Shown piece by piece: positions 1 to 64,000 of a stretch of DNA of 64,000 bases. Location: NCBI GenBank assembly GCA_900498245.1, contig LS998015.1, positions 679,205-743,204 of the forward strand, given 5' to 3'. A program made the position numbers and the translations under genes. The first letter of the stretch is position 1, and every line of letters begins with the position of its first letter. Under the pieces are notes generated by a model that saw only the letters and a program-made list of their open reading frames with translations, searched no databases and was not told the origin of the DNA. This stretch comes from Candidatus Zixiibacteriota bacterium. Lineage in GTDB: Bacteria; Zixibacteria; MSB-5A5; GN15; PGXB01.

Positions 1-711
1 CAGCGGGGCGAGGCCGATATAATGCTGACAGGGGGCTCGGAATCGACGATAACCCCGAGTTCGCTGGCCGGTTTCTGCTCGGCGCGCGCTCTCAGCGAGC
101 GCAATGATGCACCGCAGAAAGCCTCGCGGCCGTTCGATAAAGATCGCGACGGATTCGTGATGGGAGAAGGGTCGGCGATGCTGGTAATCGAGTCGCTGGA
201 GCATGCCCGGGCCAGAGGCGCTCATATCCATGCGGAGATTATCGGAGCCGGCTTGACCTGCGACGCGCACCATATCACGGCGCCGTTGCCGGACGGAGCG
301 GGGGCCCGCAAGGCGATGGCGATTGCGATCAAGGATGCCGGGCTGACGCCGGATGATATCGGCTATATTAACAGTCACGGAACGGCCACCAGTCTCGGCG
401 ATATTGCGGAAACGAAAGCGATAAAGGCGGTTTTCGGAGAGAGGGCATATAAGATTCCGGTTAATTCTACGAAATCGATGATAGGACATCTTTTGGGAAC
501 GGCCGGGGCGGCGGAATTGATCACGTCGGTATTGTCGCTCAAATCGGGGAAGGTTCATCCCACCATCAATTTAGACAACCCTGATCCGGAATGCGACCTG
601 GATTACGTGCCGCATAAGGCGCGGGAAGCAAAATTCGATGCTTTCATTTCCAATTCTTTCGGATTCGGCGGGCATAATGTCTCGTTAGTGGCTCGCCGCT
701 TCGATGGTTGA
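1..711 (+). CDS. fabF: 3-oxoacyl-[ACP] synthase II (FabF), 5' end outside window
   Basis: Condenses malonyl-ACP with acyl-ACP in the elongation cycle of type II fatty-acid synthesis in the cytoplasm. The reading frame is open from base 1, so the N-terminal part with the nucleophilic Cys lies upstream. The visible 236 codons carry the thiolase-fold C-terminal half. The first catalytic His is in NSHGTATSLGD, and the second His and its Lys are in KSMIGHLLGTAGAAE. The glycine-rich C-terminus reads NSFGFGGHN. The stop overlaps the TTG start of rnc, the common acpP-fabF-rnc arrangement, so the two are probably co-transcribed and translationally coupled. Identity is clear; only the truncation limits it. 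Confidence 0.96.
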   Translation, partial: QRGEADIMLTGGSESTITPSSLAGFCSARALSERNDAPQKASRPFDKDRDGFVMGEGSAMLVIESLEHARARGAHIHAEIIGAGLTCDAHHITAPLPDGAGARKAMAIAIKDAGLTPDDIGYINSHGTATSLGDIAETKAIKAVFGERAYKIPVNSTKSMIGHLLGTAGAAELITSVLSLKSGKVHPTINLDNPDPECDLDYVPHKAREAKFDAFISNSFGFGGHNVSLVARRFDG

Positions 712-1484
712 CGTTAAATGTGAATTGGTTTGATTTTTTAAAACGTGCATCGACTGAAATTCATCAGTCAGACGAGAAACTGGCCGATGAATTTTACCAA
801 TCGATGGGGTATCTCTTTCGTGACGGCGCCTATCTAGTGAAGGCGCTGACACATCGTTCGCTGTCACGCAGCGGCGAAAATTCTCTTCCCTCCAATGAAC
901 GGTTGGAATTTCTGGGTGACGCCATCCTGGGGATGCTGATTTCGCAGTATCTTTTCGAGACGCGGCCGGAATTCGATGAAGGGGATCTGACCAAGACCAA
1001 GGCGCTCCTGGTGAATGAGGTGGCGCTGTCGATGGTGGGGAAGGAATGCGGGCTGAATAATCTGATACGGTTGTCGCCGGAGGAAGAGAAATCGGGGGGG
1101 CGATCGCGGAATTCGATAATTTCGGATGCCGTGGAAGCGGTTATCGGGGCGATTTATCTTGACGGGGGATTGAAGGCGGCGCAGGATTTTGTTCGGAGAA
1201 TGATTATCTCCCGGACCGAAGAGATAATGTCTCTGGCCAATCAGCGCAATTACAAAGGGGAGTTGCTGGAATATCTTCAGGCGCGGGGGCAGGGGGCGCC
1301 GTTTTATGAAGTCATAGCGGAGGAGGGGCCGGATCATGATAAGACATTCAAGGTGGCGGTCCATACCAACGGAGAGATAACGGGAAGCGGCTCCGGGGCA
1401 TCGAAAAAAGAAGCGGAGCAGAAGGCGGCGGCCACGTCACTGGAATATTTATTGAAGAAAGACGCCGAAACGGCGGGCAAGTGA
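708..1484 (+). CDS. rnc: ribonuclease III
   Basis: Double-strand-specific endoribonuclease that processes rRNA and mRNA precursors. The family signature NERLEFLGDA lies at residues 63-72, with the metal-binding Glu and Asp of the RNase III domain. A second acidic patch follows at SDAVEAVIGAIYLDGG, and a double-stranded-RNA-binding domain fills roughly residues 180-252, ending in the SGASKKEAEQKAA helix. The length of 258 aa is slightly longer than average because of a ~25-residue N-terminal extension. The start is the TTG at 708, sharing bases with the fabF stop (TTGA overlap). No ATG lies in frame before the conserved domain. Confidence 0.95.
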   Translation: MTLNVNWFDFLKRASTEIHQSDEKLADEFYQSMGYLFRDGAYLVKALTHRSLSRSGENSLPSNERLEFLGDAILGMLISQYLFETRPEFDEGDLTKTKALLVNEVALSMVGKECGLNNLIRLSPEEEKSGGRSRNSIISDAVEAVIGAIYLDGGLKAAQDFVRRMIISRTEEIMSLANQRNYKGELLEYLQARGQGAPFYEVIAEEGPDHDKTFKVAVHTNGEITGSGSGASKKEAEQKAAATSLEYLLKKDAETAGK

Positions 1485-1505
1485 GGCCGGGTCGCGGGAG
1501 CGGCG

Positions 1506-1534
1506 TTGACTTTTGGACGAAAATTAATTAATTG
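1506..1534 (+). promoter_or_regulatory. possible promoter for etfB
   Basis: TTGACT at 1506-1511, a 17-nt spacer, then TAATTG at 1529-1534. The -10 match is weak. It sits in the 93-nt AT-rich gap between rnc and etfB, which otherwise holds only the etfB ribosome-binding site (GAGGAG six bases before the ATG). Confidence 0.3.
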
Positions 1535-1577
1535 ACGATAAATTTGAAAAAATACCTCGGGTGGAGAGGAGCAATCA

Positions 1578-2363
1578 ATGAATATCGTGGTTTTGATAAA
1601 GCAGGTACCGGAAATCGAATTAATAAAGGTGGATCAGGCCGCCAACGAAGTGGTGTTGCCGTCGGGTCCGGGGGTGGTCAATCCTTTTGACGAATATGCC
1701 GTGGAAGAGGCCCTGCGGATAAAAGAGAAGCAGGGGGGGAAGGTGACGGTTATGACGGTGGGGTCGCCGCGGGCGGAATCGGCGCTGCGCGACTGCCTGG
1801 CGCTGGGAGTCGATGAAGCGATAATGATTTCCGATCCTCTGTTTGAAAAATCGGATCCGCAGGCGACGGCGAAAATACTGGCCGCCGGTTTGAAGAAGAT
1901 CGGGCAATTCGACATGGTATTTTCGGGAAAGCAGGCGGTGGATGATGATTCGGCGCAGGTTCCGGGAGCGGTCGCGGCGCAGTTGAATATACCCCAGGCA
2001 ATGTTCGTGAAAAAAGTGGAAGCGGTAGAAAACGGCAAGATGACGGTCTGGAGAACGACGGAAGAAGGGTATGATATAGTGGAATTGACACTTCCGGCCC
2101 TGATATCGGTGGTCAAGGAAATAAACGAGCCTCGGTTGCCGTCGCTGAAAGGCAAAATGATGGCCAAGAAAGCGCCGGTGACAAAGTGGAGTGCGGCCGA
2201 TATCGGTTTGGACGGTTCCGAGGTCGGGGGGAATTCATTTACGAAGGTTTTGAAGGTCTCACCGCCGCCGCCCCGCCAGAAGGGTGAAATAATTACCGGG
2301 GAGACGCCGCAGGAAATCGCGGAAAAACTGTATCAGAAACTCAAGGAGAAACAGGCGCTTTGA
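1578..2363 (+). CDS. etfB: electron transfer flavoprotein beta subunit
   Basis: The beta subunit of electron-transfer flavoprotein binds AMP and moves electrons between flavin dehydrogenases and a quinone reductase or a bifurcating partner. The protein starts with the family hallmark MNIVVLIKQVPE, continues with NPFDEYAVEEALR and a loop FSGKQAVDDDSAQVPG (about residues 114-129), and contains the ETF-beta signature region LPALISVVKEINEPRLPSL near residues 175-193. At 261 aa it has the usual length. A GAGGAG ribosome-binding site precedes the ATG. The usual partner etfA is absent on both sides: a strong terminator follows immediately and the next gene is unrelated. It must pair with an alpha subunit encoded elsewhere. 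Confidence 0.93.
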   Translation: MNIVVLIKQVPEIELIKVDQAANEVVLPSGPGVVNPFDEYAVEEALRIKEKQGGKVTVMTVGSPRAESALRDCLALGVDEAIMISDPLFEKSDPQATAKILAAGLKKIGQFDMVFSGKQAVDDDSAQVPGAVAAQLNIPQAMFVKKVEAVENGKMTVWRTTEEGYDIVELTLPALISVVKEINEPRLPSLKGKMMAKKAPVTKWSAADIGLDGSEVGGNSFTKVLKVSPPPPRQKGEIITGETPQEIAEKLYQKLKEKQAL

Positions 2364-2384
2364 GTGCCGCGCCGTGAATTTAAG

Positions 2385-2417
2385 CCGCCCGGTCAAGAAA
2401 GCCGGGCGGTTTTTTTA
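2385..2417 (+). terminator. rho-independent terminator after etfB
   Basis: A perfect 8-bp stem CCGCCCGG/CCGGGCGG (2385-2392 with 2402-2409) is followed by eight T residues. It makes etfB a single-gene unit. Confidence 0.9.
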
Positions 2418-2427
2418 TCCTTAGAAT

Positions 2428-2456
2428 TTGACAGACGATTTGTGACTTTCTATATT
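2428..2456 (+). promoter_or_regulatory. strong sigma70-like promoter, probably giving a leaderless mRNA
   Basis: TTGACA at 2428-2433, a 17-nt spacer, then TATATT at 2451-2456. The ATG of the next gene lies at 2465, only eight bases after the -10 box, and no Shine-Dalgarno sequence precedes it. Transcription would begin at or next to the start codon. A second overlapping -10-like TATAAT spans 2461-2466. Confidence 0.6.
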
Positions 2457-2464
2457 TCATTATA

Positions 2465-4678
2465 ATGCACCGGATTAAGTATCTTTTGGCGACAGCGATT
2501 CTGATTTTGGTCCCGTCACTGCTATTCTCCGATACGGCGGCTATCAGGCAATTACTATCGGATGTCAAGGTTTCGTACTTGTATGATAAGAAGGAAGCGC
2601 CGGACTGGCCGTTTCTGTACTATCTGGAAAATGAACTGGGAGCGGAAGTATCGCTTATTTCATTGACGCCGGGGCCGGCGTTCTCGTGCGATTCGGTAAA
2701 ATCAGATGAGTATGCGCTAACGGCATATGATTTCAATGGCATTGATACCTCAGCGGCAGAATATGGCGGGGTAATCTCAACGATGTATGGGGAATTCATT
2801 CCTGATATCGTGATATTTTCGGGAGATTCCAGTGGGAAGGAAATAAGAAGGTTTGAATCGTATCTGCACAATGTGAAGCATGATACGGCGGCGATCTACA
2901 AAATATCAAAGTTCTACAGGAAGGCGGCATTGCCGGACAGCGGGGCGGTAAATTTCGCGCGGCTGCTGTACCTTCGCAGTCATCTCGACGCCATCGCAAA
3001 ATTCGCAGGGTCGGTGATGAAGCATCCCGATGTCATCGATGATAATCGGGTATATTCGACTTATCGGCCGGAAGGAATCGCGGCAACGGGGGCGGGGTCC
3101 GATGCCTTGCTGTCGGGGATCCCGATGCCGAAGTTAATGCCCTTTGCCAGGAAAAATATCGCCAACCTGTATGATATAGGGACGGTCGAGGGCAATATCG
3201 AGAATTATCTTAATTATTTAAAACAGGCGCTGGCAGAGCAAGAGGGAAAGAGGACGGAGAGTCTTCTGACGGCGCTCGGATTGCTGAAAAAAATCGAGCG
3301 AATCTATTTATCCGAAAAGGAAGCGTCATCGAAATCAATATTCGGGCGGTACCTAGCCGGGGCGATGGCCAAACTGACAAAGGCAATATTCGACGATGCC
3401 GGTATCGACTTTGACGGGGAAACATCGATAGTCGAAACGACCGAAGGGACGAAGGTTAAATTCCGTTCCGATGTCTATAACGACGGTCCTTATCCAATTG
3501 AATTCGGGCAGGTGCGGTTCAAGCCATATTGGTCGGATACGGCGATGACGCTTGATACCGGTGCGGCGGAGATTTTGCCGCATAATATTTTGACCCGTGA
3601 ATATCTGGTGCCGGTGCAGGAATTTCAACTGGAAACACTTCAGCCGGAATCACTTCTATTCACGGGGCAGGTGCAACTGAAAAACAACCCGATGGCCTTC
3701 CGATATGGTTTGAAGACGAAGATAAAACTGCCGCTCAAGATAGAGTTTGCGCCAAGATTTTATGTCATGAAGCCGTTTCCGAAACTTCAGGTGGACAGAC
3801 TGGTTCAGTCGTTTCAACTGGGGCTATCGATTCAAAAGCCGTCATCATACACGGGTGAGATTTCTCTCAAGATATCGTCAGCACCGGGCATAACCATCGG
3901 GGTATATCCAAAGGTCATATCCTTGAAAGACGGTGAGAATCTGGTTCATGTCGATGTCCCGATGGCGGTGGGGAGCAGTCTGGGGAGCGAGCGGAAAAGG
4001 ATTACGGCAACCATATCCAGGGGGGGCAAGTTCCTGACATCGGACACGGCCTTTTTCCGGCTGGCGGAATACGGTATCAAGGAGAATTTGAAAGTCGCGC
4101 TGCTCCCGGACGATTCCGGACGGCTTGAAGATATCTTCAGAATGACCGGAGTCAATTATAGGACTATAAGCGATCATTATCTCCTCAGCGGCGATCTCGA
4201 TTTCTTTGATGTTATCTTGCTTGGGGAGGGGTGTGTCGGGGAGTACCCGTCGCTTTTCAAGGCCAAAGAAAGATTCGGAAAATTCGTTGAATATGGCGGG
4301 ACGTTACTGGTTTTCGGCCAGCCGGCAAGGGGTCTGGACGATATTTTGCCGGCGCCGATTTTATGCGGTGAGGCCTATCTTGGGGGAAAAGAGGTGGCGG
4401 TGGAAAAAGTGACGCATACAATTCTTAATCGGCCGTATACAGTTTCAGATCAGGAGTTATTGAAAGGGTTCCGGACCGAATACCGGTCTTATCCGGCGGA
4501 GTTTGCCGGGGCCGATAATATAATGGTATTCAAGGGGAAGGGGTCTTTGCTGGGGGAGAAAAAGGCCGGTCACGGAAAAATAATTTATTGCGGTTTGCCG
4601 CTGGTCGGGATGTTTGCAAATTTGGATACAGAGGCCGTTAAACTGTTATCGAACCTGCTGAATTACTGCGTCCGCTAG
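2465..4678 (+). CDS. large secreted protein of unknown function
   Basis: A 737-residue protein I do not recognise by name. An N-terminal signal peptide (basic MHRIKY, hydrophobic core to about residue 20, then LLFSDTAA) sends it across the inner membrane. Residues 30-170 contain an alpha/beta stretch, and about 245-300 are helical. Residues 320-540 look like two immunoglobulin-like beta-sandwich segments. The final 190 residues resemble a Rossmann or glutamine-amidotransferase-like fold (VALLPDDSGRLEDIFR, FDVILLGEGC, YGGTLLVFGQP), as in proteins where such a lobe has lost catalysis. No catalytic triad can be assigned. The start is fixed by the signal peptide; no ribosome-binding site is visible. 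The ABC exporter genes follow 54 bases later, so co-transcription is possible. Confidence 0.75.
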   Translation: MHRIKYLLATAILILVPSLLFSDTAAIRQLLSDVKVSYLYDKKEAPDWPFLYYLENELGAEVSLISLTPGPAFSCDSVKSDEYALTAYDFNGIDTSAAEYGGVISTMYGEFIPDIVIFSGDSSGKEIRRFESYLHNVKHDTAAIYKISKFYRKAALPDSGAVNFARLLYLRSHLDAIAKFAGSVMKHPDVIDDNRVYSTYRPEGIAATGAGSDALLSGIPMPKLMPFARKNIANLYDIGTVEGNIENYLNYLKQALAEQEGKRTESLLTALGLLKKIERIYLSEKEASSKSIFGRYLAGAMAKLTKAIFDDAGIDFDGETSIVETTEGTKVKFRSDVYNDGPYPIEFGQVRFKPYWSDTAMTLDTGAAEILPHNILTREYLVPVQEFQLETLQPESLLFTGQVQLKNNPMAFRYGLKTKIKLPLKIEFAPRFYVMKPFPKLQVDRLVQSFQLGLSIQKPSSYTGEISLKISSAPGITIGVYPKVISLKDGENLVHVDVPMAVGSSLGSERKRITATISRGGKFLTSDTAFFRLAEYGIKENLKVALLPDDSGRLEDIFRMTGVNYRTISDHYLLSGDLDFFDVILLGEGCVGEYPSLFKAKERFGKFVEYGGTLLVFGQPARGLDDILPAPILCGEAYLGGKEVAVEKVTHTILNRPYTVSDQELLKGFRTEYRSYPAEFAGADNIMVFKGKGSLLGEKKAGHGKIIYCGLPLVGMFANLDTEAVKLLSNLLNYCVR

Positions 4679-4732
4679 CCGGAAATTCAGTCCGGAACTT
4701 AATTATTTATCAAGTGTTTATTGCTTATTACC

Positions 4733-6493
4733 ATGTCCGAGAAAGCGTTAAAGAAAACAAACAGATTTGACAGAATTCGCGCCTATCTGAAGCGGTATCG
4801 CCGGTATTTAATCTGGGGGCTCGCGGCAGTGGTGGGAAGCAACGTCTTGATGCTTATCAATCCCTACCTGCTGAAGGTCGCTTTTGATAAACTGGAAAAG
4901 AAATCGCCGCCGTCGGATATATTAGTTATCGCCCTGGTGATCGTGATTCTGGCGCTGATATCGGGGATTTTTCGGTTTTCCATGCGGCGAACGATTATCT
5001 GGATGTCGCGGAAGATCGAGTTTGACCTGCGATCGGATCTTCTATCGCATCTTTTAAAACTCAATCCGTCATTTTATTACAACACCCGGACGGGGGATAT
5101 TATGGCGCGGGCGACCAATGATGTGGAAGCGGTGCGGATGATGGTGGGACCGGGGATCATGCAGATGTCGAACACGCTTGTGACGGCGGTGGTGGCGGTC
5201 GGGTTCATGCTCTATCTGTCGCCACGGCTGACGCTTTACGCGCTGGTGCCGTTGCCCCTGATTTCGCTGGTCGTGAATCGCCTGGGAATGCTGGTTCATC
5301 AGCGGTTCATGAAAATTCAGGATTATTTCGCGGTGTTGACATCGAAGGTGCAGGAGAACCTGGCGGGGGTGCGGGTAATTCGGGCCTATAACCAGGAAGA
5401 GCCGGAACTGGCCAGTTTTTCGGATCATAATAAGGAATATATTCATCTCAACATGCAGATGATAAAACTGGACAGCCTCTTTTTCCCGCTTCTGTTCATG
5501 CTGGCGGGAACGACCAATATCGTGGTGCTCTACTTCGGCGGTAAGGGAGTTATCAACGGGAGCATGAGCCTGGGGACACTGGTGGCGTTTTTCTCGTACC
5601 TGGCGATGCTGATCTGGCCGACGATTGCGCTGGGGTGGGTGATTTCGCTCTATCAGCGCGGGACGGCGTCGCTGGCGCGGATCAATGAAATTATGGACAC
5701 GGAACCGGCGGTACAGTCGGGACGGGCGGCGGTCAAGACCAGGCCGATAAAGGGAAAGGTGGAATTCCGCCATCTCAATTTCGGTTACAACGGAACGCCG
5801 GTGTTGCATGATATAAATCTGGTAATCGAGCCGGGAATGACGGTGGGGGTGGTGGGACCGACGGCCTCGGGGAAATCGACTCTGGTGGCGCTTTTGAGTC
5901 ACCTGTTTCCGGTCCGGCGGGGGGAGCTTTTTATCGATGATGTCGATATCAACGACTGGGATCTGGAGGCGCTTCGCTCGCAGATAGGTTTCGTGCCGCA
6001 GGAACCGTTCCTTTTTTCGGACACCATTTCGAACAATATACTTTTCGGCCGGGACAGGAAGGATTTCGGGGCGGCCCAGGCGGCGGCCACAGCGGCGGTT
6101 ATCGACCGTGAGATCGAGAGTTTTCCGTCGGGGTACGACACAATTTTAGGTGAGCGAGGGATCACTCTTTCGGGCGGACAAAAGCAAAGAGTGGCAATCG
6201 CGCGGGCGCTGGTGCTGGAGCCGAGGGTTCTGATTCTGGACGACGCGACGAGCGCGGTGGATACGGAAACGGAGCATCTGATAAACCGGCGGCTGGTCGG
6301 GGAGATCGAAAAATGCACGGCGCTGATAATATCGCACCGGATTTCGGCGGTCAAAGACGCCGACAAGATCGTCTACATGGAAAAGGGCGCGATCGCCGAG
6401 GCGGGCAATCATGAGGAACTGCTGGCGGCGGGCGGCCGCTATGCGCGTTTGTACCAGATGCAGTTAATCGAAGATGAATTGAAGAAAATGTGA
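4733..6493 (+). CDS. ABC exporter half-transporter, degenerate-site subunit
   Basis: An inner-membrane ABC export protein with an N-terminal six-helix transmembrane domain (about residues 25-310) and a C-terminal nucleotide-binding domain. Walker A is GPTASGKST (about 374-382), the signature is LSGGQKQR, and the Walker B end reads VLILDDATSAVD. An Asp therefore replaces the usual catalytic Glu, while the switch His is kept in IISHRIS. This is the pattern of the degenerate half of heterodimeric exporters such as TM287 or LmrC. ATG 4733 is preferred over the in-frame TTG at 4721; neither has a clear ribosome-binding site. The partner gene begins three bases after the stop. The substrate is unknown; multidrug or lipid export is typical. 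Confidence 0.92.
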   Translation: MSEKALKKTNRFDRIRAYLKRYRRYLIWGLAAVVGSNVLMLINPYLLKVAFDKLEKKSPPSDILVIALVIVILALISGIFRFSMRRTIIWMSRKIEFDLRSDLLSHLLKLNPSFYYNTRTGDIMARATNDVEAVRMMVGPGIMQMSNTLVTAVVAVGFMLYLSPRLTLYALVPLPLISLVVNRLGMLVHQRFMKIQDYFAVLTSKVQENLAGVRVIRAYNQEEPELASFSDHNKEYIHLNMQMIKLDSLFFPLLFMLAGTTNIVVLYFGGKGVINGSMSLGTLVAFFSYLAMLIWPTIALGWVISLYQRGTASLARINEIMDTEPAVQSGRAAVKTRPIKGKVEFRHLNFGYNGTPVLHDINLVIEPGMTVGVVGPTASGKSTLVALLSHLFPVRRGELFIDDVDINDWDLEALRSQIGFVPQEPFLFSDTISNNILFGRDRKDFGAAQAAATAAVIDREIESFPSGYDTILGERGITLSGGQKQRVAIARALVLEPRVLILDDATSAVDTETEHLINRRLVGEIEKCTALIISHRISAVKDADKIVYMEKGAIAEAGNHEELLAAGGRYARLYQMQLIEDELKKM

Positions 6494-6496
6494 GAT

Positions 6497-8290
6497 ATGG
6501 CGGCTGAGAATTACCACGAAGAAGAGATTCTGGGGAAAGCGTACGATGCGCGCCTGATGCGGCGGCTGTTGGGCTATGTGCGGCCGTACCGGTTGCCGCT
6601 TGTCACCGCTATTATCCTTCTGATCGCCGGGTCGATCCTGCAATTGCTTCTCCCGGTAATGGTGCAAATCGGAATAGATAAATATCTTTTGAACAAGGAT
6701 TTGGGGGGACTGGGGCGGATCGCGCTTGTGACGGCGGGGATACTGGCGGGAGCGTTCCTGATGTCGTACCTGCAGGCGTTCATCACGATGTATATCGGTC
6801 AGAAGGTGCAGTACGATATCCGGATGCAGATATTCGGCCATCTGCAGAAACTGCATATGGGATTTTTCGACAAGAATCCGGTGGGGCGGCTGGTAACCCG
6901 GGTGACCAACGATGTCAATGTGCTCGACGAACTGTTTTCCTCGGGGCTGGTTTCGGTATTCGGGGATATCCTGACCTTGATCGGCATTATTATCGCGCTT
7001 CTGTATTATAACTGGAAACTGGCGCTTCTGACGTTCGTGGTGCTGCCGTTTCTGGTTTTCGCCACGGCGCTCTTCCGCCGGAAGGTGCGGGAGATCTATA
7101 GAGAGATACGGTTACGGCTGGCCCGCCTGAACGCATTCATGCAGGAACATGTCACCGGGATGACGGTGATTCAACTGTTCACTCGCGAAAAGGAAGTGCA
7201 TGACAGATTCACGGCCATCAATACCGATTTGCGGGAAGCGAATCTGAAATCGATTTACTACTACGCCCTGTTTTTCCCGGCGGTTGAAATTATCAGTTCG
7301 GTGTCGCTGGCGATATTGATTTATTACGGCGGTTTTCAGATTGCGGCCGGGGCGCTTACTCTGGGAGAACTGGTGGCCTTCATTCAACTGGTGCAAAGGT
7401 TTTACAACCCGATCCGCGATCTTTCGGAAAAATATAATATTCTGCAGTCGTCGATGGCCTCGTCGGAGCGGATTTTCAAACTGCTCGACACCAAGCCGGA
7501 AATAGTCAGCCCGGACGGGGACGGGCGGATGGACGGTTTTAAGGGGAAAATCGAATTTCAAAATGTCTGGTTTGCCTATAACGGCAACGATAATGTTCTC
7601 AAGGATGTGTCGTTTACGGTCAATCCCGGGGAAAAAGTGGCGATTGTCGGGGCGACCGGCGCCGGGAAAACGTCGCTCGTGTCCCTTCTCTTCCGATATT
7701 ATGATTATCAAAAGGGCGCGATAAAGCTGGACGGTGTCGAAATCAAGGCGCTGCCGCTTTCGACGTTGCGGCGTCAACTGGGGCTAGTGCTTCAGGATGT
7801 CTTTATTTTCTCCGGCGATTATGCCGGGAATATCAGGCTGGGGCAGAAGGAGATCTCGGACGAAAAACTCAAGGATGCGCTCCGGAAGGTCAACCTGCAT
7901 GATTTCGTGATGAGCGAGGACGGAGGCCTGGCCGCCGAGGTAAAAGAACGGGGAGCAACCTTATCGACCGGCCAGAAGCAACTTCTTTCGTTCGCGCGCG
8001 CTCTGGCTTTCGACCCGCGCATCCTGGTCCTCGATGAGGCGACGAGTTCGGTCGATACGGCCACGGAACGGCTGATACAGCGGGCGCTGGATAATCTTCT
8101 GGAGAACCGGACGGCGATAATTATCGCGCACCGCCTTTCGACTATCGAAAAGGCCGACAAAATCATAGTTCTTCATAACGGCGAGTTGCGGGAGATGGGC
8201 AAGCACGAGGAACTTCTGGCCCAGAAGGGAATCTATTACCGGTTGTATCAATTGCAGTTCAAGCAGGAACAGGCGGACGTGGCGATATGA
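6497..8290 (+). CDS. ABC exporter half-transporter, catalytic-site subunit
   Basis: Second subunit of the exporter: six transmembrane helices (about residues 30-320) and an ATPase domain. Walker A is GATGAGKTS (about 384-392). Walker B ends in a canonical VLDEATSSVD with the catalytic Glu, and the switch His lies in IIAHRLST. Its signature motif is LSTGQKQ rather than LSGGQ. In a heterodimer this altered signature would face the Asp-bearing Walker B of the preceding protein, so one ATP site is defective and the other complete, as in TM288, LmrD and YheH-type subunits. The gene is tightly coupled to both neighbours: three bases after the upstream stop, and an ATGA overlap with the following phosphatase gene. 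Confidence 0.92.
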   Translation: MAAENYHEEEILGKAYDARLMRRLLGYVRPYRLPLVTAIILLIAGSILQLLLPVMVQIGIDKYLLNKDLGGLGRIALVTAGILAGAFLMSYLQAFITMYIGQKVQYDIRMQIFGHLQKLHMGFFDKNPVGRLVTRVTNDVNVLDELFSSGLVSVFGDILTLIGIIIALLYYNWKLALLTFVVLPFLVFATALFRRKVREIYREIRLRLARLNAFMQEHVTGMTVIQLFTREKEVHDRFTAINTDLREANLKSIYYYALFFPAVEIISSVSLAILIYYGGFQIAAGALTLGELVAFIQLVQRFYNPIRDLSEKYNILQSSMASSERIFKLLDTKPEIVSPDGDGRMDGFKGKIEFQNVWFAYNGNDNVLKDVSFTVNPGEKVAIVGATGAGKTSLVSLLFRYYDYQKGAIKLDGVEIKALPLSTLRRQLGLVLQDVFIFSGDYAGNIRLGQKEISDEKLKDALRKVNLHDFVMSEDGGLAAEVKERGATLSTGQKQLLSFARALAFDPRILVLDEATSSVDTATERLIQRALDNLLENRTAIIIAHRLSTIEKADKIIVLHNGELREMGKHEELLAQKGIYYRLYQLQFKQEQADVAI

Positions 8291-9087
8291 AGAAGTCACT
8301 CACGGCGAGAGAAATAGACAGGTATTTGCGGTTTGCCCGGAATCTGGCCGAAGAGGCGGGAAGGATTTTGATACGGCGAGCCAATCGCAATAATGAGATT
8401 CGCTATAAGGGACGGGTCAATCTGGTGACGGCGGCGGATATGGCGTCGCAGAAATATATTGTCAGGGCGATTGAGAAAGAATACCCGGGACATTCCATCC
8501 TGGCCGAAGAAGCGGAGGCCCGGGAGAGAAATTCCGAATATCGCTGGATAATCGATCCGCTCGACGGGACGACCAATTACGCGCACGGTTTTCCATTTTA
8601 TTGCGTTTCGATCGCGCTCGAGTTTCGGGGAGAAATAATGCTCGGGGTGGTGTATGATCCGGGGCGCGATGAATTATTTGCGGCCGGCCTAGGCAGAGGG
8701 GCATATTTGAACGGGCGGAAGATAAGAGTGACATCGGAGGCAAAACTGGCCCATGCTCTGCTGGCGACAGGATTCCCGTATGATATCGGCGTGACGCAGG
8801 AGGACAACCTGAACAATTATATCCGGTTCGCGAAGGGGGCGCGGGGGATTCGGCGGGCCGGTTCGGCGGCGCTCGATTTATGCTATGTGGCGTGCGGGAG
8901 ATGCGACGGTTTCTGGGAGTTGAAATTATCGCCGTGGGATACGGCGGCGGGGAAGTTGATGGTGGAAGAGGCGGGAGGACGGGTCACCGATTTCTCCGGG
9001 AAGAAGTATTCAATTTATAATCGCTATATAATCGCGAGCAACGGGGCGATTCACGGCCAAATGAAAAGCATTCTGGCCAAAACTTAA
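8287..9087 (+). CDS. inositol monophosphatase family protein (SuhB-like)
   Basis: Mg2+-dependent phosphatase of the inositol-monophosphatase/FIG superfamily, cytoplasmic. The metal-binding residues are visible: Glu74-Glu75 in ILAEEAE, Asp90 and Asp93 in DPLDGTTN (residues 90-97), and Asp219 in the C-terminal WDTAAGKLMVEEAGG motif. The 266-aa length is standard. The ATG overlaps the stop of the ABC exporter gene by four bases, so it belongs to that operon. Its substrate could be inositol phosphate, fructose bisphosphate or PAP; sequence alone does not decide. The stop overlaps that of the opposing receptor gene, leaving no room for a terminator between them. Confidence 0.9.
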   Translation: MKKSLTAREIDRYLRFARNLAEEAGRILIRRANRNNEIRYKGRVNLVTAADMASQKYIVRAIEKEYPGHSILAEEAEARERNSEYRWIIDPLDGTTNYAHGFPFYCVSIALEFRGEIMLGVVYDPGRDELFAAGLGRGAYLNGRKIRVTSEAKLAHALLATGFPYDIGVTQEDNLNNYIRFAKGARGIRRAGSAALDLCYVACGRCDGFWELKLSPWDTAAGKLMVEEAGGRVTDFSGKKYSIYNRYIIASNGAIHGQMKSILAKT

Positions 9088-11369
9088 AAGTGATATTTTA
9101 AACCGAAACTCGGCATGAGGCCGGTATCATAGATATAACCGTCGGTGGTGCTGACGATGGCATTGCTGTGATTGGTGACGTTCGCCAGAGAGAGGTGCAG
9201 ATCAAAATGAGCGAGCCGAATCATATAGAACAGGTTAAAAGTGATATTAGCGGGAAAGCGGGCCGAGTTTTCGTTTTTTATTTGTGAGTAGTAATAACTG
9301 CTACTGTAGTTACTCTGAATATTATCCGTTTCCCGGCGGGGGGTGTAGCAATTGCCGGAGCGGATGGAGAGCTCCCCGCCGATAGTGGTCGTTCTCCGAA
9401 GATGACAGGCGGTTTCGAGATAGAGACGGTTGCGGGCATTCAATTCATGCGGGACGACGATGTTATCGACGATTTTTTCAGCGCGGGTATGGCCGAAATA
9501 GGCGTAAAGGTCGAATAGTCCGGACAGAAGGTCCGCTTTATTGAAGACCAGTTCGGCGCCGTAGAAGCGGGCGCGGCCGCCCGACTCAATAGTAACTTCG
9601 GGATCGAAATCGGCATTGCCGAATACGGGAGTGAGCTGGGGGAGACGGTCGGTATTTTTATAGAAGGCGCCGATGCGCCAGGCTCCCCGGGAGAATGAAG
9701 CGGAATAGAGGTGTGTACGGATCGCCCGGAGACTTCCCAAATGGAGGTAGATGAGACTCTGATATTGCTCCAGAATCCGCCCCGCCGGATTTTCGAAGAA
9801 AGTACCGTAGAAGAAGGAAATTTGGGATTGCCTGCCGATCCCCCGGTGCAGGGAATGGCGGGAGGCGAGTTCACTTTTTCGCAAGAGGCGGCCGAAGTAC
9901 TGTAGTCTGACCCCGTTTTCCAATTTCCAGGGGCCGATTGCCTGCAGGCAGCAAAGATAGACGGCGGCATCGGTTTCACGGTCATTTATTTGAAAGCGGC
10001 CGTAGCGGCGGTTGAGAGATTCCTGATAGATATAGGGGTTATCACTGGTAGCATCGGGGGGCAGAAAATTCCAGTTGTTCTGATTCGGACGGATAGAGCG
10101 AGGGGAGGTTTTATTCAGATTTCCTCCGATGGTGAAAACGTCCTGGCGGTAGAGATAATTGATTTCCGCATTTCCGATATAGGCCGATTGCCGGGCGGAG
10201 AGGTTGACCAACAGGTTTTCCTGGGCGGTCAAATTTGCCGAGGAGGCGGAATATTCCTCGAAATCCTGTCTTCGGGCGGCCCCGGCTTTTATCAGGAAAT
10301 GAGATGTCAGCGACTCCAGGCGAAGCCCGATGAATTTCGTATCAGTGTGATGGACAGCATTGATACCATTCTGATTGGCGGAGGTCGATGAGGTCCGGTA
10401 ACTCAGATAATCACGAACGTAATATTGATCAATAAAAAATTTAGCGGCGGCATTCAATTTGAGGCCCGAGGAGAGGAAAATATCCTGAAAGTTGGTGGGT
10501 GGGATGGTGCGCCGGTCGGAATGAATATCGAAGTGACGGACAAGTTTATCGAGGACCGATTTGCGCACCGACGAGTTGACAAAATATTTTTTATTGCCGA
10601 GAGAGGCCGTTCCGGTAGCCTCGACCAGAGAGAGGTTCAATTCGCCGTGCATGGAGGAATCGAAGGGGGCGCAGGAAGTCATGATGACGGCACCGGGAGT
10701 GCCGAAAGCGGCATTTGTCCCCTGTTCGGTGACCTTAATGTCATTGACGGCCGATGACGGAAGAATGGCGAACATACCGTAGTGACTGGGGTCATGGCCG
10801 ATGAGAAAATTATTCAGATAGTAATCGGGACTGGTGCCATTGATACGAATTTTGGCCGAGTAATTCGAGCCGGCCCGAATGACCTGAGGCCCTTTAACGG
10901 CGCTAATGGGATCGGACGGTACGAATGACAGGGCGGATCGTTGTTCGATGATTTGCCGGGTGATGAATTTGGATTCAGTAATATCGGGCCGTGCGGGAGA
11001 AACCACGCGACGGCCGATCGGAATCGGTTTGGTTTCGAGGATCAGATTGACCGCGGGGTCAGTTTCGGAGGGATCTACGATAGTTTCAGTTTTTTCATAC
11101 CCGATGGAAGAGATTTGAAGAACGACCCGGGTTTTTAAAGTATCGGGAAGTTTCAATTGAAAACGGCCGGTCGAGTCGGAGGCGGTGCCGGTGATAATTT
11201 TTCCCCGGGAGAAAGCGAATATGGTGGCGCCAAAAAGGGGCCTGTCGGAAGTGTCAAATATATATCCTGTCAGGGTGCGGGCGGAGCAGACGGCGGGGAG
11301 GATATGGCTCGAGATTAGCAGGGCGATGGCCATCAAGATTTTGAAGAGCGGGCGGAGTATTGAATTCAT
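9084..11369 (-). CDS. TonB-dependent receptor with carboxypeptidase-regulatory-like N-terminal domain
   Basis: Outer-membrane receptor of the SusC/CirA type for energy-dependent uptake. A signal peptide covers about residues 1-30. A carboxypeptidase-regulatory-like beta-sandwich follows (TGYIFDTSDRPLFGATIFA, then TDSTGRF-type turns, to about residue 110). The plug domain spans roughly 115-230 (PQVIRAGSNYSAKIRINGTS), and the barrel runs to the aromatic C-terminus GLKYHF. At 761 aa it is short to average for the family. No ribosome-binding site is obvious before the ATG. It stands alone: no SusD or ExbB/TonB gene lies nearby, so the ligand is unknown. Its stop overlaps that of the convergent phosphatase gene. 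Confidence 0.88.
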   Translation of the reverse strand: MNSILRPLFKILMAIALLISSHILPAVCSARTLTGYIFDTSDRPLFGATIFAFSRGKIITGTASDSTGRFQLKLPDTLKTRVVLQISSIGYEKTETIVDPSETDPAVNLILETKPIPIGRRVVSPARPDITESKFITRQIIEQRSALSFVPSDPISAVKGPQVIRAGSNYSAKIRINGTSPDYYLNNFLIGHDPSHYGMFAILPSSAVNDIKVTEQGTNAAFGTPGAVIMTSCAPFDSSMHGELNLSLVEATGTASLGNKKYFVNSSVRKSVLDKLVRHFDIHSDRRTIPPTNFQDIFLSSGLKLNAAAKFFIDQYYVRDYLSYRTSSTSANQNGINAVHHTDTKFIGLRLESLTSHFLIKAGAARRQDFEEYSASSANLTAQENLLVNLSARQSAYIGNAEINYLYRQDVFTIGGNLNKTSPRSIRPNQNNWNFLPPDATSDNPYIYQESLNRRYGRFQINDRETDAAVYLCCLQAIGPWKLENGVRLQYFGRLLRKSELASRHSLHRGIGRQSQISFFYGTFFENPAGRILEQYQSLIYLHLGSLRAIRTHLYSASFSRGAWRIGAFYKNTDRLPQLTPVFGNADFDPEVTIESGGRARFYGAELVFNKADLLSGLFDLYAYFGHTRAEKIVDNIVVPHELNARNRLYLETACHLRRTTTIGGELSIRSGNCYTPRRETDNIQSNYSSSYYYSQIKNENSARFPANITFNLFYMIRLAHFDLHLSLANVTNHSNAIVSTTDGYIYDTGLMPSFGLKYHF

Positions 11370-11516
11370 ATAAGGAGATTCAACAAAAGGTATGCCGCCG
11401 GCCAGGGAGGATTTGGCTCAATATAATTTATTGATAGTCAATGAATTAGATAGAGATTCGATTTGGAAAGGGGGGATATTGGTGAGAGGGGATGGCTATA
11501 AACTGCAAACCGTTTC

Positions 11517-12320
11517 TTACGGTGTCAGGCGGCATTTTTCGAGAAATTCCGAGAGGAGTTGACTGAATTTTTGCTGTTGCGAGACAAAGAAGAAGTGATA
11601 AGCGTTTTCGAAGAGGTAATATTCGGCGCTTTTAAAATGGTTGACCCATGATTTTTGAAAATCGGCGCCGATGCCGTTATCGGCTTCCATGACAAAGACA
11701 GGGAGGATATCGGGGGTATCCTGCGGGGGATAGAGGCGGTTGAACTCGCGGCACCCGCCGACGGAGCGAAAGAGCCAGCGGTAATCACAATTCAGGAGGG
11801 AGGGAAAAATCAGGGATTCATCGTCGGGTGTCTTGATATCCAGCATCAAGTTTCGATACCATTTTTCCGTCTCGATTTTTAACTGCGCGTCATCGAGGGC
11901 GAGCATCGAGCGGGCGAATTCCATCCGGGCCTCGATGATTTCCGGGAATCCCTGATAGGTGCAGTCGACGAAGACCGCCGCCCGGAGATTAAAGTAGGCG
12001 AGTTTTATTATTTCGGGCAGAATCTGGCTGGCGAAACTGTGCCCGACGGCAACATATGGTTTCCGTATGATGTTTCGGGCCAGAGCATCAATGGCCTCGG
12101 CGTCGGTACGTGGGGCCATTTCCGGATCCAGGTCCCGGGAGGAACGGCCGTGGCCGAAGAGGTCGACGGTTACGATTTCGTAATTGGGGGCAAAATGATC
12201 AATCTGGTATTTCCAGGTTCGTCCGTCGCCCCCCAGTCCGTGTATAAAAAGAAGAGCGACAGGGCCCTGGCCAAAAGTTTCATAATAGAGGTTAAGATGG
12301 CGGTGTTGATAAATCGGCAT
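11517..12320 (-). CDS. alpha/beta hydrolase
   Basis: A 267-residue alpha/beta-fold hydrolase, predicted cytoplasmic because no signal peptide is present. The oxyanion loop HGLGGDGRTW lies at residues 27-36. The nucleophile elbow is GHSFAS with Ser95, and a likely catalytic His lies in NAYHFFF near residue 242. The acid is probably the Asp in MEADNG, just before the last helices. The family covers esterases, lipases, haloalkane dehalogenases and C-C hydrolases, so the substrate cannot be named. The 147-nt gap to the receptor gene downstream on the same strand suggests a separate transcript. It is divergent from glmM, sharing the 12321-12484 promoter region. Confidence 0.85.
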   Translation of the reverse strand: MPIYQHRHLNLYYETFGQGPVALLFIHGLGGDGRTWKYQIDHFAPNYEIVTVDLFGHGRSSRDLDPEMAPRTDAEAIDALARNIIRKPYVAVGHSFASQILPEIIKLAYFNLRAAVFVDCTYQGFPEIIEARMEFARSMLALDDAQLKIETEKWYRNLMLDIKTPDDESLIFPSLLNCDYRWLFRSVGGCREFNRLYPPQDTPDILPVFVMEADNGIGADFQKSWVNHFKSAEYYLFENAYHFFFVSQQQKFSQLLSEFLEKCRLTP

Positions 12321-12411
12321 ACCGTATTTCCCGAATCCAATCTAATATAAATGACCCATTGGAGTCAATTACATACGCAAAGCCACCGTATTTAGATAGC
12401 CAATACGCCAT

Positions 12412-12440
12412 TTGCTTTTCGGGGGGAAAAGATATATAAT
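12412..12440 (+). promoter_or_regulatory. sigma70-like promoter for glmM-glmS
   Basis: TTGCTT at 12412-12417, exactly 17 nt, then a perfect TATAAT at 12435-12440. The start codon of glmM lies about 45 bases downstream, leaving room for a leader with a ribosome-binding site (AGAGG at 12474-12478). Confidence 0.65.
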
Positions 12441-12484
12441 TTTCGGAAAAGGGATATTAAATAAGACAATTTCAGAGGTTGAAT

Positions 12485-13840
12485 TTGAATAAGCAGTTAA
12501 TGGTATCGACATCAGGGATACGGGGTGTTATCGGCAACGGTTTGGACCCGGTGCTGGCATCGGAATATGCGGCGGCTTTCGGGACCTATCTTAAGAGCGG
12601 AACGGTGGTTATTGGGCGGGACAGCCGGCCATCGGGCGAAATGATAAAAATGGCCGTTATAGCGGCATTGAGAGGGACAGGGATAGATGTCATAGATATC
12701 GGAATCGTACCGACCCCGACGGTGGAAATAGCGGTTACCGGGTTGAAGGCGAAGGGCGGGATCTGCATCACGGCCAGCCATAACCCGTCGGAGTGGAACG
12801 CCCTCAAACTGTTTAATTCCAAGGGGGAATTTATCAATAAGGACGACTTGACGGCGATAAAGGAAATAATATCGTCCCGGGAATTCGCCTTCAAAGATTA
12901 CAGGAAATTGGGTAAATCGGGAACCGATGGTTCCTGGATAAAGAGGCATATCGATCAAATTTTAAAACTCAAAGTAATAAATGCCACCGCGGTAAAGAGA
13001 GCCCGGTTGAAAGTGGTGGTCGATGCGGTCAACGGCGCCGGTTCATCGGCCCTGCCGGATCTTCTGGAGAAACTGGGAGTCAGAGTCATAAGGATAAATT
13101 GTAAGGGGGACGGTAATTTTGTTCATAAACCGGAGCCGATTCCGGAAAACCTCAAGATGCTTATGGCGGCGGTGAAGAAGAATAAGGTTGATCTGGGGAT
13201 GGCGTGCGACCCGGATGCGGACCGGCTGGCGCTCGTGGACGAATCAGGGCGGGCAATCGGGGAGGAAATGACGCTGGCGCTGGCAATATCTCATGTTCTG
13301 GCAAAAAAGAAAGGGAACGTGGTCGTGAACCTTTCGACCTCGCATGTAAGTGAGGCGGCGGCGTCCCAAAAGAAAGCCAGGATTTTTTATACGCCGGTGG
13401 GCGAGGCCAATGTAGTCGAGGGGATGAGAAAGCATCGGGCGATTATTGGGGGAGAGGGAAACGGCGGGGTGATATATCCGGCTTTTCACAGCGGCCGCGA
13501 CGCCTTAGTGGGGGCGGCGATTATTTTAAGTTACCTTTCCGAGTCAAAAATGAGTCTATCTCAGGCGGCGGCAAAAGTGCCGATATATTATAACAGGAAA
13601 ACGAAGGCGGCGCTGCCCGATGATTTTGAGGGGAAAATGGCCCGGGTGGAAGAGCAGGCGCGCAAAGATTTTGAGAATCTTCAGATTGACCGCCGCGACG
13701 GAATTCGATTTGATTTTCCCCGGGGATGGTTTCAGATAAGGCGATCCAATACGGAGCCGATTTACAGGTTGATAACGGAGACTGATTCAAAGAAACTGAC
13801 GGACGTATTAATTAGTGAGATAATGAATCTTCTTAAATGA
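12485..13840 (+). CDS. glmM: phosphoglucosamine mutase (archaeal-like phosphohexomutase type)
   Basis: Converts glucosamine-6-phosphate to glucosamine-1-phosphate for UDP-GlcNAc and thus peptidoglycan and lipid A. The phosphoserine loop TASHNPSEWNA (serine near residue 98), the Mg2+ loop DPDADR (about 242-247), the sugar loop GEGNGG and the phosphate-binding loop RRSNTEP are all present. The wording SHNPSEWNALKLF resembles archaeal and phosphomannomutase-type enzymes more than classical bacterial GlmM, so phosphomannomutase is the alternative. Direct coupling to glmS 11 bases downstream favours GlmM. TTG 12485 is chosen because AGAGG lies six bases before it; TTG 12479 touches that site and ATG 12500 has none. 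Confidence 0.85.
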   Translation: MNKQLMVSTSGIRGVIGNGLDPVLASEYAAAFGTYLKSGTVVIGRDSRPSGEMIKMAVIAALRGTGIDVIDIGIVPTPTVEIAVTGLKAKGGICITASHNPSEWNALKLFNSKGEFINKDDLTAIKEIISSREFAFKDYRKLGKSGTDGSWIKRHIDQILKLKVINATAVKRARLKVVVDAVNGAGSSALPDLLEKLGVRVIRINCKGDGNFVHKPEPIPENLKMLMAAVKKNKVDLGMACDPDADRLALVDESGRAIGEEMTLALAISHVLAKKKGNVVVNLSTSHVSEAAASQKKARIFYTPVGEANVVEGMRKHRAIIGGEGNGGVIYPAFHSGRDALVGAAIILSYLSESKMSLSQAAAKVPIYYNRKTKAALPDDFEGKMARVEEQARKDFENLQIDRRDGIRFDFPRGWFQIRRSNTEPIYRLITETDSKKLTDVLISEIMNLLK

Positions 13841-13851
13841 GGTTTTGAGAT

Positions 13852-15678
13852 ATGTGCGGGATTGTTGGTTATGTCGGCGAGAAGCAGGCCCTGCCGATCT
13901 TGATGGAGGGTTTGAAAAGATTGGAGTACCGCGGTTATGATTCCGCCGGCATCGTGCTTTTTGAGCACGGCGCCCTGACCGCCGAAAAAGCGGCGGGAAA
14001 GATCAATCATCTGGAAGAGATCCTGCGGGGGAGAAAATATAATTCCACCCAGGGGATCGCGCATACCCGCTGGGCGACGCACGGAGAGCCGACCGATTTG
14101 AATGCTCACCCTCATTTCGACTGCAAGAATAATATCGCGCTGGTGCATAATGGCATAATCGAGAACTACCGCGCCCTAAAGGCGCTACTGGAACGTCAGG
14201 GTCACAAAATTCTGACCGACACCGATACCGAGATTCTGGTTCATCTCATCGAGCAGTACTACGAAGGAAACCTCACCGAAGCGGTTCGTTCGGCGCTGAC
14301 GCAGGTGGTAGGAACGTATGGTATCGCCGTCATTTCGGCTCAGGAGCCGGGCAAAATAGTGGCGGCCCGCCAGGGTTCGCCGCTGGTACTGGGGAACGGG
14401 GACGGAGAGAATTTTATCGCCTCGGATGTTTCGGCGATTCTGGCGCATACCAAGCGGGCGGTTTATTTGAATGAGGGAGAAATTGCCACGGTCACGGCCG
14501 ACGATTTCACGATTACCACGATCGACAAGGTGCATCGGGCGCCGAAGGTGGAGGAAATCGACTGGACGCTGGAAATGATTGAAAAGGGGGGATTCGATCA
14601 TTTCATGCTGAAAGAGATTCACGAGCAACCGTCAACACTTCGCAACGCCATCCGGGGACGGCTGAATTTCGACGAGGGGATCACCCGTCTGAACGGCTTG
14701 AATCTTCAGTATGACCAACTGCGCCGGATCGATCGAATAATAATCACGGCCTGCGGGACATCGTATCATTCGGCTTTGATCGGCGAATATATGATTGAGG
14801 AGATCGCCAAGGTACCGGTGGAAGTGGAATACGCGTCGGAATTCCGGTATCGCTCGCCGATTATCAATGACGGGACGCTGTTGTTTGTCATCAGTCAGTC
14901 GGGAGAGACGGCCGATACCCTGGCGGCACTTCGCGAGGCCAAGAAAAAAGGGGCGACGGTTCTGGGAATATGCAACGTGGTCGGCTCCAGTATCGCCCGG
15001 GAAACGGACGGGGGCGTTTATATTCACGCCGGTCCGGAAATAGGGGTGGCCTCGACCAAGGCATTTACATCGCAGGTGATGGTACTGGCTCTCATTACGA
15101 TACTCCTAGGGCGGATGCGGAACCTTTCGGTGCAGCAGGGCCACGAGATGCTGGAGGCGATTCAGTTGATTCCGTCGCAGGTTGAACAGATTCTCGGCAT
15201 CGAAGAGCAGATAAAAAGAATCGCTCAGGCATATTATAAAAGCAACAATTTCCTTTACCTGGGGCGGGGGATAAATTTTCCGGCGGCGCTCGAAGGGGCG
15301 TTAAAATTGAAGGAAATTTCCTATATTCATGCCGAGGGGTATCCGGCGGCCGAGATGAAGCATGGCCCGATTGCGCTGATAGACGAAAATATGCCGGTGG
15401 TGGTAATCGCGCTCAAGGATTCGGTGCATGATAAAGTTATGTCGAATATTGCCGAGGTCAAGGCCCGCAACGGCAAGATTATCGCTATCGCCAACGAAGG
15501 GGATACCGAGATCGCGGAGCGGGTCAACCATGTAATTTATATTCCCAAGACGCGGACGATTTTGACGCCGCTTCTTTCGATAATTCCCTTACAACTCCTG
15601 GCGTATCATGTGGCGGTCTTGCGGGGCTGCCATATCGACCAGCCGAGGAACCTGGCGAAAAGCGTCACGGTGGAATAA
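13852..15678 (+). CDS. glmS: glutamine-fructose-6-phosphate aminotransferase (isomerizing)
   Basis: Makes glucosamine-6-phosphate from fructose-6-phosphate and glutamine, the committed step of amino-sugar synthesis. Cys2 directly after the initiator Met (MCGIVGYVG) is the N-terminal glutaminase nucleophile. HTRWATHGEPTDLNAHPH carries the glutamine-binding residues. Two SIS domains follow, with ITACGTSYHSALIGEY and ISQSGETADTL as phosphosugar-binding loops. The protein ends in the invariant LAKSVTVE. At 608 aa it is full length. It is the second gene of the glmM-glmS unit, which matches the consecutive steps of the pathway. No glmS ribozyme was seen: the 11-base gap to glmM leaves no space for one. 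Confidence 0.97.
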   Translation: MCGIVGYVGEKQALPILMEGLKRLEYRGYDSAGIVLFEHGALTAEKAAGKINHLEEILRGRKYNSTQGIAHTRWATHGEPTDLNAHPHFDCKNNIALVHNGIIENYRALKALLERQGHKILTDTDTEILVHLIEQYYEGNLTEAVRSALTQVVGTYGIAVISAQEPGKIVAARQGSPLVLGNGDGENFIASDVSAILAHTKRAVYLNEGEIATVTADDFTITTIDKVHRAPKVEEIDWTLEMIEKGGFDHFMLKEIHEQPSTLRNAIRGRLNFDEGITRLNGLNLQYDQLRRIDRIIITACGTSYHSALIGEYMIEEIAKVPVEVEYASEFRYRSPIINDGTLLFVISQSGETADTLAALREAKKKGATVLGICNVVGSSIARETDGGVYIHAGPEIGVASTKAFTSQVMVLALITILLGRMRNLSVQQGHEMLEAIQLIPSQVEQILGIEEQIKRIAQAYYKSNNFLYLGRGINFPAALEGALKLKEISYIHAEGYPAAEMKHGPIALIDENMPVVVIALKDSVHDKVMSNIAEVKARNGKIIAIANEGDTEIAERVNHVIYIPKTRTILTPLLSIIPLQLLAYHVAVLRGCHIDQPRNLAKSVTVE

Positions 15679-15697
15679 AAGAAATTTGAATGACGAG

Positions 15698-15727
15698 AAG
15701 GCGGCTTTTTGGCCGCCTTTTTTTGTT
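15698..15727 (+). terminator. rho-independent terminator after glmS
   Basis: AAGGCGGC/GCCGCCTT stem (15698-15705 with 15712-15719) and a run of T residues to 15724. It closes the glmM-glmS transcript. Confidence 0.9.
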
Positions 15728-16035
15728 TATTTTTTTTAAATTCGGTTATTTCCGGAAAAAAAGGAGAACACTTGTCCTAAATTTGAGGGGTGGAAATTTA
15801 GTTGACTAATCGGGTCTCCCTTCTTAAATTCATAAATCTTTGGGAAACCGCGGCAAGCGGGCGATATGCCACCTAACTTGTTGAAATAGTGTAGGTTGGG
15901 ATAAATGGGCGGATTGGGAAATTATTGGAATTATCAGCCCATAAATGCCCCATTGGAGCCGTATAGAAGAGCGTAACGGGTGTTAAACAGAAAATAATGA
16001 TTAATATAAATGGGATTTCGTGAAAGGAAGTTTTC
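15728..16035 (+). other. non-coding upstream region of hppA
   Basis: About 300 bases without a supported gene between the glmS terminator and the pyrophosphatase. Apart from the promoter candidate at 15802-15830 and the ribosome-binding site AAAGGAAG just before hppA, I see no conserved RNA or long dyad here. A second AT-rich TATAAA near 16007 could be a closer -10 element. The leader would be roughly 200 nt if the upstream promoter is used. Confidence 0.5.
15802..15830 (+). promoter_or_regulatory. candidate promoter for hppA
   Basis: TTGACT at 15802-15807, a 17-nt spacer, then TAAATT at 15825-15830. The geometry is good and the -10 box moderate. Confidence 0.4.
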
Positions 16036-18279
16036 ATGAGTGAGACTTTGCTTTTGACCATCATTCTTGTGATCAGCGTTTTGGGTCTTCTGGCCGCCTG
16101 GATGCTGGCCCGCTGGGTTTTGCGGCGGGGGACCGGCAGCGAGGCGATGCAGAGTATTTCCAATGCCATCAAGGAGGGGGCGGAAGCGTTCCTTCGGAGA
16201 CAAAATCGGACCATTATCATTCTGGCCTTTTTATTCGCGATCGTGCTGTTTGTCGGGTACGGTTTTATCCGCAGTCATCGTGAGTTCGATCCGGTGGGGA
16301 GTTCGCTGGAACTGGCGCTCTGGATTACACTATCGTTCGTACTGGGCGCGCTCTGTTCGGTCTTTGCCGGATATGTCGGGATGTGGGTTTCGATTCGGAG
16401 CAATATTCGGACCGCCCACGCGGCACTGACATCATTGAACGACGCCCTGCGGATAGCGCTTCGCGGCGGAGCCGTCTCGGGACTTCTGGTGGTAGCGATG
16501 TCGCTTCTTGGGGTCGGCGGATTGTATGCGGCGGTCAGCGCCTTTTCCAATGTGGATCCGACCCGGATACCGCTTCTCATAGTCGGTTACGGATTTGGAG
16601 CATCGTTCGTGGCGCTGTTCGCGCAGTTGGGCGGCGGGATCTACACCAAGGCGGCGGATGTCGGGGCGGACCTGGTGGGGAAAGTCGAAGCCGGAATTCC
16701 GGAAGATGATCCGCGTAACCCGGCGGTAGTGGCCGACCTGGTGGGTGATAATGTCGGTGATTGCGCCGGCCGCGGCGCCGATCTATTCGAATCGACGGCG
16801 GCGGAAAATATCGGGGCCATGATTCTGGGGGCATCGCTGGCGGCGGCCGCCGATCGGGCCAGTTTGTCTTTCTCGGCGGGGATTATCGGAGTGATGATGT
16901 TTCCGCTGATGGCGCGCGCCTTCGGGATTATAGCGTCGATTGTCGGTATCGTGATGGTGCGGCTGGACAAAGAAGAAAAGATGGATCCGATGCAGGCCCT
17001 GAATCGGGGGTATTATGTCGCGGTGGTGCTGGCGATGATCGCTTTCGGTATAGCGACGCGGTGGCTTTTGCATTCACCCAACGCTCCTGACGCCTGGTGG
17101 CATTTTTTCCTGTGCGGAATTGTCGGGGTGCTGACATCGGTGGCTTTCGTATATATCACACAATACTATACGGAATACAGGTATCGCCCGGTCATGACGA
17201 TCGCGGAAGCATCGAAGACCGGTCCGGCGACCAATATTATCGCCGGTGTCGGGGTCGGTTTCGAGTGCACCTGGATGCCGGCTCTGACGGTCGGGGCGGC
17301 GCTGTTGGGTTCGTACTATCTCGGCAAGTCGGCGTTTCCGGCGGAGTCGGGAATGAACGGGGGACTATTCGGGACGGCGGTGGCGACGATGGGAATGCTG
17401 GCAACGGCGGCGTACATCCTGGCGATGGACACGTTCGGTCCGATTACGGATAACGCCGGCGGAATCGTGGAAATGTCGCAACAGCCGGAAGAAGTTCGCA
17501 AGAAGACCGACCGGCTGGATTCGGTCGGTAATACGACCAAGGCATTGACCAAAGGGTATGCGGTCGGTTCGGCGGCGTTGGCGGCGTTTTTGCTCTTTCA
17601 AGCCTATATGGATGAAGTGGCGCAGTATGCCGGGAAGCCGATGGAATCGGTCAACCTGGCCAACCCGGTGGTTTTTGTCGGCGGTCTTTTCGGGGCGGCA
17701 CTGGTGTTTCTGTTTTCGTCGATGGCGATACGGGCGGTCGGTAAGGCGGCCCAGGCGATTATCGAGGAAGTCCGGCGCCAGTATTCCAAACTGCAGAGAA
17801 TTAATGATATCATACAGTTCCCGGCCGATTTCAAACCGGATTACGGATCATGTGTCGATATCGTGACGAAATCGGCGCTGCGGAAAATGGTGGCGCCGGG
17901 TCTACTGGTGGTATTGACGCCGATCGGAGTGGGGTTGATTTTCAAGATTTTTATAACATCGACAGATAAACTGATCTCCGCCGAAGCGGTCGCGGGTCTT
18001 CTGATGGTCGGAACGATTGTCGGAATTCTGGTGGCGCTTTTCCTCAATAACGGGGGGGGAGCCTGGGACAACGCCAAGAAGTTTATCGAGACGGGAGCCC
18101 ACGGCGGAAAATATATCACGATGTCGGACGGCAGTAAGGCGAAGAACCCGACGCACGGCGCGGCGGTAGTGGGAGACACGGTCGGAGATCCGTTCAAAGA
18201 TACGGCGGGACCGTCATTGCACGTATTGATAAAACTGCTTTCGACTATTACACTGGTATTGGCACCGCTATTTATCTAA
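16036..18279 (+). CDS. hppA: membrane-bound proton-translocating pyrophosphatase, K+-independent type
   Basis: Couples hydrolysis of pyrophosphate to proton pumping across the inner membrane. About 16 transmembrane helices are apparent over 747 residues. The pyrophosphate site is clear: DVGADLVGKVEAGIPEDDP, then DNVGDCAGRGADLFES, and near the C-terminus GDTVGDPFKDTAGPS. The motif GNTTKALTKG carries Lys502 where K+-dependent enzymes have Ala; in this family Lys at that position marks K+-independent H+ pumps. The gene stands alone between two terminators. It would recycle pyrophosphate from biosynthesis to support the proton motive force, as is common in energy-limited anaerobes. AAAGGAAG precedes the ATG. 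Confidence 0.96.
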   Translation: MSETLLLTIILVISVLGLLAAWMLARWVLRRGTGSEAMQSISNAIKEGAEAFLRRQNRTIIILAFLFAIVLFVGYGFIRSHREFDPVGSSLELALWITLSFVLGALCSVFAGYVGMWVSIRSNIRTAHAALTSLNDALRIALRGGAVSGLLVVAMSLLGVGGLYAAVSAFSNVDPTRIPLLIVGYGFGASFVALFAQLGGGIYTKAADVGADLVGKVEAGIPEDDPRNPAVVADLVGDNVGDCAGRGADLFESTAAENIGAMILGASLAAAADRASLSFSAGIIGVMMFPLMARAFGIIASIVGIVMVRLDKEEKMDPMQALNRGYYVAVVLAMIAFGIATRWLLHSPNAPDAWWHFFLCGIVGVLTSVAFVYITQYYTEYRYRPVMTIAEASKTGPATNIIAGVGVGFECTWMPALTVGAALLGSYYLGKSAFPAESGMNGGLFGTAVATMGMLATAAYILAMDTFGPITDNAGGIVEMSQQPEEVRKKTDRLDSVGNTTKALTKGYAVGSAALAAFLLFQAYMDEVAQYAGKPMESVNLANPVVFVGGLFGAALVFLFSSMAIRAVGKAAQAIIEEVRRQYSKLQRINDIIQFPADFKPDYGSCVDIVTKSALRKMVAPGLLVVLTPIGVGLIFKIFITSTDKLISAEAVAGLLMVGTIVGILVALFLNNGGGAWDNAKKFIETGAHGGKYITMSDGSKAKNPTHGAAVVGDTVGDPFKDTAGPSLHVLIKLLSTITLVLAPLFI

Positions 18280-18295
18280 TTTCGAATATCAGAGG

Positions 18296-18330
18296 ACCGG
18301 CGGGTAGTTGAGACCCGCCGGTTTTTTTTT
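18296..18330 (+). terminator. rho-independent terminator after hppA
   Basis: A perfect 10-bp stem ACCGGCGGGT/ACCCGCCGGT with a 7-nt loop (18296-18322), followed by nine T residues. Confidence 0.93.
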
Positions 18331-19134
18331 AAGCAGAAAGATGTCGGGTTTCTCGCCAGTTCGCTACGCTCACGTCTCGAGCCCCAACCTACGACTACTA
18401 TTGAACCAATAGGGACACGGCACGCCGTGCCACGACAAGAATGAATCACCCCCAAACCCCAAAAGCCCCTGTCCCCGTCCCGAAGTTTGGGGGTGGCACC
18501 CCCTTGGCATGGGACAAAGGAGAAGACCGTCAGGAGAGACTCCTGACGGCGCGATAAAAGCTGCATCTATAAGAATGAATCACCCCCAAGCCCCAAAAGC
18601 CCCTGTCCCCGTCCCGAAGTTTGGGGGTGGCACCCAGGGAATGGGACAAAGGAGAAGACCGTCAGGAGAGACTCCTGACGGCGCGATAAAAGCTGCATCT
18701 ATAAGAATGAATCACCCCCAAGCCCCAGAGAGCCCCTGCACCCGGCCCGAAGTTTGGGGGTGGCACCCAGGGCATGGGACAAAGGAGAAGACCGTCAGGA
18801 GAGATTCCTGACGGCGCATTGAAAGATGTCGAAACCCCGTCGTTCGGCCGGAGCCGAACTCTGGGATTTCGATCTACGAGGATAAGATTTAATTTGGTAA
18901 TGCAAAGCCCGTTTGAACGGCGGGTATTAAGGGGTTAGTATTTGATGGTTAGCGAGTTTATGGCTGGATAATTTCTAATGGCGGAGTAGTTCTATTTTTT
19001 TTCAGTCGTGTCAGTAACCTATTGCAATATATAAGGTTCATTATCCAGTGGCGCACTTCCCCGTCCGGCATTGAAGTTGCATAAGGGAGAAATGGATGCA
19101 GGAAGTAGGGGCCTTTTAAACAGGGGAAGAAGAA
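18331..19134. other. 800-bp non-coding block containing the stem-loop repeat array
   Basis: No protein gene is supported here. It opens with a stretch containing small palindromes (CACGGC-AC-GCCGTG near 18425), carries the three-copy repeat array, and then a GTTCGGC-CGGA-GCCGAAC hairpin at 18842-18859. The last 250 bases before the next gene hold a 9-bp inverted repeat (CTGGATAAT at 18964 with ATTATCCAG at 19040) around an AT-rich stretch that probably contains the promoter of the next gene. Confidence 0.6.
18437..18820. repeat. three tandem ~132-bp GC-rich repeats, each with two stem-loops
   Basis: Unit 1 starts at 18437, unit 2 at 18571 (134 bp later) and unit 3 at 18703 (132 bp later). 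Each opens with AAGAATGAATCACCCCCAA. Each unit has an arm pair CACCCCCAAA/TTTGGGGGTG separated by about 30 nt and a tighter hairpin CCGTCAGGA-GAGAC-TCCTGACGG. Substitutions in unit 3 fall in the loops (GAGAT for GAGAC), so the stems are preserved. The array is bracketed by an 11-bp direct repeat GAAAGATGTCG at 18336 and 18821. There are no variable spacers, so it is not CRISPR. The long frame across units 2 and 3 results from the period being a multiple of three. Confidence 0.9.
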
Positions 19135-19635
19135 ATGAAAAGAAAGCTCTCTTTGATTTGCACAATTACTTTTAGTCTTTTGGTTTCGCCACTTTTTGGT
19201 CAGGATAATAATCGGGTGGCCTGTCTCAAGATGGTGCAACAGGAAATTGCCCTTGATCAGGCGATTAGAGTGACTCTGATTGATAGAAGTACAATTCAGG
19301 GGCGGATGCTGGAAGCCGATACGATCCGCGCCATTCTGAAGATGTACAAATTATCGGGCGAGTATCTTACGCCGATTGCGATTGGAGCCGACAGTATCGC
19401 TGTAATCAACTATCGGAAGGCGTGGCAATTCAAGCCGCAATATGTGGCATTCGGCATCGGCGGGGCAGTGGTCGGGGCGATTGTAGGGCAGGTGATAGAA
19501 GGGTGGATCGATCCGGGGGGCGGAGGGTGGAAGTACCGGGAGGACGGGCGGTGGTTTGGCGGTTTGGCGGGATTTGCGGCAGGGATGATTCTGCCAATGG
19601 CGATACCATCGGGGGTAAATATAAACTGCAAATAG
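19135..19635 (+). CDS. hypothetical exported protein with glycine-rich membrane segments
   Basis: A 166-residue protein of unknown function. A signal peptide (MKRKLSLICTITFSLLVSP, cleavage near LFGQD) is followed by a soluble stretch (residues 25-100) with an SH3/LSm-like feel (IRVTLIDRSTIQGRMLEADTI). Two short glycine-zipper-like hydrophobic segments come next: YVAFGIGGAVVGAIVGQVI, and GLAGFAAGMILPMAIPSG near the end. This resembles small envelope proteins that process or anchor surface components, but no family name is secure. A purine-rich GGGGAAGAAG precedes the ATG. Confidence 0.7.
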   Translation: MKRKLSLICTITFSLLVSPLFGQDNNRVACLKMVQQEIALDQAIRVTLIDRSTIQGRMLEADTIRAILKMYKLSGEYLTPIAIGADSIAVINYRKAWQFKPQYVAFGIGGAVVGAIVGQVIEGWIDPGGGGWKYREDGRWFGGLAGFAAGMILPMAIPSGVNINCK

Positions 19636-19661
19636 CGGGCTCCTTCCGGCTGATTATTTTG

Positions 19662-19691
19662 TTGACTCTGCGGAAGGGCCGAAATTATATT
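19662..19691 (+). promoter_or_regulatory. promoter for the CsgG-OmpA-like gene
   Basis: TTGACT at 19662-19667, an 18-nt spacer, then TATATT at 19686-19691, about 70 bases before the start codon at 19760. Confidence 0.5.
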
Positions 19692-19759
19692 TCCTTTCGG
19701 TAGCAGGGCAACAGCCAAGAATTCATCAAAGCAAAATTACATTTAAAGAGGAGACTGCT

Positions 19760-21556
19760 ATGTTGAGGAAAATCGCTCTCGGCCGGCCGGGGTTGATACT
19801 GATTGTATTGATTCTACTGGCGGTGGCCGTATCGGCCGGAGTTAACGAAAAAGTTACCTATCAGGGTAACAAGGCCAGAATCGCGGTGGGGACAATCAAG
19901 AGCAAAGCGGCGGACTGCGACGACGAAATGGCGGCGTCGATAGGCGAGATGTTATCGACGGCGCTGGCCAACGAAGAGAAATTTATTGTCCTGGCGAGCC
20001 AGGAAGAAGTCGGGGAACTGAAAGAAGAAATCGAGATGGCGGAGTCTGGTGATGTGGAGGAAGGGAAGGGTCCGGAAGGGGGGCTGATGGAGGGGGCCGA
20101 CATACTGGTGACCGGGTCAATCACCGGTTTTGAACCGGAAGCCAAAGGCAGCGGCGGGGGTCTGGGCGCCCTGAAGAAGAAGGCGTTCGGAAAGGTCGGG
20201 ATGGAGTCGAAGACGGCGGAAATCATGATGGATATCAAGTTGATCGATATCCGGACGCGCCGCGTTATCAAGGCGATGGCTTTGGAGGCCAAATCGACAT
20301 CGTGGGCGAGCGATATGGAGGGAGGCGGAGTGGTTGAGGATGTGGCGCTGGTCGGCGGTCTGGGGACATATTCCAATGAGCCGATGGAGAAAGCGATCCG
20401 GGCGGTGCTGGCCAAAGCGGTTAATAAGATCTCCAAAGATGTGCCGGAAGAATATTATCGCTATAAGGGCAAAGGGGAATACACCAAAGAATACGGGGCG
20501 ACCGGGAAAGTGGCCTCGAAGGGTGAAGAAGCAGGCGGAGCAGGCGGAGGGGTGTCGGCGGCGGCTGAAGGCGCCCGGTCCGGGGGGACGGTAAGGGCGC
20601 AGAATATGGCTCTATTCACCAAGTATGACTTTATTCCGGGAGATAATGTCATATTTTATGATGACCTAGCGAAGGAAGAAATGGGAGAGTTTCCGTCGAA
20701 GTGGAGCCTTGACGACGGCGTTTTCGAAATAGCCGCCAAAGGGGATCGCAAATGGATCATGTGCAGTGACAGGGGTTCGATTCGCCCGAAAATGAAGACG
20801 AATCTGCCGACACGGTACACCGCAGAAATGGATCTCTTCAGCAACGGCGCCGATCAGTCGGGACACTATTATTATATTTATATTCTTGATCCGAATGAAC
20901 AGGAAATCGCCCAATTCAGTCTTAAAAACGGTATAAATACCGAAGTTGTGCTGTATGACAAGTCGGTGGCATCGAAGGATCTTCCGGCCGTACTGGGCAA
21001 GGGGATTCATACGATGAGAATCATGGGAACCGCCACGACGATGAAGTGCTATGTCGACAATGAGCGGGTAGCCAATATACCGGAAATAGAAGGATTTAAA
21101 CCGGCGATGATAAAGGTCACCTGCGATCCGTATAAGGAGCCGCAAAATCCGATGCTAATGGGGATGATGCGGGTGGCCGAGGGAGGCAAATCGATGCGCC
21201 AGCAACTGGATGAGACGGGAAAGATAGTCACGCACGGCATTCTGTTCGATTCCGGCTCCGATGTCATCAAAGGGGAATCGTACAAGACGCTGGCGGAAAT
21301 CGGGCAACTTATGACCGACGACGCGGCGCTTCGCCTTTCTATCGAAGGGCACACCGACAGCGACGGCGAGGAAGCGTACAACCAGGATTTGAGCCAGAGG
21401 CGGGCCGAATCGGTCAGGGCCTATTTGGTGAACAAGTATCAGATTGACGGTTCCAGACTGGAGTCGAAGGGATTCGGGGAAGGCAAGCCGATTGACGCCA
21501 ACACCACGCCGGAAGGGAAGGCGAATAATCGAAGAGTGGAATTGGTGAAATTATAA
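19760..21556 (+). CDS. envelope fusion protein: CsgG-like domain, laminin-G-like domain, OmpA peptidoglycan-binding domain
   Basis: A 598-residue exported protein. A signal peptide or anchor covers residues 1-28. Residues 30-240 resemble the CsgG/curli-assembly fold (ARIAVGTIKSK, LVTGSITGFEPEA, DIKLIDIRTRRVIKAMA). A low-complexity Gly/Ala/Glu linker follows near 250-280. Residues 300-470 form a jelly-roll-like segment similar to laminin-G or DUF1080-type lectin folds. The end is an OmpA domain (ILFDSGSDVIKGES, then the peptidoglycan contacts SIEGHTDSDG and LSQRRAESVRAYL). It probably tethers an outer-membrane or periplasmic assembly to peptidoglycan. AGAGGAG precedes the ATG. The domain calls at both ends are good; the middle is less certain. 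Confidence 0.82.
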   Translation: MLRKIALGRPGLILIVLILLAVAVSAGVNEKVTYQGNKARIAVGTIKSKAADCDDEMAASIGEMLSTALANEEKFIVLASQEEVGELKEEIEMAESGDVEEGKGPEGGLMEGADILVTGSITGFEPEAKGSGGGLGALKKKAFGKVGMESKTAEIMMDIKLIDIRTRRVIKAMALEAKSTSWASDMEGGGVVEDVALVGGLGTYSNEPMEKAIRAVLAKAVNKISKDVPEEYYRYKGKGEYTKEYGATGKVASKGEEAGGAGGGVSAAAEGARSGGTVRAQNMALFTKYDFIPGDNVIFYDDLAKEEMGEFPSKWSLDDGVFEIAAKGDRKWIMCSDRGSIRPKMKTNLPTRYTAEMDLFSNGADQSGHYYYIYILDPNEQEIAQFSLKNGINTEVVLYDKSVASKDLPAVLGKGIHTMRIMGTATTMKCYVDNERVANIPEIEGFKPAMIKVTCDPYKEPQNPMLMGMMRVAEGGKSMRQQLDETGKIVTHGILFDSGSDVIKGESYKTLAEIGQLMTDDAALRLSIEGHTDSDGEEAYNQDLSQRRAESVRAYLVNKYQIDGSRLESKGFGEGKPIDANTTPEGKANNRRVELVKL

Positions 21557-21567
21557 AAGAATTAAGG

Positions 21568-21600
21568 AAGGGTCGATCGCAAGGTCGGCCCTTCGAGTTT
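21568..21600 (+). terminator. probable terminator after the OmpA-domain gene
   Basis: A 9-bp stem AAGGGTCGA/TCGGCCCTT with one G-U pair (21568-21576 with 21585-21593), then a weak T tract. Confidence 0.5.
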
Positions 21601-21660
21601 GAGGCAGGTATAACATGGAAAAGTTGTCGAAACCGCAGGGGTTTTGACAAATAATCAAAG

Positions 21661-21682
21661 CGGCGGGTCTGAGGACCCGCCG
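21661..21682. terminator. GC-rich hairpin in the intergenic region
   Basis: A perfect 9-bp stem CGGCGGGTC-TGAG-GACCCGCCG with no T run after it. Its stem sequence is nearly the same as that of the hppA terminator. It could be a backup terminator or part of a dispersed hairpin family. Confidence 0.4.
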
Positions 21683-21771
21683 ATTACCGAATTTTGAAGG
21701 GTTTTAGTAGGGAGGTAATTCGGAGACCTGAAACCGGGCGGTACTATTGATTTCAAGTCAAGGAGAATGCA

Positions 21772-22677
21772 TTGAAGTATTATTTGATGATTGTATCAAT
21801 TTTATCTCTTTCATATTTTATTGGATGTCAAAAACGAGAGGTGAAAGAGAGGGTGATGCCGCCGGAGAAGGTAGACAATTGGATGCTGGCCGGAGAGCCG
21901 GAGCATTATGACGGCAAGACGATATTCGATTATATCGACGGGGCCGGGGAAGTATATCTGGCCTATAATTTTCGGAGGGTCGATGTCTATCGCTATACGG
22001 TGTCGGGAGGGCCGGAAGTGGCGGTGGAAGTGTATGACATGGGCTCGGACCGGGACGCCTACGGGATTTTCAGTTATACCCGCAAAGAAGAGCAGAGCGG
22101 AATCGGGAACGGGTATGATTATCTGGGGAGCCTTCTCTGTTTCTGGAAAGGGCGGTATTTCATAAATATTACGACGGAGGAGGAGACGCCGGAGACCAGG
22201 GCGGTGCTATTCGATATCGCCCGCGATTTATCAGGGAAGATAGGTGAAAAGGGGGAAAAACCATCGTTGATCACGGCACTGCCTGACGCGAACCTGGATT
22301 CGGCCGGCATTCTGTATTTTCATGCTTTTTCGGTTCTGAATAATGAATATTATATTTCGCCTGAAAATATATTGAATCTCGATTCGACAACAGAGGCCGT
22401 GCTGGGGAAATATGCGCCCGACAACGCGGTGCTTCTGGTAGTGAAGTATGAATCGAACGAAAAAGCGACAGTGGCCGAGGCGAAATTTGTCCGCAATTAT
22501 ATCCCAAATTTGGATAAAGACGGATTTGGGACAAACGATAAGGGAAAGAGTGTCGGAATCAACGGCGAGGGGAAATACCTGGTGGTTGTTCTGGAGGCGG
22601 TGTCCCGGGATGCGGCGGAAAAGATCATGACGGAATGCCGAAAATTAATTTCTCAATTGGAATTGAAGGAGAAGTAG
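21772..22677 (+). CDS. lipoprotein, DUF6599-like
   Basis: A 301-residue predicted lipoprotein. A short hydrophobic leader ends in SYFIGC, an acceptable lipobox with Cys19. The mature part carries YDGKTIFDYIDGAGEVYLAY and VEVYDMGSDRDAYGIFSY, wording I associate with the DUF6599 family, whose function is unknown. The start is TTG at 21772, supported by AAGGAG exactly six bases upstream; the nearby ATG at 21767 is out of frame. The DUF362 gene follows after four bases, so the pair is an operon. A role beside an exported iron-sulfur-type protein is possible but unproved. Confidence 0.75.
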   Translation: MKYYLMIVSILSLSYFIGCQKREVKERVMPPEKVDNWMLAGEPEHYDGKTIFDYIDGAGEVYLAYNFRRVDVYRYTVSGGPEVAVEVYDMGSDRDAYGIFSYTRKEEQSGIGNGYDYLGSLLCFWKGRYFINITTEEETPETRAVLFDIARDLSGKIGEKGEKPSLITALPDANLDSAGILYFHAFSVLNNEYYISPENILNLDSTTEAVLGKYAPDNAVLLVVKYESNEKATVAEAKFVRNYIPNLDKDGFGTNDKGKSVGINGEGKYLVVVLEAVSRDAAEKIMTECRKLISQLELKEK

Positions 22678-22681
22678 AGCG

Positions 22682-23587
22682 ATGGGAGAGCAGAAAATTT
22701 CAAGAAGAGATTTTATCAAGAATGTCGGGCTGGCGGCCGGGACGGCGGCGGCGGGATTGAGTCTCGGTTTGCCGGCATTCGCGGAAATGGGAAAAACCGA
22801 CGCCCCCATGAGCCGGGTGGTGCTGATACGCAACGAGGAGGTGGTGCTGGAAGACGGGGGATTTGACGCCGGCATCATACAAAGCATGCTCGATGAAGCG
22901 GCGACGGTTCTGTTCAACGAGAAGACGGCGTCGGCGGCATGGAAGAAAGTTGTCGGGCCGGAGGACATTGTCGGAATCAAGACCAACGGCTGGAGATACC
23001 TGCCGACGCCGCCGGAGCTGGAGACGGCGATAAAGACGCGGGTGATGGAGGCGGGGGTGCCGGCGGGGAATATAAGTATGCGTGATCGCGGTGTGATCGA
23101 TGATCCGGTGTTTCAGAAGGCGACGGCGCTAATCAATACCCGTCCGATGCGGGCGCACGCCTGGGCGGGAGTGGGGTCGCTCATCAAGAATTATATCATG
23201 TTCGTGCCGGAACCGTGGGCCTATCACGACAACTCCTGCGCCAGTCTCGGCTCGATATGGCACAAGCCGGAGATAAAAGGAAAGACCAGACTCAATGTCC
23301 TGGTGATGCTGACGCCGCAGTTTCATATCCTGGGGCCGCATCATTTCGACAAGAAGTTCGTCTGGAATTACGGGGGGCTTCTGGTCGGGACCGATCCGGT
23401 GGCGGTCGATGCCACGGGACTCCGGATAATTCAGGCCAGGAGGAAAGATTATTTCAAGGAAGAAATCAGCCTCAAGCCGGTGGCGCATCATATAGAATTC
23501 GCGGATAGAGAGTACAACCTGGGGACGAGCGACAAAGACAAGATAGAAGTGATAAAGCGCGGCTGGCCGGAAGGGATTCTGATATAG
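22682..23587 (+). CDS. Tat-exported DUF362 family protein
   Basis: A 301-residue protein with a twin-arginine signal peptide (SRRDFIKNVG, followed by an alanine-rich hydrophobic core to about residue 36). It is therefore exported folded, probably with a cofactor. The mature part matches the DUF362 pattern: DIVGIKTNGW, the helix around LETAIKTRVMEAG, a late YGGLLVGTDPVAVDATGL signature and the SLKPVAHHIEFAD tail. Many DUF362 proteins carry added ferredoxin domains, but no CxxCxxC cluster is seen here. Function is unknown. It lies four bases after the lipoprotein gene. Confidence 0.85.
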   Translation: MGEQKISRRDFIKNVGLAAGTAAAGLSLGLPAFAEMGKTDAPMSRVVLIRNEEVVLEDGGFDAGIIQSMLDEAATVLFNEKTASAAWKKVVGPEDIVGIKTNGWRYLPTPPELETAIKTRVMEAGVPAGNISMRDRGVIDDPVFQKATALINTRPMRAHAWAGVGSLIKNYIMFVPEPWAYHDNSCASLGSIWHKPEIKGKTRLNVLVMLTPQFHILGPHHFDKKFVWNYGGLLVGTDPVAVDATGLRIIQARRKDYFKEEISLKPVAHHIEFADREYNLGTSDKDKIEVIKRGWPEGILI

Positions 23588-23641
23588 GTCCATTAAAGAG
23601 GGGTTGTGTACAACCCCGATATTTTAAATGCGGAGGATGAA

Positions 23642-24235
23642 ATGAATCTTGTGGAACGGGCAAAAAATATTTTGTTCACTCCGGCGAAGGAATGGGAGGT
23701 TATCAAGACCGAGCCCCTGACGACGGGACAGATGTACTCCCAGTATGTTATGATCCTGGCGCTGATTCCCGCTATCGCCGGTTTTATCGGGCAATCCATA
23801 GTCGGAATGTCCCTTCTCGGGGAGTCGTTCCGGGTGCCACTTTTCCGGGGCCTGGCGCACGCGGTGGTGTACTATATATTCACACTGATCGGGGTGTATC
23901 TGCTGGCTTTCATTATCGACGCTCTGGCACCGTCATTCGGAGCGAAGAAGGATATGAACGGATCGCTCAAGGTGGCGGTTTTTTCGATGACGGCGGCCTG
24001 GGTGGCGTCAATTTTCAACATTATCCCGATTTTATCCATTCTCTCGCTTTTGGGACTGTACTCACTATACCTTCTATATGGGGGAATGAAGGTGGTTAAA
24101 GAGCCGCCGCCGGAAAAACTGGCCGGTTATTATGTGGTTACGTTAATAGTCACCATTATTGTATATGTTATCATCGGCGTGTTCGCCGCCCTCTTGACTC
24201 TCGGGTCGTACGGTCACGGAATGCGGGGTTGGTAA
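23642..24235 (+). CDS. Yip1-family integral membrane protein
   Basis: A 197-residue inner-membrane protein with about five hydrophobic segments and the N-terminal pattern NLVERAKNILFTPAKEWEVIK, typical of bacterial Yip1-domain proteins (unknown function, sometimes near stress or envelope genes). ATG 23642 is chosen because GGAGG precedes it at normal distance; the 12 upstream in-frame codons from 23606 lack such a site. It follows the DUF362 gene by 54 bases and precedes a strong terminator, so it is probably the last gene of the 21772-24235 unit. Confidence 0.82.
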   Translation: MNLVERAKNILFTPAKEWEVIKTEPLTTGQMYSQYVMILALIPAIAGFIGQSIVGMSLLGESFRVPLFRGLAHAVVYYIFTLIGVYLLAFIIDALAPSFGAKKDMNGSLKVAVFSMTAAWVASIFNIIPILSILSLLGLYSLYLLYGGMKVVKEPPPEKLAGYYVVTLIVTIIVYVIIGVFAALLTLGSYGHGMRGW

Positions 24236-24269
24236 CTAAAAACTCACGATGAATCGATGGCAGATTGAC

Positions 24270-24303
24270 CGGCCGATTCGAGATCGAATCGGCCGTATTT
24301 TTT
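24270..24303 (+). terminator. rho-independent terminator after the Yip1-like gene
   Basis: A perfect 11-bp stem CGGCCGATTCG-AGAT-CGAATCGGCCG (24270-24295), then TATTTTTT. Confidence 0.93.
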
Positions 24304-24385
24304 GCGCCAAATGAGATTACCACCTTCCATTAATATGAATTTACGATACTGTATCTTATTGTGTCACAACAGTTAAATAATGCTC

Positions 24386-24415
24386 TTGCTTTCTGTTGAA
24401 TGAATATTATATAAG
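24386..24415 (+). promoter_or_regulatory. candidate promoter for the AspT-like transporter
   Basis: TTGCTT at 24386-24391, an 18-nt spacer, then TATAAG at 24410-24415, 30 bases before the start codon. Confidence 0.4.
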
Positions 24416-24445
24416 AGGTTAAAATTAGGCAGGATGATATAAATT

Positions 24446-26098
24446 ATGTTAGATTTGCTGGCTGAAAATCAACTGATACTTCTTTTCACGGTTATCGGCC
24501 TCGGATATCTAATCGGGAATATTAATATTTATGGATTCAAACTGGGGGTGGCGGCGGTGCTGTTTGTCGGTATCGCATTCGGTGCGATCGACAACCGCTT
24601 GAGTCTTCCCGACTATATCTATGTAATCGGTCTGGTCTTATTTGTTTATTCGATCGGGCTGCAATCGGGGCCCGGCTTTTTTGCCTCGTTTCAGAAACGC
24701 GGTTTCCGTTACAGCATGATGGCGGTCATAATTCTGGCTCTGGGAGCAGTCGTGACGGGCGCGATGGCGATTCTGATGGGGATTTCATCGTCGAGTGCGG
24801 CGGGACTTTTCTGCGGAGCGCTGACCAATACGCCGGCGCTGGCGGCGGTGGTGGAAACGGCCAAGAGTCTGACGGCCAATCTGCCCCGTGAAACGAGCGA
24901 ACTTCTGGCGAGCAGTCCGGTGGTGACATACGGGCTGGCGTATCCGTTCGGGGTTTTCGGGGTTATCCTCTGGGTTTTTCTAAGTACAAAATTGTTCAAG
25001 GTGAACAAGGTCCAGGAGGAACTGGAGGAGCAGGAAGAATCGAAGAAGATAGCGATCTATAGCCAGACTTTTCGGATCACCAATCCCGCTATCGTGGGGA
25101 AAAGAGTCGAAGATGTTCTAAAACCAATCAAGGATTCCGGTTTTGTTTTGAGCCGCATAAGAAAAGGGAATACAAGTAACATAGTCGAAGCAGGGACGAT
25201 TCTCGATTTGCATGATCTGATTGTGGCGGTCGGCGATACCGAGGCGCTAACCCGGGCGAAACTGCTTTTCGGTGAGGAAGTGGCGGAACATCTGGCGGAA
25301 GGGCCGGACGGGATTAGTTACCGCAGGATTTTTGTCTCCAACAAGGAAGTGGTGGGAAAGACCCTGCGGGAACTGCACCTCAACCGGCAGTTGCACGCGA
25401 CGATTACGAGACTTCGCCGGGGCGATGTCGATATAGTACCATCGCCGGATACGATTCTGGAAATGGGGGACCGGATCAGGGTAATCACGCACAAGAGCAA
25501 TATGGAAAGGGTGACGCACTTTTTCGGGGATTCGCTCCGTTCGGTGGCGGAGACCGATTATCTTTCCTTGTCGCTGGGGATAGTGCTGGGGGTTTTTATC
25601 GGGATGATACCGATTCCACTGGGGCACGGTCTTTCTTTCAAATTAGGTTTTGCGGGCGGGCCGTTGATTGCGGGTTTGGTCCTGGGGCGGCTGGGGCGAA
25701 CCGGGCCGATTATTTGGGAACTGCCGTTCAACGCCAACCTGGTGCTCAGGCAGGTGGGCCTGGTATTTTTCCTGGCGGCGATCGGGACAAAGGCCGGTTT
25801 CGGTTTCGGGGATACGTTCAAGTCGGGGGGGTGGGGATTGATCGCGGCCGGGGCGGTGGTTACGACGGTGGTGACACTGGCGACGATTATTATCGGGCAC
25901 AAATATTTCAAACTGCCGATGGCGGCGACGATGGGAATGATGTCGGGAATACAAACGCAGCCGGCGATCCTGGCGTACGCCAATCAGCACAGTGAGAGCG
26001 AACTTCCCAATATCTGGTATGCCACGGTCTATCCGGCGTCGATGGTGGCTAAAATCGTCCTGGCCCAGATAATTGTTTCGACGGTCCTGACCTGGTGA
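24446..26098 (+). CDS. AspT/YidE-type transporter with two RCK_C domains
   Basis: A 550-residue inner-membrane carrier of the aspartate:alanine exchanger (AspT) superfamily, with the YidE/YbjL duplicated transport domain. Five or six N-terminal helices (residues 5-185) include the repeat motif GLFCGALTNTPALAAVVE. Two cytoplasmic RCK_C (TrkA-C) domains follow at about 205-285 and 290-375 (VGKRVEDVLKP, VVGKTLRELHLNR, ILEMGDRIRVI). The second membrane half ends with the matching motif MSGIQTQPAILAYAN. The RCK domains suggest ligand gating. The substrate is unknown; known members exchange amino acids or dicarboxylates. It is a single-gene unit convergent with the MFS gene. Confidence 0.9.
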   Translation: MLDLLAENQLILLFTVIGLGYLIGNINIYGFKLGVAAVLFVGIAFGAIDNRLSLPDYIYVIGLVLFVYSIGLQSGPGFFASFQKRGFRYSMMAVIILALGAVVTGAMAILMGISSSSAAGLFCGALTNTPALAAVVETAKSLTANLPRETSELLASSPVVTYGLAYPFGVFGVILWVFLSTKLFKVNKVQEELEEQEESKKIAIYSQTFRITNPAIVGKRVEDVLKPIKDSGFVLSRIRKGNTSNIVEAGTILDLHDLIVAVGDTEALTRAKLLFGEEVAEHLAEGPDGISYRRIFVSNKEVVGKTLRELHLNRQLHATITRLRRGDVDIVPSPDTILEMGDRIRVITHKSNMERVTHFFGDSLRSVAETDYLSLSLGIVLGVFIGMIPIPLGHGLSFKLGFAGGPLIAGLVLGRLGRTGPIIWELPFNANLVLRQVGLVFFLAAIGTKAGFGFGDTFKSGGWGLIAAGAVVTTVVTLATIIIGHKYFKLPMAATMGMMSGIQTQPAILAYANQHSESELPNIWYATVYPASMVAKIVLAQIIVSTVLTW

Positions 26099-26125
26099 CG
26101 AGTGCGGATACTATCGCACGGTCAC
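26095..26125. terminator. hairpin between convergent genes
   Basis: An interrupted stem, GTGAC (26095-26099) with GTCAC (26121-26125) and GTGCG (26102-26106) with CGCAC (26115-26119), lies over the 23-nt gap between two convergent stops. No T run is present, so its terminator role is tentative. Confidence 0.35.
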
Positions 26126-27390
26126 ACCTGAGAATTATTCATTTCACTACGGGGCAGATTATAATCTTTGAACACTTTTGCGTACGCCAGGACATAAATT
26201 CCCTGAAAGAAGGCCGCGATATAAAAAGGGAGGGTGAATTGATTCACGGAGAGGAGATATCCGGCGACAGTCGGTCCGACCGACTGGGGGAGTTGCATGG
26301 AAACGGCGTTGGTACTGGTCGCCAGGCCGCGCCTTTCATCGCGAACGAGACCGATGGTGAGGGCCTGCCGTGCCCCGATGGTCCCGCGGTTGACGGCGGA
26401 ACGGAGAAGATAAACGGCGGATGCGAGCCAGTAGAGTGGCATCAGGGGCAAAATGATGAGAAGCACCAATCCGAGCAAGCGGGCGCGGACGACCGATTGC
26501 ACGATACCGATCCGTTCGGTGAGCGTGCCGGTCATAAGGGCCGAGATCCCGGTGATAATGAAGGTGACGGCCATAACGGGAGCGATTTCAGAAGGGCCGA
26601 CATGATAGCGCAGGGCGAACCAGTAGGAGATCAAGGGTCCGGTCAACCCGACGGCGACGCCGTTGAAGGAATTAAGGAAGAGCAGTTTGAAAAGCATCTT
26701 GTTTTCGTCGCGGCGGATTCTCGATTCGGTTTCATCGGGGTGCGAATTTGTCCTTCGGTGATTGCCGCGGTATTTCTCATCGGCCATGAACAAGAGATAA
26801 AGGTTTATCAGGGTGGCGAAGCCGACGACGGCAAATATGGGGCGGTATGATGAAGGAGGGATATTGGCAAAATGCTGAGTGGTCCCAGTCGCGGCGGGCA
26901 GAAGGGACGGCAAAATCGCGATCAAGGCGCCGATACCCATGCCAAAGAAACCGAGGGCGCTGTTGAGACTGTAGATACGGCCCCGCTTTTCGGGCGCGAC
27001 TTCTTCGGCCAGCCAGGCCTGTTCGGCGGGCGAAAAGGGACCGGCGGCGCCATTGGCTCCCCGGCCGAAACCGGAAACGATAATAACGGCCATAAGTATC
27101 AAGGGCTGAGCGGTCAAAAGGGCGATGATACTGCAAATGAGGATAATAATTTCATAGACGAGAAGAAAGGGGCGACGCCGGAGACGGTCGCTGGCGACCC
27201 CGACCACCAGACTGAGTAAGGCGCCGAACAGGCCGGCCCCGCTCAAAGCGAGACCGATTTTGACGCCGCTCCAGTTGAGGGAATGGAGATAGAGAGTCAG
27301 GTCGACCACCAAAGCCCCCTGCCCCAGACTTCGGACGGCGCGGGCCATCAAGAGACGCCTCGTGGTGGGGTGAAGATCCGACAAAAACAT
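26122..27390 (-). CDS. MFS transporter
   Basis: A 422-residue inner-membrane permease of the major facilitator superfamily with twelve predicted helices. The loop between helices 2 and 3 reads VVGVASDRLRRRPFLL, the MFS signature (GxxxDRxxRR) that locks the two halves. A related loop, LTERIGIVQSVVRAR, sits in the C-terminal half. A long cytoplasmic linker with charged residues lies near residues 205-230. Substrate and direction are not predictable; the nearest look is to drug/sugar efflux groups. It is convergent with the AspT-like gene. Upstream on its own strand lies the cytochrome gene, 150 bases away and separated by a hairpin. Confidence 0.88.
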   Translation of the reverse strand: MFLSDLHPTTRRLLMARAVRSLGQGALVVDLTLYLHSLNWSGVKIGLALSGAGLFGALLSLVVGVASDRLRRRPFLLVYEIIILICSIIALLTAQPLILMAVIIVSGFGRGANGAAGPFSPAEQAWLAEEVAPEKRGRIYSLNSALGFFGMGIGALIAILPSLLPAATGTTQHFANIPPSSYRPIFAVVGFATLINLYLLFMADEKYRGNHRRTNSHPDETESRIRRDENKMLFKLLFLNSFNGVAVGLTGPLISYWFALRYHVGPSEIAPVMAVTFIITGISALMTGTLTERIGIVQSVVRARLLGLVLLIILPLMPLYWLASAVYLLRSAVNRGTIGARQALTIGLVRDERRGLATSTNAVSMQLPQSVGPTVAGYLLSVNQFTLPFYIAAFFQGIYVLAYAKVFKDYNLPRSEMNNSQV

Positions 27391-27501
27391 CGCTCACATT
27401 GCCTGAAAGATTAATTTCACGCAACTTATACCATTATTTTCACCCGATCAACTAAATCTTCAGGAGATGCTGGACGAGAAGGTCGCTTTTCAGAATAATG
27501 A

Positions 27502-27523
27502 AGGGAAGGCCGGAGCCTTCCCT
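27502..27523 (-). terminator. hairpin after the cytochrome c gene
   Basis: A perfect 9-bp stem AGGGAAGGC-CGGA-GCCTTCCCT, 18 bases past the cytochrome stop on the minus strand. The T tract is poor, so strength is uncertain. Confidence 0.45.
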
Positions 27524-27540
27524 CGAAATTCAGGCAATTA

Positions 27541-28125
27541 TTAATGCGCGGCGGGAGGAACCGGAGGAGGAACCTGATTGGAGACGGGAGGGAGGGATTT
27601 CAGATAGGCGAAAATATCTTTCAGGTCCTCATCGCTCAACTGGCCAAGCGCCTGCCTCGGCATAGGGGGAAGAATGGGCCGTCCGGCGCCCATATGTTTT
27701 CCGGTGCGCATGGCGTTGATAAAGACCTGTTCGTTCCAGGCTCCGATGCCGGTTACGTTATCGGGGGTAAGGTTGGCGGCATAGGAAATGCCCCAGGGAC
27801 CGGCCCAAGCGGTGAAATCGGCGTTGGTAATGGCCGCCCATCCATTGGGGGTAATGACGCCGGCCGGGATATCGGGGACCTGAACGGTATGCGGATGTCC
27901 CGAAAGAAGGCGAGTCGCATCGGGATAAGGACCCTGCGCGTTATATTTTTTGGGGGAATGGCAGTCGTTACAACCGCCCATCATGACTAATTTTTCGCCT
28001 CGTTTGACACGATCGCCGGCGGCATTGGTCATTCCCTCTTTAGAGACGACGACCGAGACTGCGAAAAATATGGCGAGGGCGACAAAGACGGCGACGACTG
28101 CGAGCGACATTAATTTTGATTTCAT
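27541..28125 (-). CDS. monohaem c-type cytochrome, membrane anchored
   Basis: A 194-residue cytochrome c. An N-terminal hydrophobic segment (residues 5-27) acts as anchor or signal. The single haem-binding motif CNDCH covers Cys52-His56. The sixth ligand is probably a Met in the LPPMPRQALGQLSDEDL segment, the usual end of class I cytochromes. The tail is proline-rich (VPPPVPPAAH). ATG 28125 is used because GGAGG lies five bases before it. The ten upstream codons to 28155 have no ribosome-binding site. No oxidase or reductase subunit is encoded nearby, so its electron partners are unknown. Confidence 0.9.
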   Translation of the reverse strand: MKSKLMSLAVVAVFVALAIFFAVSVVVSKEGMTNAAGDRVKRGEKLVMMGGCNDCHSPKKYNAQGPYPDATRLLSGHPHTVQVPDIPAGVITPNGWAAITNADFTAWAGPWGISYAANLTPDNVTGIGAWNEQVFINAMRTGKHMGAGRPILPPMPRQALGQLSDEDLKDIFAYLKSLPPVSNQVPPPVPPAAH

Positions 28126-28179
28126 TTTAGCCTCCGTAGGATTACTTGAATTCAACTTTATATACGGATGATAAGGCGC

Positions 28180-28206
28180 AATTATGGAGAAATATTATCC
28201 ATAATT
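28180..28206. promoter_or_regulatory. dyad-symmetric site upstream of the cytochrome c gene
   Basis: A perfect 9-bp inverted repeat AATTATGGA-N9-TCCATAATT, 55 bases upstream of the cytochrome start on the minus strand, next to an AT-rich TATATA -10-like element. This is the geometry of an operator. It does not match the FNR consensus. Confidence 0.35.
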
Positions 28207-28211
28207 GGTAT

Positions 28212-28250
28212 TAAAAAAGGGCCCGGCGCCGAGAGAATTTGGCGCCGGGC
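28212..28250 (-). terminator. rho-independent terminator of the secreted glycosidase-like gene
   Basis: A perfect 10-bp stem GCCCGGCGCC/GGCGCCGGGC (28221-28250). On the minus strand it is followed by CCTTTTTTAA. Confidence 0.92.
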
Positions 28251-28289
28251 GGGGAGACGATTCGCGGGCAATCGGCCCATAAAAGAGGA

Positions 28290-31277
28290 TTATTTCAGCA
28301 GAATCATCTTTTTGGTATCGCAGAAGTTGTCGGCCCTGAGGCGATAGAAATAGATTCCGCTGGCGACCGGCGAACCGGTCTGATTACGGCTATCCCACTG
28401 GATGACATGATAACCGGCGGCCAGAGGAGCATTAATCAATTCAGCGACCTTTTGTCCGATCATGTTGTAAATTTCGATTGTCACCGGGCCCGGTTTGGGC
28501 AGGGCAAACGAAATGGTTGTGATCGGGTTGAACGGATTGGGATAATTCTGTGACAGGCGATAGGTTGCCGGCAGAGAAGAGATTTCCTCGCTCTTGTAGA
28601 GAATATTCGGTGTTGAGAGAGGAATGACTCCGGCGGCGATTTTTTCGCCCATGTGCATTTTCCTCAAATTGATGAAAGCGATATACCAGTTGGTATTGCC
28701 GCCGATGAGGTACAGCCCGCCGAAATAGGTAACGGCCTGAGTGGCGGTGGCCCCGTCGAGACTGACAATAGCCAACTGGGCCTGGCGAATCGAGGCAATA
28801 TTCAGGAGGTTGGTCAGAAGGGCGTTGCGGGCGCAGGCCTGATTGGAACCGTCGTAAGGACCGAGAAATATCTGCACGAAATCATCGAAATTCAGCGGCC
28901 GCGGCGGATCATCGATATAGGTGCACCGGGCAATCGGAATGGAGTTGCCGTCGTCTCTCAAATAGAAATGATTGAAAATCTGCTGACCGTAATTGTCGAA
29001 ATCGGCGCGGGTGATTTCGGCCCGGAGGCCGTCGCGGACATAACTGACCTGAGTTTTCCACCACCAGATGTTCCGGATTTTGCCGGAGGCGGCATCGGCC
29101 AGGGCGAAATCAATCTGATGGTCTCCGCCGGTCAGGGCGATAGGAACGGAGGCGGTACCAACGGGAACATAGCCGAGCGGAGGCTGGATATCGACGGAAT
29201 AATCACCGATGGGGACATTATTAAAGGAATAATGTCCCGCCGGATCAGTGTAGGCAAAGCCGTAGGGTTCACCGCCGGAGATAACGAGATCGACGCGGAC
29301 GCCAAGGAGACCAGTCAGACCGCTTCGAACATATCCGAAGATATTGCCGACCGGACTTTCTTCGGGGCCGAGAACGGCCGCGGCATCGGCGCCGCACCAG
29401 TTACGAACGCGAACCCAGTCCACTTCAAAACGGCTCTGAGCGGCGGTATTGCGAGAATATGACATCAGCCAGGGATAGAGGTCGATGGTCGGGCTATAGG
29501 GAGCGGTGATACCTTCGAACGGGTTGGCGTCAACCTGAAACTGAACATCGCCAGTACCGGTCCGGTGTATGCGATAGAGGTGCCAATCGGCATCGAAATC
29601 GACGGCGGTCGGGATGTATCCAGAGTTGGAGCCGCCATTGGTGGCCTGGATGCAATATTTGTGGAGATCGGGCCAGTCCATCATGCGAGCGACATTGTTC
29701 CAACTGAAATCGGCTGGCTTATAACCGACTTCGGCGGCCGCATTGCCTTCGACCGCACCGGGGCTGAGACCGGCATCGGGATGGCGCCCCAGGCATTCCA
29801 TGATGGTTCCGGTACCGATCGCTTTGTTACCGCGCACCTGAACATAACTGGCGGGAATACCGGTCAGAGTCATGATACCGCCGGCGATGGCGACGGAACT
29901 TCCGACGCCGGAATGGCTGGCCACCCATTTGTGCAGATCGGTATCAAAATAATCGACGAATTCGAAGACCTGGTCGGGGTCGTTAAGCAGGACCGGCATG
30001 AAGGCGTCCTGCTTGGTTATGCCCATGAGATAGTTGGATGTCTGCTTGCCGGTGTAGGTGAAATAATAGGTATCGCCGAATCTTGAGACCGCCCCCCGGA
30101 AGGCATCATACTGATCCCATTCGCCGGAGCCGCCCCAGTCAAGGATAATACCCTGCTTGGTGAAGGTGGTCCAGTCGGTGGTAGTGACCATAGCGGTCCG
30201 CCAGGGACTGCTCTTGGTGGAACTGACGGTATAGCCGATGTAAAAGGTGCCGTTGAATTCGACCGCCCAGGCATCGGCGACAGTTCCGGCATCATACGAG
30301 CCGGACGGGCCGAAGGCGATGCAGGGATTACCGGGGAACTTCGTGTACGGCCCCATGATATCGTCGGCAATGGCATACCCGATCTGTTCGGTGGTGCCGC
30401 CGGCGTCACCCATATAGAGCAGAATCCATTTGCCGTCGGATCGTTCAAAGGCATAGGGTTCATCGACACGGGCCGCCTCCCAGGTTTCCGAGACGGTCAG
30501 GGCGGTCCCGGCGCGGGCGTACGGGCCGCCGATATTGGTAGCGGTATCAATGCAGATAGACGGGGCGGGCGGTCCCCATCCGCCGCTCCAATCGGAATAA
30601 AAGATGTGCCAGAGGCCGTCATGATAGACGATGTGTGGGGCATTGGCCAGGGCGATAACCTGACCGTGCCAGTGCCACGAAGCGGGGTCATCGGGTGTAT
30701 CCGACCAGGCGAGGCCGACCTGCGAACCGCCGCGATAAATGGCAAATACGACCCAATAATGGGCCGTGACAGGATCATAGACCATATTTTCGCCGAGGAG
30801 ACTTTCGCCATTACCCGGATCTCCGATCGGGCGTATGGGGTTTCCCGGAATTTTGGTCCAGGGTCCGACGGGAGGGACCTCGACCATAGTCGGGCCGGGC
30901 GGGGCGGGATTGCCATAGTACAAATAAACCGCCGCGCCCGCGGCCGGTAAAAAGGGAACCTTGATCCATATGGTCGCGGCCTGCGAGCCGGGGTTCCAGG
31001 TTTCAATCCAGAATGGAATAAGAGTGACGCCGTCATCGGAGGTGACGCGAATATCGCCGCCATCAGGCAGGGCCCGGGAGAAGTCAAACTCTTCATCGAG
31101 AGTGATTTCGACCTGATAGCCGGAGAGATCATTGCCGCAGGGATTCGATATGGAAACCAATTTGCGATATTCCCAGGGAGTGAGCCACGAAGCACCGTCG
31201 GCCAGCACCGCGGGAATGAAAATACCAAATCCGAGGACAAGTGTCATAGCGAGGAGAAACAAAGAGTTCTTTTTCAT
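28290..31277 (-). CDS. secreted multidomain protein: DUF2341, GH43-like propeller, carboxypeptidase-regulatory domain, T9SS-like sorting domain
   Basis: A 995-residue cell-surface or secreted protein. The signal peptide covers residues 1-26. A DUF2341-like domain follows (YRKLVSISNPCGNDLSGYQV to LYYGNPAPPG, about 35-120). Residues 130-440 read as a five-bladed propeller like glycoside hydrolase family 43 (repeated blades such as HDGLWHIFYSDW and SDGKWILLYMGD). A concanavalin-like region (about 460-640) and a carboxypeptidase-regulatory sandwich (about 655-725) come next. The C-terminal 90 residues are a type A sorting domain: NYPNPFNPITTISFALP, then GIYFYRL and KMILLK. A role in extracellular polysaccharide handling is likely; catalytic acids were not assigned. 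The gene forms its own transcript with a clear terminator. Confidence 0.85.
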   Translation of the reverse strand: MKKNSLFLLAMTLVLGFGIFIPAVLADGASWLTPWEYRKLVSISNPCGNDLSGYQVEITLDEEFDFSRALPDGGDIRVTSDDGVTLIPFWIETWNPGSQAATIWIKVPFLPAAGAAVYLYYGNPAPPGPTMVEVPPVGPWTKIPGNPIRPIGDPGNGESLLGENMVYDPVTAHYWVVFAIYRGGSQVGLAWSDTPDDPASWHWHGQVIALANAPHIVYHDGLWHIFYSDWSGGWGPPAPSICIDTATNIGGPYARAGTALTVSETWEAARVDEPYAFERSDGKWILLYMGDAGGTTEQIGYAIADDIMGPYTKFPGNPCIAFGPSGSYDAGTVADAWAVEFNGTFYIGYTVSSTKSSPWRTAMVTTTDWTTFTKQGIILDWGGSGEWDQYDAFRGAVSRFGDTYYFTYTGKQTSNYLMGITKQDAFMPVLLNDPDQVFEFVDYFDTDLHKWVASHSGVGSSVAIAGGIMTLTGIPASYVQVRGNKAIGTGTIMECLGRHPDAGLSPGAVEGNAAAEVGYKPADFSWNNVARMMDWPDLHKYCIQATNGGSNSGYIPTAVDFDADWHLYRIHRTGTGDVQFQVDANPFEGITAPYSPTIDLYPWLMSYSRNTAAQSRFEVDWVRVRNWCGADAAAVLGPEESPVGNIFGYVRSGLTGLLGVRVDLVISGGEPYGFAYTDPAGHYSFNNVPIGDYSVDIQPPLGYVPVGTASVPIALTGGDHQIDFALADAASGKIRNIWWWKTQVSYVRDGLRAEITRADFDNYGQQIFNHFYLRDDGNSIPIARCTYIDDPPRPLNFDDFVQIFLGPYDGSNQACARNALLTNLLNIASIRQAQLAIVSLDGATATQAVTYFGGLYLIGGNTNWYIAFINLRKMHMGEKIAAGVIPLSTPNILYKSEEISSLPATYRLSQNYPNPFNPITTISFALPKPGPVTIEIYNMIGQKVAELINAPLAAGYHVIQWDSRNQTGSPVASGIYFYRLRADNFCDTKKMILLK

Positions 31278-31840
31278 AAGTACAATTTACCCCCAATCAT
31301 GAACTTAAGAGATTATGGAATTAATTATCACTCGATTACGGTCAGAAGCATCACCTCCTAGAACGTCCGGTACGTTAGAGACTATTGGGGCAATTTCTAT
31401 TTATAATCAGGCAGAATCGGTAAATGTAATGCGAAGATGTTTGCCCCGGTTATCGTTTATGATTTCGATTCTGAATATTGTTTTTGGATCTTACAGGTTT
31501 GTACTCCCCTGCCAATAAAATTAAACGTCATCAGCAGACATGACGGGAGATAGGCATCAAACGGCCGCAATGCCGCAGGATCGATCCCAATCAATGTCGA
31601 ATGCCGTTGAATACCGGGTTGTCGAGTCCGGTGTCGAAAAATTTATTGAAACGGTAGAATCTGACCTGATTTAAATATATCCGTCGTCGGCGGGGCTGTC
31701 AAGCAGGAAATGGGGTGAAAAGCCGCATAGAATAACGATTTCCCGACCGGCGAGACGGTTCGGAGCGGGGTTCAAGGAAAAGGGGAAAAGTGTCGAAAAA
31801 CAGAGTAAATACATAAACTCCCAAAAGATGGAAAGTTGTT
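31278..31840. other. 563-bp intergenic region, no gene supported
   Basis: A divergent region between the secreted glycosidase-like gene (-) and the SPFH gene (+). A 67-codon open frame at 31315-31518 has poor composition and no ribosome-binding site. ATCACCTCCT at 31350-31359 is identical to the 3' end core of 16S rRNA; on the minus strand this is a perfect Shine-Dalgarno sequence two bases before an ATG that opens only a seven-codon frame. The rest (31560-31840) shows no convincing riboswitch or long dyad. Confidence 0.5.
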
Positions 31841-32974
31841 ATGTCGCTTTTAATTGAAGTTATCGAATGGATGAATCCGAGCGGCGATGAGATGATTTAT
31901 CGCATTCCGCAGGAAGGTTCCGCGGATTTTAAATTGGGGGCGCAGTTAATCGTGCGCGATTCCCAAATGGCGATATTTTTCAAGAGCGGTCACGCCTGCG
32001 ATTCTTTCGCGACCGGCCGTCATACTCTGACCACGCTCAACGTACCGATTCTGACCAGGCTTCTTTCGGCCCCGTTTGCATTTAATTCGCCGTTTCGGGC
32101 CGAGGTTTATTTTGTCAATTTGAAGACCTTTATCAATCTGAAATGGGGGACCAAGCACCCGGTGACATTCAAGGACAGCAAACTGGGTTTGATCCGTCTC
32201 CGCGGCCACGGGGCCTTCACGATGAAAATCGAAAAGCCGATCGTTTTTCTGAATACAATCGTGGGGCGGCAGGCGCGCTATACCACGGAGGACATCCAGG
32301 ATTATCTTCGCGATCTTATTATCGCCCGCATGAATGATTTACTGGGTGAAAAACTGGACACGGTACTCGATTTGCCGGCGCAGTACACGGAACTGGCCGA
32401 GCAGTTCAAAGAACTGGTGCGGGTGGAATTCGAAAAGTACGGGTTGAACCTGGTCGATTTTTATATTTCATCGATTACCCCTCCCGATGACGTGGCGCAA
32501 ATGATCGACCAGCGGTCGGGGTTGGAGGCGGTGGGGGATCTGGATAAGTTTCTGAAATTTGAAATGGCCAAAGGGCTGGGAAGCACCAATGGGATGGCGC
32601 CAGCCGGGGCCGGGATGGGGATGGCGGCCGGGGTCGGCCTGATGATGCCGGGGATGATGTCGAAAGTTTTTTCGCCGGAGCAGACCGAGTTGAAGCGGGA
32701 ATCGATCGCGACCGTGACCTGTCCCAAGTGCCACAGCGAGACGCCCGAGCAATCGCGCTATTGTTACCGTTGCGGGCACCAGATGGTGGCCCAGAATATT
32801 TGCCCGTCATGCAACAAGGAACTTCCGACAGAAGCGAGTTATTGCATGTTTTGCGGCTACAAACTCGACGCCAAACTGAAATGCCCGCATTGCCAGGCGG
32901 AAATAATGCCCGGTTCGAAATTCTGCGGCTCATGCGGCAAGGCGATAAATGATGCCGACAGCAATCCGGCCTAA
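31841..32974 (+). CDS. SPFH-domain protein with three C-terminal zinc ribbons (YdjI-like)
   Basis: A 377-residue protein of the SPFH/virion-core-like family. Residues 1-250 form the SPFH domain typical of this group ([57 protein letters not shown]). A methionine/glycine-rich linker (about 255-280) follows. Three CxxC-type zinc ribbons come next: [38 protein letters not shown] and [19 protein letters not shown]. Bacillus subtilis YdjI, part of an envelope-stress module with PspA-type proteins, has the same plan. It overlaps the next gene by 26 bases. No PspA homologue lies in the window, so the partner is unknown. Confidence 0.87.
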
Positions 32975-34367
32975 GGGCAAAAGCGGTTTTTATATCGGGG
33001 TGACCTGCCCCGGGTGCGGCGGAGAACTGGAACTGGAGAATGACTTCTTTGTCCTGACCTGTCCTCACTGCGGTTCGGTGTTGCGGGTGGTGATGCCGGA
33101 AGTGCCGCCCGCATACGTTGCCGAAAGTAAAATCGAGAAATCCGAAATGCGGCCCCGGTTGGACCGTTATTTGAAAGACAGCGGTTTGCCCCTGACAGGC
33201 ACGATGCCCGAGATATCGGCGCTGTACTATCCGTACTGGAAGATCGACGCCATTGTTCTGAAACTCCGGAACCGTATCGAAGAACGGATCGTGGCGATCG
33301 ACGAGCAATATAACCAGGAAGTGACCGTCAAGGATGCCAAAACCGATATCGCCCTGACGCCGTTCATGGCCACAGTCGGGGCGGGGCCACTATCGGATGA
33401 TATTCCTTATTCTCTGGGAGTGCGGGCGGAGTATATAAAACTCAGACCGTACGCTCAGGAGAATATCGCCGACGGATTCGAATGTTTTCCGGTCATAAAA
33501 CCGTGGACCGAGGTTCTGCTGTCGATGGAAAAAAATGTGGCGGGGATGGGGAATATCGTGCAGGCGGAATTCGGCCGCAACCGGACGGAATTATTTCACC
33601 CGCAGGGGGCGGTGGTTTTTTTTCCGTACTTCATCATTACTCTCTCTCTCTCAGGAAAGCCCTATCGATTTGTCATGGACGGTATGACGGGAAGGGTAAC
33701 TCAGGGAGCGGGGGAAAGCGGGTTGGAAGAAAGCCCGGCCAAGGGAGAGAGCCAGATGTCATTCGGACGACTCGCGGTGGTCCTGCACCGCTGTCCCGAA
33801 TGCGGGGTCGATCTGCCGAGGGAACAATCATATGTCTATATCTGCCATAACTGCCAGAGATTGATTCAACTGGAGAGGTATCCGCAGATGCTTCAAAGGA
33901 TCGGACTCGTCGTGGCGCCGAGAGCTGCGAATGACCGCCGGTATCCGTTCTGGGCGATAGAACTGGGAGAGAAGGCGGCCGTAGTCCTGCGAAAGATGTT
34001 CGGGGGGATTTATAATTCCGGGTGGCTGGTCGTCCCGGCATTCAAGATGGCCAATTTCGAGGGGATGTTCAAACTGGCCAAGCGGATGTCGAGCGCCTAC
34101 CCGAAACTCGAGATAGGCGAGGCTGAGGATACGGACGGGAATTATCATCCGGTATCGGTGGGACTTCACGAAGCGCTGGCGCTTGCGGAAGTAATTATAT
34201 ACCGGGAGAAAATTTCCCGGGATCATAATGCAAAGGGCGGGCACGAAGTGATTGCTCCGGAGCGAATAAACCTGTTTTATATGCCATTTCACGCGGAGAA
34301 CTATTTTCTGGTCGATTCCGTAATGAAGGCCGTGACGTTCGAAAAGAGAGCCGGCGGATTTTCTTAA
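32949..34367 (+). CDS. zinc-ribbon protein paired with the SPFH gene (YdjG-like)
   Basis: A 472-residue protein without a family name I am sure of. An N-terminal TFIIB-like zinc ribbon holds [23 protein letters not shown] (residues 19-41 region). A second CxxC pair, [22 protein letters not shown], lies near residues 280-300. Between them is a beta-rich region ([16 protein letters not shown] onward) and no transmembrane helix is obvious. It overlaps the SPFH gene by 26 bases in another frame, so expression is coupled and the products probably work together, as the YdjG/YdjI pair does in Firmicutes. Two adjacent ATGs (32949 and 32952) are equally possible. Confidence 0.75.
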
Positions 34368-34506
34368 CTCACTTCTTACATTGAAAATTCGATAATTCAG
34401 AATTTCCAACGGGGCTTTCAAAGGGTGGATTTGATGATGGCCCTCCTGAGAAGCGCTCCGAAATATCTGTTCCCCGCGGGGGGAAATTTTCGTATCTTAC
34501 ATCGCT

Positions 34507-35241
34507 ATGATAGAAATTCCGGAAAAATTTCTGCAAATTCTAAAAGGGGCCAAGAAAGTAGCGGTTCTTACCGGGGCGGGAATATCGGCCGAGTCCGGGG
34601 TACCGACCTTTCGCGGGATGGACGGACTCTGGGCGAAATTCCGTCCGGAGGAACTGGCCACGGTGGAGGCTTTCCTGAGTAATCCCAAACTGGTCTGGGA
34701 ATGGTACTTGCATCGGCGGGATCTGATGAGCAAGGTAACTCCCAATCCGGGGCATTTCGCTCTGGCGGAAATGGAGGGACTCTTTCAGGATTTTACTCTT
34801 ATCACCCAGAACATCGACGGGCTTCATCGCCAGGCCGGTTCAAAAAATCTTCTGGAAGTTCACGGGAATATATCGCGGAACAAATGCTTTGAGTGCGGGG
34901 AGCCGTTCACGGGGGAAATTAACCTGGACTCGGGAAATATTCCCAAGTGTCAATGCGGCGGCAGGATTCGCCCCGATGTGGTTTGGTTCGGGGAGATGCT
35001 ACCGGAGAGGCCCCTGGAGGAATCGTTTGAGGCTTCGGGCCGGGCGGAGATATTTCTTTCGGTGGGGACATCGGGAATTGTCTACCCGGCGGCAGCGATG
35101 CCGTTGACGGCCCGTCGGAACGGGGCATATCTGGTCGAAATTAATATCGAGCCGACGCCCCTGACCGAGTACGCCGATTGGTTTGCCCAAGGGAAATCGG
35201 GCGAGATACTTCCGGAGATAGTCAGAAGGCTCAAGGAATGA
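34507..35241 (+). CDS. cobB: NAD-dependent protein deacylase, sirtuin class III (CobB-like)
   Basis: Removes acyl groups from lysine using NAD. NAD-binding motifs are GAGISAESGVPTFRG (residues 23-37) and TQNIDGLHRQAGS (100-112). The catalytic His119 sits in LEVHGN. Zinc ligands are Cys127, Cys130, Cys148 and Cys150. Tyr67 and Arg70 form the YxxR pair that reads negatively charged acyl groups in SIRT5 and CobB, so desuccinylation or demalonylation is likely. No Shine-Dalgarno is visible. A TATCTT -10-like box at 34493-34498 lies eight bases before the ATG, so the mRNA may be leaderless. It is first of six overlapping genes ending in pyrF. Confidence 0.92.
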   Translation: MIEIPEKFLQILKGAKKVAVLTGAGISAESGVPTFRGMDGLWAKFRPEELATVEAFLSNPKLVWEWYLHRRDLMSKVTPNPGHFALAEMEGLFQDFTLITQNIDGLHRQAGSKNLLEVHGNISRNKCFECGEPFTGEINLDSGNIPKCQCGGRIRPDVVWFGEMLPERPLEESFEASGRAEIFLSVGTSGIVYPAAAMPLTARRNGAYLVEINIEPTPLTEYADWFAQGKSGEILPEIVRRLKE

Positions 35242-36149
35242 AAAATCGTCCTCCGGAAGAAATAATCGCACTGGGGCAGGAATTATACGATTCGCTGTCG
35301 GAGTGCCAAATCTGCCCGCAGGATTGCGGTGTGAATCGTCGGGCGGGCCAACTCGGGAAGTGCCGCAGCGGGGCGGAATTGAAAGTAGCCAGTTTTAATA
35401 TTCATCTGGGAGAAGAGCCACCGCTCTCCGGCGGCAACGGTTCGGGGACCATTTTCCTGGCCAACTGCTCCTTGTTTTGCCGGTATTGCCAGAATTATCC
35501 CATTTCACAGTTCGGCAACGGACGGACAGTGACGATTGAGGAACTGAAGGGGATGATGCTTGACCTGCAGAGGCGAGGGGCGGACAATATCAATTTTGTC
35601 ACCCCGGATCATATGCTCCCGATGATTCTGATGGCGGTTGGCATGGCGCGGCAGGAAGGGATGGATCTACCGCTGGTTTACAACTGCTCCGGATACCAGA
35701 AATTGGAGATATTGAGGCTTTTGGAGGGTATAATAGATATATATCTTGTGGATATGCGTTATGACGATAATGACATCGCTCACCAATACTCCGGTTGCCA
35801 TAATTATGTTGAGATTAACCGGGCGGCGGTACGGGAGATGTATCGGCAGGTGGGGAACCTGAAGTTTGATCGCCGGCGAATCGCACGGAGCGGGGCAATA
35901 GTGCGGCATCTGGTTTTGCCGGAGAATCTTTCGGGTTCGGCGGGGATATTCAAATTTCTGGCCGAAGAGGTTTCACCCAATGTTCATGTATCTTTGATGA
36001 GCCAGTATTTTCCGGCATACAAGGCCCTGCAGGACGACCGGATATCGAGACGAATCACGCCGGAGGAATTTCGCGCCGCGGTAGAGGCGTTCTACGAAGC
36101 GGGGATGCGGCACGGGTATATCCAGGAAATGGAATATGAAGCGGTTTAG
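35238..36149 (+). CDS. radical SAM protein, PflX/COG1313 type
   Basis: A 303-residue radical S-adenosylmethionine protein of the pyruvate-formate-lyase-activase-like COG1313 group. The [4Fe-4S] motif CSLFCRYC uses Cys77, Cys81 and Cys84. An N-terminal cysteine cluster (Cys23, Cys26, Cys30, Cys42) is typical of the group and may bind a second metal or cluster. The target of this family is not firmly established. The ATG overlaps the cobB stop (ATGA), which sets the start; an upstream in-frame codon at 35178 would lie inside cobB. It overlaps the following lipoprotein gene by 14 bases. Confidence 0.87.
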   Translation: MKNRPPEEIIALGQELYDSLSECQICPQDCGVNRRAGQLGKCRSGAELKVASFNIHLGEEPPLSGGNGSGTIFLANCSLFCRYCQNYPISQFGNGRTVTIEELKGMMLDLQRRGADNINFVTPDHMLPMILMAVGMARQEGMDLPLVYNCSGYQKLEILRLLEGIIDIYLVDMRYDDNDIAHQYSGCHNYVEINRAAVREMYRQVGNLKFDRRRIARSGAIVRHLVLPENLSGSAGIFKFLAEEVSPNVHVSLMSQYFPAYKALQDDRISRRITPEEFRAAVEAFYEAGMRHGYIQEMEYEAV

Positions 36150-38217
36150 ACTGGCGATATTTCTTCTGACGGTGCTGTTGTATCTGTCGGGATGCGTCTA
36201 TTTCAACACCTTTTATTACGCCCGGAAGAATTTCAATTCCGCCGAAAGCAAGCGGATCCAGGCCGAAAAGAAGGGGACGAAAAGTGTCGCCCAGCAGGAG
36301 TACAAGAAGGCGCTGGAAAAATCGCAGAAGGTTCTGGATAAATATCCGAAATCGTCGTGGATTGACGATGCCCTTTTTATAAACGGCGTCTCCAATTATT
36401 ATCTCTCGGATTATTCAAAGGCGGAAAAGAGATTCCGGGAACTTCTCGCCGACTACCCCAAATCCAAATATGTCAAGGAATCGCAATTGTATCTGGCCAA
36501 GTCCAAATTGATGATGGACGAGGAATCCGACGCCATGGTTCTGTTCGAGAAACTATTCACCGGGGAGAAGGACAAGAAGATCAAGGCGGAGGCGGCGCGG
36601 GCTTTGGGGACATATTATTTCGACGAGAAGGATTATGACAAGGCGGAGCATTATTTTCAGACGCTGGTCGATTCGCTGGGGGACGATCAGGACAAGATTG
36701 TGGCGCAGATGAATATTGCCGACGGCTATTACGCCCGGTTCAAGTATAAGCCGGCGCTGGACCGCTATTTGAAAGTCCTGAAAAACAAGATTGATTTGAA
36801 GACCGAGTACAAAGCGACTTTTCGGGCGGGGGAATGCTGTCTCTATCTGTATCAGATCGATGACGGGATGAATTATTTCAATAAACTGATTTCCAATCCC
36901 CTCATGTATGATTCCCTGCAGGCGGTCAAATTGATGATGGCTTACGGGTACCAATTGGACGGCGATCTGGCCCGGGCCGAGGATATTTATAAAAGTGTCG
37001 CGGATAACAACCAGCGGATGACGGGGGCCGAGGCCAATTATAACCTGGGATTGATTTACCAGTTCGATTACGAAGATTATAAGAAGGCCAAAGACTATTA
37101 TGATAAGGCCAAAACGGCCGGTTCGGGGACGGCCATCTATCAGGATGCCCTGCAACGCTCGAGCGATATTGGCAAACTGCAGGAATACTCCAAAAAGAGA
37201 GAATTCGATTCCACGACCAAACCGGAAACCCTGGACAGCGCCGCCCAGACCCAGTACCTGCTGGCGGAATTGTATTTGACGCAGTTGGATAAGGAAGACT
37301 CGGCGTACAACGAATTTCAGGCGGTTCTGGATAATTTCCCGCATTCGACCCTGGCGCCCAAGGCCCTGATCGCCATTGCCGTAATGAAGAGGGATTACTT
37401 CAGCGATACCCTCGGTTTCGATTCGGCGCTCCGGAAAGTTCTTGCAGATTATCCGCGATCCGACTATACCGAGGAGGCGATTTCACTTCTGGGACTATCG
37501 GGGACGCGGGCGGACACCGGTTACGCCAGTTATTATTACCGTCAGGGAGAAAAATTCGCGCTGGATTCGGCCACGATCGATTCGGCCCGGTACTATTTTC
37601 AAATCGTGGTCGACAGTTTCCCCCGATCGAAGTTGAATAACCAGGCCCGCTTTTCGCTTCTGTGGCTGACAGAAACGTACCAAAGCCCGTCGGATTCATC
37701 GCTGTACTACGCCTATGCCGATTTTGCCGATTCTTTTCCCAATACCGAGTACGGCAAAATCGTCGACAAAAAACTGATTGTGAAGCCGAAGCCGCAGAAA
37801 CAGGTATCCGATACGGGCAATACGGAAGCGCCGATATATGCCGCCGCCGACAGTTCCGATACGACGACCCAGCAGTTCGTGACGCCGGAGGAACGGTATT
37901 ATATCGATCCCGACGGGAACAAAATCGGGCGGATCGACCAGGACCCGATAAAAGTGGATCGGGAATTTAAGTTCCCCGCCTCGGCTTATTCTTTAAAATT
38001 CAGCGACAATTTATATTTATATTTTCAGATAAAGATTAATCCCTTCGGGGATGTGGAGGATGTCCGCTTGATGAATCCGACGAGTTCCGACGACCTCAAC
38101 GAGGAGGCGACCGATATTGTTAGGCTTTCGCATTTTAACACCCATATTATTCCTCCGGAATTGATGAATTCGTGGTTTGTATATAAGTACACGATCGTTC
38201 CACCGAGTTTGAGATGA
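36136..38217 (+). CDS. TPR-repeat outer-membrane lipoprotein with TonB-like C-terminus
   Basis: A 693-residue lipoprotein. The lipobox LYLSGC gives Cys21 as lipidated residue. Residues 50-560 consist of many TPR-like helical pairs (YPKSSWIDDALFINGVSNYY, KAEKRFRELLADYPKS, YDKAEHYFQTLVDSL), as in BamD, YbgF or gliding-motility lipoproteins. A Ser/Thr-rich linker follows. The last 100 residues (YLYFQIKINPFGDVEDVRLM, then NTHIIPPELMNSWFVYKYTI) look like a TonB C-terminal fold. A scaffold for envelope assembly is the best guess. Its place inside an operon with pyrimidine genes is unusual: it overlaps the radical SAM gene by 14 bases and pyrK by four. Confidence 0.83.
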   Translation: MKRFRLAIFLLTVLLYLSGCVYFNTFYYARKNFNSAESKRIQAEKKGTKSVAQQEYKKALEKSQKVLDKYPKSSWIDDALFINGVSNYYLSDYSKAEKRFRELLADYPKSKYVKESQLYLAKSKLMMDEESDAMVLFEKLFTGEKDKKIKAEAARALGTYYFDEKDYDKAEHYFQTLVDSLGDDQDKIVAQMNIADGYYARFKYKPALDRYLKVLKNKIDLKTEYKATFRAGECCLYLYQIDDGMNYFNKLISNPLMYDSLQAVKLMMAYGYQLDGDLARAEDIYKSVADNNQRMTGAEANYNLGLIYQFDYEDYKKAKDYYDKAKTAGSGTAIYQDALQRSSDIGKLQEYSKKREFDSTTKPETLDSAAQTQYLLAELYLTQLDKEDSAYNEFQAVLDNFPHSTLAPKALIAIAVMKRDYFSDTLGFDSALRKVLADYPRSDYTEEAISLLGLSGTRADTGYASYYYRQGEKFALDSATIDSARYYFQIVVDSFPRSKLNNQARFSLLWLTETYQSPSDSSLYYAYADFADSFPNTEYGKIVDKKLIVKPKPQKQVSDTGNTEAPIYAAADSSDTTTQQFVTPEERYYIDPDGNKIGRIDQDPIKVDREFKFPASAYSLKFSDNLYLYFQIKINPFGDVEDVRLMNPTSSDDLNEEATDIVRLSHFNTHIIPPELMNSWFVYKYTIVPPSLR

Positions 38218-39005
38218 GCAAAATTGTTATCGAGAACGCCGAAATTATAAAAAAGAAGAAAGTCGGACCGGGTTATTTTGTCATGACCATCGGTCCTTTT
38301 TCACGTACGGCGGCAATTAAGGCGGGACAATTTGCTCATATCCGGTTGACGAATTCCAATATTTACTTTCGCCGGGCCTTTTCCGTCTATGATGTTAATG
38401 CCGAGGACAAGTCGATTGATATTCTGTTCAAGGTTTTCGGTCGGGGGACCCGCGTTCTGGCGGAATTGCCGGAAGGAGAGATACTCAATCTGATGGGACC
38501 GCTGGGTAACGGCTTCAAATTACCGTCGCGGAACGAAATGTCCCTTCTGGCCGGGGGCGGAGTGGGGATGCCGCCAATATATTTTTTGGCACGTCAGATG
38601 GCCGACCGGGGTTATGACATGTCTAAAGTGCATTTCTTCTACGGCGGCCAGATGAAAGATGACCTGGTGGAAATATCGCGAATCAGAAAGTTAAAAGCCA
38701 AATTATATCCGTCGACGGACGACGGTTCATACGGCTTCAAGGGTTTGGTAACGGAGGCGATTCATTCCGAGATAGAGGGGCGGGAGGGTAGTTTCCGTCT
38801 TTATGGATGCGGTCCGGAAGGGATGCTAAAATCTCTTGATGAATACGGACGCAGGCGACAGATTCCGGGGCAGTTGTCATTAGAGGCGCCGATGCCGTGC
38901 GGTATCGGAGTCTGTCTCGGCTGTATTCGGCCGCTTCGAGCCGGCGGATACACCCGAGTCTGCCGGGAAGGGCCGGTTTATGATATCGGGGAGGTGCTTC
39001 TATGA
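38214..39005 (+). CDS. pyrK: dihydroorotate dehydrogenase B, electron transfer subunit
   Basis: FAD and [2Fe-2S] subunit that passes electrons from PyrD to NAD+. The FAD site includes FRRAFSVYDVN (about residues 58-70), the NAD site LLAGGGVGMPP (about 108-118), and the cluster is held by CGIGVCLGC plus a fourth Cys in TRVCREGP near the C-terminus. At 263 aa it has normal length. The ATG overlaps the upstream lipoprotein stop by four bases and its own stop overlaps pyrD by four. The presence of PyrK marks the neighbouring PyrD as the NAD-linked class 1B enzyme. Confidence 0.95.
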   Translation: MSKIVIENAEIIKKKKVGPGYFVMTIGPFSRTAAIKAGQFAHIRLTNSNIYFRRAFSVYDVNAEDKSIDILFKVFGRGTRVLAELPEGEILNLMGPLGNGFKLPSRNEMSLLAGGGVGMPPIYFLARQMADRGYDMSKVHFFYGGQMKDDLVEISRIRKLKAKLYPSTDDGSYGFKGLVTEAIHSEIEGREGSFRLYGCGPEGMLKSLDEYGRRRQIPGQLSLEAPMPCGIGVCLGCIRPLRAGGYTRVCREGPVYDIGEVLL

Positions 39006-39916
39006 TACCTGATTTATCGGTGGAAATCGCCGGTGTCCGATTCAAGAATCCAATATTGACGGCCTCAGGGACGTGCGGTTACGGGGAGGAGTTGGCCGAG
39101 GTTTTCGATTTGTCGCAACTGGGGGGAATAGTCACCAAGTCGATAACGGTAAAGCCGCGGGACGGGCACCCGCCGCCGCGGACGGCCGAAACCGAGGGGG
39201 GAATGCTGAATGCCATCGGTCTGGCGAATGTCGGGGCGGACAAGTTCATAGAAGAAAAATTAAAATTTCTGGAGCCGTACGATACTCGGGTGGTGGTTAA
39301 TGTGGCGGGAGCGGCCATAAAGGAATATGTGGAGATTTGCGCACGGCTGGCGGACTGTCCCCGAGCCGATATGGTGGAACTAAATTTTTCCTGTCCCAAT
39401 GTAGCGGAAGGGATGACTATCGCCGGGAGCGCGGCGCTTTCGGAGCGGGCGGTGCGGGAGGTCAAGGCGGTATTTCCGCGGCCGGTGGTGGCGAAGTTGT
39501 CGCCCAATGTGACCGATATCGGCGAGATTGCCCGGGCCTGTGAAGCCGGGGGTGCGGACGCCCTATCGCTTATCAATACGCTGGTGGGCATGGCGGTCGA
39601 TATCAATACCGGGCGCCCGCGCCTGACCAATAACACGGGCGGCCTCTCGGGGCCGGCGGTCAAGCCGGTGGCCCTGGCGGCGGTTTACAAAGTCTCTCAG
39701 GCCGTCAAAGTTCCTCTGATCGGTTTGGGAGGAATCAGCGATTACCGAGATGTGGTGGAATTCATGCTTTGCGGTGCGACGGCGGTTCAAGTAGGGACGG
39801 CTCTATTTGTCGAGCCGAAGGCGCCGGTGATGATAATAAAAGACTTGAAAAAATACCTTGTGGAAAATAAATTGGGCTCTGTCAGGGAAATAATCGGAAA
39901 GTTGAGACCGTACTGA
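39002..39916 (+). CDS. pyrD: dihydroorotate dehydrogenase B, catalytic subunit
   Basis: Oxidises dihydroorotate to orotate, fourth step of UMP synthesis. A TIM barrel of 304 residues binds FMN. The N-terminal motif NPILTASGTCGYGEE, the active-site loop ELNFSCPNV with the catalytic Cys that identifies class 1 enzymes, INTLVGMAVD and the C-terminal phosphate loop GLGGISDYRDVVEFMLCGA are all present. It forms a heterotetramer with the PyrK encoded just upstream (four-base overlap). The stop shares one base with the pyrF start. Confidence 0.96.
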   Translation: MIPDLSVEIAGVRFKNPILTASGTCGYGEELAEVFDLSQLGGIVTKSITVKPRDGHPPPRTAETEGGMLNAIGLANVGADKFIEEKLKFLEPYDTRVVVNVAGAAIKEYVEICARLADCPRADMVELNFSCPNVAEGMTIAGSAALSERAVREVKAVFPRPVVAKLSPNVTDIGEIARACEAGGADALSLINTLVGMAVDINTGRPRLTNNTGGLSGPAVKPVALAAVYKVSQAVKVPLIGLGGISDYRDVVEFMLCGATAVQVGTALFVEPKAPVMIIKDLKKYLVENKLGSVREIIGKLRPY

Positions 39917-40740
39917 TGAGCGCCACCGGCGAATTGAAACATGTTCAGGAGAAGAACAAGTCGATGCTCTGCATCGGTCTGGATATCGACCGCAAGAAGG
40001 TCCCGACCAACTATGCGACATCGATAAAGGGATTGTTCGATTTCACGATGCGAATCGTGGAGGCCACCAGCGACATAGTCTGCTGTTACAAACCGAATGT
40101 GGCGTTCTACGAAGAACTGGGCCCGGAGGGTTTTTCGCTTCTGGAGAAAATAATCGCGAAGATCCCGGATGATTTAATCGTGATTCTGGACGGCAAGATG
40201 GGGGATATCGGGAATACCGCGGCGCATTATGCCTCCGCGGCTTTCGAACGGATGGGGGCCGACTGGGTGACGGTGAATCCGTATATGGGGTATGATTCGA
40301 TTCGCCCCTTTCTGGAATATAAGGACAAGGGGGCTTTTGTCCTCTGTTTGACGTCGAATCCGGGCAGCCGGGATTTTCAGTTTCTGCATGTTTTAAATAA
40401 GCCGGTTTATATGTATGTGGCCGAGAAGGTGGCGTACTGGGACAAGGAGCAGAATCTGGGCCTGGTGGTCGGGGCGACGCATCCGGAGCAACTGACCGAT
40501 ATCAGGAAAGTCTCCGGCGACGTGCCGATTCTGATACCGGGTGTCGGGGCGCAGGGGGGGAGTCTGGAGCAGGCGGTTTTATCGGGGACGGACAATTTCC
40601 GCAAGCCGGCGATTATCAATGTTTCGCGGACGGTCATCTATGCCTCGGCCGACGAAGACTTCGACAAGGCGGCCCGGGCCGAAGTGGAAAAATTGAATAC
40701 ACTGATCAACGGTCTCCGGGCGCAGAATATCGCGCAATAG
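39916..40740 (+). CDS. pyrF: orotidine 5'-phosphate decarboxylase (type 2)
   Basis: Last step of UMP synthesis. The catalytic motif is ILDGKMGDIGNTAAHYA, with the Asp-Lys-Asp-Asn set of the DxKxxDIxNT consensus. The length of 274 aa and the N-terminus MLCIGLDIDRKKVP fit the longer type 2 subfamily. It is the last gene of the 34507-40740 operon; the start overlaps the pyrD stop by one base. PyrE is not in the window, so orotate phosphoribosyltransferase must be encoded elsewhere. Confidence 0.96.
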   Translation: MSATGELKHVQEKNKSMLCIGLDIDRKKVPTNYATSIKGLFDFTMRIVEATSDIVCCYKPNVAFYEELGPEGFSLLEKIIAKIPDDLIVILDGKMGDIGNTAAHYASAAFERMGADWVTVNPYMGYDSIRPFLEYKDKGAFVLCLTSNPGSRDFQFLHVLNKPVYMYVAEKVAYWDKEQNLGLVVGATHPEQLTDIRKVSGDVPILIPGVGAQGGSLEQAVLSGTDNFRKPAIINVSRTVIYASADEDFDKAARAEVEKLNTLINGLRAQNIAQ

Positions 40741-40742
40741 CT

Positions 40743-40771
40743 TTATTTTCTTATTGTCCATTCCGTATAAT
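40743..40771 (+). promoter_or_regulatory. candidate promoter for the small outer-membrane protein
   Basis: TTATTT at 40743-40748, a 17-nt spacer, then a perfect TATAAT at 40766-40771. The -35 box is weak. The leader would be about 95 nt and ends in AAGGAGG before the ATG. Confidence 0.38.
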
Positions 40772-40874
40772 TTTATAATATCCAGTCACTTGCTGTCCCC
40801 GGGCGGTCAGCATGTGGTGAGGCTTAATATTGGGCACGGAATAGCCGATAATATATAGAAATAAGGAGGTTATA

Positions 40875-41468
40875 ATGAAAAAGACAGCAATTCTCCTTTT
40901 GTGCTTTCTGGTATCGGCGCCGGCGTTCGCCATCACCGGTCTTTCTTTCGGCGTGAGGGGCGGAATGGTCAGTAATTACGAGCAGGCCGGACTGACGGTG
41001 GGAAGTTTCGATACCGACAAAATGAACCTGATCGGGGCCCAGTTGCGGATTGCGACACTCCCGACGGTCAATCTTATAATATCCGGAGATTACGCCTGGA
41101 AGAACAAGCAGTATGATTTCGGCGGACAGTCGTTCGAACTCAAGATGCATGACATTACCTATGCAGCCTCGCTGGTATATCCATTCAAGTTTCCGGTCGT
41201 TTCCCCCTATCTGGGCGGCGGAATCGGGAATCATCACCTCAGTTTCGATTATATTCGTCCGCTGAGTCTGTCGCTGTCGGATAATGGAATCACGGTTCCG
41301 GGATCGGTATCCCGTCTCGGCTATCATTTAATGGGCGGCGTCAATATCAGCCTGCCGGCGTTTCCTTTCGAGATATCGGCCGAGTATCGGATGAACTGGA
41401 TAAACACTCCCGGTGAAGTCACGAAGTACAACAGTGTTACGGCGGGTTTGAATTTCAATCTGCCGTAA
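40875..41468 (+). CDS. small outer-membrane beta-barrel protein
   Basis: A 197-residue exported protein. The signal peptide (MKKTAILLLCFLVSAPAFA) ends in a clear AFA-type cleavage site. The mature chain of about 175 residues alternates polar and aromatic residues in strands (LSFGVRGGMVSNY, FPVVSPYLGGGIGNHHLSF, FPFEISAEYRMNW) and ends in VTAGLNFNLP. This fits an eight-stranded OmpA/OmpX-like barrel. Function is unknown. AAGGAGG gives strong translation. It is flanked by its own promoter candidate and a strong terminator. Confidence 0.78.
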   Translation: MKKTAILLLCFLVSAPAFAITGLSFGVRGGMVSNYEQAGLTVGSFDTDKMNLIGAQLRIATLPTVNLIISGDYAWKNKQYDFGGQSFELKMHDITYAASLVYPFKFPVVSPYLGGGIGNHHLSFDYIRPLSLSLSDNGITVPGSVSRLGYHLMGGVNISLPAFPFEISAEYRMNWINTPGEVTKYNSVTAGLNFNLP

Positions 41469-41492
41469 TGGATTTATTTTATGGATAAATTA

Positions 41493-41522
41493 ATACCGGC
41501 CCTAAGGCCGGTATTTTTTTAT
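41493..41522 (+). terminator. rho-independent terminator after the beta-barrel gene
   Basis: A perfect 9-bp stem ATACCGGCC-CTAA-GGCCGGTAT followed by seven more T residues. Confidence 0.93.
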
Positions 41523-41593
41523 TAAGTGATTGCTTTTACGGAAGCGTCCTGTCATATTATTTTTGTCCCGTATGCAATAATCAAGGAGGACGG

Positions 41594-42802
41594 ATGGCCA
41601 TATCGTACAGTTTTTCCCGGATCGGCACCTTTTTTAACTGTCCCCGGCAATACAAGTTTGAACATATCGAAAAGGCGGCGGTGGAGAAGCCGGTGGGGGT
41701 GGAGGCCTTCCTCGGCGATGCGGTCCATCGGACGCTGGAACGATTGTACCGGCTGAAGATGGATGGCAAGACATTAACGCAGAGCGAAGCCCTGGAATAT
41801 TATCTAAAGTACTGGGAAGGGCCGGACCGCGATAAAATAAAAGTGACGCGCGAGGAATTGGGGATCGATGATTATATCGAGATCGGGTCCCGGGCTCTGG
41901 CAAAATATTTCGAGATGTTGGCGCCGTTCGATGACGGTATCAGTGTGGCGCTGGAGCGGATGTTTCGTTTTCCGCTCGACCCGGCGGGGCGCTTTTCGAT
42001 TCAGGGGAAGATTGACCGGGTTTGCCGGCGGGCCGACGGTGTCGTGGAGATAATCGATTATAAGACCGGAGCGGCACTCCCGACACAACAGAGTCTCGAT
42101 GACAGCGATCAGATGGGGCTCTATCAGATAGGAGTAAATCATCTCTGGCCCGATTTCAAAGAGATTGAATTAAAGCAGATATTTCTTCGACACGGCGTGA
42201 TTCTCAAAGCCACCATGGATGCCGACAAACTGGAGGAGGTGCGTTACCGGACATTTCAGAGGATTCTGGAAATCGAGCGGGCGCGCCGGGAGGATAATTT
42301 TCCGCCGAAGGAGTCATCGCTGTGCAACTGGTGTGTCTATTTTCAATTATGCCCGGCCAAGCGTCATAAACTGGCGCTCGATGACGAAATATCGGTAGAA
42401 TTCGATGCTGAATTCGGGCGCGATCTGGCTTCCAAATATTTGCAATTGACGCAGCAGAAGAAAGTTCTTGAGACGGAATTGAAGGCGCTGAAAGAAGATA
42501 TAACAAAATATGCGGAAGAGACCGAGGTGACAGCGCTGACGGCGCCGGAAGGGAATGTTAAGATAAGTTTTTCGGAAGCGGACGGTTTTCCGTCGAAAAC
42601 CGAAGATGAAGAGACCTATTTGAAATTGTCGTTATTGGCCCGCGAGGCCAATCTGGAGGAATGTTTCAAACTGGATCAGAATGTTCTGTACAAGGAATTC
42701 TTTGCGAAAGAGAGACTTCCTCAAGAAGTGCAGGAGCAACTTAAGGAATTTCTCCGCCGGAAGCGTGAGATTCGCCTGACGACTCGATTCGAGGAGGAAT
42801 AA
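41594..42802 (+). CDS. PD-(D/E)XK nuclease family protein with iron-sulfur cysteine pattern
   Basis: A 402-residue RecB-like nuclease of the Cas4/AddB/COG2887 kind. The nuclease core shows a conserved His in FLGDAVHRTLERLY, the metal Asp in QGKIDRV and the EIIDYKTG motif. Cys16 (FNCPRQYKFEH), Cys244, Cys247 and Cys253 (CNWCVYFQLC) reproduce the C-Xn-C-X2-C-X5-C layout that holds a [4Fe-4S] cluster in AddB and Cas4. A C-terminal extension of about 140 residues is coiled-coil-rich (LQLTQQKKVLETELKALKED). No cas, addA or helicase gene is adjacent, so it is probably a stand-alone repair nuclease. AAGGAGG precedes the ATG. Confidence 0.87.
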   Translation: MAISYSFSRIGTFFNCPRQYKFEHIEKAAVEKPVGVEAFLGDAVHRTLERLYRLKMDGKTLTQSEALEYYLKYWEGPDRDKIKVTREELGIDDYIEIGSRALAKYFEMLAPFDDGISVALERMFRFPLDPAGRFSIQGKIDRVCRRADGVVEIIDYKTGAALPTQQSLDDSDQMGLYQIGVNHLWPDFKEIELKQIFLRHGVILKATMDADKLEEVRYRTFQRILEIERARREDNFPPKESSLCNWCVYFQLCPAKRHKLALDDEISVEFDAEFGRDLASKYLQLTQQKKVLETELKALKEDITKYAEETEVTALTAPEGNVKISFSEADGFPSKTEDEETYLKLSLLAREANLEECFKLDQNVLYKEFFAKERLPQEVQEQLKEFLRRKREIRLTTRFEEE

Positions 42803-42803
42803 A

Positions 42804-42835
42804 AAAAGCCCGCGCCGAGGGCGGGGCTTTTTCCA
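42804..42835. terminator. bidirectional terminator between convergent genes
   Basis: An imperfect GC stem, AAAGCCCGCGCC/GGCGGGGCTTT, with A and T runs on its two sides, serves both the nuclease gene (+) and the cohesin-like gene (-). Confidence 0.65.
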
Positions 42836-42852
42836 TTTTTGAATTTAAGGGG

Positions 42853-43428
42853 CTACTTCTTTTCCGGTTTTTCGGCTTCCTTCTCCATGGGGGCATCTTT
42901 TCCCGCCGTCTTAATTACCACAGCCGGGATGATGCCGTCGGACGGCTGTTTCACCAACTGCAGATTGTTTCCCGGAGGGGTGGTGGTGGTATCAACTTTA
43001 AGGGCCGATATGTCTTTTCCGTCGAGAGAAGAGACGAACACGGTGGCGATTCGGCCTTTACCGGCCGGAATCGGGGGAACCGACACGCCCATGTCGGCAA
43101 TCAGTCCGATGGTGACGCACTGGCTGGTGGTATCGACCCGCACCATTTTCACTTTGAAACTATCCGCCCGGCCGCCCTTAAATATGGTAGAATCGGCGAC
43201 GACCCGATTTTTGCCGGCGCTGAGGGCCAGGGGGATCGACATGGCGACAATTTCCTCGTCATTGACGAGCGAAACATTTATTCCCCAGTGCATGCCATCG
43301 ATCTTGTACGGCTCGATATATATGGTATCGATTACTCCAAATTTGTCGTCCGGTTTCTGCGCCCAGAGATTAGAAGAGAGAAGCAGGAGCAGACCGACCG
43401 CCAACCAAACCATTTTCTTTAGGGTCAT
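42853..43428 (-). CDS. secreted protein with cohesin-like domain
   Basis: A 191-residue exported protein. The signal peptide (MTLKKMVWLAVGLLLLLSSNLWAQ) is clear. The mature part reads like the beta-sandwich cohesin/cohesin-like family: GINVSLVNDEEIVAMSIPLAL, then a DSTIFKGGRADSF turn and IPAGKGRIATVFVSS, the usual 'amount of change at G-x-G then beta strand' ending. The tail is Lys/Glu/Pro-rich and probably disordered. The assignment is by pattern only. If right, it could recruit dockerin-bearing proteins such as the one encoded at 59551-61698. GGAGG lies four bases before the ATG. It lies downstream of the TPR lipoprotein gene, 34 bases away on the same strand. Confidence 0.65.
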   Translation of the reverse strand: MTLKKMVWLAVGLLLLLSSNLWAQKPDDKFGVIDTIYIEPYKIDGMHWGINVSLVNDEEIVAMSIPLALSAGKNRVVADSTIFKGGRADSFKVKMVRVDTTSQCVTIGLIADMGVSVPPIPAGKGRIATVFVSSLDGKDISALKVDTTTTPPGNNLQLVKQPSDGIIPAVVIKTAGKDAPMEKEAEKPEKK

Positions 43429-43462
43429 TATTCCTCCAGATTAGTTTAAGAAATAAACAGTC

Positions 43463-44980
43463 TTACTTTCTATCATCGGAAAGAGATTCAATATTTTTAC
43501 CCCCGTCCGGCGGGATTGGTTCCCGGGTCAAGAGCCGAATCAGGGAGTCGGCGGCAGCCGGATTATTGAGTTTCAGCCGGTAAGTTTCCGAGGCGCTTAC
43601 GAGAGCCTGCCGCCCCATGTCGGAATCGGGGAACTTTTTAAAAATGTCGGTCAGATATTCGATGGCTTTGGCCCATTTCTCCCGTCGCCGGGCCACTTCG
43701 GCCTTATAAAACAAGGCCGAGGCCTCAATCTCGGTACCGACGTATTGACGACTCATCTGGTCGTAAAACTGGTCGGCTTTGCCATACCAGGAATTGGCCA
43801 CGCTTTGATTGCCGTCTTTGGAATAATGGTCGGCGATGAAGAGATAGGCATTGAATGCCTGCTCGGTGGCGGGGAAATTATCAATCAGCCAGCGAAATTC
43901 GTTTTCGGCCAGATCCCATTGTCCGCTTTCGGCCAAAGACAGGGCCAAGTAATTCTGGGGCAATGGATTACCGTTGAAATACCGAGGGTATTTATCCTTG
44001 ATTATTTTCATGGTCGCCCGACAATTATCAAAGTCTCGCGCCAGGAAATAGGCCAGTCCTTTTCGGGCATAGATAATAGGGAGGAGGGTAGTGTCATTGG
44101 TGGCGCCAAGCAGATTATCATACAGCCGATAGGATTCGGCAAACTGCTTTTTGCCGGAAGCGGTAATGTCGGCGATCAGTAAGGCCGCGTTAGGGTCGGT
44201 TCGACCGGTAGAGTCTTTCATGAGGGACAGATTATCAATGGCTTTATCCCATTCACCGCGATCGCGATAGAGGCGCGCCAGATTTCCTCTGGCGGCGGTT
44301 GACAGGGCGGAGTGCGGCCAATCCGAAATGAGGCGGCCGTAATATTTTTCGGCGGCTTTGAATTCGGACGTGGCCGCGGCGGTATCGCCGATGATATTGT
44401 CGGTCGCGATAATTTCGAGGAATAGATTCAGGACCTGAGTCAAGATCTGATTGTTATCGACCGGGGGATAGAAGGTGTCGATGACGGAGTGGAAAAACCC
44501 GACGGCTTTCGGCCAATCGCCCTGGGTTTGGTAAATGCGGGCCAGATTGAGCCGGGAATCCAGGAGGGGCATGCCGGCGAGTTCGGTTTTGCTCAAGAGG
44601 AGATTAAGGACGGCGGCCGCGGAGTCATACTGTTTGTAACTGAAATATATGTTCGAAAGGTGAGTGGAAGCCGAGAAGGCGATGGTCGCCAATTCACTGT
44701 GCTCGGGTCTGGCGGCGGGTATGGAATCCAAATATTTCCAGCAATAGTTGTTGACCCCGGTGTAGGCATCCTTGATGCGGTTCCAGAGGGCCCGGTCGTT
44801 CAGGTCGGGTCTGATGCCGGCGGTTTCGTACATTTTGTCGGCCTCATGGAGCAATTTCTCGGCCTGAAAGCGAAGGGAAATGCTTCGATCCGAACCGCAC
44901 CCGGACAGCAGAATCAAATTGATTATGATGAAGAGAAGGGGAGCGAAATAATGAGTATTAAATTTCTTATCCAATCGCAT
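43463..44980 (-). CDS. TPR-repeat lipoprotein
   Basis: A 505-residue lipoprotein with lipobox ILLSGC (Cys28) after a long hydrophobic leader. The rest is built from TPR-like helix pairs (YKQYDSAAAVLNLLLS, QGDWPKAVGFFHSVIDTF, DRGEWDKAIDNLSLMKD, REKWAKAIEYLTDIFKKFP). It is probably a periplasmic or outer-membrane scaffold. AAAGGA directly abuts the ATG at 44980 but lies six bases before an in-frame TTG at 44974, so the real start may be that TTG (two residues shorter). It precedes the cohesin-like gene on the same strand by 34 bases, so the two are likely co-transcribed. Confidence 0.82.
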   Translation of the reverse strand: MRLDKKFNTHYFAPLLFIIINLILLSGCGSDRSISLRFQAEKLLHEADKMYETAGIRPDLNDRALWNRIKDAYTGVNNYCWKYLDSIPAARPEHSELATIAFSASTHLSNIYFSYKQYDSAAAVLNLLLSKTELAGMPLLDSRLNLARIYQTQGDWPKAVGFFHSVIDTFYPPVDNNQILTQVLNLFLEIIATDNIIGDTAAATSEFKAAEKYYGRLISDWPHSALSTAARGNLARLYRDRGEWDKAIDNLSLMKDSTGRTDPNAALLIADITASGKKQFAESYRLYDNLLGATNDTTLLPIIYARKGLAYFLARDFDNCRATMKIIKDKYPRYFNGNPLPQNYLALSLAESGQWDLAENEFRWLIDNFPATEQAFNAYLFIADHYSKDGNQSVANSWYGKADQFYDQMSRQYVGTEIEASALFYKAEVARRREKWAKAIEYLTDIFKKFPDSDMGRQALVSASETYRLKLNNPAAADSLIRLLTREPIPPDGGKNIESLSDDRK

Positions 44981-45079
44981 TCCTTTGAAGAACGGCGTCG
45001 AAACTTTTTAAGCATCCCTGCGGCGGCGCAAATTTTTGATAAAGATGTCAAAAAAACAAGCCGGTGTCAAGATTAATGG

Positions 45080-45110
45080 GAATAAAAAACCCCTCGATGG
45101 CGAGGGGTTT
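45080..45110 (-). terminator. rho-independent terminator after the PEP-CTERM gene
   Basis: A perfect 10-bp stem AAACCCCTCG-ATGG-CGAGGGGTTT. On the minus strand a T run follows. Confidence 0.92.
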
Positions 45111-45137
45111 AAACGGGAGATATTTATTGTCGAAATT

Positions 45138-45890
45138 TCAGTCTTTGCGGCGTACCGCTCCGAGCCCAAGCATACCGAGACCGAGAAGGAGCATCGTGGT
45201 CGGTTCCGGAACCACGGTGAAGCTTTTGTTGATGACATCGTTGCCGCAGGCCAGAGTATTGTGGAAGTTAATGGTCCGGGAACCGTTCCAGTTGAGCAGA
45301 TTTTTGTTGAAGGCGAATTCCATAACCCAGGTATCGCCACTGCCGCCGCGAATGGTATTGGTTTCCAAGCCCTGCCACATGGTTCTTTCGTGCAGAGTGG
45401 TGCCGAGACTGACTCCCGACGTCATCCGCCAGGCGCCGACCATACTTCTGATAGCATAGGTGCCATAATAGGAACCGGGAATATTGGGAATACCGGTAAA
45501 GCGATCGACGGCATAGAGCTGGCCGGTGGCGGCATCGATGGCATATGAAGTCGAATTCTGGCCGAAGCCGAAGAAGATATTACCGAGGCCGTAGGACTGA
45601 TGCCAAGCCGTGGAATAGGCCGACAGCCCGAAGGAATTCACCAGGGCGATATGAACCATATCGCCGCGGACCGCGAAATGGAGCCCTTCCAGATCGAATC
45701 CCTCGCCACCCTCGCCGAGAAGGCCGGGTGAGGGCAGATGTCCCACGCCGGGATAATTGATGGGGGCGTAGTTATTGTTTTCATCGAAAGGATTGCCGAA
45801 GTCATAGCCCAGTTTGTAATCGAAGGCTCCGGCGACAGACCACATCATCACAATGGCGATGGCTGTCAGAATTGTTAATTTTGTTTTCAT
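45138..45890 (-). CDS. PEP-CTERM sorting-signal protein
   Basis: A 250-residue exported protein. The signal peptide is MKTKLTILTAIAIVMMWSVAGA. The middle has a repeated-strand, aromatic and glycine-rich character. The C-terminus is VVPEPTTM followed by a hydrophobic stretch (LLLGLGMLGLG) and the basic tail AVRRKD. This tripartite signal is recognised by exosortase in PEP-CTERM systems, which usually serve exopolysaccharide or biofilm matrix. No exosortase is encoded in this window. ATG 45890 is preferred because GGGAGA lies four bases before it; an upstream in-frame codon at 45995 would put the signal peptide 35 residues inside. Confidence 0.88.
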   Translation of the reverse strand: MKTKLTILTAIAIVMMWSVAGAFDYKLGYDFGNPFDENNNYAPINYPGVGHLPSPGLLGEGGEGFDLEGLHFAVRGDMVHIALVNSFGLSAYSTAWHQSYGLGNIFFGFGQNSTSYAIDAATGQLYAVDRFTGIPNIPGSYYGTYAIRSMVGAWRMTSGVSLGTTLHERTMWQGLETNTIRGGSGDTWVMEFAFNKNLLNWNGSRTINFHNTLACGNDVINKSFTVVPEPTTMLLLGLGMLGLGAVRRKD

Positions 45891-46260
45891 AAAATCTCCC
45901 GTATCCAATAAGATCGACAAACGCTCAAAATTATATAGTACTCCGACTAAATAGATAGCAATAATAATGCCGCAATCAGCGACGCCACTGTACACATTAT
46001 TTTGAATCTGTTGGATACCTTATGGCTATATATGGTAGTCGGCTAGTCCGTTAAAATTCGCAATGTTGCATACTGTGCAGAAGTTTTCATGGTTTTGGTA
46101 AGTTAATGCAATATAAGAGATTATTAGGGTCAAATATGACTATAAATATCTTCTTTAGGATTCCCGTCAAGATTGTCAAGATGGGCGAAAAGTCTACCAG
46201 TTTGGTGTGCACTGTTGGCCGCGCCTTTATGGAGCGACAAATTAACGGAAAGGAAGAATT
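45891..46260. other. 370-bp divergent intergenic region, left edge of capsid locus
   Basis: AT-rich DNA between the PEP-CTERM gene (-) and the portal gene (+). On the minus strand a TATAAT at 45935-45930 with TTGCTA about 20 bases further upstream is the likely PEP-CTERM promoter. On the plus strand I see no strong promoter for the portal gene, only TATAAA-type boxes near 46140. AAGGAAGAA precedes the portal ATG. No tRNA, integrase or direct repeat that would mark an attachment site was found. Confidence 0.5.
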
Positions 46261-47502
46261 ATGAAAAGAACGGGAAAGTTCAAAGCCGGGGAGATAATCG
46301 GTCCTCGGGAACGGGGAAGTATGAATTATACAAGTTTGGGTTTCGGAGGGAGCGGTCCCGGAAATCTGGTGTGGCGGGCCGAGGATTTCAGGCCCGGCCG
46401 ATTTCGACTGGAATTATATCGGTTTCTGCGCGACAATATCCCTTTGTTGCATGCCTGTATCTGGACCTGGAGCCGGCTGTCATCGGCGCCGGGGCGATTT
46501 GAGATAATCGAGCCGGCATCACAGGCACAGGAAAAGCGGGGGGTTCAGATATTAGAGGAATTGTCGCAAAGGATCTATCCCTATCAATATCATAAAATGG
46601 GCGGACTGGAATCATTCCTGCCGCTCTTTTTCAGTTCGCTTTTTACCGACGGGGCGTTCGCCGGTTTTATAGTCATACAGCCGGACCTGAGCGGGGTCGA
46701 GCGGTTCCTTCCGATCGATCCTTCGTATATCACCGCTGACGACAACCAGAATCTCTACCTGGAAACGGAAAAGGGATCATTCAAACTGGAGGGAGACGAT
46801 TTTTATTATTTCGGTCTTAACAGCGACATAAAAAGCGGCCAGGGAAAATCGATCCTGAGTTCGGTGCCGTTCGTGGCGCATATCGAGCAACAACTGGTGG
46901 ATGACATGCGCCGGGCATCGCACAACGCCGGTTACCACCGGTTGCACGTGAAGATCACGCCGCCGGATAAATTGTCGGGAGAGAGTGACGACGCCTATGT
47001 CAATCGGGTCAATGAATATTTCGACGACACCGTTGATATGATCAAAGGGTGCGAGCCGGAGGACAATCCGGTGACGTGGGACAATGTGAAGATCGAATAT
47101 ATCGGCCCGTCGGGAACGGCGGCCTCGGGCAACGCCTGGTTTTTGAATCATCGGGCGATGATCGAAGAGATCTGCGCGGGGACGAATTTATCGCCTTTCA
47201 TGCTGGGATTCAGTTACGGCACGACCCATAACTGGGCGCAGTTCAAATTCGACCTGGTCATGCGGCAGGTGATTTCGGTGCAGAGGCAGGCGGCCCGTTT
47301 CCTGGAGTGGCTCGGCAATATCGAATTGGGGTTGAAAGGGTTATCCTGCCGGTGCCGCTATAATTTCGATAATACGCTCAGTTACCTGGCCTCCGACCGG
47401 GCCGAGATTGAGAGGACGCGGGTGGAAAATATAATCAAACTGCATACGGCCGGGCTGGTGACACGGGAAAAGGCCGAAGAAGCAGTCTCGCGGCTCGTTT
47501 AA
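46261..47502 (+). CDS. phage portal protein
   Basis: A 413-residue portal protein, the dodecameric ring at one capsid vertex through which DNA enters. The N-terminal region (RLELYRFLRDNIPLLHACIW), the central IEYIGPSGTAASGNAWFLNH and the conserved C-terminal helix region MIEEICAGTNLSPFMLG, followed by NWAQFKFDLVM, match portal families of tailed phages. It lies directly before the large terminase. That order is reversed from the usual terminase-then-portal arrangement. AAGGAAGAA precedes the ATG. It is the first gene of the locus. Confidence 0.85.
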   Translation: MKRTGKFKAGEIIGPRERGSMNYTSLGFGGSGPGNLVWRAEDFRPGRFRLELYRFLRDNIPLLHACIWTWSRLSSAPGRFEIIEPASQAQEKRGVQILEELSQRIYPYQYHKMGGLESFLPLFFSSLFTDGAFAGFIVIQPDLSGVERFLPIDPSYITADDNQNLYLETEKGSFKLEGDDFYYFGLNSDIKSGQGKSILSSVPFVAHIEQQLVDDMRRASHNAGYHRLHVKITPPDKLSGESDDAYVNRVNEYFDDTVDMIKGCEPEDNPVTWDNVKIEYIGPSGTAASGNAWFLNHRAMIEEICAGTNLSPFMLGFSYGTTHNWAQFKFDLVMRQVISVQRQAARFLEWLGNIELGLKGLSCRCRYNFDNTLSYLASDRAEIERTRVENIIKLHTAGLVTREKAEEAVSRLV

Positions 47503-47506
47503 GAAT

Positions 47507-48832
47507 TTGTTCAAGCGAAATAAATGGCGCCGGGCGATCGCGGACATCCCCTTTTTTGCCCGGGAGTTTCTTGATATCGAGTTGCACCCCGGGCAAATCC
47601 GCTGGCTTGAGGGAAGTACCAAAGCGGAAAATCTTCTGGTGACCGGGAACCGGTGGGGAAAATCGTTTGTCACGGCGGTAAAGATAATTCATCATGCCTT
47701 TTTCCGGATGCGGGAGCCGCGTTATGATCGGAGCGGTAAATATCATATTGTCACGGCCAGTCTGACGCTGGATCAGGCGCGGATTATTTTCAACACGGCG
47801 GTTCGTATCCTCAACAGCAATTGCCGGATCGGGGGGGTAATAAAAAAGATGACGGTGACGCCGTATCCCCGCCTTGTTTTGGGAAACGGAGCGATAATCG
47901 AGGCCCGTTCGACGCAGCGACGCGGCGAATACCTTCTGGGAAACGACTACGATTATTTTATCTATGATGAAATAGCCTTCGACGACGAGGCGGAATATGT
48001 GGTCAATGAAGTGGTCAAGATGCGGCTGGCCGACCGCAAGGGGAAACTGGACCTGATTTCGACGCCCAACGGGCGGAACTGGTTCTATCAGAAAATGAAG
48101 GAACTGAAGGAGCGCCCGGAGGACGCCTATGTGCAAGGGGGTGATTCCCGGGAAAATTGTCATATTTCCGAGGAATATCTGGCGATGCAGATGAAATACC
48201 TGAGCGACCGGCGGGTAGCGCAGAATATTATGGGGCAATTTATCGATTCGGGCGGCGAGATAATTCCGGGCCGTGATATCGACGCCGCCCTTATAAAGAA
48301 GATAGAAGCGCCGGAAGAAGAATTAACGGCGGATAAATTCTATATAACCGGCTGGGATCTGGCGCGCAAGAAAACGGCGACGGTCGGGATTACGGTGCTG
48401 GTAAGAGAAGGGGTTAGTACAGTGGTTGATCTGTGTCGGATAAAGAAATGGGATTGGAACGTGATTATTGCGGAGATCAGGAATCGCCAGAAACGGTACC
48501 CCGGCCGACTGGTGATCGATGCTACCGGGTTGGGGGATGTGGTGGCGGCGCAACTGGCCGATTTGAATCCGCTGTCGTTTATTTTCACGCCAAAGACCAA
48601 GGCGGAACTTCTGACCAACCTGGAACTATTTCACAGCATGAAAAAAGTCAAGTATGGACGTTGGGAAATTCCCGATGATAGCGGCAGGGTCTGGTCGCTG
48701 GAGGACGAACTGAGGGGAGCCCGGTGGGATGACAACAATACCTGTGACGCCGTGATGGCGCTGGCGCTGGCCCTATGGCCGCTGTATCGCCCGGATCAGC
48801 CGATTATAGGAGCGCGGGTGGGGAAAATATAA
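47507..48832 (+). CDS. phage terminase large subunit
   Basis: A 441-residue packaging motor. The ATPase half has Walker A TGNRWGKS (residues 46-53), Walker B YFIYDEIAF (about 150-158) and coupling motif DLISTPNG. The nuclease half, RNase H-like, shows acidic residues in GWDLARKK, VIDATGLGD and CDAVMALAL. The start is TTG at 47507, five bases after the portal stop; no ATG or GTG lies in frame near it. No small terminase gene was found upstream or downstream, so DNA recognition would need another protein. Confidence 0.94.
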   Translation: MFKRNKWRRAIADIPFFAREFLDIELHPGQIRWLEGSTKAENLLVTGNRWGKSFVTAVKIIHHAFFRMREPRYDRSGKYHIVTASLTLDQARIIFNTAVRILNSNCRIGGVIKKMTVTPYPRLVLGNGAIIEARSTQRRGEYLLGNDYDYFIYDEIAFDDEAEYVVNEVVKMRLADRKGKLDLISTPNGRNWFYQKMKELKERPEDAYVQGGDSRENCHISEEYLAMQMKYLSDRRVAQNIMGQFIDSGGEIIPGRDIDAALIKKIEAPEEELTADKFYITGWDLARKKTATVGITVLVREGVSTVVDLCRIKKWDWNVIIAEIRNRQKRYPGRLVIDATGLGDVVAAQLADLNPLSFIFTPKTKAELLTNLELFHSMKKVKYGRWEIPDDSGRVWSLEDELRGARWDDNNTCDAVMALALALWPLYRPDQPIIGARVGKI

Positions 48833-49244
48833 ACGGCCCGCACCCGTGACAGGATGCCGGCCGGTTGGCACGAACGATATATATGCGGGCGCAATCCCTA
48901 AAATGGGAGCATCGCGCCGGAAACGTCATTAACAGTGAGACCGAGGACGATGATAAAGATTATCGCCCCGACCAGCCATTTCAGCGGGAATCTTTTTTGT
49001 TTTCGGTAAACCACCATATCAATCATCTCCCTTTATCAATATTTCCGAAATCGATTTGAGCAATTGCTGTGCCGGGGTGGGGAATTCCGGGCTTATTTGC
49101 AATGATTTGGCCGGCAAGCGGTTACGGCACAGGATTTTTTGGAGTGCCTGGATTGTATGAAGCCCCCTGCATAAATTGGAGCGACAGTTTTGATACCAAA
49201 AAGGTGGTGAATGGTCCGAGGGAAGGGTTGGTGACGGAGGTAAA
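48833..49244. other. 412-bp gap inside the capsid locus
   Basis: A region with no obvious plus-strand gene between terminase and the fusion protein. A 58-codon plus-strand frame from ATG 48884 has atypical composition. The minus strand holds a better candidate, the 39-codon membrane ORF at 48898-49017. Another minus frame ending at 49019 overlaps that ORF's alternative start by ATGA, but has no good start codon of its own. Confidence 0.45.
48898..49017 (-). CDS. possible small single-pass membrane protein, antisense in the capsid locus
   Basis: A 39-residue frame on the opposite strand to every other gene in the locus. A basic N-terminus (VVYRKQKRFPLKW) is followed by one hydrophobic helix (LVGAIIFIIVLGLTV) and a short tail. 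GGGAGA lies eight bases before the ATG. An upstream in-frame ATG at 49026 would add three residues. Third codon positions look like real coding DNA. It could be a small holin-like, toxin-like or regulatory peptide, or a chance frame. Confidence 0.4.
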   Translation of the reverse strand: MVVYRKQKRFPLKWLVGAIIFIIVLGLTVNDVSGAMLPF

Positions 49245-51056
49245 ATGGAAAATCTGGTAGGAAAAATAACGGCGTCACTTTTGGAAAATGAGCCGGACAG
49301 AATTTCGGAACTGGCGAACCTTATCAATTCTAATATCAAGCCGCCGGAGCCGATTCGAGCCGATGAAGTGGAGATTCGGGCGATGTATATCGTCTCGGAT
49401 CAGGTCAACAGTTACGGAGGGTGTTTTCCGCCTGACGAGCATCAGAGCCTGATAAATCTGTTGATTGATTCCCCGGTCCTGGTGGGGCACCGGAAAGACA
49501 GCCTGCCGATCGCTCGGAATTTTCATGCCGAAGCGGTCCGGCGCGACGGGGCCAATTGGGTTAAAGTCTATTTTTACTGGCGGAAAGATTCCGAACCGGG
49601 CGAGGAATTACGAAAAAATATCGACAGCGGCATCTATAAAGAATGCTCGATAAGTTTCATATTCAGTTTCCCGGAGTGTTCGATTTGCGGGGCCGATATC
49701 CGGGAGTGCCGTCACCGCCCGGGGGAAATTTACGAAGTTGACGGAACCAAGAGGGAGGCATATTTCAATTATCGCGAGATCGAAAAGGTGCTGGAAACAT
49801 CGCTGGTTTATCGCGGTTCGGTCGAAAACACCGCCATTACGGGAGAATTGTTTATGGGTGGCAAGGATATTGGCGGCGATAGCGAATCCAAAATAGAAGA
49901 TTCAAGACTAAAATATCACCGCATCTGGAGTATCGATGCCCTTGATCCGGCGCAACGGTACATGGTAATGCCGGCATATGAATCAATTCCGATCAGGTTA
50001 ATTCATAAAGAACAGGCGCTGAGTTTGCAGACGGCAGAAAAGGAGTTGGAATCATCGCGGTTACAGCAGTTCGCGTGTCGTCTGAATTTCCCCGAAGGGA
50101 ATTATGTTCTGGAGGGGTGCCTGCTTGGCTATCGCGGCAAGGAAAGACAAACCCCGCAGGAGATCGAGTCCTATCTGGCGGGGCGCAAGTCAGCGGTTCA
50201 CCGAATGGAGTTGAAGGTTATTGACATAATCGAGCAGGATAATCAGAGGGTCGCGGAATTGAGCGGGAAAGAACGTCATGCCCGGTTGCATCAAATTCTT
50301 GGCGAAGAGAATCGATTTTTGCTTCCGGTCGAGGAATGCGGCGATGCTGATTTGGGTCCGGCGACGGAAAGACTCTCCACCCGTTTTGGGACATTGATTT
50401 TTTCGGCCGATTCCGAAAGCCGGTTTTTCCTTCCGCGGCGCCATCTTTTCCCGGCGGTAATCAGTGACAAGGAGAAATGCGGAAGTCAGTACCGCTATCG
50501 TGTCGGTTGCATCAAGGCCGGGGAAGAATTACAGATCGCAACGATGATATCTTCGCCTATGGATATTGAGGCAGGTCAGATAGTTGAACTGGAAGTTGCC
50601 GCATTCAAAATTGAAAATGATCACATCAAAGTTTCAGAGCCAAGGCTGGTGCATTTTTATCATGACATGATAAGGATGCAAGATATTTCATTGTTGGCCG
50701 CCGCCGGCGAATTGTCGATTGAGGGGTATGAACTTCTTTCAAAGGGGGAGGCCGCTTTTCTGAAGATTTCCGAAGGGAAGGGGAAGGAAAGTATTTATCG
50801 ACTGAGCAATTTCTCAGAATCATCTTTCCTTGCGGGGAAACGGTTTCTTGCCGATGCAGCGGCGTTGTCAGAGACAGAATCATCAGACAAAATTATTTCA
50901 GGAAAGGCGAGAATAAAAAAGGCGGGAGAAAGTTTTTGTCTGGAGACAGGGTCATCGGGAGAGAAGTTGTATCTGCGCCGGATTGTTCTTCACGGGAAAG
51001 CGCGATTTCTATTATATCGGACCGGTGCCGAGGCCGGGGAGTGTTCCCATGAATGA
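49245..51056 (+). CDS. capsid-locus fusion: protease-like N-terminus plus degenerate ATP-dependent DNA-ligase-like C-terminus
   Basis: A 603-residue protein. Residues 40-210 resemble phage prohead-protease or maturation proteins placed before the capsid gene: VEIRAMYIVSDQVNSYGG, SPVLVGHRKDSLPIARNFHA, a Cys/His cluster (Cys145, Cys148, Cys155, His157) and LETSLVYRGSVENTAI. From about 225, the order of segments follows ATP-dependent DNA ligase: MPAYESIPIRLIHKE (motif I place, without the KxDG lysine), NFPEGNYVLEGCLLGY (motif III-like), MELKVIDIIEQ with LSGKERHARLHQIL (motif IV-like), and an OB-like ending IVELEVAAFKIENDH. The ligase fold would be inactive and might serve DNA or head binding. 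This reading is by eye. GGAGG precedes the ATG. Confidence 0.7.
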   Translation: MENLVGKITASLLENEPDRISELANLINSNIKPPEPIRADEVEIRAMYIVSDQVNSYGGCFPPDEHQSLINLLIDSPVLVGHRKDSLPIARNFHAEAVRRDGANWVKVYFYWRKDSEPGEELRKNIDSGIYKECSISFIFSFPECSICGADIRECRHRPGEIYEVDGTKREAYFNYREIEKVLETSLVYRGSVENTAITGELFMGGKDIGGDSESKIEDSRLKYHRIWSIDALDPAQRYMVMPAYESIPIRLIHKEQALSLQTAEKELESSRLQQFACRLNFPEGNYVLEGCLLGYRGKERQTPQEIESYLAGRKSAVHRMELKVIDIIEQDNQRVAELSGKERHARLHQILGEENRFLLPVEECGDADLGPATERLSTRFGTLIFSADSESRFFLPRRHLFPAVISDKEKCGSQYRYRVGCIKAGEELQIATMISSPMDIEAGQIVELEVAAFKIENDHIKVSEPRLVHFYHDMIRMQDISLLAAAGELSIEGYELLSKGEAAFLKISEGKGKESIYRLSNFSESSFLAGKRFLADAAALSETESSDKIISGKARIKKAGESFCLETGSSGEKLYLRRIVLHGKARFLLYRTGAEAGECSHE

Positions 51057-51345
51057 AAACGGCAAGCGGGGTCGGTTCATGATAATAAATAAATCGCTGT
51101 TCAATTTTATCATGGTGCTTCTGGGGATGTCGGGGGCCTATTTCACGACTATCGGGAACATCAAGATGCAACTGGCGGAAAAGGCGGAAACGGTTCTGGT
51201 GGAGGCGCTCGACAAGAAACTGGCCCGGATGGAAGTGGTGATCAAAGAGGGGCGGGTCAGCAAAGATGAATTTTTCCAATTTCGCAATAATGTGGAATCG
51301 CGCCTGGCGCGAATCGAATTTTACTTGGCGGAGGAGAGGAGATAA
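51049..51345 (+). CDS. small membrane-anchored coiled-coil protein
   Basis: A 98-residue protein. One transmembrane helix (FNFIMVLLGMSGAYFTTIG, about residues 16-34) is followed by a charged coiled-coil (MQLAEKAETVLVEALDKKL onward). The layout recalls XhlA- or spanin-like phage proteins, but its position among head genes is unlike a lysis cassette. ATG 51049 overlaps the preceding stop by eight bases and has GGGGAG seven bases upstream; ATG 51079 is an internal alternative. Confidence 0.65.
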   Translation: MNENGKRGRFMIINKSLFNFIMVLLGMSGAYFTTIGNIKMQLAEKAETVLVEALDKKLARMEVVIKEGRVSKDEFFQFRNNVESRLARIEFYLAEERR

Positions 51346-51347
51346 AG

Positions 51348-51761
51348 GTGCCGCAAATACACAAGAGTCTTGAAAAAATTGAGGCATTCTGCCGGTATCT
51401 CGAGGCGGAGGCAATGGAAGCAATCAATTTTGACGATATCCGGGCGGTGCTCGAGAATTCGGTGCAGGATCTGAAGGGGCTGAGTCAAATCGCGGCGGAA
51501 CTGGCTTGTTTGAAAGAGGAGTATCGGGCCCGGATAGCGGGAATGCTTCGGGCCAATCTGGCCAGCCGCAAGGATGAAGATGACGCCGAACTGCTGTGCC
51601 GTGTCTCCGATTCATTCGAAGGAATCGAAGCGGAGGAACTGGTGCGGTTGTATGATCGGACGGTGCGTCGTTTCCGCGAAAATTTTCCGGCCAGTTTCAA
51701 GTATCTGGCGCACGGGGCGGAGAGGGGCGCGCGGCGCGACTGGAGCGAGCATAAAATATAG
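51348..51761 (+). CDS. hypothetical helical protein of the capsid locus
   Basis: A 137-residue, highly charged, mostly helical protein with no family I recognise (LEKIEAFCRYLEAEAMEAI, then EEYRARIAGMLRANLASRK). It starts with GTG at 51348, two bases after the previous stop, with GGAG eight bases upstream. Position before the decoration and capsid genes suggests a scaffold or head-assembly role. Confidence 0.6.
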   Translation: MPQIHKSLEKIEAFCRYLEAEAMEAINFDDIRAVLENSVQDLKGLSQIAAELACLKEEYRARIAGMLRANLASRKDEDDAELLCRVSDSFEGIEAEELVRLYDRTVRRFRENFPASFKYLAHGAERGARRDWSEHKI

Positions 51762-51842
51762 AGAAAGAGGGGAGTTTTCCCCGGCCAGGCGGGATAAATA
51801 ACCCGGCCAAAGAACCAATCGGGAACAATCAAAGGAGAAATC

Positions 51843-52265
51843 ATGGGAATAAGGGATCAAAATCTCGAAGCAATTGCGCCGGTGCTGGCGACTTTCGCCA
51901 TTGCGCAGACAGTGAGTGTCGATGATCTGAAAGACGCCGATATCGGCAAGGCGGTGACACTGACGGCCAGTGATACGGTCGGGCCGTGCAGTTCAGGGGC
52001 ACAACTTCTGGGAAAGTTGGTGGCGCTGACATTGACCGACGCCGATGACGGGGAACGGCAGGCCACCATTCAGATCGGCGGTATTTGCCGCCTGCCGATT
52101 TCGACAACCTATCCGGTTGTCGGCAACCGGGTGGTCGGGGGAGTGTCGGGAACGGTGCGCCAGGCCCCGGTCCTGACAGGTTACGATCCGGCGGGAGGAA
52201 ATATCGCCCGGGGGACAGTCCTGGCGGTTAACGGCACATCCGATTGCATCATTTATCTGAATTGA
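51843..52265 (+). CDS. capsid decoration-like protein (DUF2190-like)
   Basis: A 140-residue beta-rich protein placed immediately before the major capsid gene, the normal place of head decoration (cement) proteins. ATIQIGGICRLPIST, YPVVGNRVVGGVSG and RGTVLAVNGTSDCIIYLN resemble the DUF2190/decoration family. It would trimerise on the capsid surface. AAGGAGA lies five bases before the ATG. The 81 bases upstream contain only small GC dyads. Confidence 0.7.
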   Translation: MGIRDQNLEAIAPVLATFAIAQTVSVDDLKDADIGKAVTLTASDTVGPCSSGAQLLGKLVALTLTDADDGERQATIQIGGICRLPISTTYPVVGNRVVGGVSGTVRQAPVLTGYDPAGGNIARGTVLAVNGTSDCIIYLN

Positions 52266-52276
52266 GGGAGGAGACA

Positions 52277-53377
52277 ATGAACATGAACCAAATATTTCAA
52301 CGGGCGGCCGGCCGCGAGGAGAATGATTTGAGCCGGCGGGAACTCAACGGGCCGGTCGATCTGGGACGCGCCGCCGAACTCAATATCGACAAGGAGACTT
52401 ATCTCGAGGCCGATGCCCGGGGTATGACGTTGAGCGAATTGCTGGAGACAGGGGATTATGATCCATCGCCGGCCGCGTGCCCGCTCGATGCTTTTGAACG
52501 TCAGCTGGCGCTGGCGGGAGTCCGTCTGGGGGGATCGAAGGCGACGACGGTGGAGCAGTTCTACCAGAAGGCGCCGGCCTTAATGCCGGAATTTATTCTG
52601 CGGGAAATCAAGAAGGGTCAGGCGATGCGCCCGGAGTTGAACGCGATCATTGCCGGGACGACCACGGTGGCGAATAACCGCTATACGCCGTTCCATATCG
52701 ATACCTCGTCAGCCGACCGTTTTTCGCTTCGCTCAATCGGCGAGGGAAGCGAAATTCCGCAGATTCTGGTAACCGAGCAGAATCACTCCATAAATGTCAA
52801 GGAGTACGGTCTCGGGCTCAAGGCGAGTTACAAGGCGCTGCGGTACCGGACGACGGCGCAATTCCGGGTTTTGTTGTGGTATATCGGCTTCAGGTTGCAG
52901 ACCGATAAAATAGGGCTGGCGGTCGATTGCCTGATAAACGGCGACGGGAACGCCAATGCCGCTTCGGTCGTGAATGCCGAAACCTCGGGCACGCTCACCT
53001 ACGACGACCTGGTGACGCTCTGGTCGCAATTTGCACCATTCGAAATGAATACAGTCATCTGCCATATCGGCCAGTTGAAGAATATTCTTCTAATGGAGGA
53101 ATTCAAGGACCCGATGGCGGGGTATCGTTTTCAGAACCGGGGGGAACTGTTCAGTCCGCTGGGGGCGACTCTGGTGCGTTCCGACAATATGCCGGGTGAT
53201 CTGGTTATTGGCCTTGATTCGCGGTTCGCCGTGGAGGAAGTCATCACGCAGCCGCTGATGGTGGAGTACGACAAGATCATCGAGCAGCGTTTTGAAGAAG
53301 CGGTTATTTCCGAATCGGTGGCGTATGCCAAGGTGATAAGAGAGGCCGCGGTGGTTCTGGATACGGTTATCTCGTGA
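52277..53377 (+). CDS. phage major capsid protein
   Basis: A 366-residue protein with the composition and order of an HK97-type coat protein: a charged helical N-terminal arm (residues 1-80) and a core beginning near ALMPEFILREIKKGQAMRP. Capsid-like segments include SIGEGSEIPQILVTEQNHSINVKEY in two parts, LQTDKIGLAVDCLINGDGN, and the typical C-terminal ADDS-like end EAVISESVAYAKVIREAAVV. GGGAGGAG precedes ATG 52277; a second ATG at 52283 is possible. A stem-loop follows the stop. Confidence 0.84.
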   Translation: MNMNQIFQRAAGREENDLSRRELNGPVDLGRAAELNIDKETYLEADARGMTLSELLETGDYDPSPAACPLDAFERQLALAGVRLGGSKATTVEQFYQKAPALMPEFILREIKKGQAMRPELNAIIAGTTTVANNRYTPFHIDTSSADRFSLRSIGEGSEIPQILVTEQNHSINVKEYGLGLKASYKALRYRTTAQFRVLLWYIGFRLQTDKIGLAVDCLINGDGNANAASVVNAETSGTLTYDDLVTLWSQFAPFEMNTVICHIGQLKNILLMEEFKDPMAGYRFQNRGELFSPLGATLVRSDNMPGDLVIGLDSRFAVEEVITQPLMVEYDKIIEQRFEEAVISESVAYAKVIREAAVVLDTVIS

Positions 53378-53389
53378 GACATTTAATTT

Positions 53390-53412
53390 CGGCCCGGTGA
53401 CGAGCCGGGCCG
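53390..53412 (+). terminator. GC hairpin just after the capsid gene
   Basis: A perfect 8-bp stem CGGCCCGG-N7-CCGGGCCG begins 13 bases past the capsid stop. No T run follows. It may stabilise the capsid mRNA end or cause partial termination. It also argues against the GTG at 53397 as start of the next gene. Confidence 0.5.
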
Positions 53413-53429
53413 ATGCAATCAGGAAAAAG

Positions 53430-54842
53430 ATGAATAAATATCTGTTAAACAGCGGAGGGTCATACCCGGCGGGAATCTCGCCGGGCAAAAAAATCTTCCG
53501 GGTCGAATCGGGAATATACGCGGGCAGAATCGCGGCGCTTATGGCGTCGACGGGCTCAGAAATAAAACTGGCCTGGGCCGATTTCCCGTACCTGTCGTGG
53601 AGCGAGCCGGAGACCGTTTTCGATGACGCCGCCGATTATCCGTTCGATGCCGTGATGGACGGCGCAGGGAATATATACGCGGCGTACACGCTCGCGGTTA
53701 ATTTCAATCTGGTTGTCAGAAAACTGACGTTTTCTAACGGCACCTGGACGGCCGGAGATCTCGGCACTATATACGACGGCGACGACAACTATTATCCCTC
53801 GATAGCCATCGAGCAGTCAGGCCGAATCTGGGCGGCCTGGTGCAGGAATGTTGCCGGGCAATACTATGTGAATATTAAACTCTCCGACGATGACGGTCTC
53901 ACCTGGCCGTCGGGGGTGTCAAGTTTCGGGACGATCCTCAGCGCGGCGGGAACGACGGCCTATCCCAAAATCGTGATGGCCGGTCAGTACTGTTATGTTT
54001 TCTACACCCTGGGGGCCGACAAACTGGGCTACCGCCGGAAGCATGTCAATATTTCGTCGTGGGAGGCCGAAGTGCAAATTGTGAGCGGGACCGCTCTTGA
54101 CGATGATTTTGACATCACTGTCTCCGAAGATGGAAGGATCGGGCTGGTTTTCGATGATGATAAAATACGGTTCCTGGAGTACAATAATAATGTCTGGAGC
54201 GGAATCGGCGACATTGATGAGTCCGGCGGGATATCGCCTCAAATCAAGTATATCGATAATATCCCATATATAATCTACCTGTCCGATTACGGTTCAAATC
54301 AAAGAAGGGTGCTTTACAGTGATCGGCTTCAGGGATCGTTTTCATATCCGGCGCCGCTTGATGCGAGGGAAAATGTCCTCTCGCGTGTGTTGTGCTATCG
54401 AGCCATATCGGGGGTCTTTCGGGATCTGACAGAAGCCGCGGCCGATGCCGTCACGGCTGATATCTATCATGCCGATTCCGGAGCGATGTTCGAAGAGGTC
54501 GGGGACGCCCTGTATCTGGGGATGGAGGATCGTTTCAATTTTGTCAAAATCATTTTGTCTGCCGCCGGTTCAGGCGGCACGGTCTCATGGCAGTACTGGG
54601 ATGGAGTAACATGGCAGGGATTTGCACCATCGGGCGGGGAGTATCATTTTGAGAGCGCGGACAGGGAATTGCTACTCTGGGACGATAGCGGCTCGATACC
54701 GGGGGGATGGCAGAAAAAGAGTATCGAGGGTCACAATCTGTACTGGATTCGGGTTACAGTTCCGGCGCCGTTTTCTTCCGGCCCGATTGGGACGCAAATG
54801 ACGGCGATCGGGAATAATCTCGGAATAATAGTGATGGAGTAG
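53430..54842 (+). CDS. beta-propeller protein of the capsid locus
   Basis: A 470-residue protein dominated by four or more propeller-like blades with Asp-box-like turns (DGAGNIYAAYTL, IEQSGRIWAAWCRN, SDDDGLTWPSG, SEDGRIGLVFDDDK). A C-terminal beta-sandwich follows (VSWQYWDGVTWQGFAPSGGE, then YWIRVTVPAPF). This matches adhesion or receptor-recognition proteins of phages. No signal peptide is present, so it would be part of the particle. ATG 53430 has AGGAAAA at normal distance; the upstream GTG at 53397 lies inside the hairpin. Confidence 0.7.
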   Translation: MNKYLLNSGGSYPAGISPGKKIFRVESGIYAGRIAALMASTGSEIKLAWADFPYLSWSEPETVFDDAADYPFDAVMDGAGNIYAAYTLAVNFNLVVRKLTFSNGTWTAGDLGTIYDGDDNYYPSIAIEQSGRIWAAWCRNVAGQYYVNIKLSDDDGLTWPSGVSSFGTILSAAGTTAYPKIVMAGQYCYVFYTLGADKLGYRRKHVNISSWEAEVQIVSGTALDDDFDITVSEDGRIGLVFDDDKIRFLEYNNNVWSGIGDIDESGGISPQIKYIDNIPYIIYLSDYGSNQRRVLYSDRLQGSFSYPAPLDARENVLSRVLCYRAISGVFRDLTEAAADAVTADIYHADSGAMFEEVGDALYLGMEDRFNFVKIILSAAGSGGTVSWQYWDGVTWQGFAPSGGEYHFESADRELLLWDDSGSIPGGWQKKSIEGHNLYWIRVTVPAPFSSGPIGTQMTAIGNNLGIIVME

Positions 54843-54845
54843 GTC

Positions 54846-55664
54846 ATGCCGTACACTAGTATCGATCTTATCAGGAATCATATCAATTTCGAAGGGATTC
54901 CGATCGGCGGGAAGCGGGACTATCCGGTGATATTTTCCGGGACACAATGGAATTCATTGCCGAACAAGAATCTGCTTGCGGGAAGTGTGGCCGTGAAGGC
55001 CAGAGGGAGTGAGGAGCCGATCGGCAAGAGTATTGTGCTGGGCAATGAACCGGTGGCGCTGACTTCGGGGAAAATAGCGGTGGGGTCGGTAGCGGCGGCA
55101 TCGGACAGTTCACTCGGAACGATCTACACGGAAAATATTGATTATGCCATCGACCCGGCCAACGCTACGATTATGCGAATCACCGGCGGGAATATTGCCG
55201 AAGGGACTCAGATTGCGGTTTGGTATCGGCCCTATATTGTCTATGAAGAGGGTGTCGACTATAGTGTCAATTATGCGGAAGGGGAGGTCCGCCGGCTGGC
55301 CGGTGGAGCCATACAGGACAATCAGGCGGTTCTGGTCGATTACGAGGCGACGGCGGGTGTTATGGGTGATGTTATTTTCATGCAAGCGGTCTCGGAGGCC
55401 AATTCCATAATTGAGAGCGAAATTGATTCCGAGCGGTCATTCGGAGCCGACCAGGCCCTGCAGACAGCGGCAACCTATCTGGCGGTATCGATTGTCTGCC
55501 GGATGGCCGTATCGGGTGCTCTGATGCTGGCATCGGGGGTTCGCATGGCGCCAAGCGGGCAATCGTGGCTGGCGCTGGCGGAGAGTTACCGCGGCGACTA
55601 TGAGCGGCTGATTAAACCGTACCGGCCCCACGCGGCCCGGTTGAGCGGGCCCGCCAGAACGTGA
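54846..55664 (+). CDS. hypothetical head-tail-connector-region protein
   Basis: A 272-residue protein I do not recognise. The N-terminal two-thirds alternates short beta strands (IAVGSVAAASDSSLGTIYTE, IAVWYRPYIVYEEGVDYS) and the last third is helical (ALQTAATYLAVSIVCRMAVS). The position, four bases after the propeller gene and before small genes, is that of head-completion or connector proteins. No signal peptide. Confidence 0.62.
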   Translation: MPYTSIDLIRNHINFEGIPIGGKRDYPVIFSGTQWNSLPNKNLLAGSVAVKARGSEEPIGKSIVLGNEPVALTSGKIAVGSVAAASDSSLGTIYTENIDYAIDPANATIMRITGGNIAEGTQIAVWYRPYIVYEEGVDYSVNYAEGEVRRLAGGAIQDNQAVLVDYEATAGVMGDVIFMQAVSEANSIIESEIDSERSFGADQALQTAATYLAVSIVCRMAVSGALMLASGVRMAPSGQSWLALAESYRGDYERLIKPYRPHAARLSGPART

Positions 55665-55675
55665 GAGGAGAAATC

Positions 55676-56044
55676 ATGAACAGTTTGTCATATTTGAGAG
55701 GGAGGCGGCTCTGGATGGTTCCGGATGTTCTGGTTTGGGGAAAATCCGACAGTGCGGAACTGCATTTCCTGACTGTCTGCGAAATCGAAAATCAGACAAG
55801 AGTCGGCTATGGCCAGAGACTTCTGGGAGGAGAGAGGCAAGATATACTTTTCATCGATCTGGTCGATTTTCGGGGAAACCATCTGCCGGCAACAATAAAC
55901 AATCCCAAAGTAATCGTGCAGAGCCGGTCACGGGAGGCGGCATTCCTTCCGGGAGGAGAATCCAGTACCGGTTTTCGGATCGCGCGGGACAGTGCCTCGC
56001 CGGGACCGGTGAGAGTCGATCTATTCATTTATGAATTGGGATAG
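55676..56044 (+). CDS. hypothetical capsid-locus protein
   Basis: A 122-residue beta-rich protein (WMVPDVLVWGKSDSAELHFL, DILFIDLVDFRGNHLPATI, VRVDLFIYELG) without a recognised family. AGGAG lies six bases before ATG 55676. It sits between the connector-like gene and an 85-residue protein, all in the same direction with short gaps. Confidence 0.6.
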   Translation: MNSLSYLRGRRLWMVPDVLVWGKSDSAELHFLTVCEIENQTRVGYGQRLLGGERQDILFIDLVDFRGNHLPATINNPKVIVQSRSREAAFLPGGESSTGFRIARDSASPGPVRVDLFIYELG

Positions 56045-56063
56045 GAAGGGTGGAGGAATCAAG

Positions 56064-56321
56064 ATGACGGCGGAGAAGGCTGAATCATACACCGATCTCG
56101 AAATGATGGAAATTATGATAAATGATCTATTTGAGAAGTTCAGGAATAATTCGAAAGGTGTCAAGGTAGGAGATATTATGAAAATAATGGAATATAAGAG
56201 GAAGATAACCCTGTCGGATAAAAGCGAGAGAAAGTTCTGGGAGATGATCAATGGTATCCGAGAAGCGCATCTTGCCGGGGGAAAAAAGAAGAAATCTTCA
56301 GGGGCGGAGAAAAAAGCGTGA
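56064..56321 (+). CDS. small helical capsid-locus protein
   Basis: An 85-residue acidic then basic protein: helical segment YTDLEMMEIMINDLFEKFRN, then VGDIMKIMEYKRKITLSDKS, ending in a Lys-rich tail (GGKKKKSSGAEKKA). The basic tail could bind DNA. TGGAGG lies before ATG 56064 at usual distance. Its stop overlaps the start of the next gene by one base. Confidence 0.58.
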   Translation: MTAEKAESYTDLEMMEIMINDLFEKFRNNSKGVKVGDIMKIMEYKRKITLSDKSERKFWEMINGIREAHLAGGKKKKSSGAEKKA

Positions 56322-57610
56322 TGAAACGAACCCACGGGGGAATTATTCGGATAATCTGGCGGTTGCCCCTGGTATTGCTGGCGGTATTTCTGCAGGGAAC
56401 GGGGCGGGCGCAGGATATCAATTCGTGGCACGCTTCTCTATCCCGGGAAGGGAATGACTCGCGGATTCTGGGTCGTAATTTGACGGTCGATATTGGAGAC
56501 TCGATCGGAAAGGATTTTTCCCCGAAGATTACGCTTTCGGCGTGGAATGAAAGGGCGGTCATAACCGTGTTATTGGATCGGGGGGGTAGAAGTGAACCGT
56601 ATGTTACGGCGCCAATCATAGTTTCGGGTAAGCCGGGTTTTATGATTCGGCGGGACAGTCTGGAAACGCATCAATTTTATATCAGACCCGACAGCGGTCT
56701 GGAGTGGGAAATTATTTTGGAAAAGCCGCCGGATTCAAATATTCTCATTTTCCCGATAGAATCGAAAGGGCTGGAATTTCAGTATCAAGGGATGTTGAGT
56801 GGGGAAGAGATCTCCATGGGGGTGGAACGGTCGGATAGTGTCATCGGTTCATATGCTGTCTATTATAGCGGTGAGCCGGGGAATCATGTTACGGTTAAGG
56901 GAAGCGATACCGCCTATGAGAATTTTTCGACGGGGAAGGCTTTTCATATTTATCGGCCCCGGGCGCGCGACAGCCGCGGGTGGACGGTCTGGTGCGGCCT
57001 GTCGATTGATTCGGTTTTTGACATCGCCATCCCGGCGGATTTTTTTGCCAACGCCGAATATCCGATTACGATCGATCCGACTTTCGGCAACAGCACGGTC
57101 GGCGCCAGCACGGCCTATCTGGTATCAAACGGCTGCCAGGCGCTATCCGAGAATATATCGTACCGTCACACCGCCTCAAGCGGGGAGATAATTACATCAT
57201 ACAGTATTTACTGCCTGACTTACACGAGCCCGGCCTATGTGGCTCTGGCGGCCTATTCATATGTTGACGGATATCCGGCGGATCGTCTGGCAATGCCGAC
57301 CACCCTGACAGTCACCAATGGTTCGATGCAATGGAACACAAGCGGGACGGTATCGCAGGGGATGACAGGAGGAACGACTTATGTAATCGCCTACGGCGAA
57401 GTGGCTCCGTCATCGAGTGTCCGCTGTCGATTCGATTCGGAGGCGAATATCTGCTCGATTCACGGTAATAGCACTCTTCCGGTGACCTGGGTGCCGTACG
57501 GGTATGTCAGCAACCGCTGGTCGATTTATGCGACATATACGGCGGGAGCGACCGGGGCCGACAATTATCGCCGTCGGGCAATTGTATCCACAGAATTTCC
57601 GGGAGAATAG
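56321..57610 (+). CDS. signal-peptide protein of the capsid locus
   Basis: A 429-residue protein. Its N-terminus looks like a signal peptide (basic MKRTHGGIIRIIWR, hydrophobic LPLVLLAVFLQG, then GRAQD). The mature part is beta-rich: PITIDPTFGNSTVGASTAYL, ISYRHTASSGEIITSYSIY and later strands as in phage fibre or host surface proteins. Export of a phage structural protein is unusual. It may be a fibre added from outside or a secreted effector. ATG 56321 (one-base overlap with the previous stop) is preferred; GTG 56318 is the alternative. Confidence 0.65.
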   Translation: MKRTHGGIIRIIWRLPLVLLAVFLQGTGRAQDINSWHASLSREGNDSRILGRNLTVDIGDSIGKDFSPKITLSAWNERAVITVLLDRGGRSEPYVTAPIIVSGKPGFMIRRDSLETHQFYIRPDSGLEWEIILEKPPDSNILIFPIESKGLEFQYQGMLSGEEISMGVERSDSVIGSYAVYYSGEPGNHVTVKGSDTAYENFSTGKAFHIYRPRARDSRGWTVWCGLSIDSVFDIAIPADFFANAEYPITIDPTFGNSTVGASTAYLVSNGCQALSENISYRHTASSGEIITSYSIYCLTYTSPAYVALAAYSYVDGYPADRLAMPTTLTVTNGSMQWNTSGTVSQGMTGGTTYVIAYGEVAPSSSVRCRFDSEANICSIHGNSTLPVTWVPYGYVSNRWSIYATYTAGATGADNYRRRAIVSTEFPGE

Positions 57611-57612
57611 AA

Positions 57613-59139
57613 ATGAAAGCTATAATGTTAATCAGTACGTGGGTCGTTTTAGTTTCAAGCAATGGATTCGGATTCGGCCTGGTGAACAATTCGACGGTTT
57701 CGGTGACGGCGGAAGATTCCCTCTGTATTCCGTTTTTCAATCTGGACAGTCTGGGGCGGAGTATCGGCGGTCTGGATACCACTAAGGTAATGGCTTTTTA
57801 TCCTAACGGGGATTCGGCCTTTTGCGAGGCGGTGGCCGGAGTGATCGGGCGGGTAAAAGTGAGTGTCGATAACGGCGATACCGTCTATCGCTGGACGGCC
57901 CAGGTTTCTGAAATCGACGGTACCGGTGGGGCCGGGTTGTATGCGGTCAAAATAACGGCCAAATCGGACCAGACCGGCGGATGGCTGACGACGTCGCGGA
58001 CCTCTTCTTTTCAGTTGATCAATCAAAACTTCAACGACATCCTTCAGATGACAATCGATTCTTTAAAGGCCGTTCTCGATTCTGTACAGAATTTTCATAA
58101 CTGGGTCGGCAATGTCCGGTACACCAATCCCGACTCGACTCTGAGCATCAAGAGATTCGCGGCATCGGGAGCCAATGGTTCGAACGGATCGTTCTATATT
58201 TATAACAGCAACGGGACGGCGGGGATCTTTAACGCCGCCGGGGGGACGGGAGAAAACGCTTTTCACGGTCTTTCAATTAGCGGAAGCAATGCCGGGGCGG
58301 GAATCAGATCTATCGGGGGGATTCAGGGACACGGCGCCGTATTTGGCGGAGGAGCATCATCGGGCAACGGAATTCAAACCTATGCCTATAACGGTGACGG
58401 TATCCGCAGTTTCGCCATAACCTCAGGCAATGGAATCAGCGCCGATGGAGCGGGAACAGGTTTTGTCGATATCGCGGCGCCCGAGTTCGCGGACACCATC
58501 GCCAATCGGGTCCTGGAAGATTCCTTGCATTATCAGGGGTCATTTTCCGGGGGAGGATCGGGGCCAATTTCGGTTCAGGTCCTGGCGTACGACAGTTCTC
58601 TTGAGCAAATTATACCGGGCGTAAATGTAGCCATAAGGAATATCGAGCAAACGGCCCTGATAGCGCTGAACGGCACCGGGACAGACGGGAAAGCGGCGTT
58701 CAATCTCGCGGCCGATTCATTTCTGGCGGTGGCCTTCGCACCGGGATACATTTTTGAATCATATGATACTTTGATTGTCGAGGCGGCCAATGTTGATACT
58801 ATTTGGGGATGGCGATTCGATCCGGGGAATCCATCGGCGCCGGAATTATGCCGGGTGTATGGTTTTTTGTATGATATTTCCGGAAATCCGGAAAACGGGG
58901 CGGTGGTGACAGCCTGGTTGCCGTCGGGGGTCGGCCGAAAGGATAATAGTATCATTTCGCCATTTAAGACAACGGCGCTTTCCGATTCTGCCGGCTACTT
59001 TTATCTCGATTTGATCCCTAACGAAAAAATGATTCCGGCCAATTCGAAATATGAAATAACGATAACCCGTACCGACGGGACGATTCTGCGGCAGAGGGTG
59101 GTTGTGCCCGAAAGTCCCAGTTGGCTTTTAACCTGGTAA
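57613..59139 (+). CDS. signal-peptide, glycine-rich fibre-like protein with carboxypeptidase-regulatory-like C-terminus
   Basis: A 508-residue protein with a probable signal peptide (MKAIMLISTWVVLVSSNGFG). Residues 170-310 form a Gly/Ser/Asn-rich region with repeated short strands (GSNGSFYIYNSNGTAGIFN, GENAFHGLSISGSNAGAGI), typical of tail-fibre or beta-solenoid proteins. The C-terminal 180 residues hold one or two carboxypeptidase-regulatory-like sandwiches (CRVYGFLYDISGNPENGAVV and SDSAGYFYLDLIPNEKMIP), ending in PESPSWLLTW. Similar endings occur in phage tail proteins. GGGAGA precedes the ATG. It is last before the holin. Confidence 0.68.
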   Translation: MKAIMLISTWVVLVSSNGFGFGLVNNSTVSVTAEDSLCIPFFNLDSLGRSIGGLDTTKVMAFYPNGDSAFCEAVAGVIGRVKVSVDNGDTVYRWTAQVSEIDGTGGAGLYAVKITAKSDQTGGWLTTSRTSSFQLINQNFNDILQMTIDSLKAVLDSVQNFHNWVGNVRYTNPDSTLSIKRFAASGANGSNGSFYIYNSNGTAGIFNAAGGTGENAFHGLSISGSNAGAGIRSIGGIQGHGAVFGGGASSGNGIQTYAYNGDGIRSFAITSGNGISADGAGTGFVDIAAPEFADTIANRVLEDSLHYQGSFSGGGSGPISVQVLAYDSSLEQIIPGVNVAIRNIEQTALIALNGTGTDGKAAFNLAADSFLAVAFAPGYIFESYDTLIVEAANVDTIWGWRFDPGNPSAPELCRVYGFLYDISGNPENGAVVTAWLPSGVGRKDNSIISPFKTTALSDSAGYFYLDLIPNEKMIPANSKYEITITRTDGTILRQRVVVPESPSWLLTW

Positions 59140-59157
59140 ATAAACCAAGGAGGTTCT

Positions 59158-59496
59158 ATGCAAATTGCACTAATTCCGATTCTCGGCTCGGTTCTTGATT
59201 TTGTCATCAATAATTTTATCGCTCTGGCGGGCGGCGCCACGACCATTTTCATGGCGCTGGTGGTCTGGTTCGCCAAGAAATACCTGGCCCCGTATTTGAA
59301 AGTCGAAAGCCGCCGCCGTTACGCCGAATATATCGCCGTAATCGCAGATGAAATCACCGATGATCTGGTCCAGCGGTACCCCGATAACGGCTGGATGAAA
59401 CGGCTCGATGAAGCGGTGGATAAATTGATTGATGTCTGCGGAATAGATTCCGAAATCGCCAAGCGGGCGGTTTCGGCGGCGCTATCGCGCAAATAA
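59158..59496 (+). CDS. holin, LLH-family-like
   Basis: A 112-residue protein: N-terminal hydrophobic region with one or two membrane segments (IPILGSVLDFVINNFIALAG, ATTIFMALVVWFAKKYLAP), then an amphipathic helical tail (RRRYAEYIAVIADEITDDL onward). This is the layout of LLH-family phage holins. No endolysin gene lies next to it. AAGGAGG four bases before the ATG gives strong translation. A bidirectional terminator follows and closes the locus. Confidence 0.75.
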   Translation: MQIALIPILGSVLDFVINNFIALAGGATTIFMALVVWFAKKYLAPYLKVESRRRYAEYIAVIADEITDDLVQRYPDNGWMKRLDEAVDKLIDVCGIDSEIAKRAVSAALSRK

Positions 59497-59501
59497 GAAA
59501 G

Positions 59502-59535
59502 AAAAAGCCCGGCTTGGGGCCGGGCTTCCCCCTTT
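59502..59535. terminator. bidirectional terminator between the holin and the dockerin gene
   Basis: A perfect 9-bp stem AAGCCCGGC-N5-GCCGGGCTT (59505-59527) has A residues on the left, which give a T run for the minus-strand gene, and CCCCCTTTT on the right. Confidence 0.8.
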
Positions 59536-59550
59536 TACACCGTCCCAAAT

Positions 59551-61698
59551 TCAGCGGCAGGGTTGCGTGCCCTGAGAATAGATATATTTTATGACATAGA
59601 TAATATCGGCCAGATCGATCGTGCCGCTGCAATTGGCATCGGCCCGATAGGCGCCGCCGATCGGTGCGGCTCCTTTTTTATAGACATAATTGATCAGCAT
59701 GATGGCATCGCCGATATTGACCAACCCGTCGTCGTTATAATCGCCCTTGATATAGGTCTTGCAGCCATATTGGGTCAACATGGTTGTGGCGCCGATGCGC
59801 CCGGTGGCGTCGGTGGCGGTGGCGGTAACGAAATACAAAGAATCTTTGGTCAATGGAGTCGAATTCCAGTCGAAACTCCAGCCGTCAGCGCCATTGAGGT
59901 CGGTTCCTATAAGATTGCGCGTTACGGTATAGGAATACCCCATAAGGGTAAAGACGGCATCGATATCGTGCCAGACGCTGTTGTAATAAAACTGAGAGCC
60001 GCCGTTGTAGTTGCGGATATAACTGTTTAATGAGGTCCCGGTCACGGGATTGGCGACCGTGGCGGCGTATTGTCCCTGAGAATCGGCCAGACCATTGACC
60101 CCGGTGAGGGGCAGATAGAGACCGGGCGTTCCGGAGACCGCCATAATGACGAAAAGTTCTTTTTCTTGAAAGAGGTTGCGGATAGTCCGGTAATCGGGGC
60201 GGCGGACGACATCTATTTTCTGGTCATTGCCGTGGGTCAGGAAATATTGCACCATGCCGCCGTAGAATAAGTCATCATAGGTGCCCTTGTTGGCGCGGGT
60301 GTGCATATTGGCGGCCAGCCGTTCGACGACGGTATCGATAGTGATGTATGACGAGCCCTCGCGCATACCGTAAATAAATCCCTTATCGAACCAGTATTTA
60401 ATCGCTTCGGCACCGGCCACCGGGCCGCAATAGTAGTCGCCATACTCTCCCGATGCGGCATGGTTGCCGTCGGATGGGTTATGATTGATATCGCCGAAAC
60501 TGGCCTGATTCAGATTATTTATCGAGATGCTATAAGAACTCGGCGCCACTTTCCATTCGAATTTGACTTGAGTCACATTTTCATCGGGAGTGGTCGCCTG
60601 CACTTTCAACGGCAGGCAGATGGTGTCAAGATACAATGGTTTGGTCATATTCAAATCGGGCGGGGTGGGATCGATAGCGGCCTGATGCGAATCGACGGCG
60701 ATTCGCCCCAGAGTATCATAGACAGTGGCTTTCAGCCAGTAAGGACCTTCGGCAAGAGACGAATAGTCCCAGGGAGAAGTGTAACCGTCACCGCTGCCGG
60801 AAGGGTCAACCCCGTTGCGAAGCGCCCGGGTACCGTCGCTATCACGGCCGATTTCGCTCCAGATTGTGCCGTTTTTGCGGTCAAATCTGACATAGTTGAT
60901 AATTTTGCTTCCGGAATTTTCCAGACCCCATAGCGTGGCAGAGCCGGAGACGATTTCATTGACGCCCGGTTTCAGCAAGGTTATAGAAGGGGCCGGTTCG
61001 GAGCCGCTGCCGCCGGGAAGGCCGGTCGAAAATAGGACCAGACGGCCGGGGAAATTGTAATAACTGTTCTGGCAGAGATCGATAAAGCCAGTGGTGGTAT
61101 CCCAGATATTGTATGAAGTGCAGACGGCCTGGAGAGAATCGGTGACAAGGGCGACACCGGCGAGAGTATCGATATAATTGGAAAAGTAGAAACCGACAAA
61201 ATAGGGGCCATTGACATTCACGGATGAGTCGAGGGGCACGCTTACCTGATACAATCCGCCACCCGACGGAGGGCTAATCACCAGCCCGTATTCCTGCGAG
61301 ATGGAAAGGAGATTCCCCGGCGCGGGGCAACTGGGGACAGAAAGATCGAGCCCTTCGACATCGACCGAAACATAGAGAGTGCACAGTTTATTGACAAAAA
61401 GCATCATATTGACATTTTGAACGGCAAAGGGGTAGGGAGCCGGGCAGGATTGAGAAGGGTCCTGATAGGCCTTATAGAGTTCGGCCCCGAACAGCCAGTG
61501 GTCGATTTTCCAATAGGCACCCAGATCGTTTCGGACGATGCAGGAATCGGCCAGGGAAAATGTCGGCGCGGCCGCGATATCCTGCGGGGAGATGCCGGAA
61601 ACGGGGGTAGCCAGGGCCCTTTGTTTATCGATCGAGCCCGATGCCGGCCAGGACAGAAGCAAGCACAGAAACGCCGTAAGCATAACCTTGCGGGCCAT
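59551..61698 (-). CDS. secreted dockerin-domain protein with possible C39-like peptidase region
   Basis: A 715-residue exported protein. Signal peptide MARKVMLTAFLCLLLSWPASG. Beta-sandwich regions fill residues 30-380. Near residue 430 the run YGDYYCGPVAGAEAIKYWF resembles the Cys-Gly-Pro active-site helix of C39-type papain-fold peptidases, with a possible His in NSVWHDIDAV downstream; this is tentative. The C-terminus is a dockerin type I pair: GDYNDDGLVNIGDAIMLINY and ADANCSGTIDLADIIYVIKY, each with the calcium-binding DxNxDG-like loop. It could dock to cohesin-like proteins. ATG 61698 has GGAGG five bases upstream; an upstream frame to 61956 lies inside lipA and is not used. Confidence 0.82.
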   Translation of the reverse strand: MARKVMLTAFLCLLLSWPASGSIDKQRALATPVSGISPQDIAAAPTFSLADSCIVRNDLGAYWKIDHWLFGAELYKAYQDPSQSCPAPYPFAVQNVNMMLFVNKLCTLYVSVDVEGLDLSVPSCPAPGNLLSISQEYGLVISPPSGGGLYQVSVPLDSSVNVNGPYFVGFYFSNYIDTLAGVALVTDSLQAVCTSYNIWDTTTGFIDLCQNSYYNFPGRLVLFSTGLPGGSGSEPAPSITLLKPGVNEIVSGSATLWGLENSGSKIINYVRFDRKNGTIWSEIGRDSDGTRALRNGVDPSGSGDGYTSPWDYSSLAEGPYWLKATVYDTLGRIAVDSHQAAIDPTPPDLNMTKPLYLDTICLPLKVQATTPDENVTQVKFEWKVAPSSYSISINNLNQASFGDINHNPSDGNHAASGEYGDYYCGPVAGAEAIKYWFDKGFIYGMREGSSYITIDTVVERLAANMHTRANKGTYDDLFYGGMVQYFLTHGNDQKIDVVRRPDYRTIRNLFQEKELFVIMAVSGTPGLYLPLTGVNGLADSQGQYAATVANPVTGTSLNSYIRNYNGGSQFYYNSVWHDIDAVFTLMGYSYTVTRNLIGTDLNGADGWSFDWNSTPLTKDSLYFVTATATDATGRIGATTMLTQYGCKTYIKGDYNDDGLVNIGDAIMLINYVYKKGAAPIGGAYRADANCSGTIDLADIIYVIKYIYSQGTQPCR

Positions 61699-61727
61699 GG
61701 AATCCTCCTCCAAATGATGAAAAATTT

Positions 61728-61757
61728 GTTTTCTCTCTCTTGATATCGAGAGAAAAC
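61728..61757. promoter_or_regulatory. perfect inverted repeat in the lipA/dockerin divergent region
   Basis: GTTTTCTCTC and its exact complement GAGAGAAAAC, ten bases each with a 10-nt centre, lie 30 bases before the dockerin start and 40 bases before the lipA -35 box. It could be an operator or a 5' mRNA hairpin of the minus-strand gene. Confidence 0.5.
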
Positions 61758-61795
61758 AGGTTAACTTAAGAACTTGCGTCGGCCGGAAGATATGT

Positions 61796-61825
61796 TTGCC
61801 GAGGTATTTGCATAAGGTGTATAAT
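61796..61825 (+). promoter_or_regulatory. promoter for lipA
   Basis: TTGCCG at 61796-61801, an 18-nt spacer, then a perfect TATAAT at 61820-61825. Transcription would start near 61832, only about eight bases before ATG 61840. This excludes the in-frame TTG at 61828 and gives a very short leader. Confidence 0.6.
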
Positions 61826-61839
61826 TTTTGGACAAAGTT

Positions 61840-62712
61840 ATGAGTGAAGGAGAAAAAAGGACATATCGGCCCAAACCGCCCTGGTTGAAAGTGCGGGCCT
61901 CCCTGGACGAGAGATACCGCCGGGTTCAGGGGCTTTTGAAGGAGCAAAATCTTCATACGGTCTGTCAGGAGGCCAATTGTCCGAACCGCGGGGAATGTTT
62001 TTCAAGCGGGACGGCGACATTTCTTATTCTGGGACCGACCTGTACGCGGAACTGCCGTTTTTGCAATGTCACCCATGGGGCGGTGGCGCCTGTTGACGAG
62101 GACGAGCCGGCGCGGGTAGCCCGCACGGTTGAAGTTCTCCAGTTACGGCACGCGGTAATCACATCGGTGACACGTGATGACCTTCCCGACGGCGGGGCCT
62201 CCCAATTTGGGGCCATTATAAAGGCCATCCGCGCTCAAGACAAAAGGGTAACGGTAGAAGTTCTTACGCCCGACTTTAAAGGAGACAAAGAGGCGCTGGA
62301 GACAGTTTACAGGGCAGGACCGGATGTTTTCAATCATAATGTCGAAACGGTGCCGCGTCTTTATCAGGAAGTCCGCCCTCAAGCCGATTACGAGCGTTCG
62401 CTGGGCGTTCTGCGTTCGGCGTGTGACTTCGGCGGCATGGTGGTGAAGTCGGGGCTGATGGTCGGATTGGGAGAGACGACGGAGGAACTGGAAAACGTTT
62501 TTCTCGATTTACATAGAGCGGGCGTGAGATTTCTCACGATCGGCCAATATCTGGCGCCGTCGCCAAAACACTTTCCCATAGCCCGATATTATCACCCCGA
62601 CGAATTTCGGGATCTGGCCCGGAAGGCCGAAAAATGCGGTCTGGAACGGGTTTTCTCGGCGCCTTTGGTTCGCTCCTCGTATCATGCGGGTGAGCAATTT
62701 CATTCGCAATAG
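61840..62712 (+). CDS. lipA: lipoyl synthase
   Basis: Radical SAM enzyme that inserts two sulfur atoms into octanoyl groups of lipoyl domains. The auxiliary cluster Cys set CQEANCPNRGEC (C-x4-C-x5-C) and the radical SAM set CTRNCRFC are both present, followed by NVTHGAVAP. The C-terminus carries the family Ser in RSSYHAGEQF, the third ligand type that closes the auxiliary cluster. At 290 aa it is normal length. lipB is not adjacent. The start is ATG 61840 by promoter position; no strong Shine-Dalgarno is seen. Confidence 0.96.
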   Translation: MSEGEKRTYRPKPPWLKVRASLDERYRRVQGLLKEQNLHTVCQEANCPNRGECFSSGTATFLILGPTCTRNCRFCNVTHGAVAPVDEDEPARVARTVEVLQLRHAVITSVTRDDLPDGGASQFGAIIKAIRAQDKRVTVEVLTPDFKGDKEALETVYRAGPDVFNHNVETVPRLYQEVRPQADYERSLGVLRSACDFGGMVVKSGLMVGLGETTEELENVFLDLHRAGVRFLTIGQYLAPSPKHFPIARYYHPDEFRDLARKAEKCGLERVFSAPLVRSSYHAGEQFHSQ

Positions 62713-62857
62713 GCGATACCCCATAATCAGGGCTAATTTGATACATTTCGCTCTACAGGGGTTGATACCTTTCCTTATCTATCCGATATCGAATAGTGAA
62801 AGCCGGTCAATTATTTGTGCATCGAATTCCCTCCGACCCGGCTTAAGGGAGAGTGAG

Positions 62858-64000
62858 ATGAAGAATATAGTTGTTATCGATGATGAGCAGTATATTTGCA
62901 ATATCATTCGTGAGGCGCTCGACGAATTCAAGGATTACGAGGTGCATAATTTCGTCGACCCTCAGATGGCGGCCGAATTCATTTCCAATAACGCCGTCGA
63001 TCTGGTCCTGACCGATCTGGTGATGGGGGATTTTTCGGGGGAAAAAGTTCTTGAAATCGCCCGCGCCAATCATGGGGACGCCATCGTGATTTTGATGACG
63101 GGGTATCCGACGGTCAAGACGGCTATTTCGGTATTGAAAAAGGGCGGGTACGATTACCTGATTAAGCCGTTCAAACTCGAGGATCTGAAGGCGACCATCC
63201 AGAGGGGGCTGAACCATCAGCAACTGCTCCGGGAAAATGTCGAATTGCGCAGTCAACTGGAACTGAGCCGGGTGACCGAAGCGATTGCCAACGGGATAAA
63301 ACTTCAGCCGCTATTGAATCTGGTGGCCGAGACCGCCTTCCGCGTTTTGCCGGCCCAGGGCGTTTCCATAAATCTGCGCGATGTCCGGACGGGGCGATTC
63401 GTGCAACAATGCCAGACCTCCGTTATTGCTGATGCTGCTATCTCATCATTCCTCAAAGGCGATTTGACTCTCTGTCATGTTGATTTCGAGAGGCGGGAGC
63501 CGGGGATCTTCAAAGAGGAAGTTCCGGTAAACGAGAAGATGATGCGCCGTTCGTACATTTCGATTCCGCTGGTTTCCGGGGGAGAAATTATCGGTCTTCT
63601 TAATACCGTCTATGAGGACCGGTTCCGTTTCGCCCATCCGGGGCAGGTGCGCCTTCTCTCTCTTCTCGGGGCGGCGGTGGCGTCCGATATCGAGAGAAAC
63701 AACCTTGACCGAAACCTCAAGAAATCATACCTGATGACCATCAAAGCCCTGGCCAACGCCATCGAGGCTCGCGATCATTACACCGCCGGGCACACCGACC
63801 GGGTCTATCGGCTGGCCCGAAAAGTCGCCCGCAAGATGGGCTGGAACGCGGCCCGTTTGGCTCATCTCAAAACCGGATGCATCCTGCATGATATCGGCAA
63901 AATCGGTGTTCCCGATGCCATTCTGAATAAACCCGATACTTTGACCGAGCAGGAGCAGGAAATCATGCGCCGTCATCCCGAACTGGGGGCCAAAATTCTC
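62858..64000 (+). CDS. response regulator: receiver, GAF and HD-GYP domains, 3' end outside window
   Basis: The first 381 residues of a two-component regulator that runs past the window end. Residues 1-120 are a receiver domain: acidic pair Asp9-Asp10, phosphoacceptor Asp53 in VLTDLVMGD, Thr81 and Lys103 in LIKPF. Residues about 145-285 look like a GAF sensor domain (FRVLPAQGVSINLRDV to LLGAAVASDIERN). From about 295 an HD-GYP phosphodiesterase domain begins: HTDRVYRLARKV, CILHDIGKIGVPDAILNKP, then TLTEQEQEIMRRHPELGA, cut at the end. It probably hydrolyses cyclic di-GMP. GGGAG lies before the ATG. The 145-nt gap after lipA has no visible terminator or other element. Confidence 0.92.
   Translation, partial: MKNIVVIDDEQYICNIIREALDEFKDYEVHNFVDPQMAAEFISNNAVDLVLTDLVMGDFSGEKVLEIARANHGDAIVILMTGYPTVKTAISVLKKGGYDYLIKPFKLEDLKATIQRGLNHQQLLRENVELRSQLELSRVTEAIANGIKLQPLLNLVAETAFRVLPAQGVSINLRDVRTGRFVQQCQTSVIADAAISSFLKGDLTLCHVDFERREPGIFKEEVPVNEKMMRRSYISIPLVSGGEIIGLLNTVYEDRFRFAHPGQVRLLSLLGAAVASDIERNNLDRNLKKSYLMTIKALANAIEARDHYTAGHTDRVYRLARKVARKMGWNAARLAHLKTGCILHDIGKIGVPDAILNKPDTLTEQEQEIMRRHPELGAKIL

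Follow-up and report, generated by a model that had tools for sequence, protein, structure and literature searches.

The window analysed here, a stretch of 64,000 nucleotides from the Candidatus Zixiibacteriota contig LS998015.1, contains a 13-kb portal-terminase-protease-decoration-capsid cluster whose genes are all encoded on the + strand. The portal protein (46261-47502; phrog_3753, E 3.4e-20) and the terminase large subunit (47507-48832; PF03237, E 1.5e-9; phrog_2, E 6.6e-35) are followed by the gene under study (49245-51056), an open reading frame that was confirmed to be real and whose product of 603 aa has homologues and a structure model. Downstream, a small protein with one hydrophobic stretch (50983-51345; the true start probably lies within the listed ORF) and a 137-aa protein of unknown function (51348-51761), both conserved in position, precede a head decoration or virion structural protein (51843-52265; phrog_4588, E 1.8e-7; phrog_122, E 9e-4) and the major capsid protein (52244-53377; phrog_3922, E 4.2e-63). 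Then come a 481-aa protein of unknown function (53397-54842), a 272-aa protein (54846-55664) that partially matches a major tail protein carrying an Ig-like domain (phrog_807, E 2.9e-8), and proteins of 127, 96, 430, 508 and 112 aa (55661-59496), the last of which ends the cluster and appears holin-like by eye. The genes at 56318-57610 and 57613-59139 have, also by eye, signal-peptide-like starts, which are unusual in a phage head cluster.

A search of the 3.5-Mb single-contig genome for the tape-measure family PF10145 came up empty, and PHROG and further searches recognised neither a tail sheath nor a tube gene in the cluster; there is thus no clear sign of a complete tailed particle. The 603-aa protein itself is composed of a protease, a pseudo-ligase nucleotidyltransferase (NTase) domain, an OB fold and a pseudo-phosphoesterase, in this order, as shown with the support of predicted structure models.

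The N-terminal protease domain

Searched alone against Pfam, the 603-aa protein gave zero matches, not even to a peptidase, and no ligase was found for it in Pfam, PHROG or the PDB sequences. Its best PHROG was phrog_16951, of unknown function, at aa 26-188 (E 7.8e-11), and its N-terminal third weakly matched phage 'head and protease' proteins in a sequence search. These results neither back nor contradict the ligase-like fold claimed by the initial annotation, and homologues were therefore gathered. The N-terminal ~200 aa are kept throughout these homologues, and the part downstream ranges from about 40 to 567 aa.

The head-maturation protease domain covers about aa 20-198 (49302-49838), and its identity is supported by both its homology to phage head proteases and its location in a head gene cluster. 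His82 (codon 49488-49490) and Ser135 (codon 49647-49649) are invariant in the alignment and are inferred to be the catalytic residues, without any Pfam peptidase match. The CxxC...CxH metal site lies at 49677-49715. The initial annotation had described the N-terminal half as a protease-like phage protein with a Cys/His metal site, and had placed the gene in a capsid locus; all of this held, since phage homologues are named 'major head and protease' and 'head maturation protease' proteins, C145-x2-C148...C155 is invariant with H157 nearly so, and the gene sits within the portal-terminase-protease-decoration-capsid cluster. The nearest phage records align only with the protease part. Among them, the 'major head and protease protein' of Flavonifractor phage Cormatin and the 'head maturation protease' of Enterococcus phage fHoEfm07 have N-terminal domains homologous to that of the window protein, at about 25-30% identity. 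The Cormatin gene lies between the portal and major head genes; its product of about 230 aa is without ligase or phosphoesterase, unlike the 603-aa window protein.

Folds and lost residues of the C-terminal module

Because the single-sequence searches of Pfam, PHROG and PDB were blank for a ligase, detecting the fold needed profiles and structure. A profile of the C-terminal part of the window's family aligned with intact ligase homologues along 374 columns that run from the adenylation domain to the C-terminus (probability 99.55%) and hit other phage ligases directly at 82.9%, while reversed and column-shuffled decoys reached at most 2.7%. The AlphaFold2 model of the window protein, whose input alignment excluded the members of families f11 and f19 with intact ligase motifs, had a mean pLDDT of 84, and DNA ligases led its Foldseek search of the PDB (best E 2.8e-10). 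VIA-align superposed residues 216-513 of the model on the P. furiosus DNA ligase (2cfm) with Z 21.3 and rmsd 3.3 over 277 residues, and the model on the LigD ligase domain (6nhz) with Z 16.4. By model and profile, the window protein meets the NTase + OB fold criterion of ATP-dependent DNA ligases (PF01068; 2cfm; 6nhz), and has both folds in common with them: the NTase domain at about aa 217-400 (49893-50444), on the basis of profile comparison, structure model and residue checks, and the OB fold at about aa 401-478 (50445-50678), from the AlphaFold2 model and VIA-align.

In contrast to these enzymes, the window protein lacks the KxDG lysine and the catalytic residues of motifs III-V. The place of the lysine is occupied by Ala244 (codon 49974-49976; 'VMPAYESIP') and is Ala in all 11 members of the window's family (f1); the motif III Glu, the motif IV Glu and Lys and the motif V lysines are also absent. 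From this residue loss the ligase domain is inferred to be catalytically dead, incapable of nick sealing and adenylation. The residue at the lysine place differs among lineages. It is Y or H in f2, L in f3, f8, f14 and f18, V in f9, and H, L or Q in a third phylum; f4 mostly has R, H, Y or F, and one of its genomes (G071) has a lysine there, with the other ligase motifs absent. Near-invariant residues kept in f1 and f4 are P243, Y245, the RGKxR segment 297-301 (50133-50147) and G382.

The last ~110 residues were modelled alone. Plain Foldseek with this isolated domain gave no significant match, and the LigD phosphoesterases surfaced only after VIA re-ranking, in which four LigD 3'-phosphoesterase entries had Z 10.7 to 9.1 (3p43, 10.7; 3p4h, 9.8; 3n9b, 9.1) and the next fold 4.2. 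The domain, at about aa 490-596 (50712-51032), is thus predicted by the model to meet the criterion of the phosphoesterase beta-barrel fold. The His/His/Asp/Arg of the LigD phosphoesterase active site are absent from it, and both His and the Arg are present in five out of five intact homologues that reach this part. As in bacterial LigD, ligase and 3'-phosphoesterase folds occur in one chain; however, LigD has polymerase, phosphoesterase and ligase domains, whereas the window protein has the order protease-ligase-phosphoesterase, no polymerase domain was found in it, and both of its enzyme folds are, judging by residue loss, dead.

The initial annotation had read residues 225-475 as following the segment order of ATP-dependent DNA ligases with an OB-like ending, missing the KxDG lysine and catalytically dead, and had proposed an HHpred-type search and a structure prediction as checks. 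Both were run, with the profile match and ligase superposition given above, and the segment order, the OB-like ending and the missing lysine all held, so its pseudo-ligase inference is supported, in part through model prediction. Its claim of lost catalysis, which remains inferred from residues, was understated, as motif III, IV and V residues and those of the phosphoesterase are lost too. It had seen neither the third domain nor the homologues with intact motifs that other host families and phages carry, nor the vertical inheritance of the cluster. Its suggestion of a DNA-binding or head-assembly part is still an inference; the net charge of the window ligase region, considered as a sign of DNA binding, is -7 and does not favour general DNA binding.

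Inheritance and relatives of the fusion

A homologue of the protease gene was found in 119 of the 132 genomes of the Zixibacteria class examined, nearly always in single copy; one further match, the 120th, belonged to an outgroup. The gene order of the cluster is largely kept across 18 families, and flanking TPR, PEP-CTERM and dockerin genes are also conserved within the window's own taxonomic order. In the tree of concatenated cluster genes all 18 host families were monophyletic, with 17 changes, the minimum, versus a shuffled mean of 53. With each host family thus grouped as a clade, the cluster is vertically inherited at host-family level and is not an occasional prophage; this co-descent was judged via host-family labels, without an explicit host marker tree. 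In f6, f7, f13 and f17 (L056, L120, L064 and L058), families that make up one clade, the 127-aa and 272-aa genes have traded places.

Intact ligase motifs occur in only two host families, f11 and f19, whose C-terminal part contains the textbook EPKYDGVR, ILDGE, FDILYLDG, EGAIIK and WFKWK and matches Pfam DNA_ligase_A_M (E 3.6e-30 to 4.9e-27), with a match to LigD_N below threshold; in the other families this part is decayed or deleted. The ligase core is gone and the C-terminal domain retained in f16, the ligase region is shortened in f4, and seven families have no recognisable ligase part. A stop codon follows the protease in G027 and G037; the frame is open in nearly all genomes. The ligase-phosphoesterase module is dispensable, because the ligase core or the entire C-terminal part has been deleted in several families and two genomes stop after the protease. 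By simple counting, with dS above 1 in some pairs, the protease had a dN/dS of 0.01-0.11, compared with 0.08-0.13 for the C-terminal part where it is intact and 0.19-0.36 where it is decayed; selection on the decayed part is relaxed yet still purifying. Three loci (L052, L053 and L054) have an extra segment between protease and ligase with a GYSDxxID-type motif, resembling a pol-beta-type nucleotidyltransferase. The same type of segment lies ahead of the ligase in ANMV-1 virus (L134) and in L181; it has no Pfam match and is absent from the window protein.

Five IMG/VR contigs contained the protease-ligase fusion with KxDG intact, a sixth being cut before the protease, and at least two of the five carry phage tail genes. 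One of these contigs (L274) shares with the window the arrangement portal, fusion, decoration, capsid. On other stretches of the contigs there are a tail sheath gene (L283), tail fibre and spike genes (L282), and a portal gene as well as a weak tail-spike match (L281). Viral scans with the window protein, A3 or the ANMV-1 ligase as query gave nothing, and the A5 and A6 queries gave matches. Five further loci labelled viral in IMG/VR (L190-L193 and L196) were excluded as phage evidence because they nest within host family f34 of a second phylum; they are likely host elements mislabelled as viruses.

The 'ATP-dependent DNA ligase' (AJP62006.1) of ANMV-1, an archaeal virus, is a chain of NT-like, ligase and phosphoesterase-like parts homologous to the window module. 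Unlike the window protein, it has no protease domain and its ligase motifs are intact. It is encoded by a gene of its own that immediately follows the portal gene. ANMV-1 head proteins other than the ligase showed no recognisable kinship when compared with the window cluster. The product of this ANMV-1 portal gene (L134:1913-3193) is a 'MutT-like phage hydrolase' in GenBank, but a portal protein according to Pfam (PF06381, E 3.2e-22).

In the second phylum (centre G138; L161-L180), 35 of the 39 genomes had the protease in one copy, protease-only in the examples read, and this locus is likely a related, vertically inherited element. Homologues of the portal, capsid and 272-aa genes also occur at many of these loci, but are arranged differently. 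Five of the six genomes of the third phylum (centre G223; L181, L182, L186, L188, L189) had the protease; three of these five proteins have a fused ligase without the lysine, one lacks the ligase core, and one is protease-only.

Origin and present role

Gene transfer agents (GTAs) have been defined as caudoviricete-derived, endogenised elements that co-diversify with their hosts, package mostly random host DNA without fully packaging their own genome, and deliver DNA to other cells (PMC9662315). Among these criteria, the cluster meets caudoviricete-derived proteins, full endogenisation (presence in 119 of the 132 genomes of the class, a conserved gene order and, within the window's taxonomic order, conserved flanks) and vertical inheritance or co-diversification, the last by family clades in the absence of a host marker tree. 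It shares these three features with RcGTA, BaGTA and BhGTA, but there is no evidence of particle, packaging or transfer and no recognisable full tail module, and it lies outside the three GTA groups classified in PMC9662315. We lean, with some reserve, towards a phage-derived, GTA-like element, for which particles, packaging and delivery are inferred only. The open-access literature searched yielded no earlier account of a GTA in Zixibacteria, of a protease-ligase fusion or of this element, although such an account may still exist.

The explanation that we prefer by a modest margin, taken as a whole, is a head protease with a former end-repair module in a domesticated GTA-like cluster, the module now being a non-catalytic tail. 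Its computed part, namely the folds, the residue loss, the synteny, the family-level co-descent, the intact viral and f11/f19 versions and the purifying selection, is shown. Caudoviricete head proteases work inside the procapsid. An ancestral phage fusion would have joined the protease to an end-repair module of ligase adenylation domain, OB fold and LigD-type 3'-phosphoesterase; in the phage relatives, the protease probably brings this module into the procapsid, and its cleavage would leave the module inside the head as cargo that could heal or seal the ends of DNA. After domestication this cargo would have lost catalysis in most host lineages, and the dead fold may now be a tail of the protease that serves in scaffolding, space-filling, or contact with DNA or portal inside the head. 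Such a structural role is suggested because the fold is retained under purifying selection. Procapsid entry, the cargo role, the present structural role and particle formation are inferences only, and no data show that particles form or that the module enters a head. The simplest history runs from an active phage fusion to domestication, with separate losses of catalysis in the window's order, the f8/f9/f14 group, f18 and the third phylum; replacement of a dead by an intact ligase in f11/f19 is not excluded.

The main rival, which remains possible, is a fading relic, in which the ligase-phosphoesterase part is functionless and being lost and the protease alone matters. It is favoured by the seven families without a recognisable ligase part, the lost core in f16, the shortened region in f4, the stop codons behind the protease of G027 and G037, and a C-terminal dN/dS several times that of the protease. 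However, this ratio (0.19-0.36) is well below 1, the structure model still predicts the fold confidently, f1 and f4 hardly vary at P243, Y245, RGKxR and G382, and the reading frame is open in nearly all genomes. It is unlikely that ligase-like activity, or a nucleotide or DNA-end sensor, is kept via other residues: the preserved fold of the NTase pocket, the lysine of G071 at the motif I place and the conserved RGKxR segment speak for it, but motifs I, III, IV and V are jointly lost in the window family, G071 is without the other motifs, and the window ligase region is negatively charged. An ordinary recent prophage with an odd protease, suggested by every recognisable gene being phage-like, is all but excluded by the occurrence in 119 of 132 class genomes, the conserved order and within-order flanks, and the family-level co-descent.

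A bolder version of the preferred reading of a domesticated head protease with a non-catalytic tail would be an ancient GTA-like system, vertical across most Zixibacteria and with relatives in at least two further phyla, which originated from phages that loaded ligase and 3'-phosphoesterase into the capsid by fusion to the head protease, and in which host domestication repeatedly killed the enzyme and kept the fold. These claims are tentative, and we incline slightly against all of them holding jointly.

The analysis points to a phage head cluster that is passed on vertically across the class, in an uncultured lineage without any GTA in the literature searched. Its fusion joins capsid maturation with NHEJ-type DNA end repair, a pairing not described in that literature, and the homologues form a natural series that starts with intact versions (phages and f11/f19), passes through dead but folded ones (most of the host families that have the domain) and ends with deletion. 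This series makes the role of a pseudoenzyme in a domesticated phage testable.
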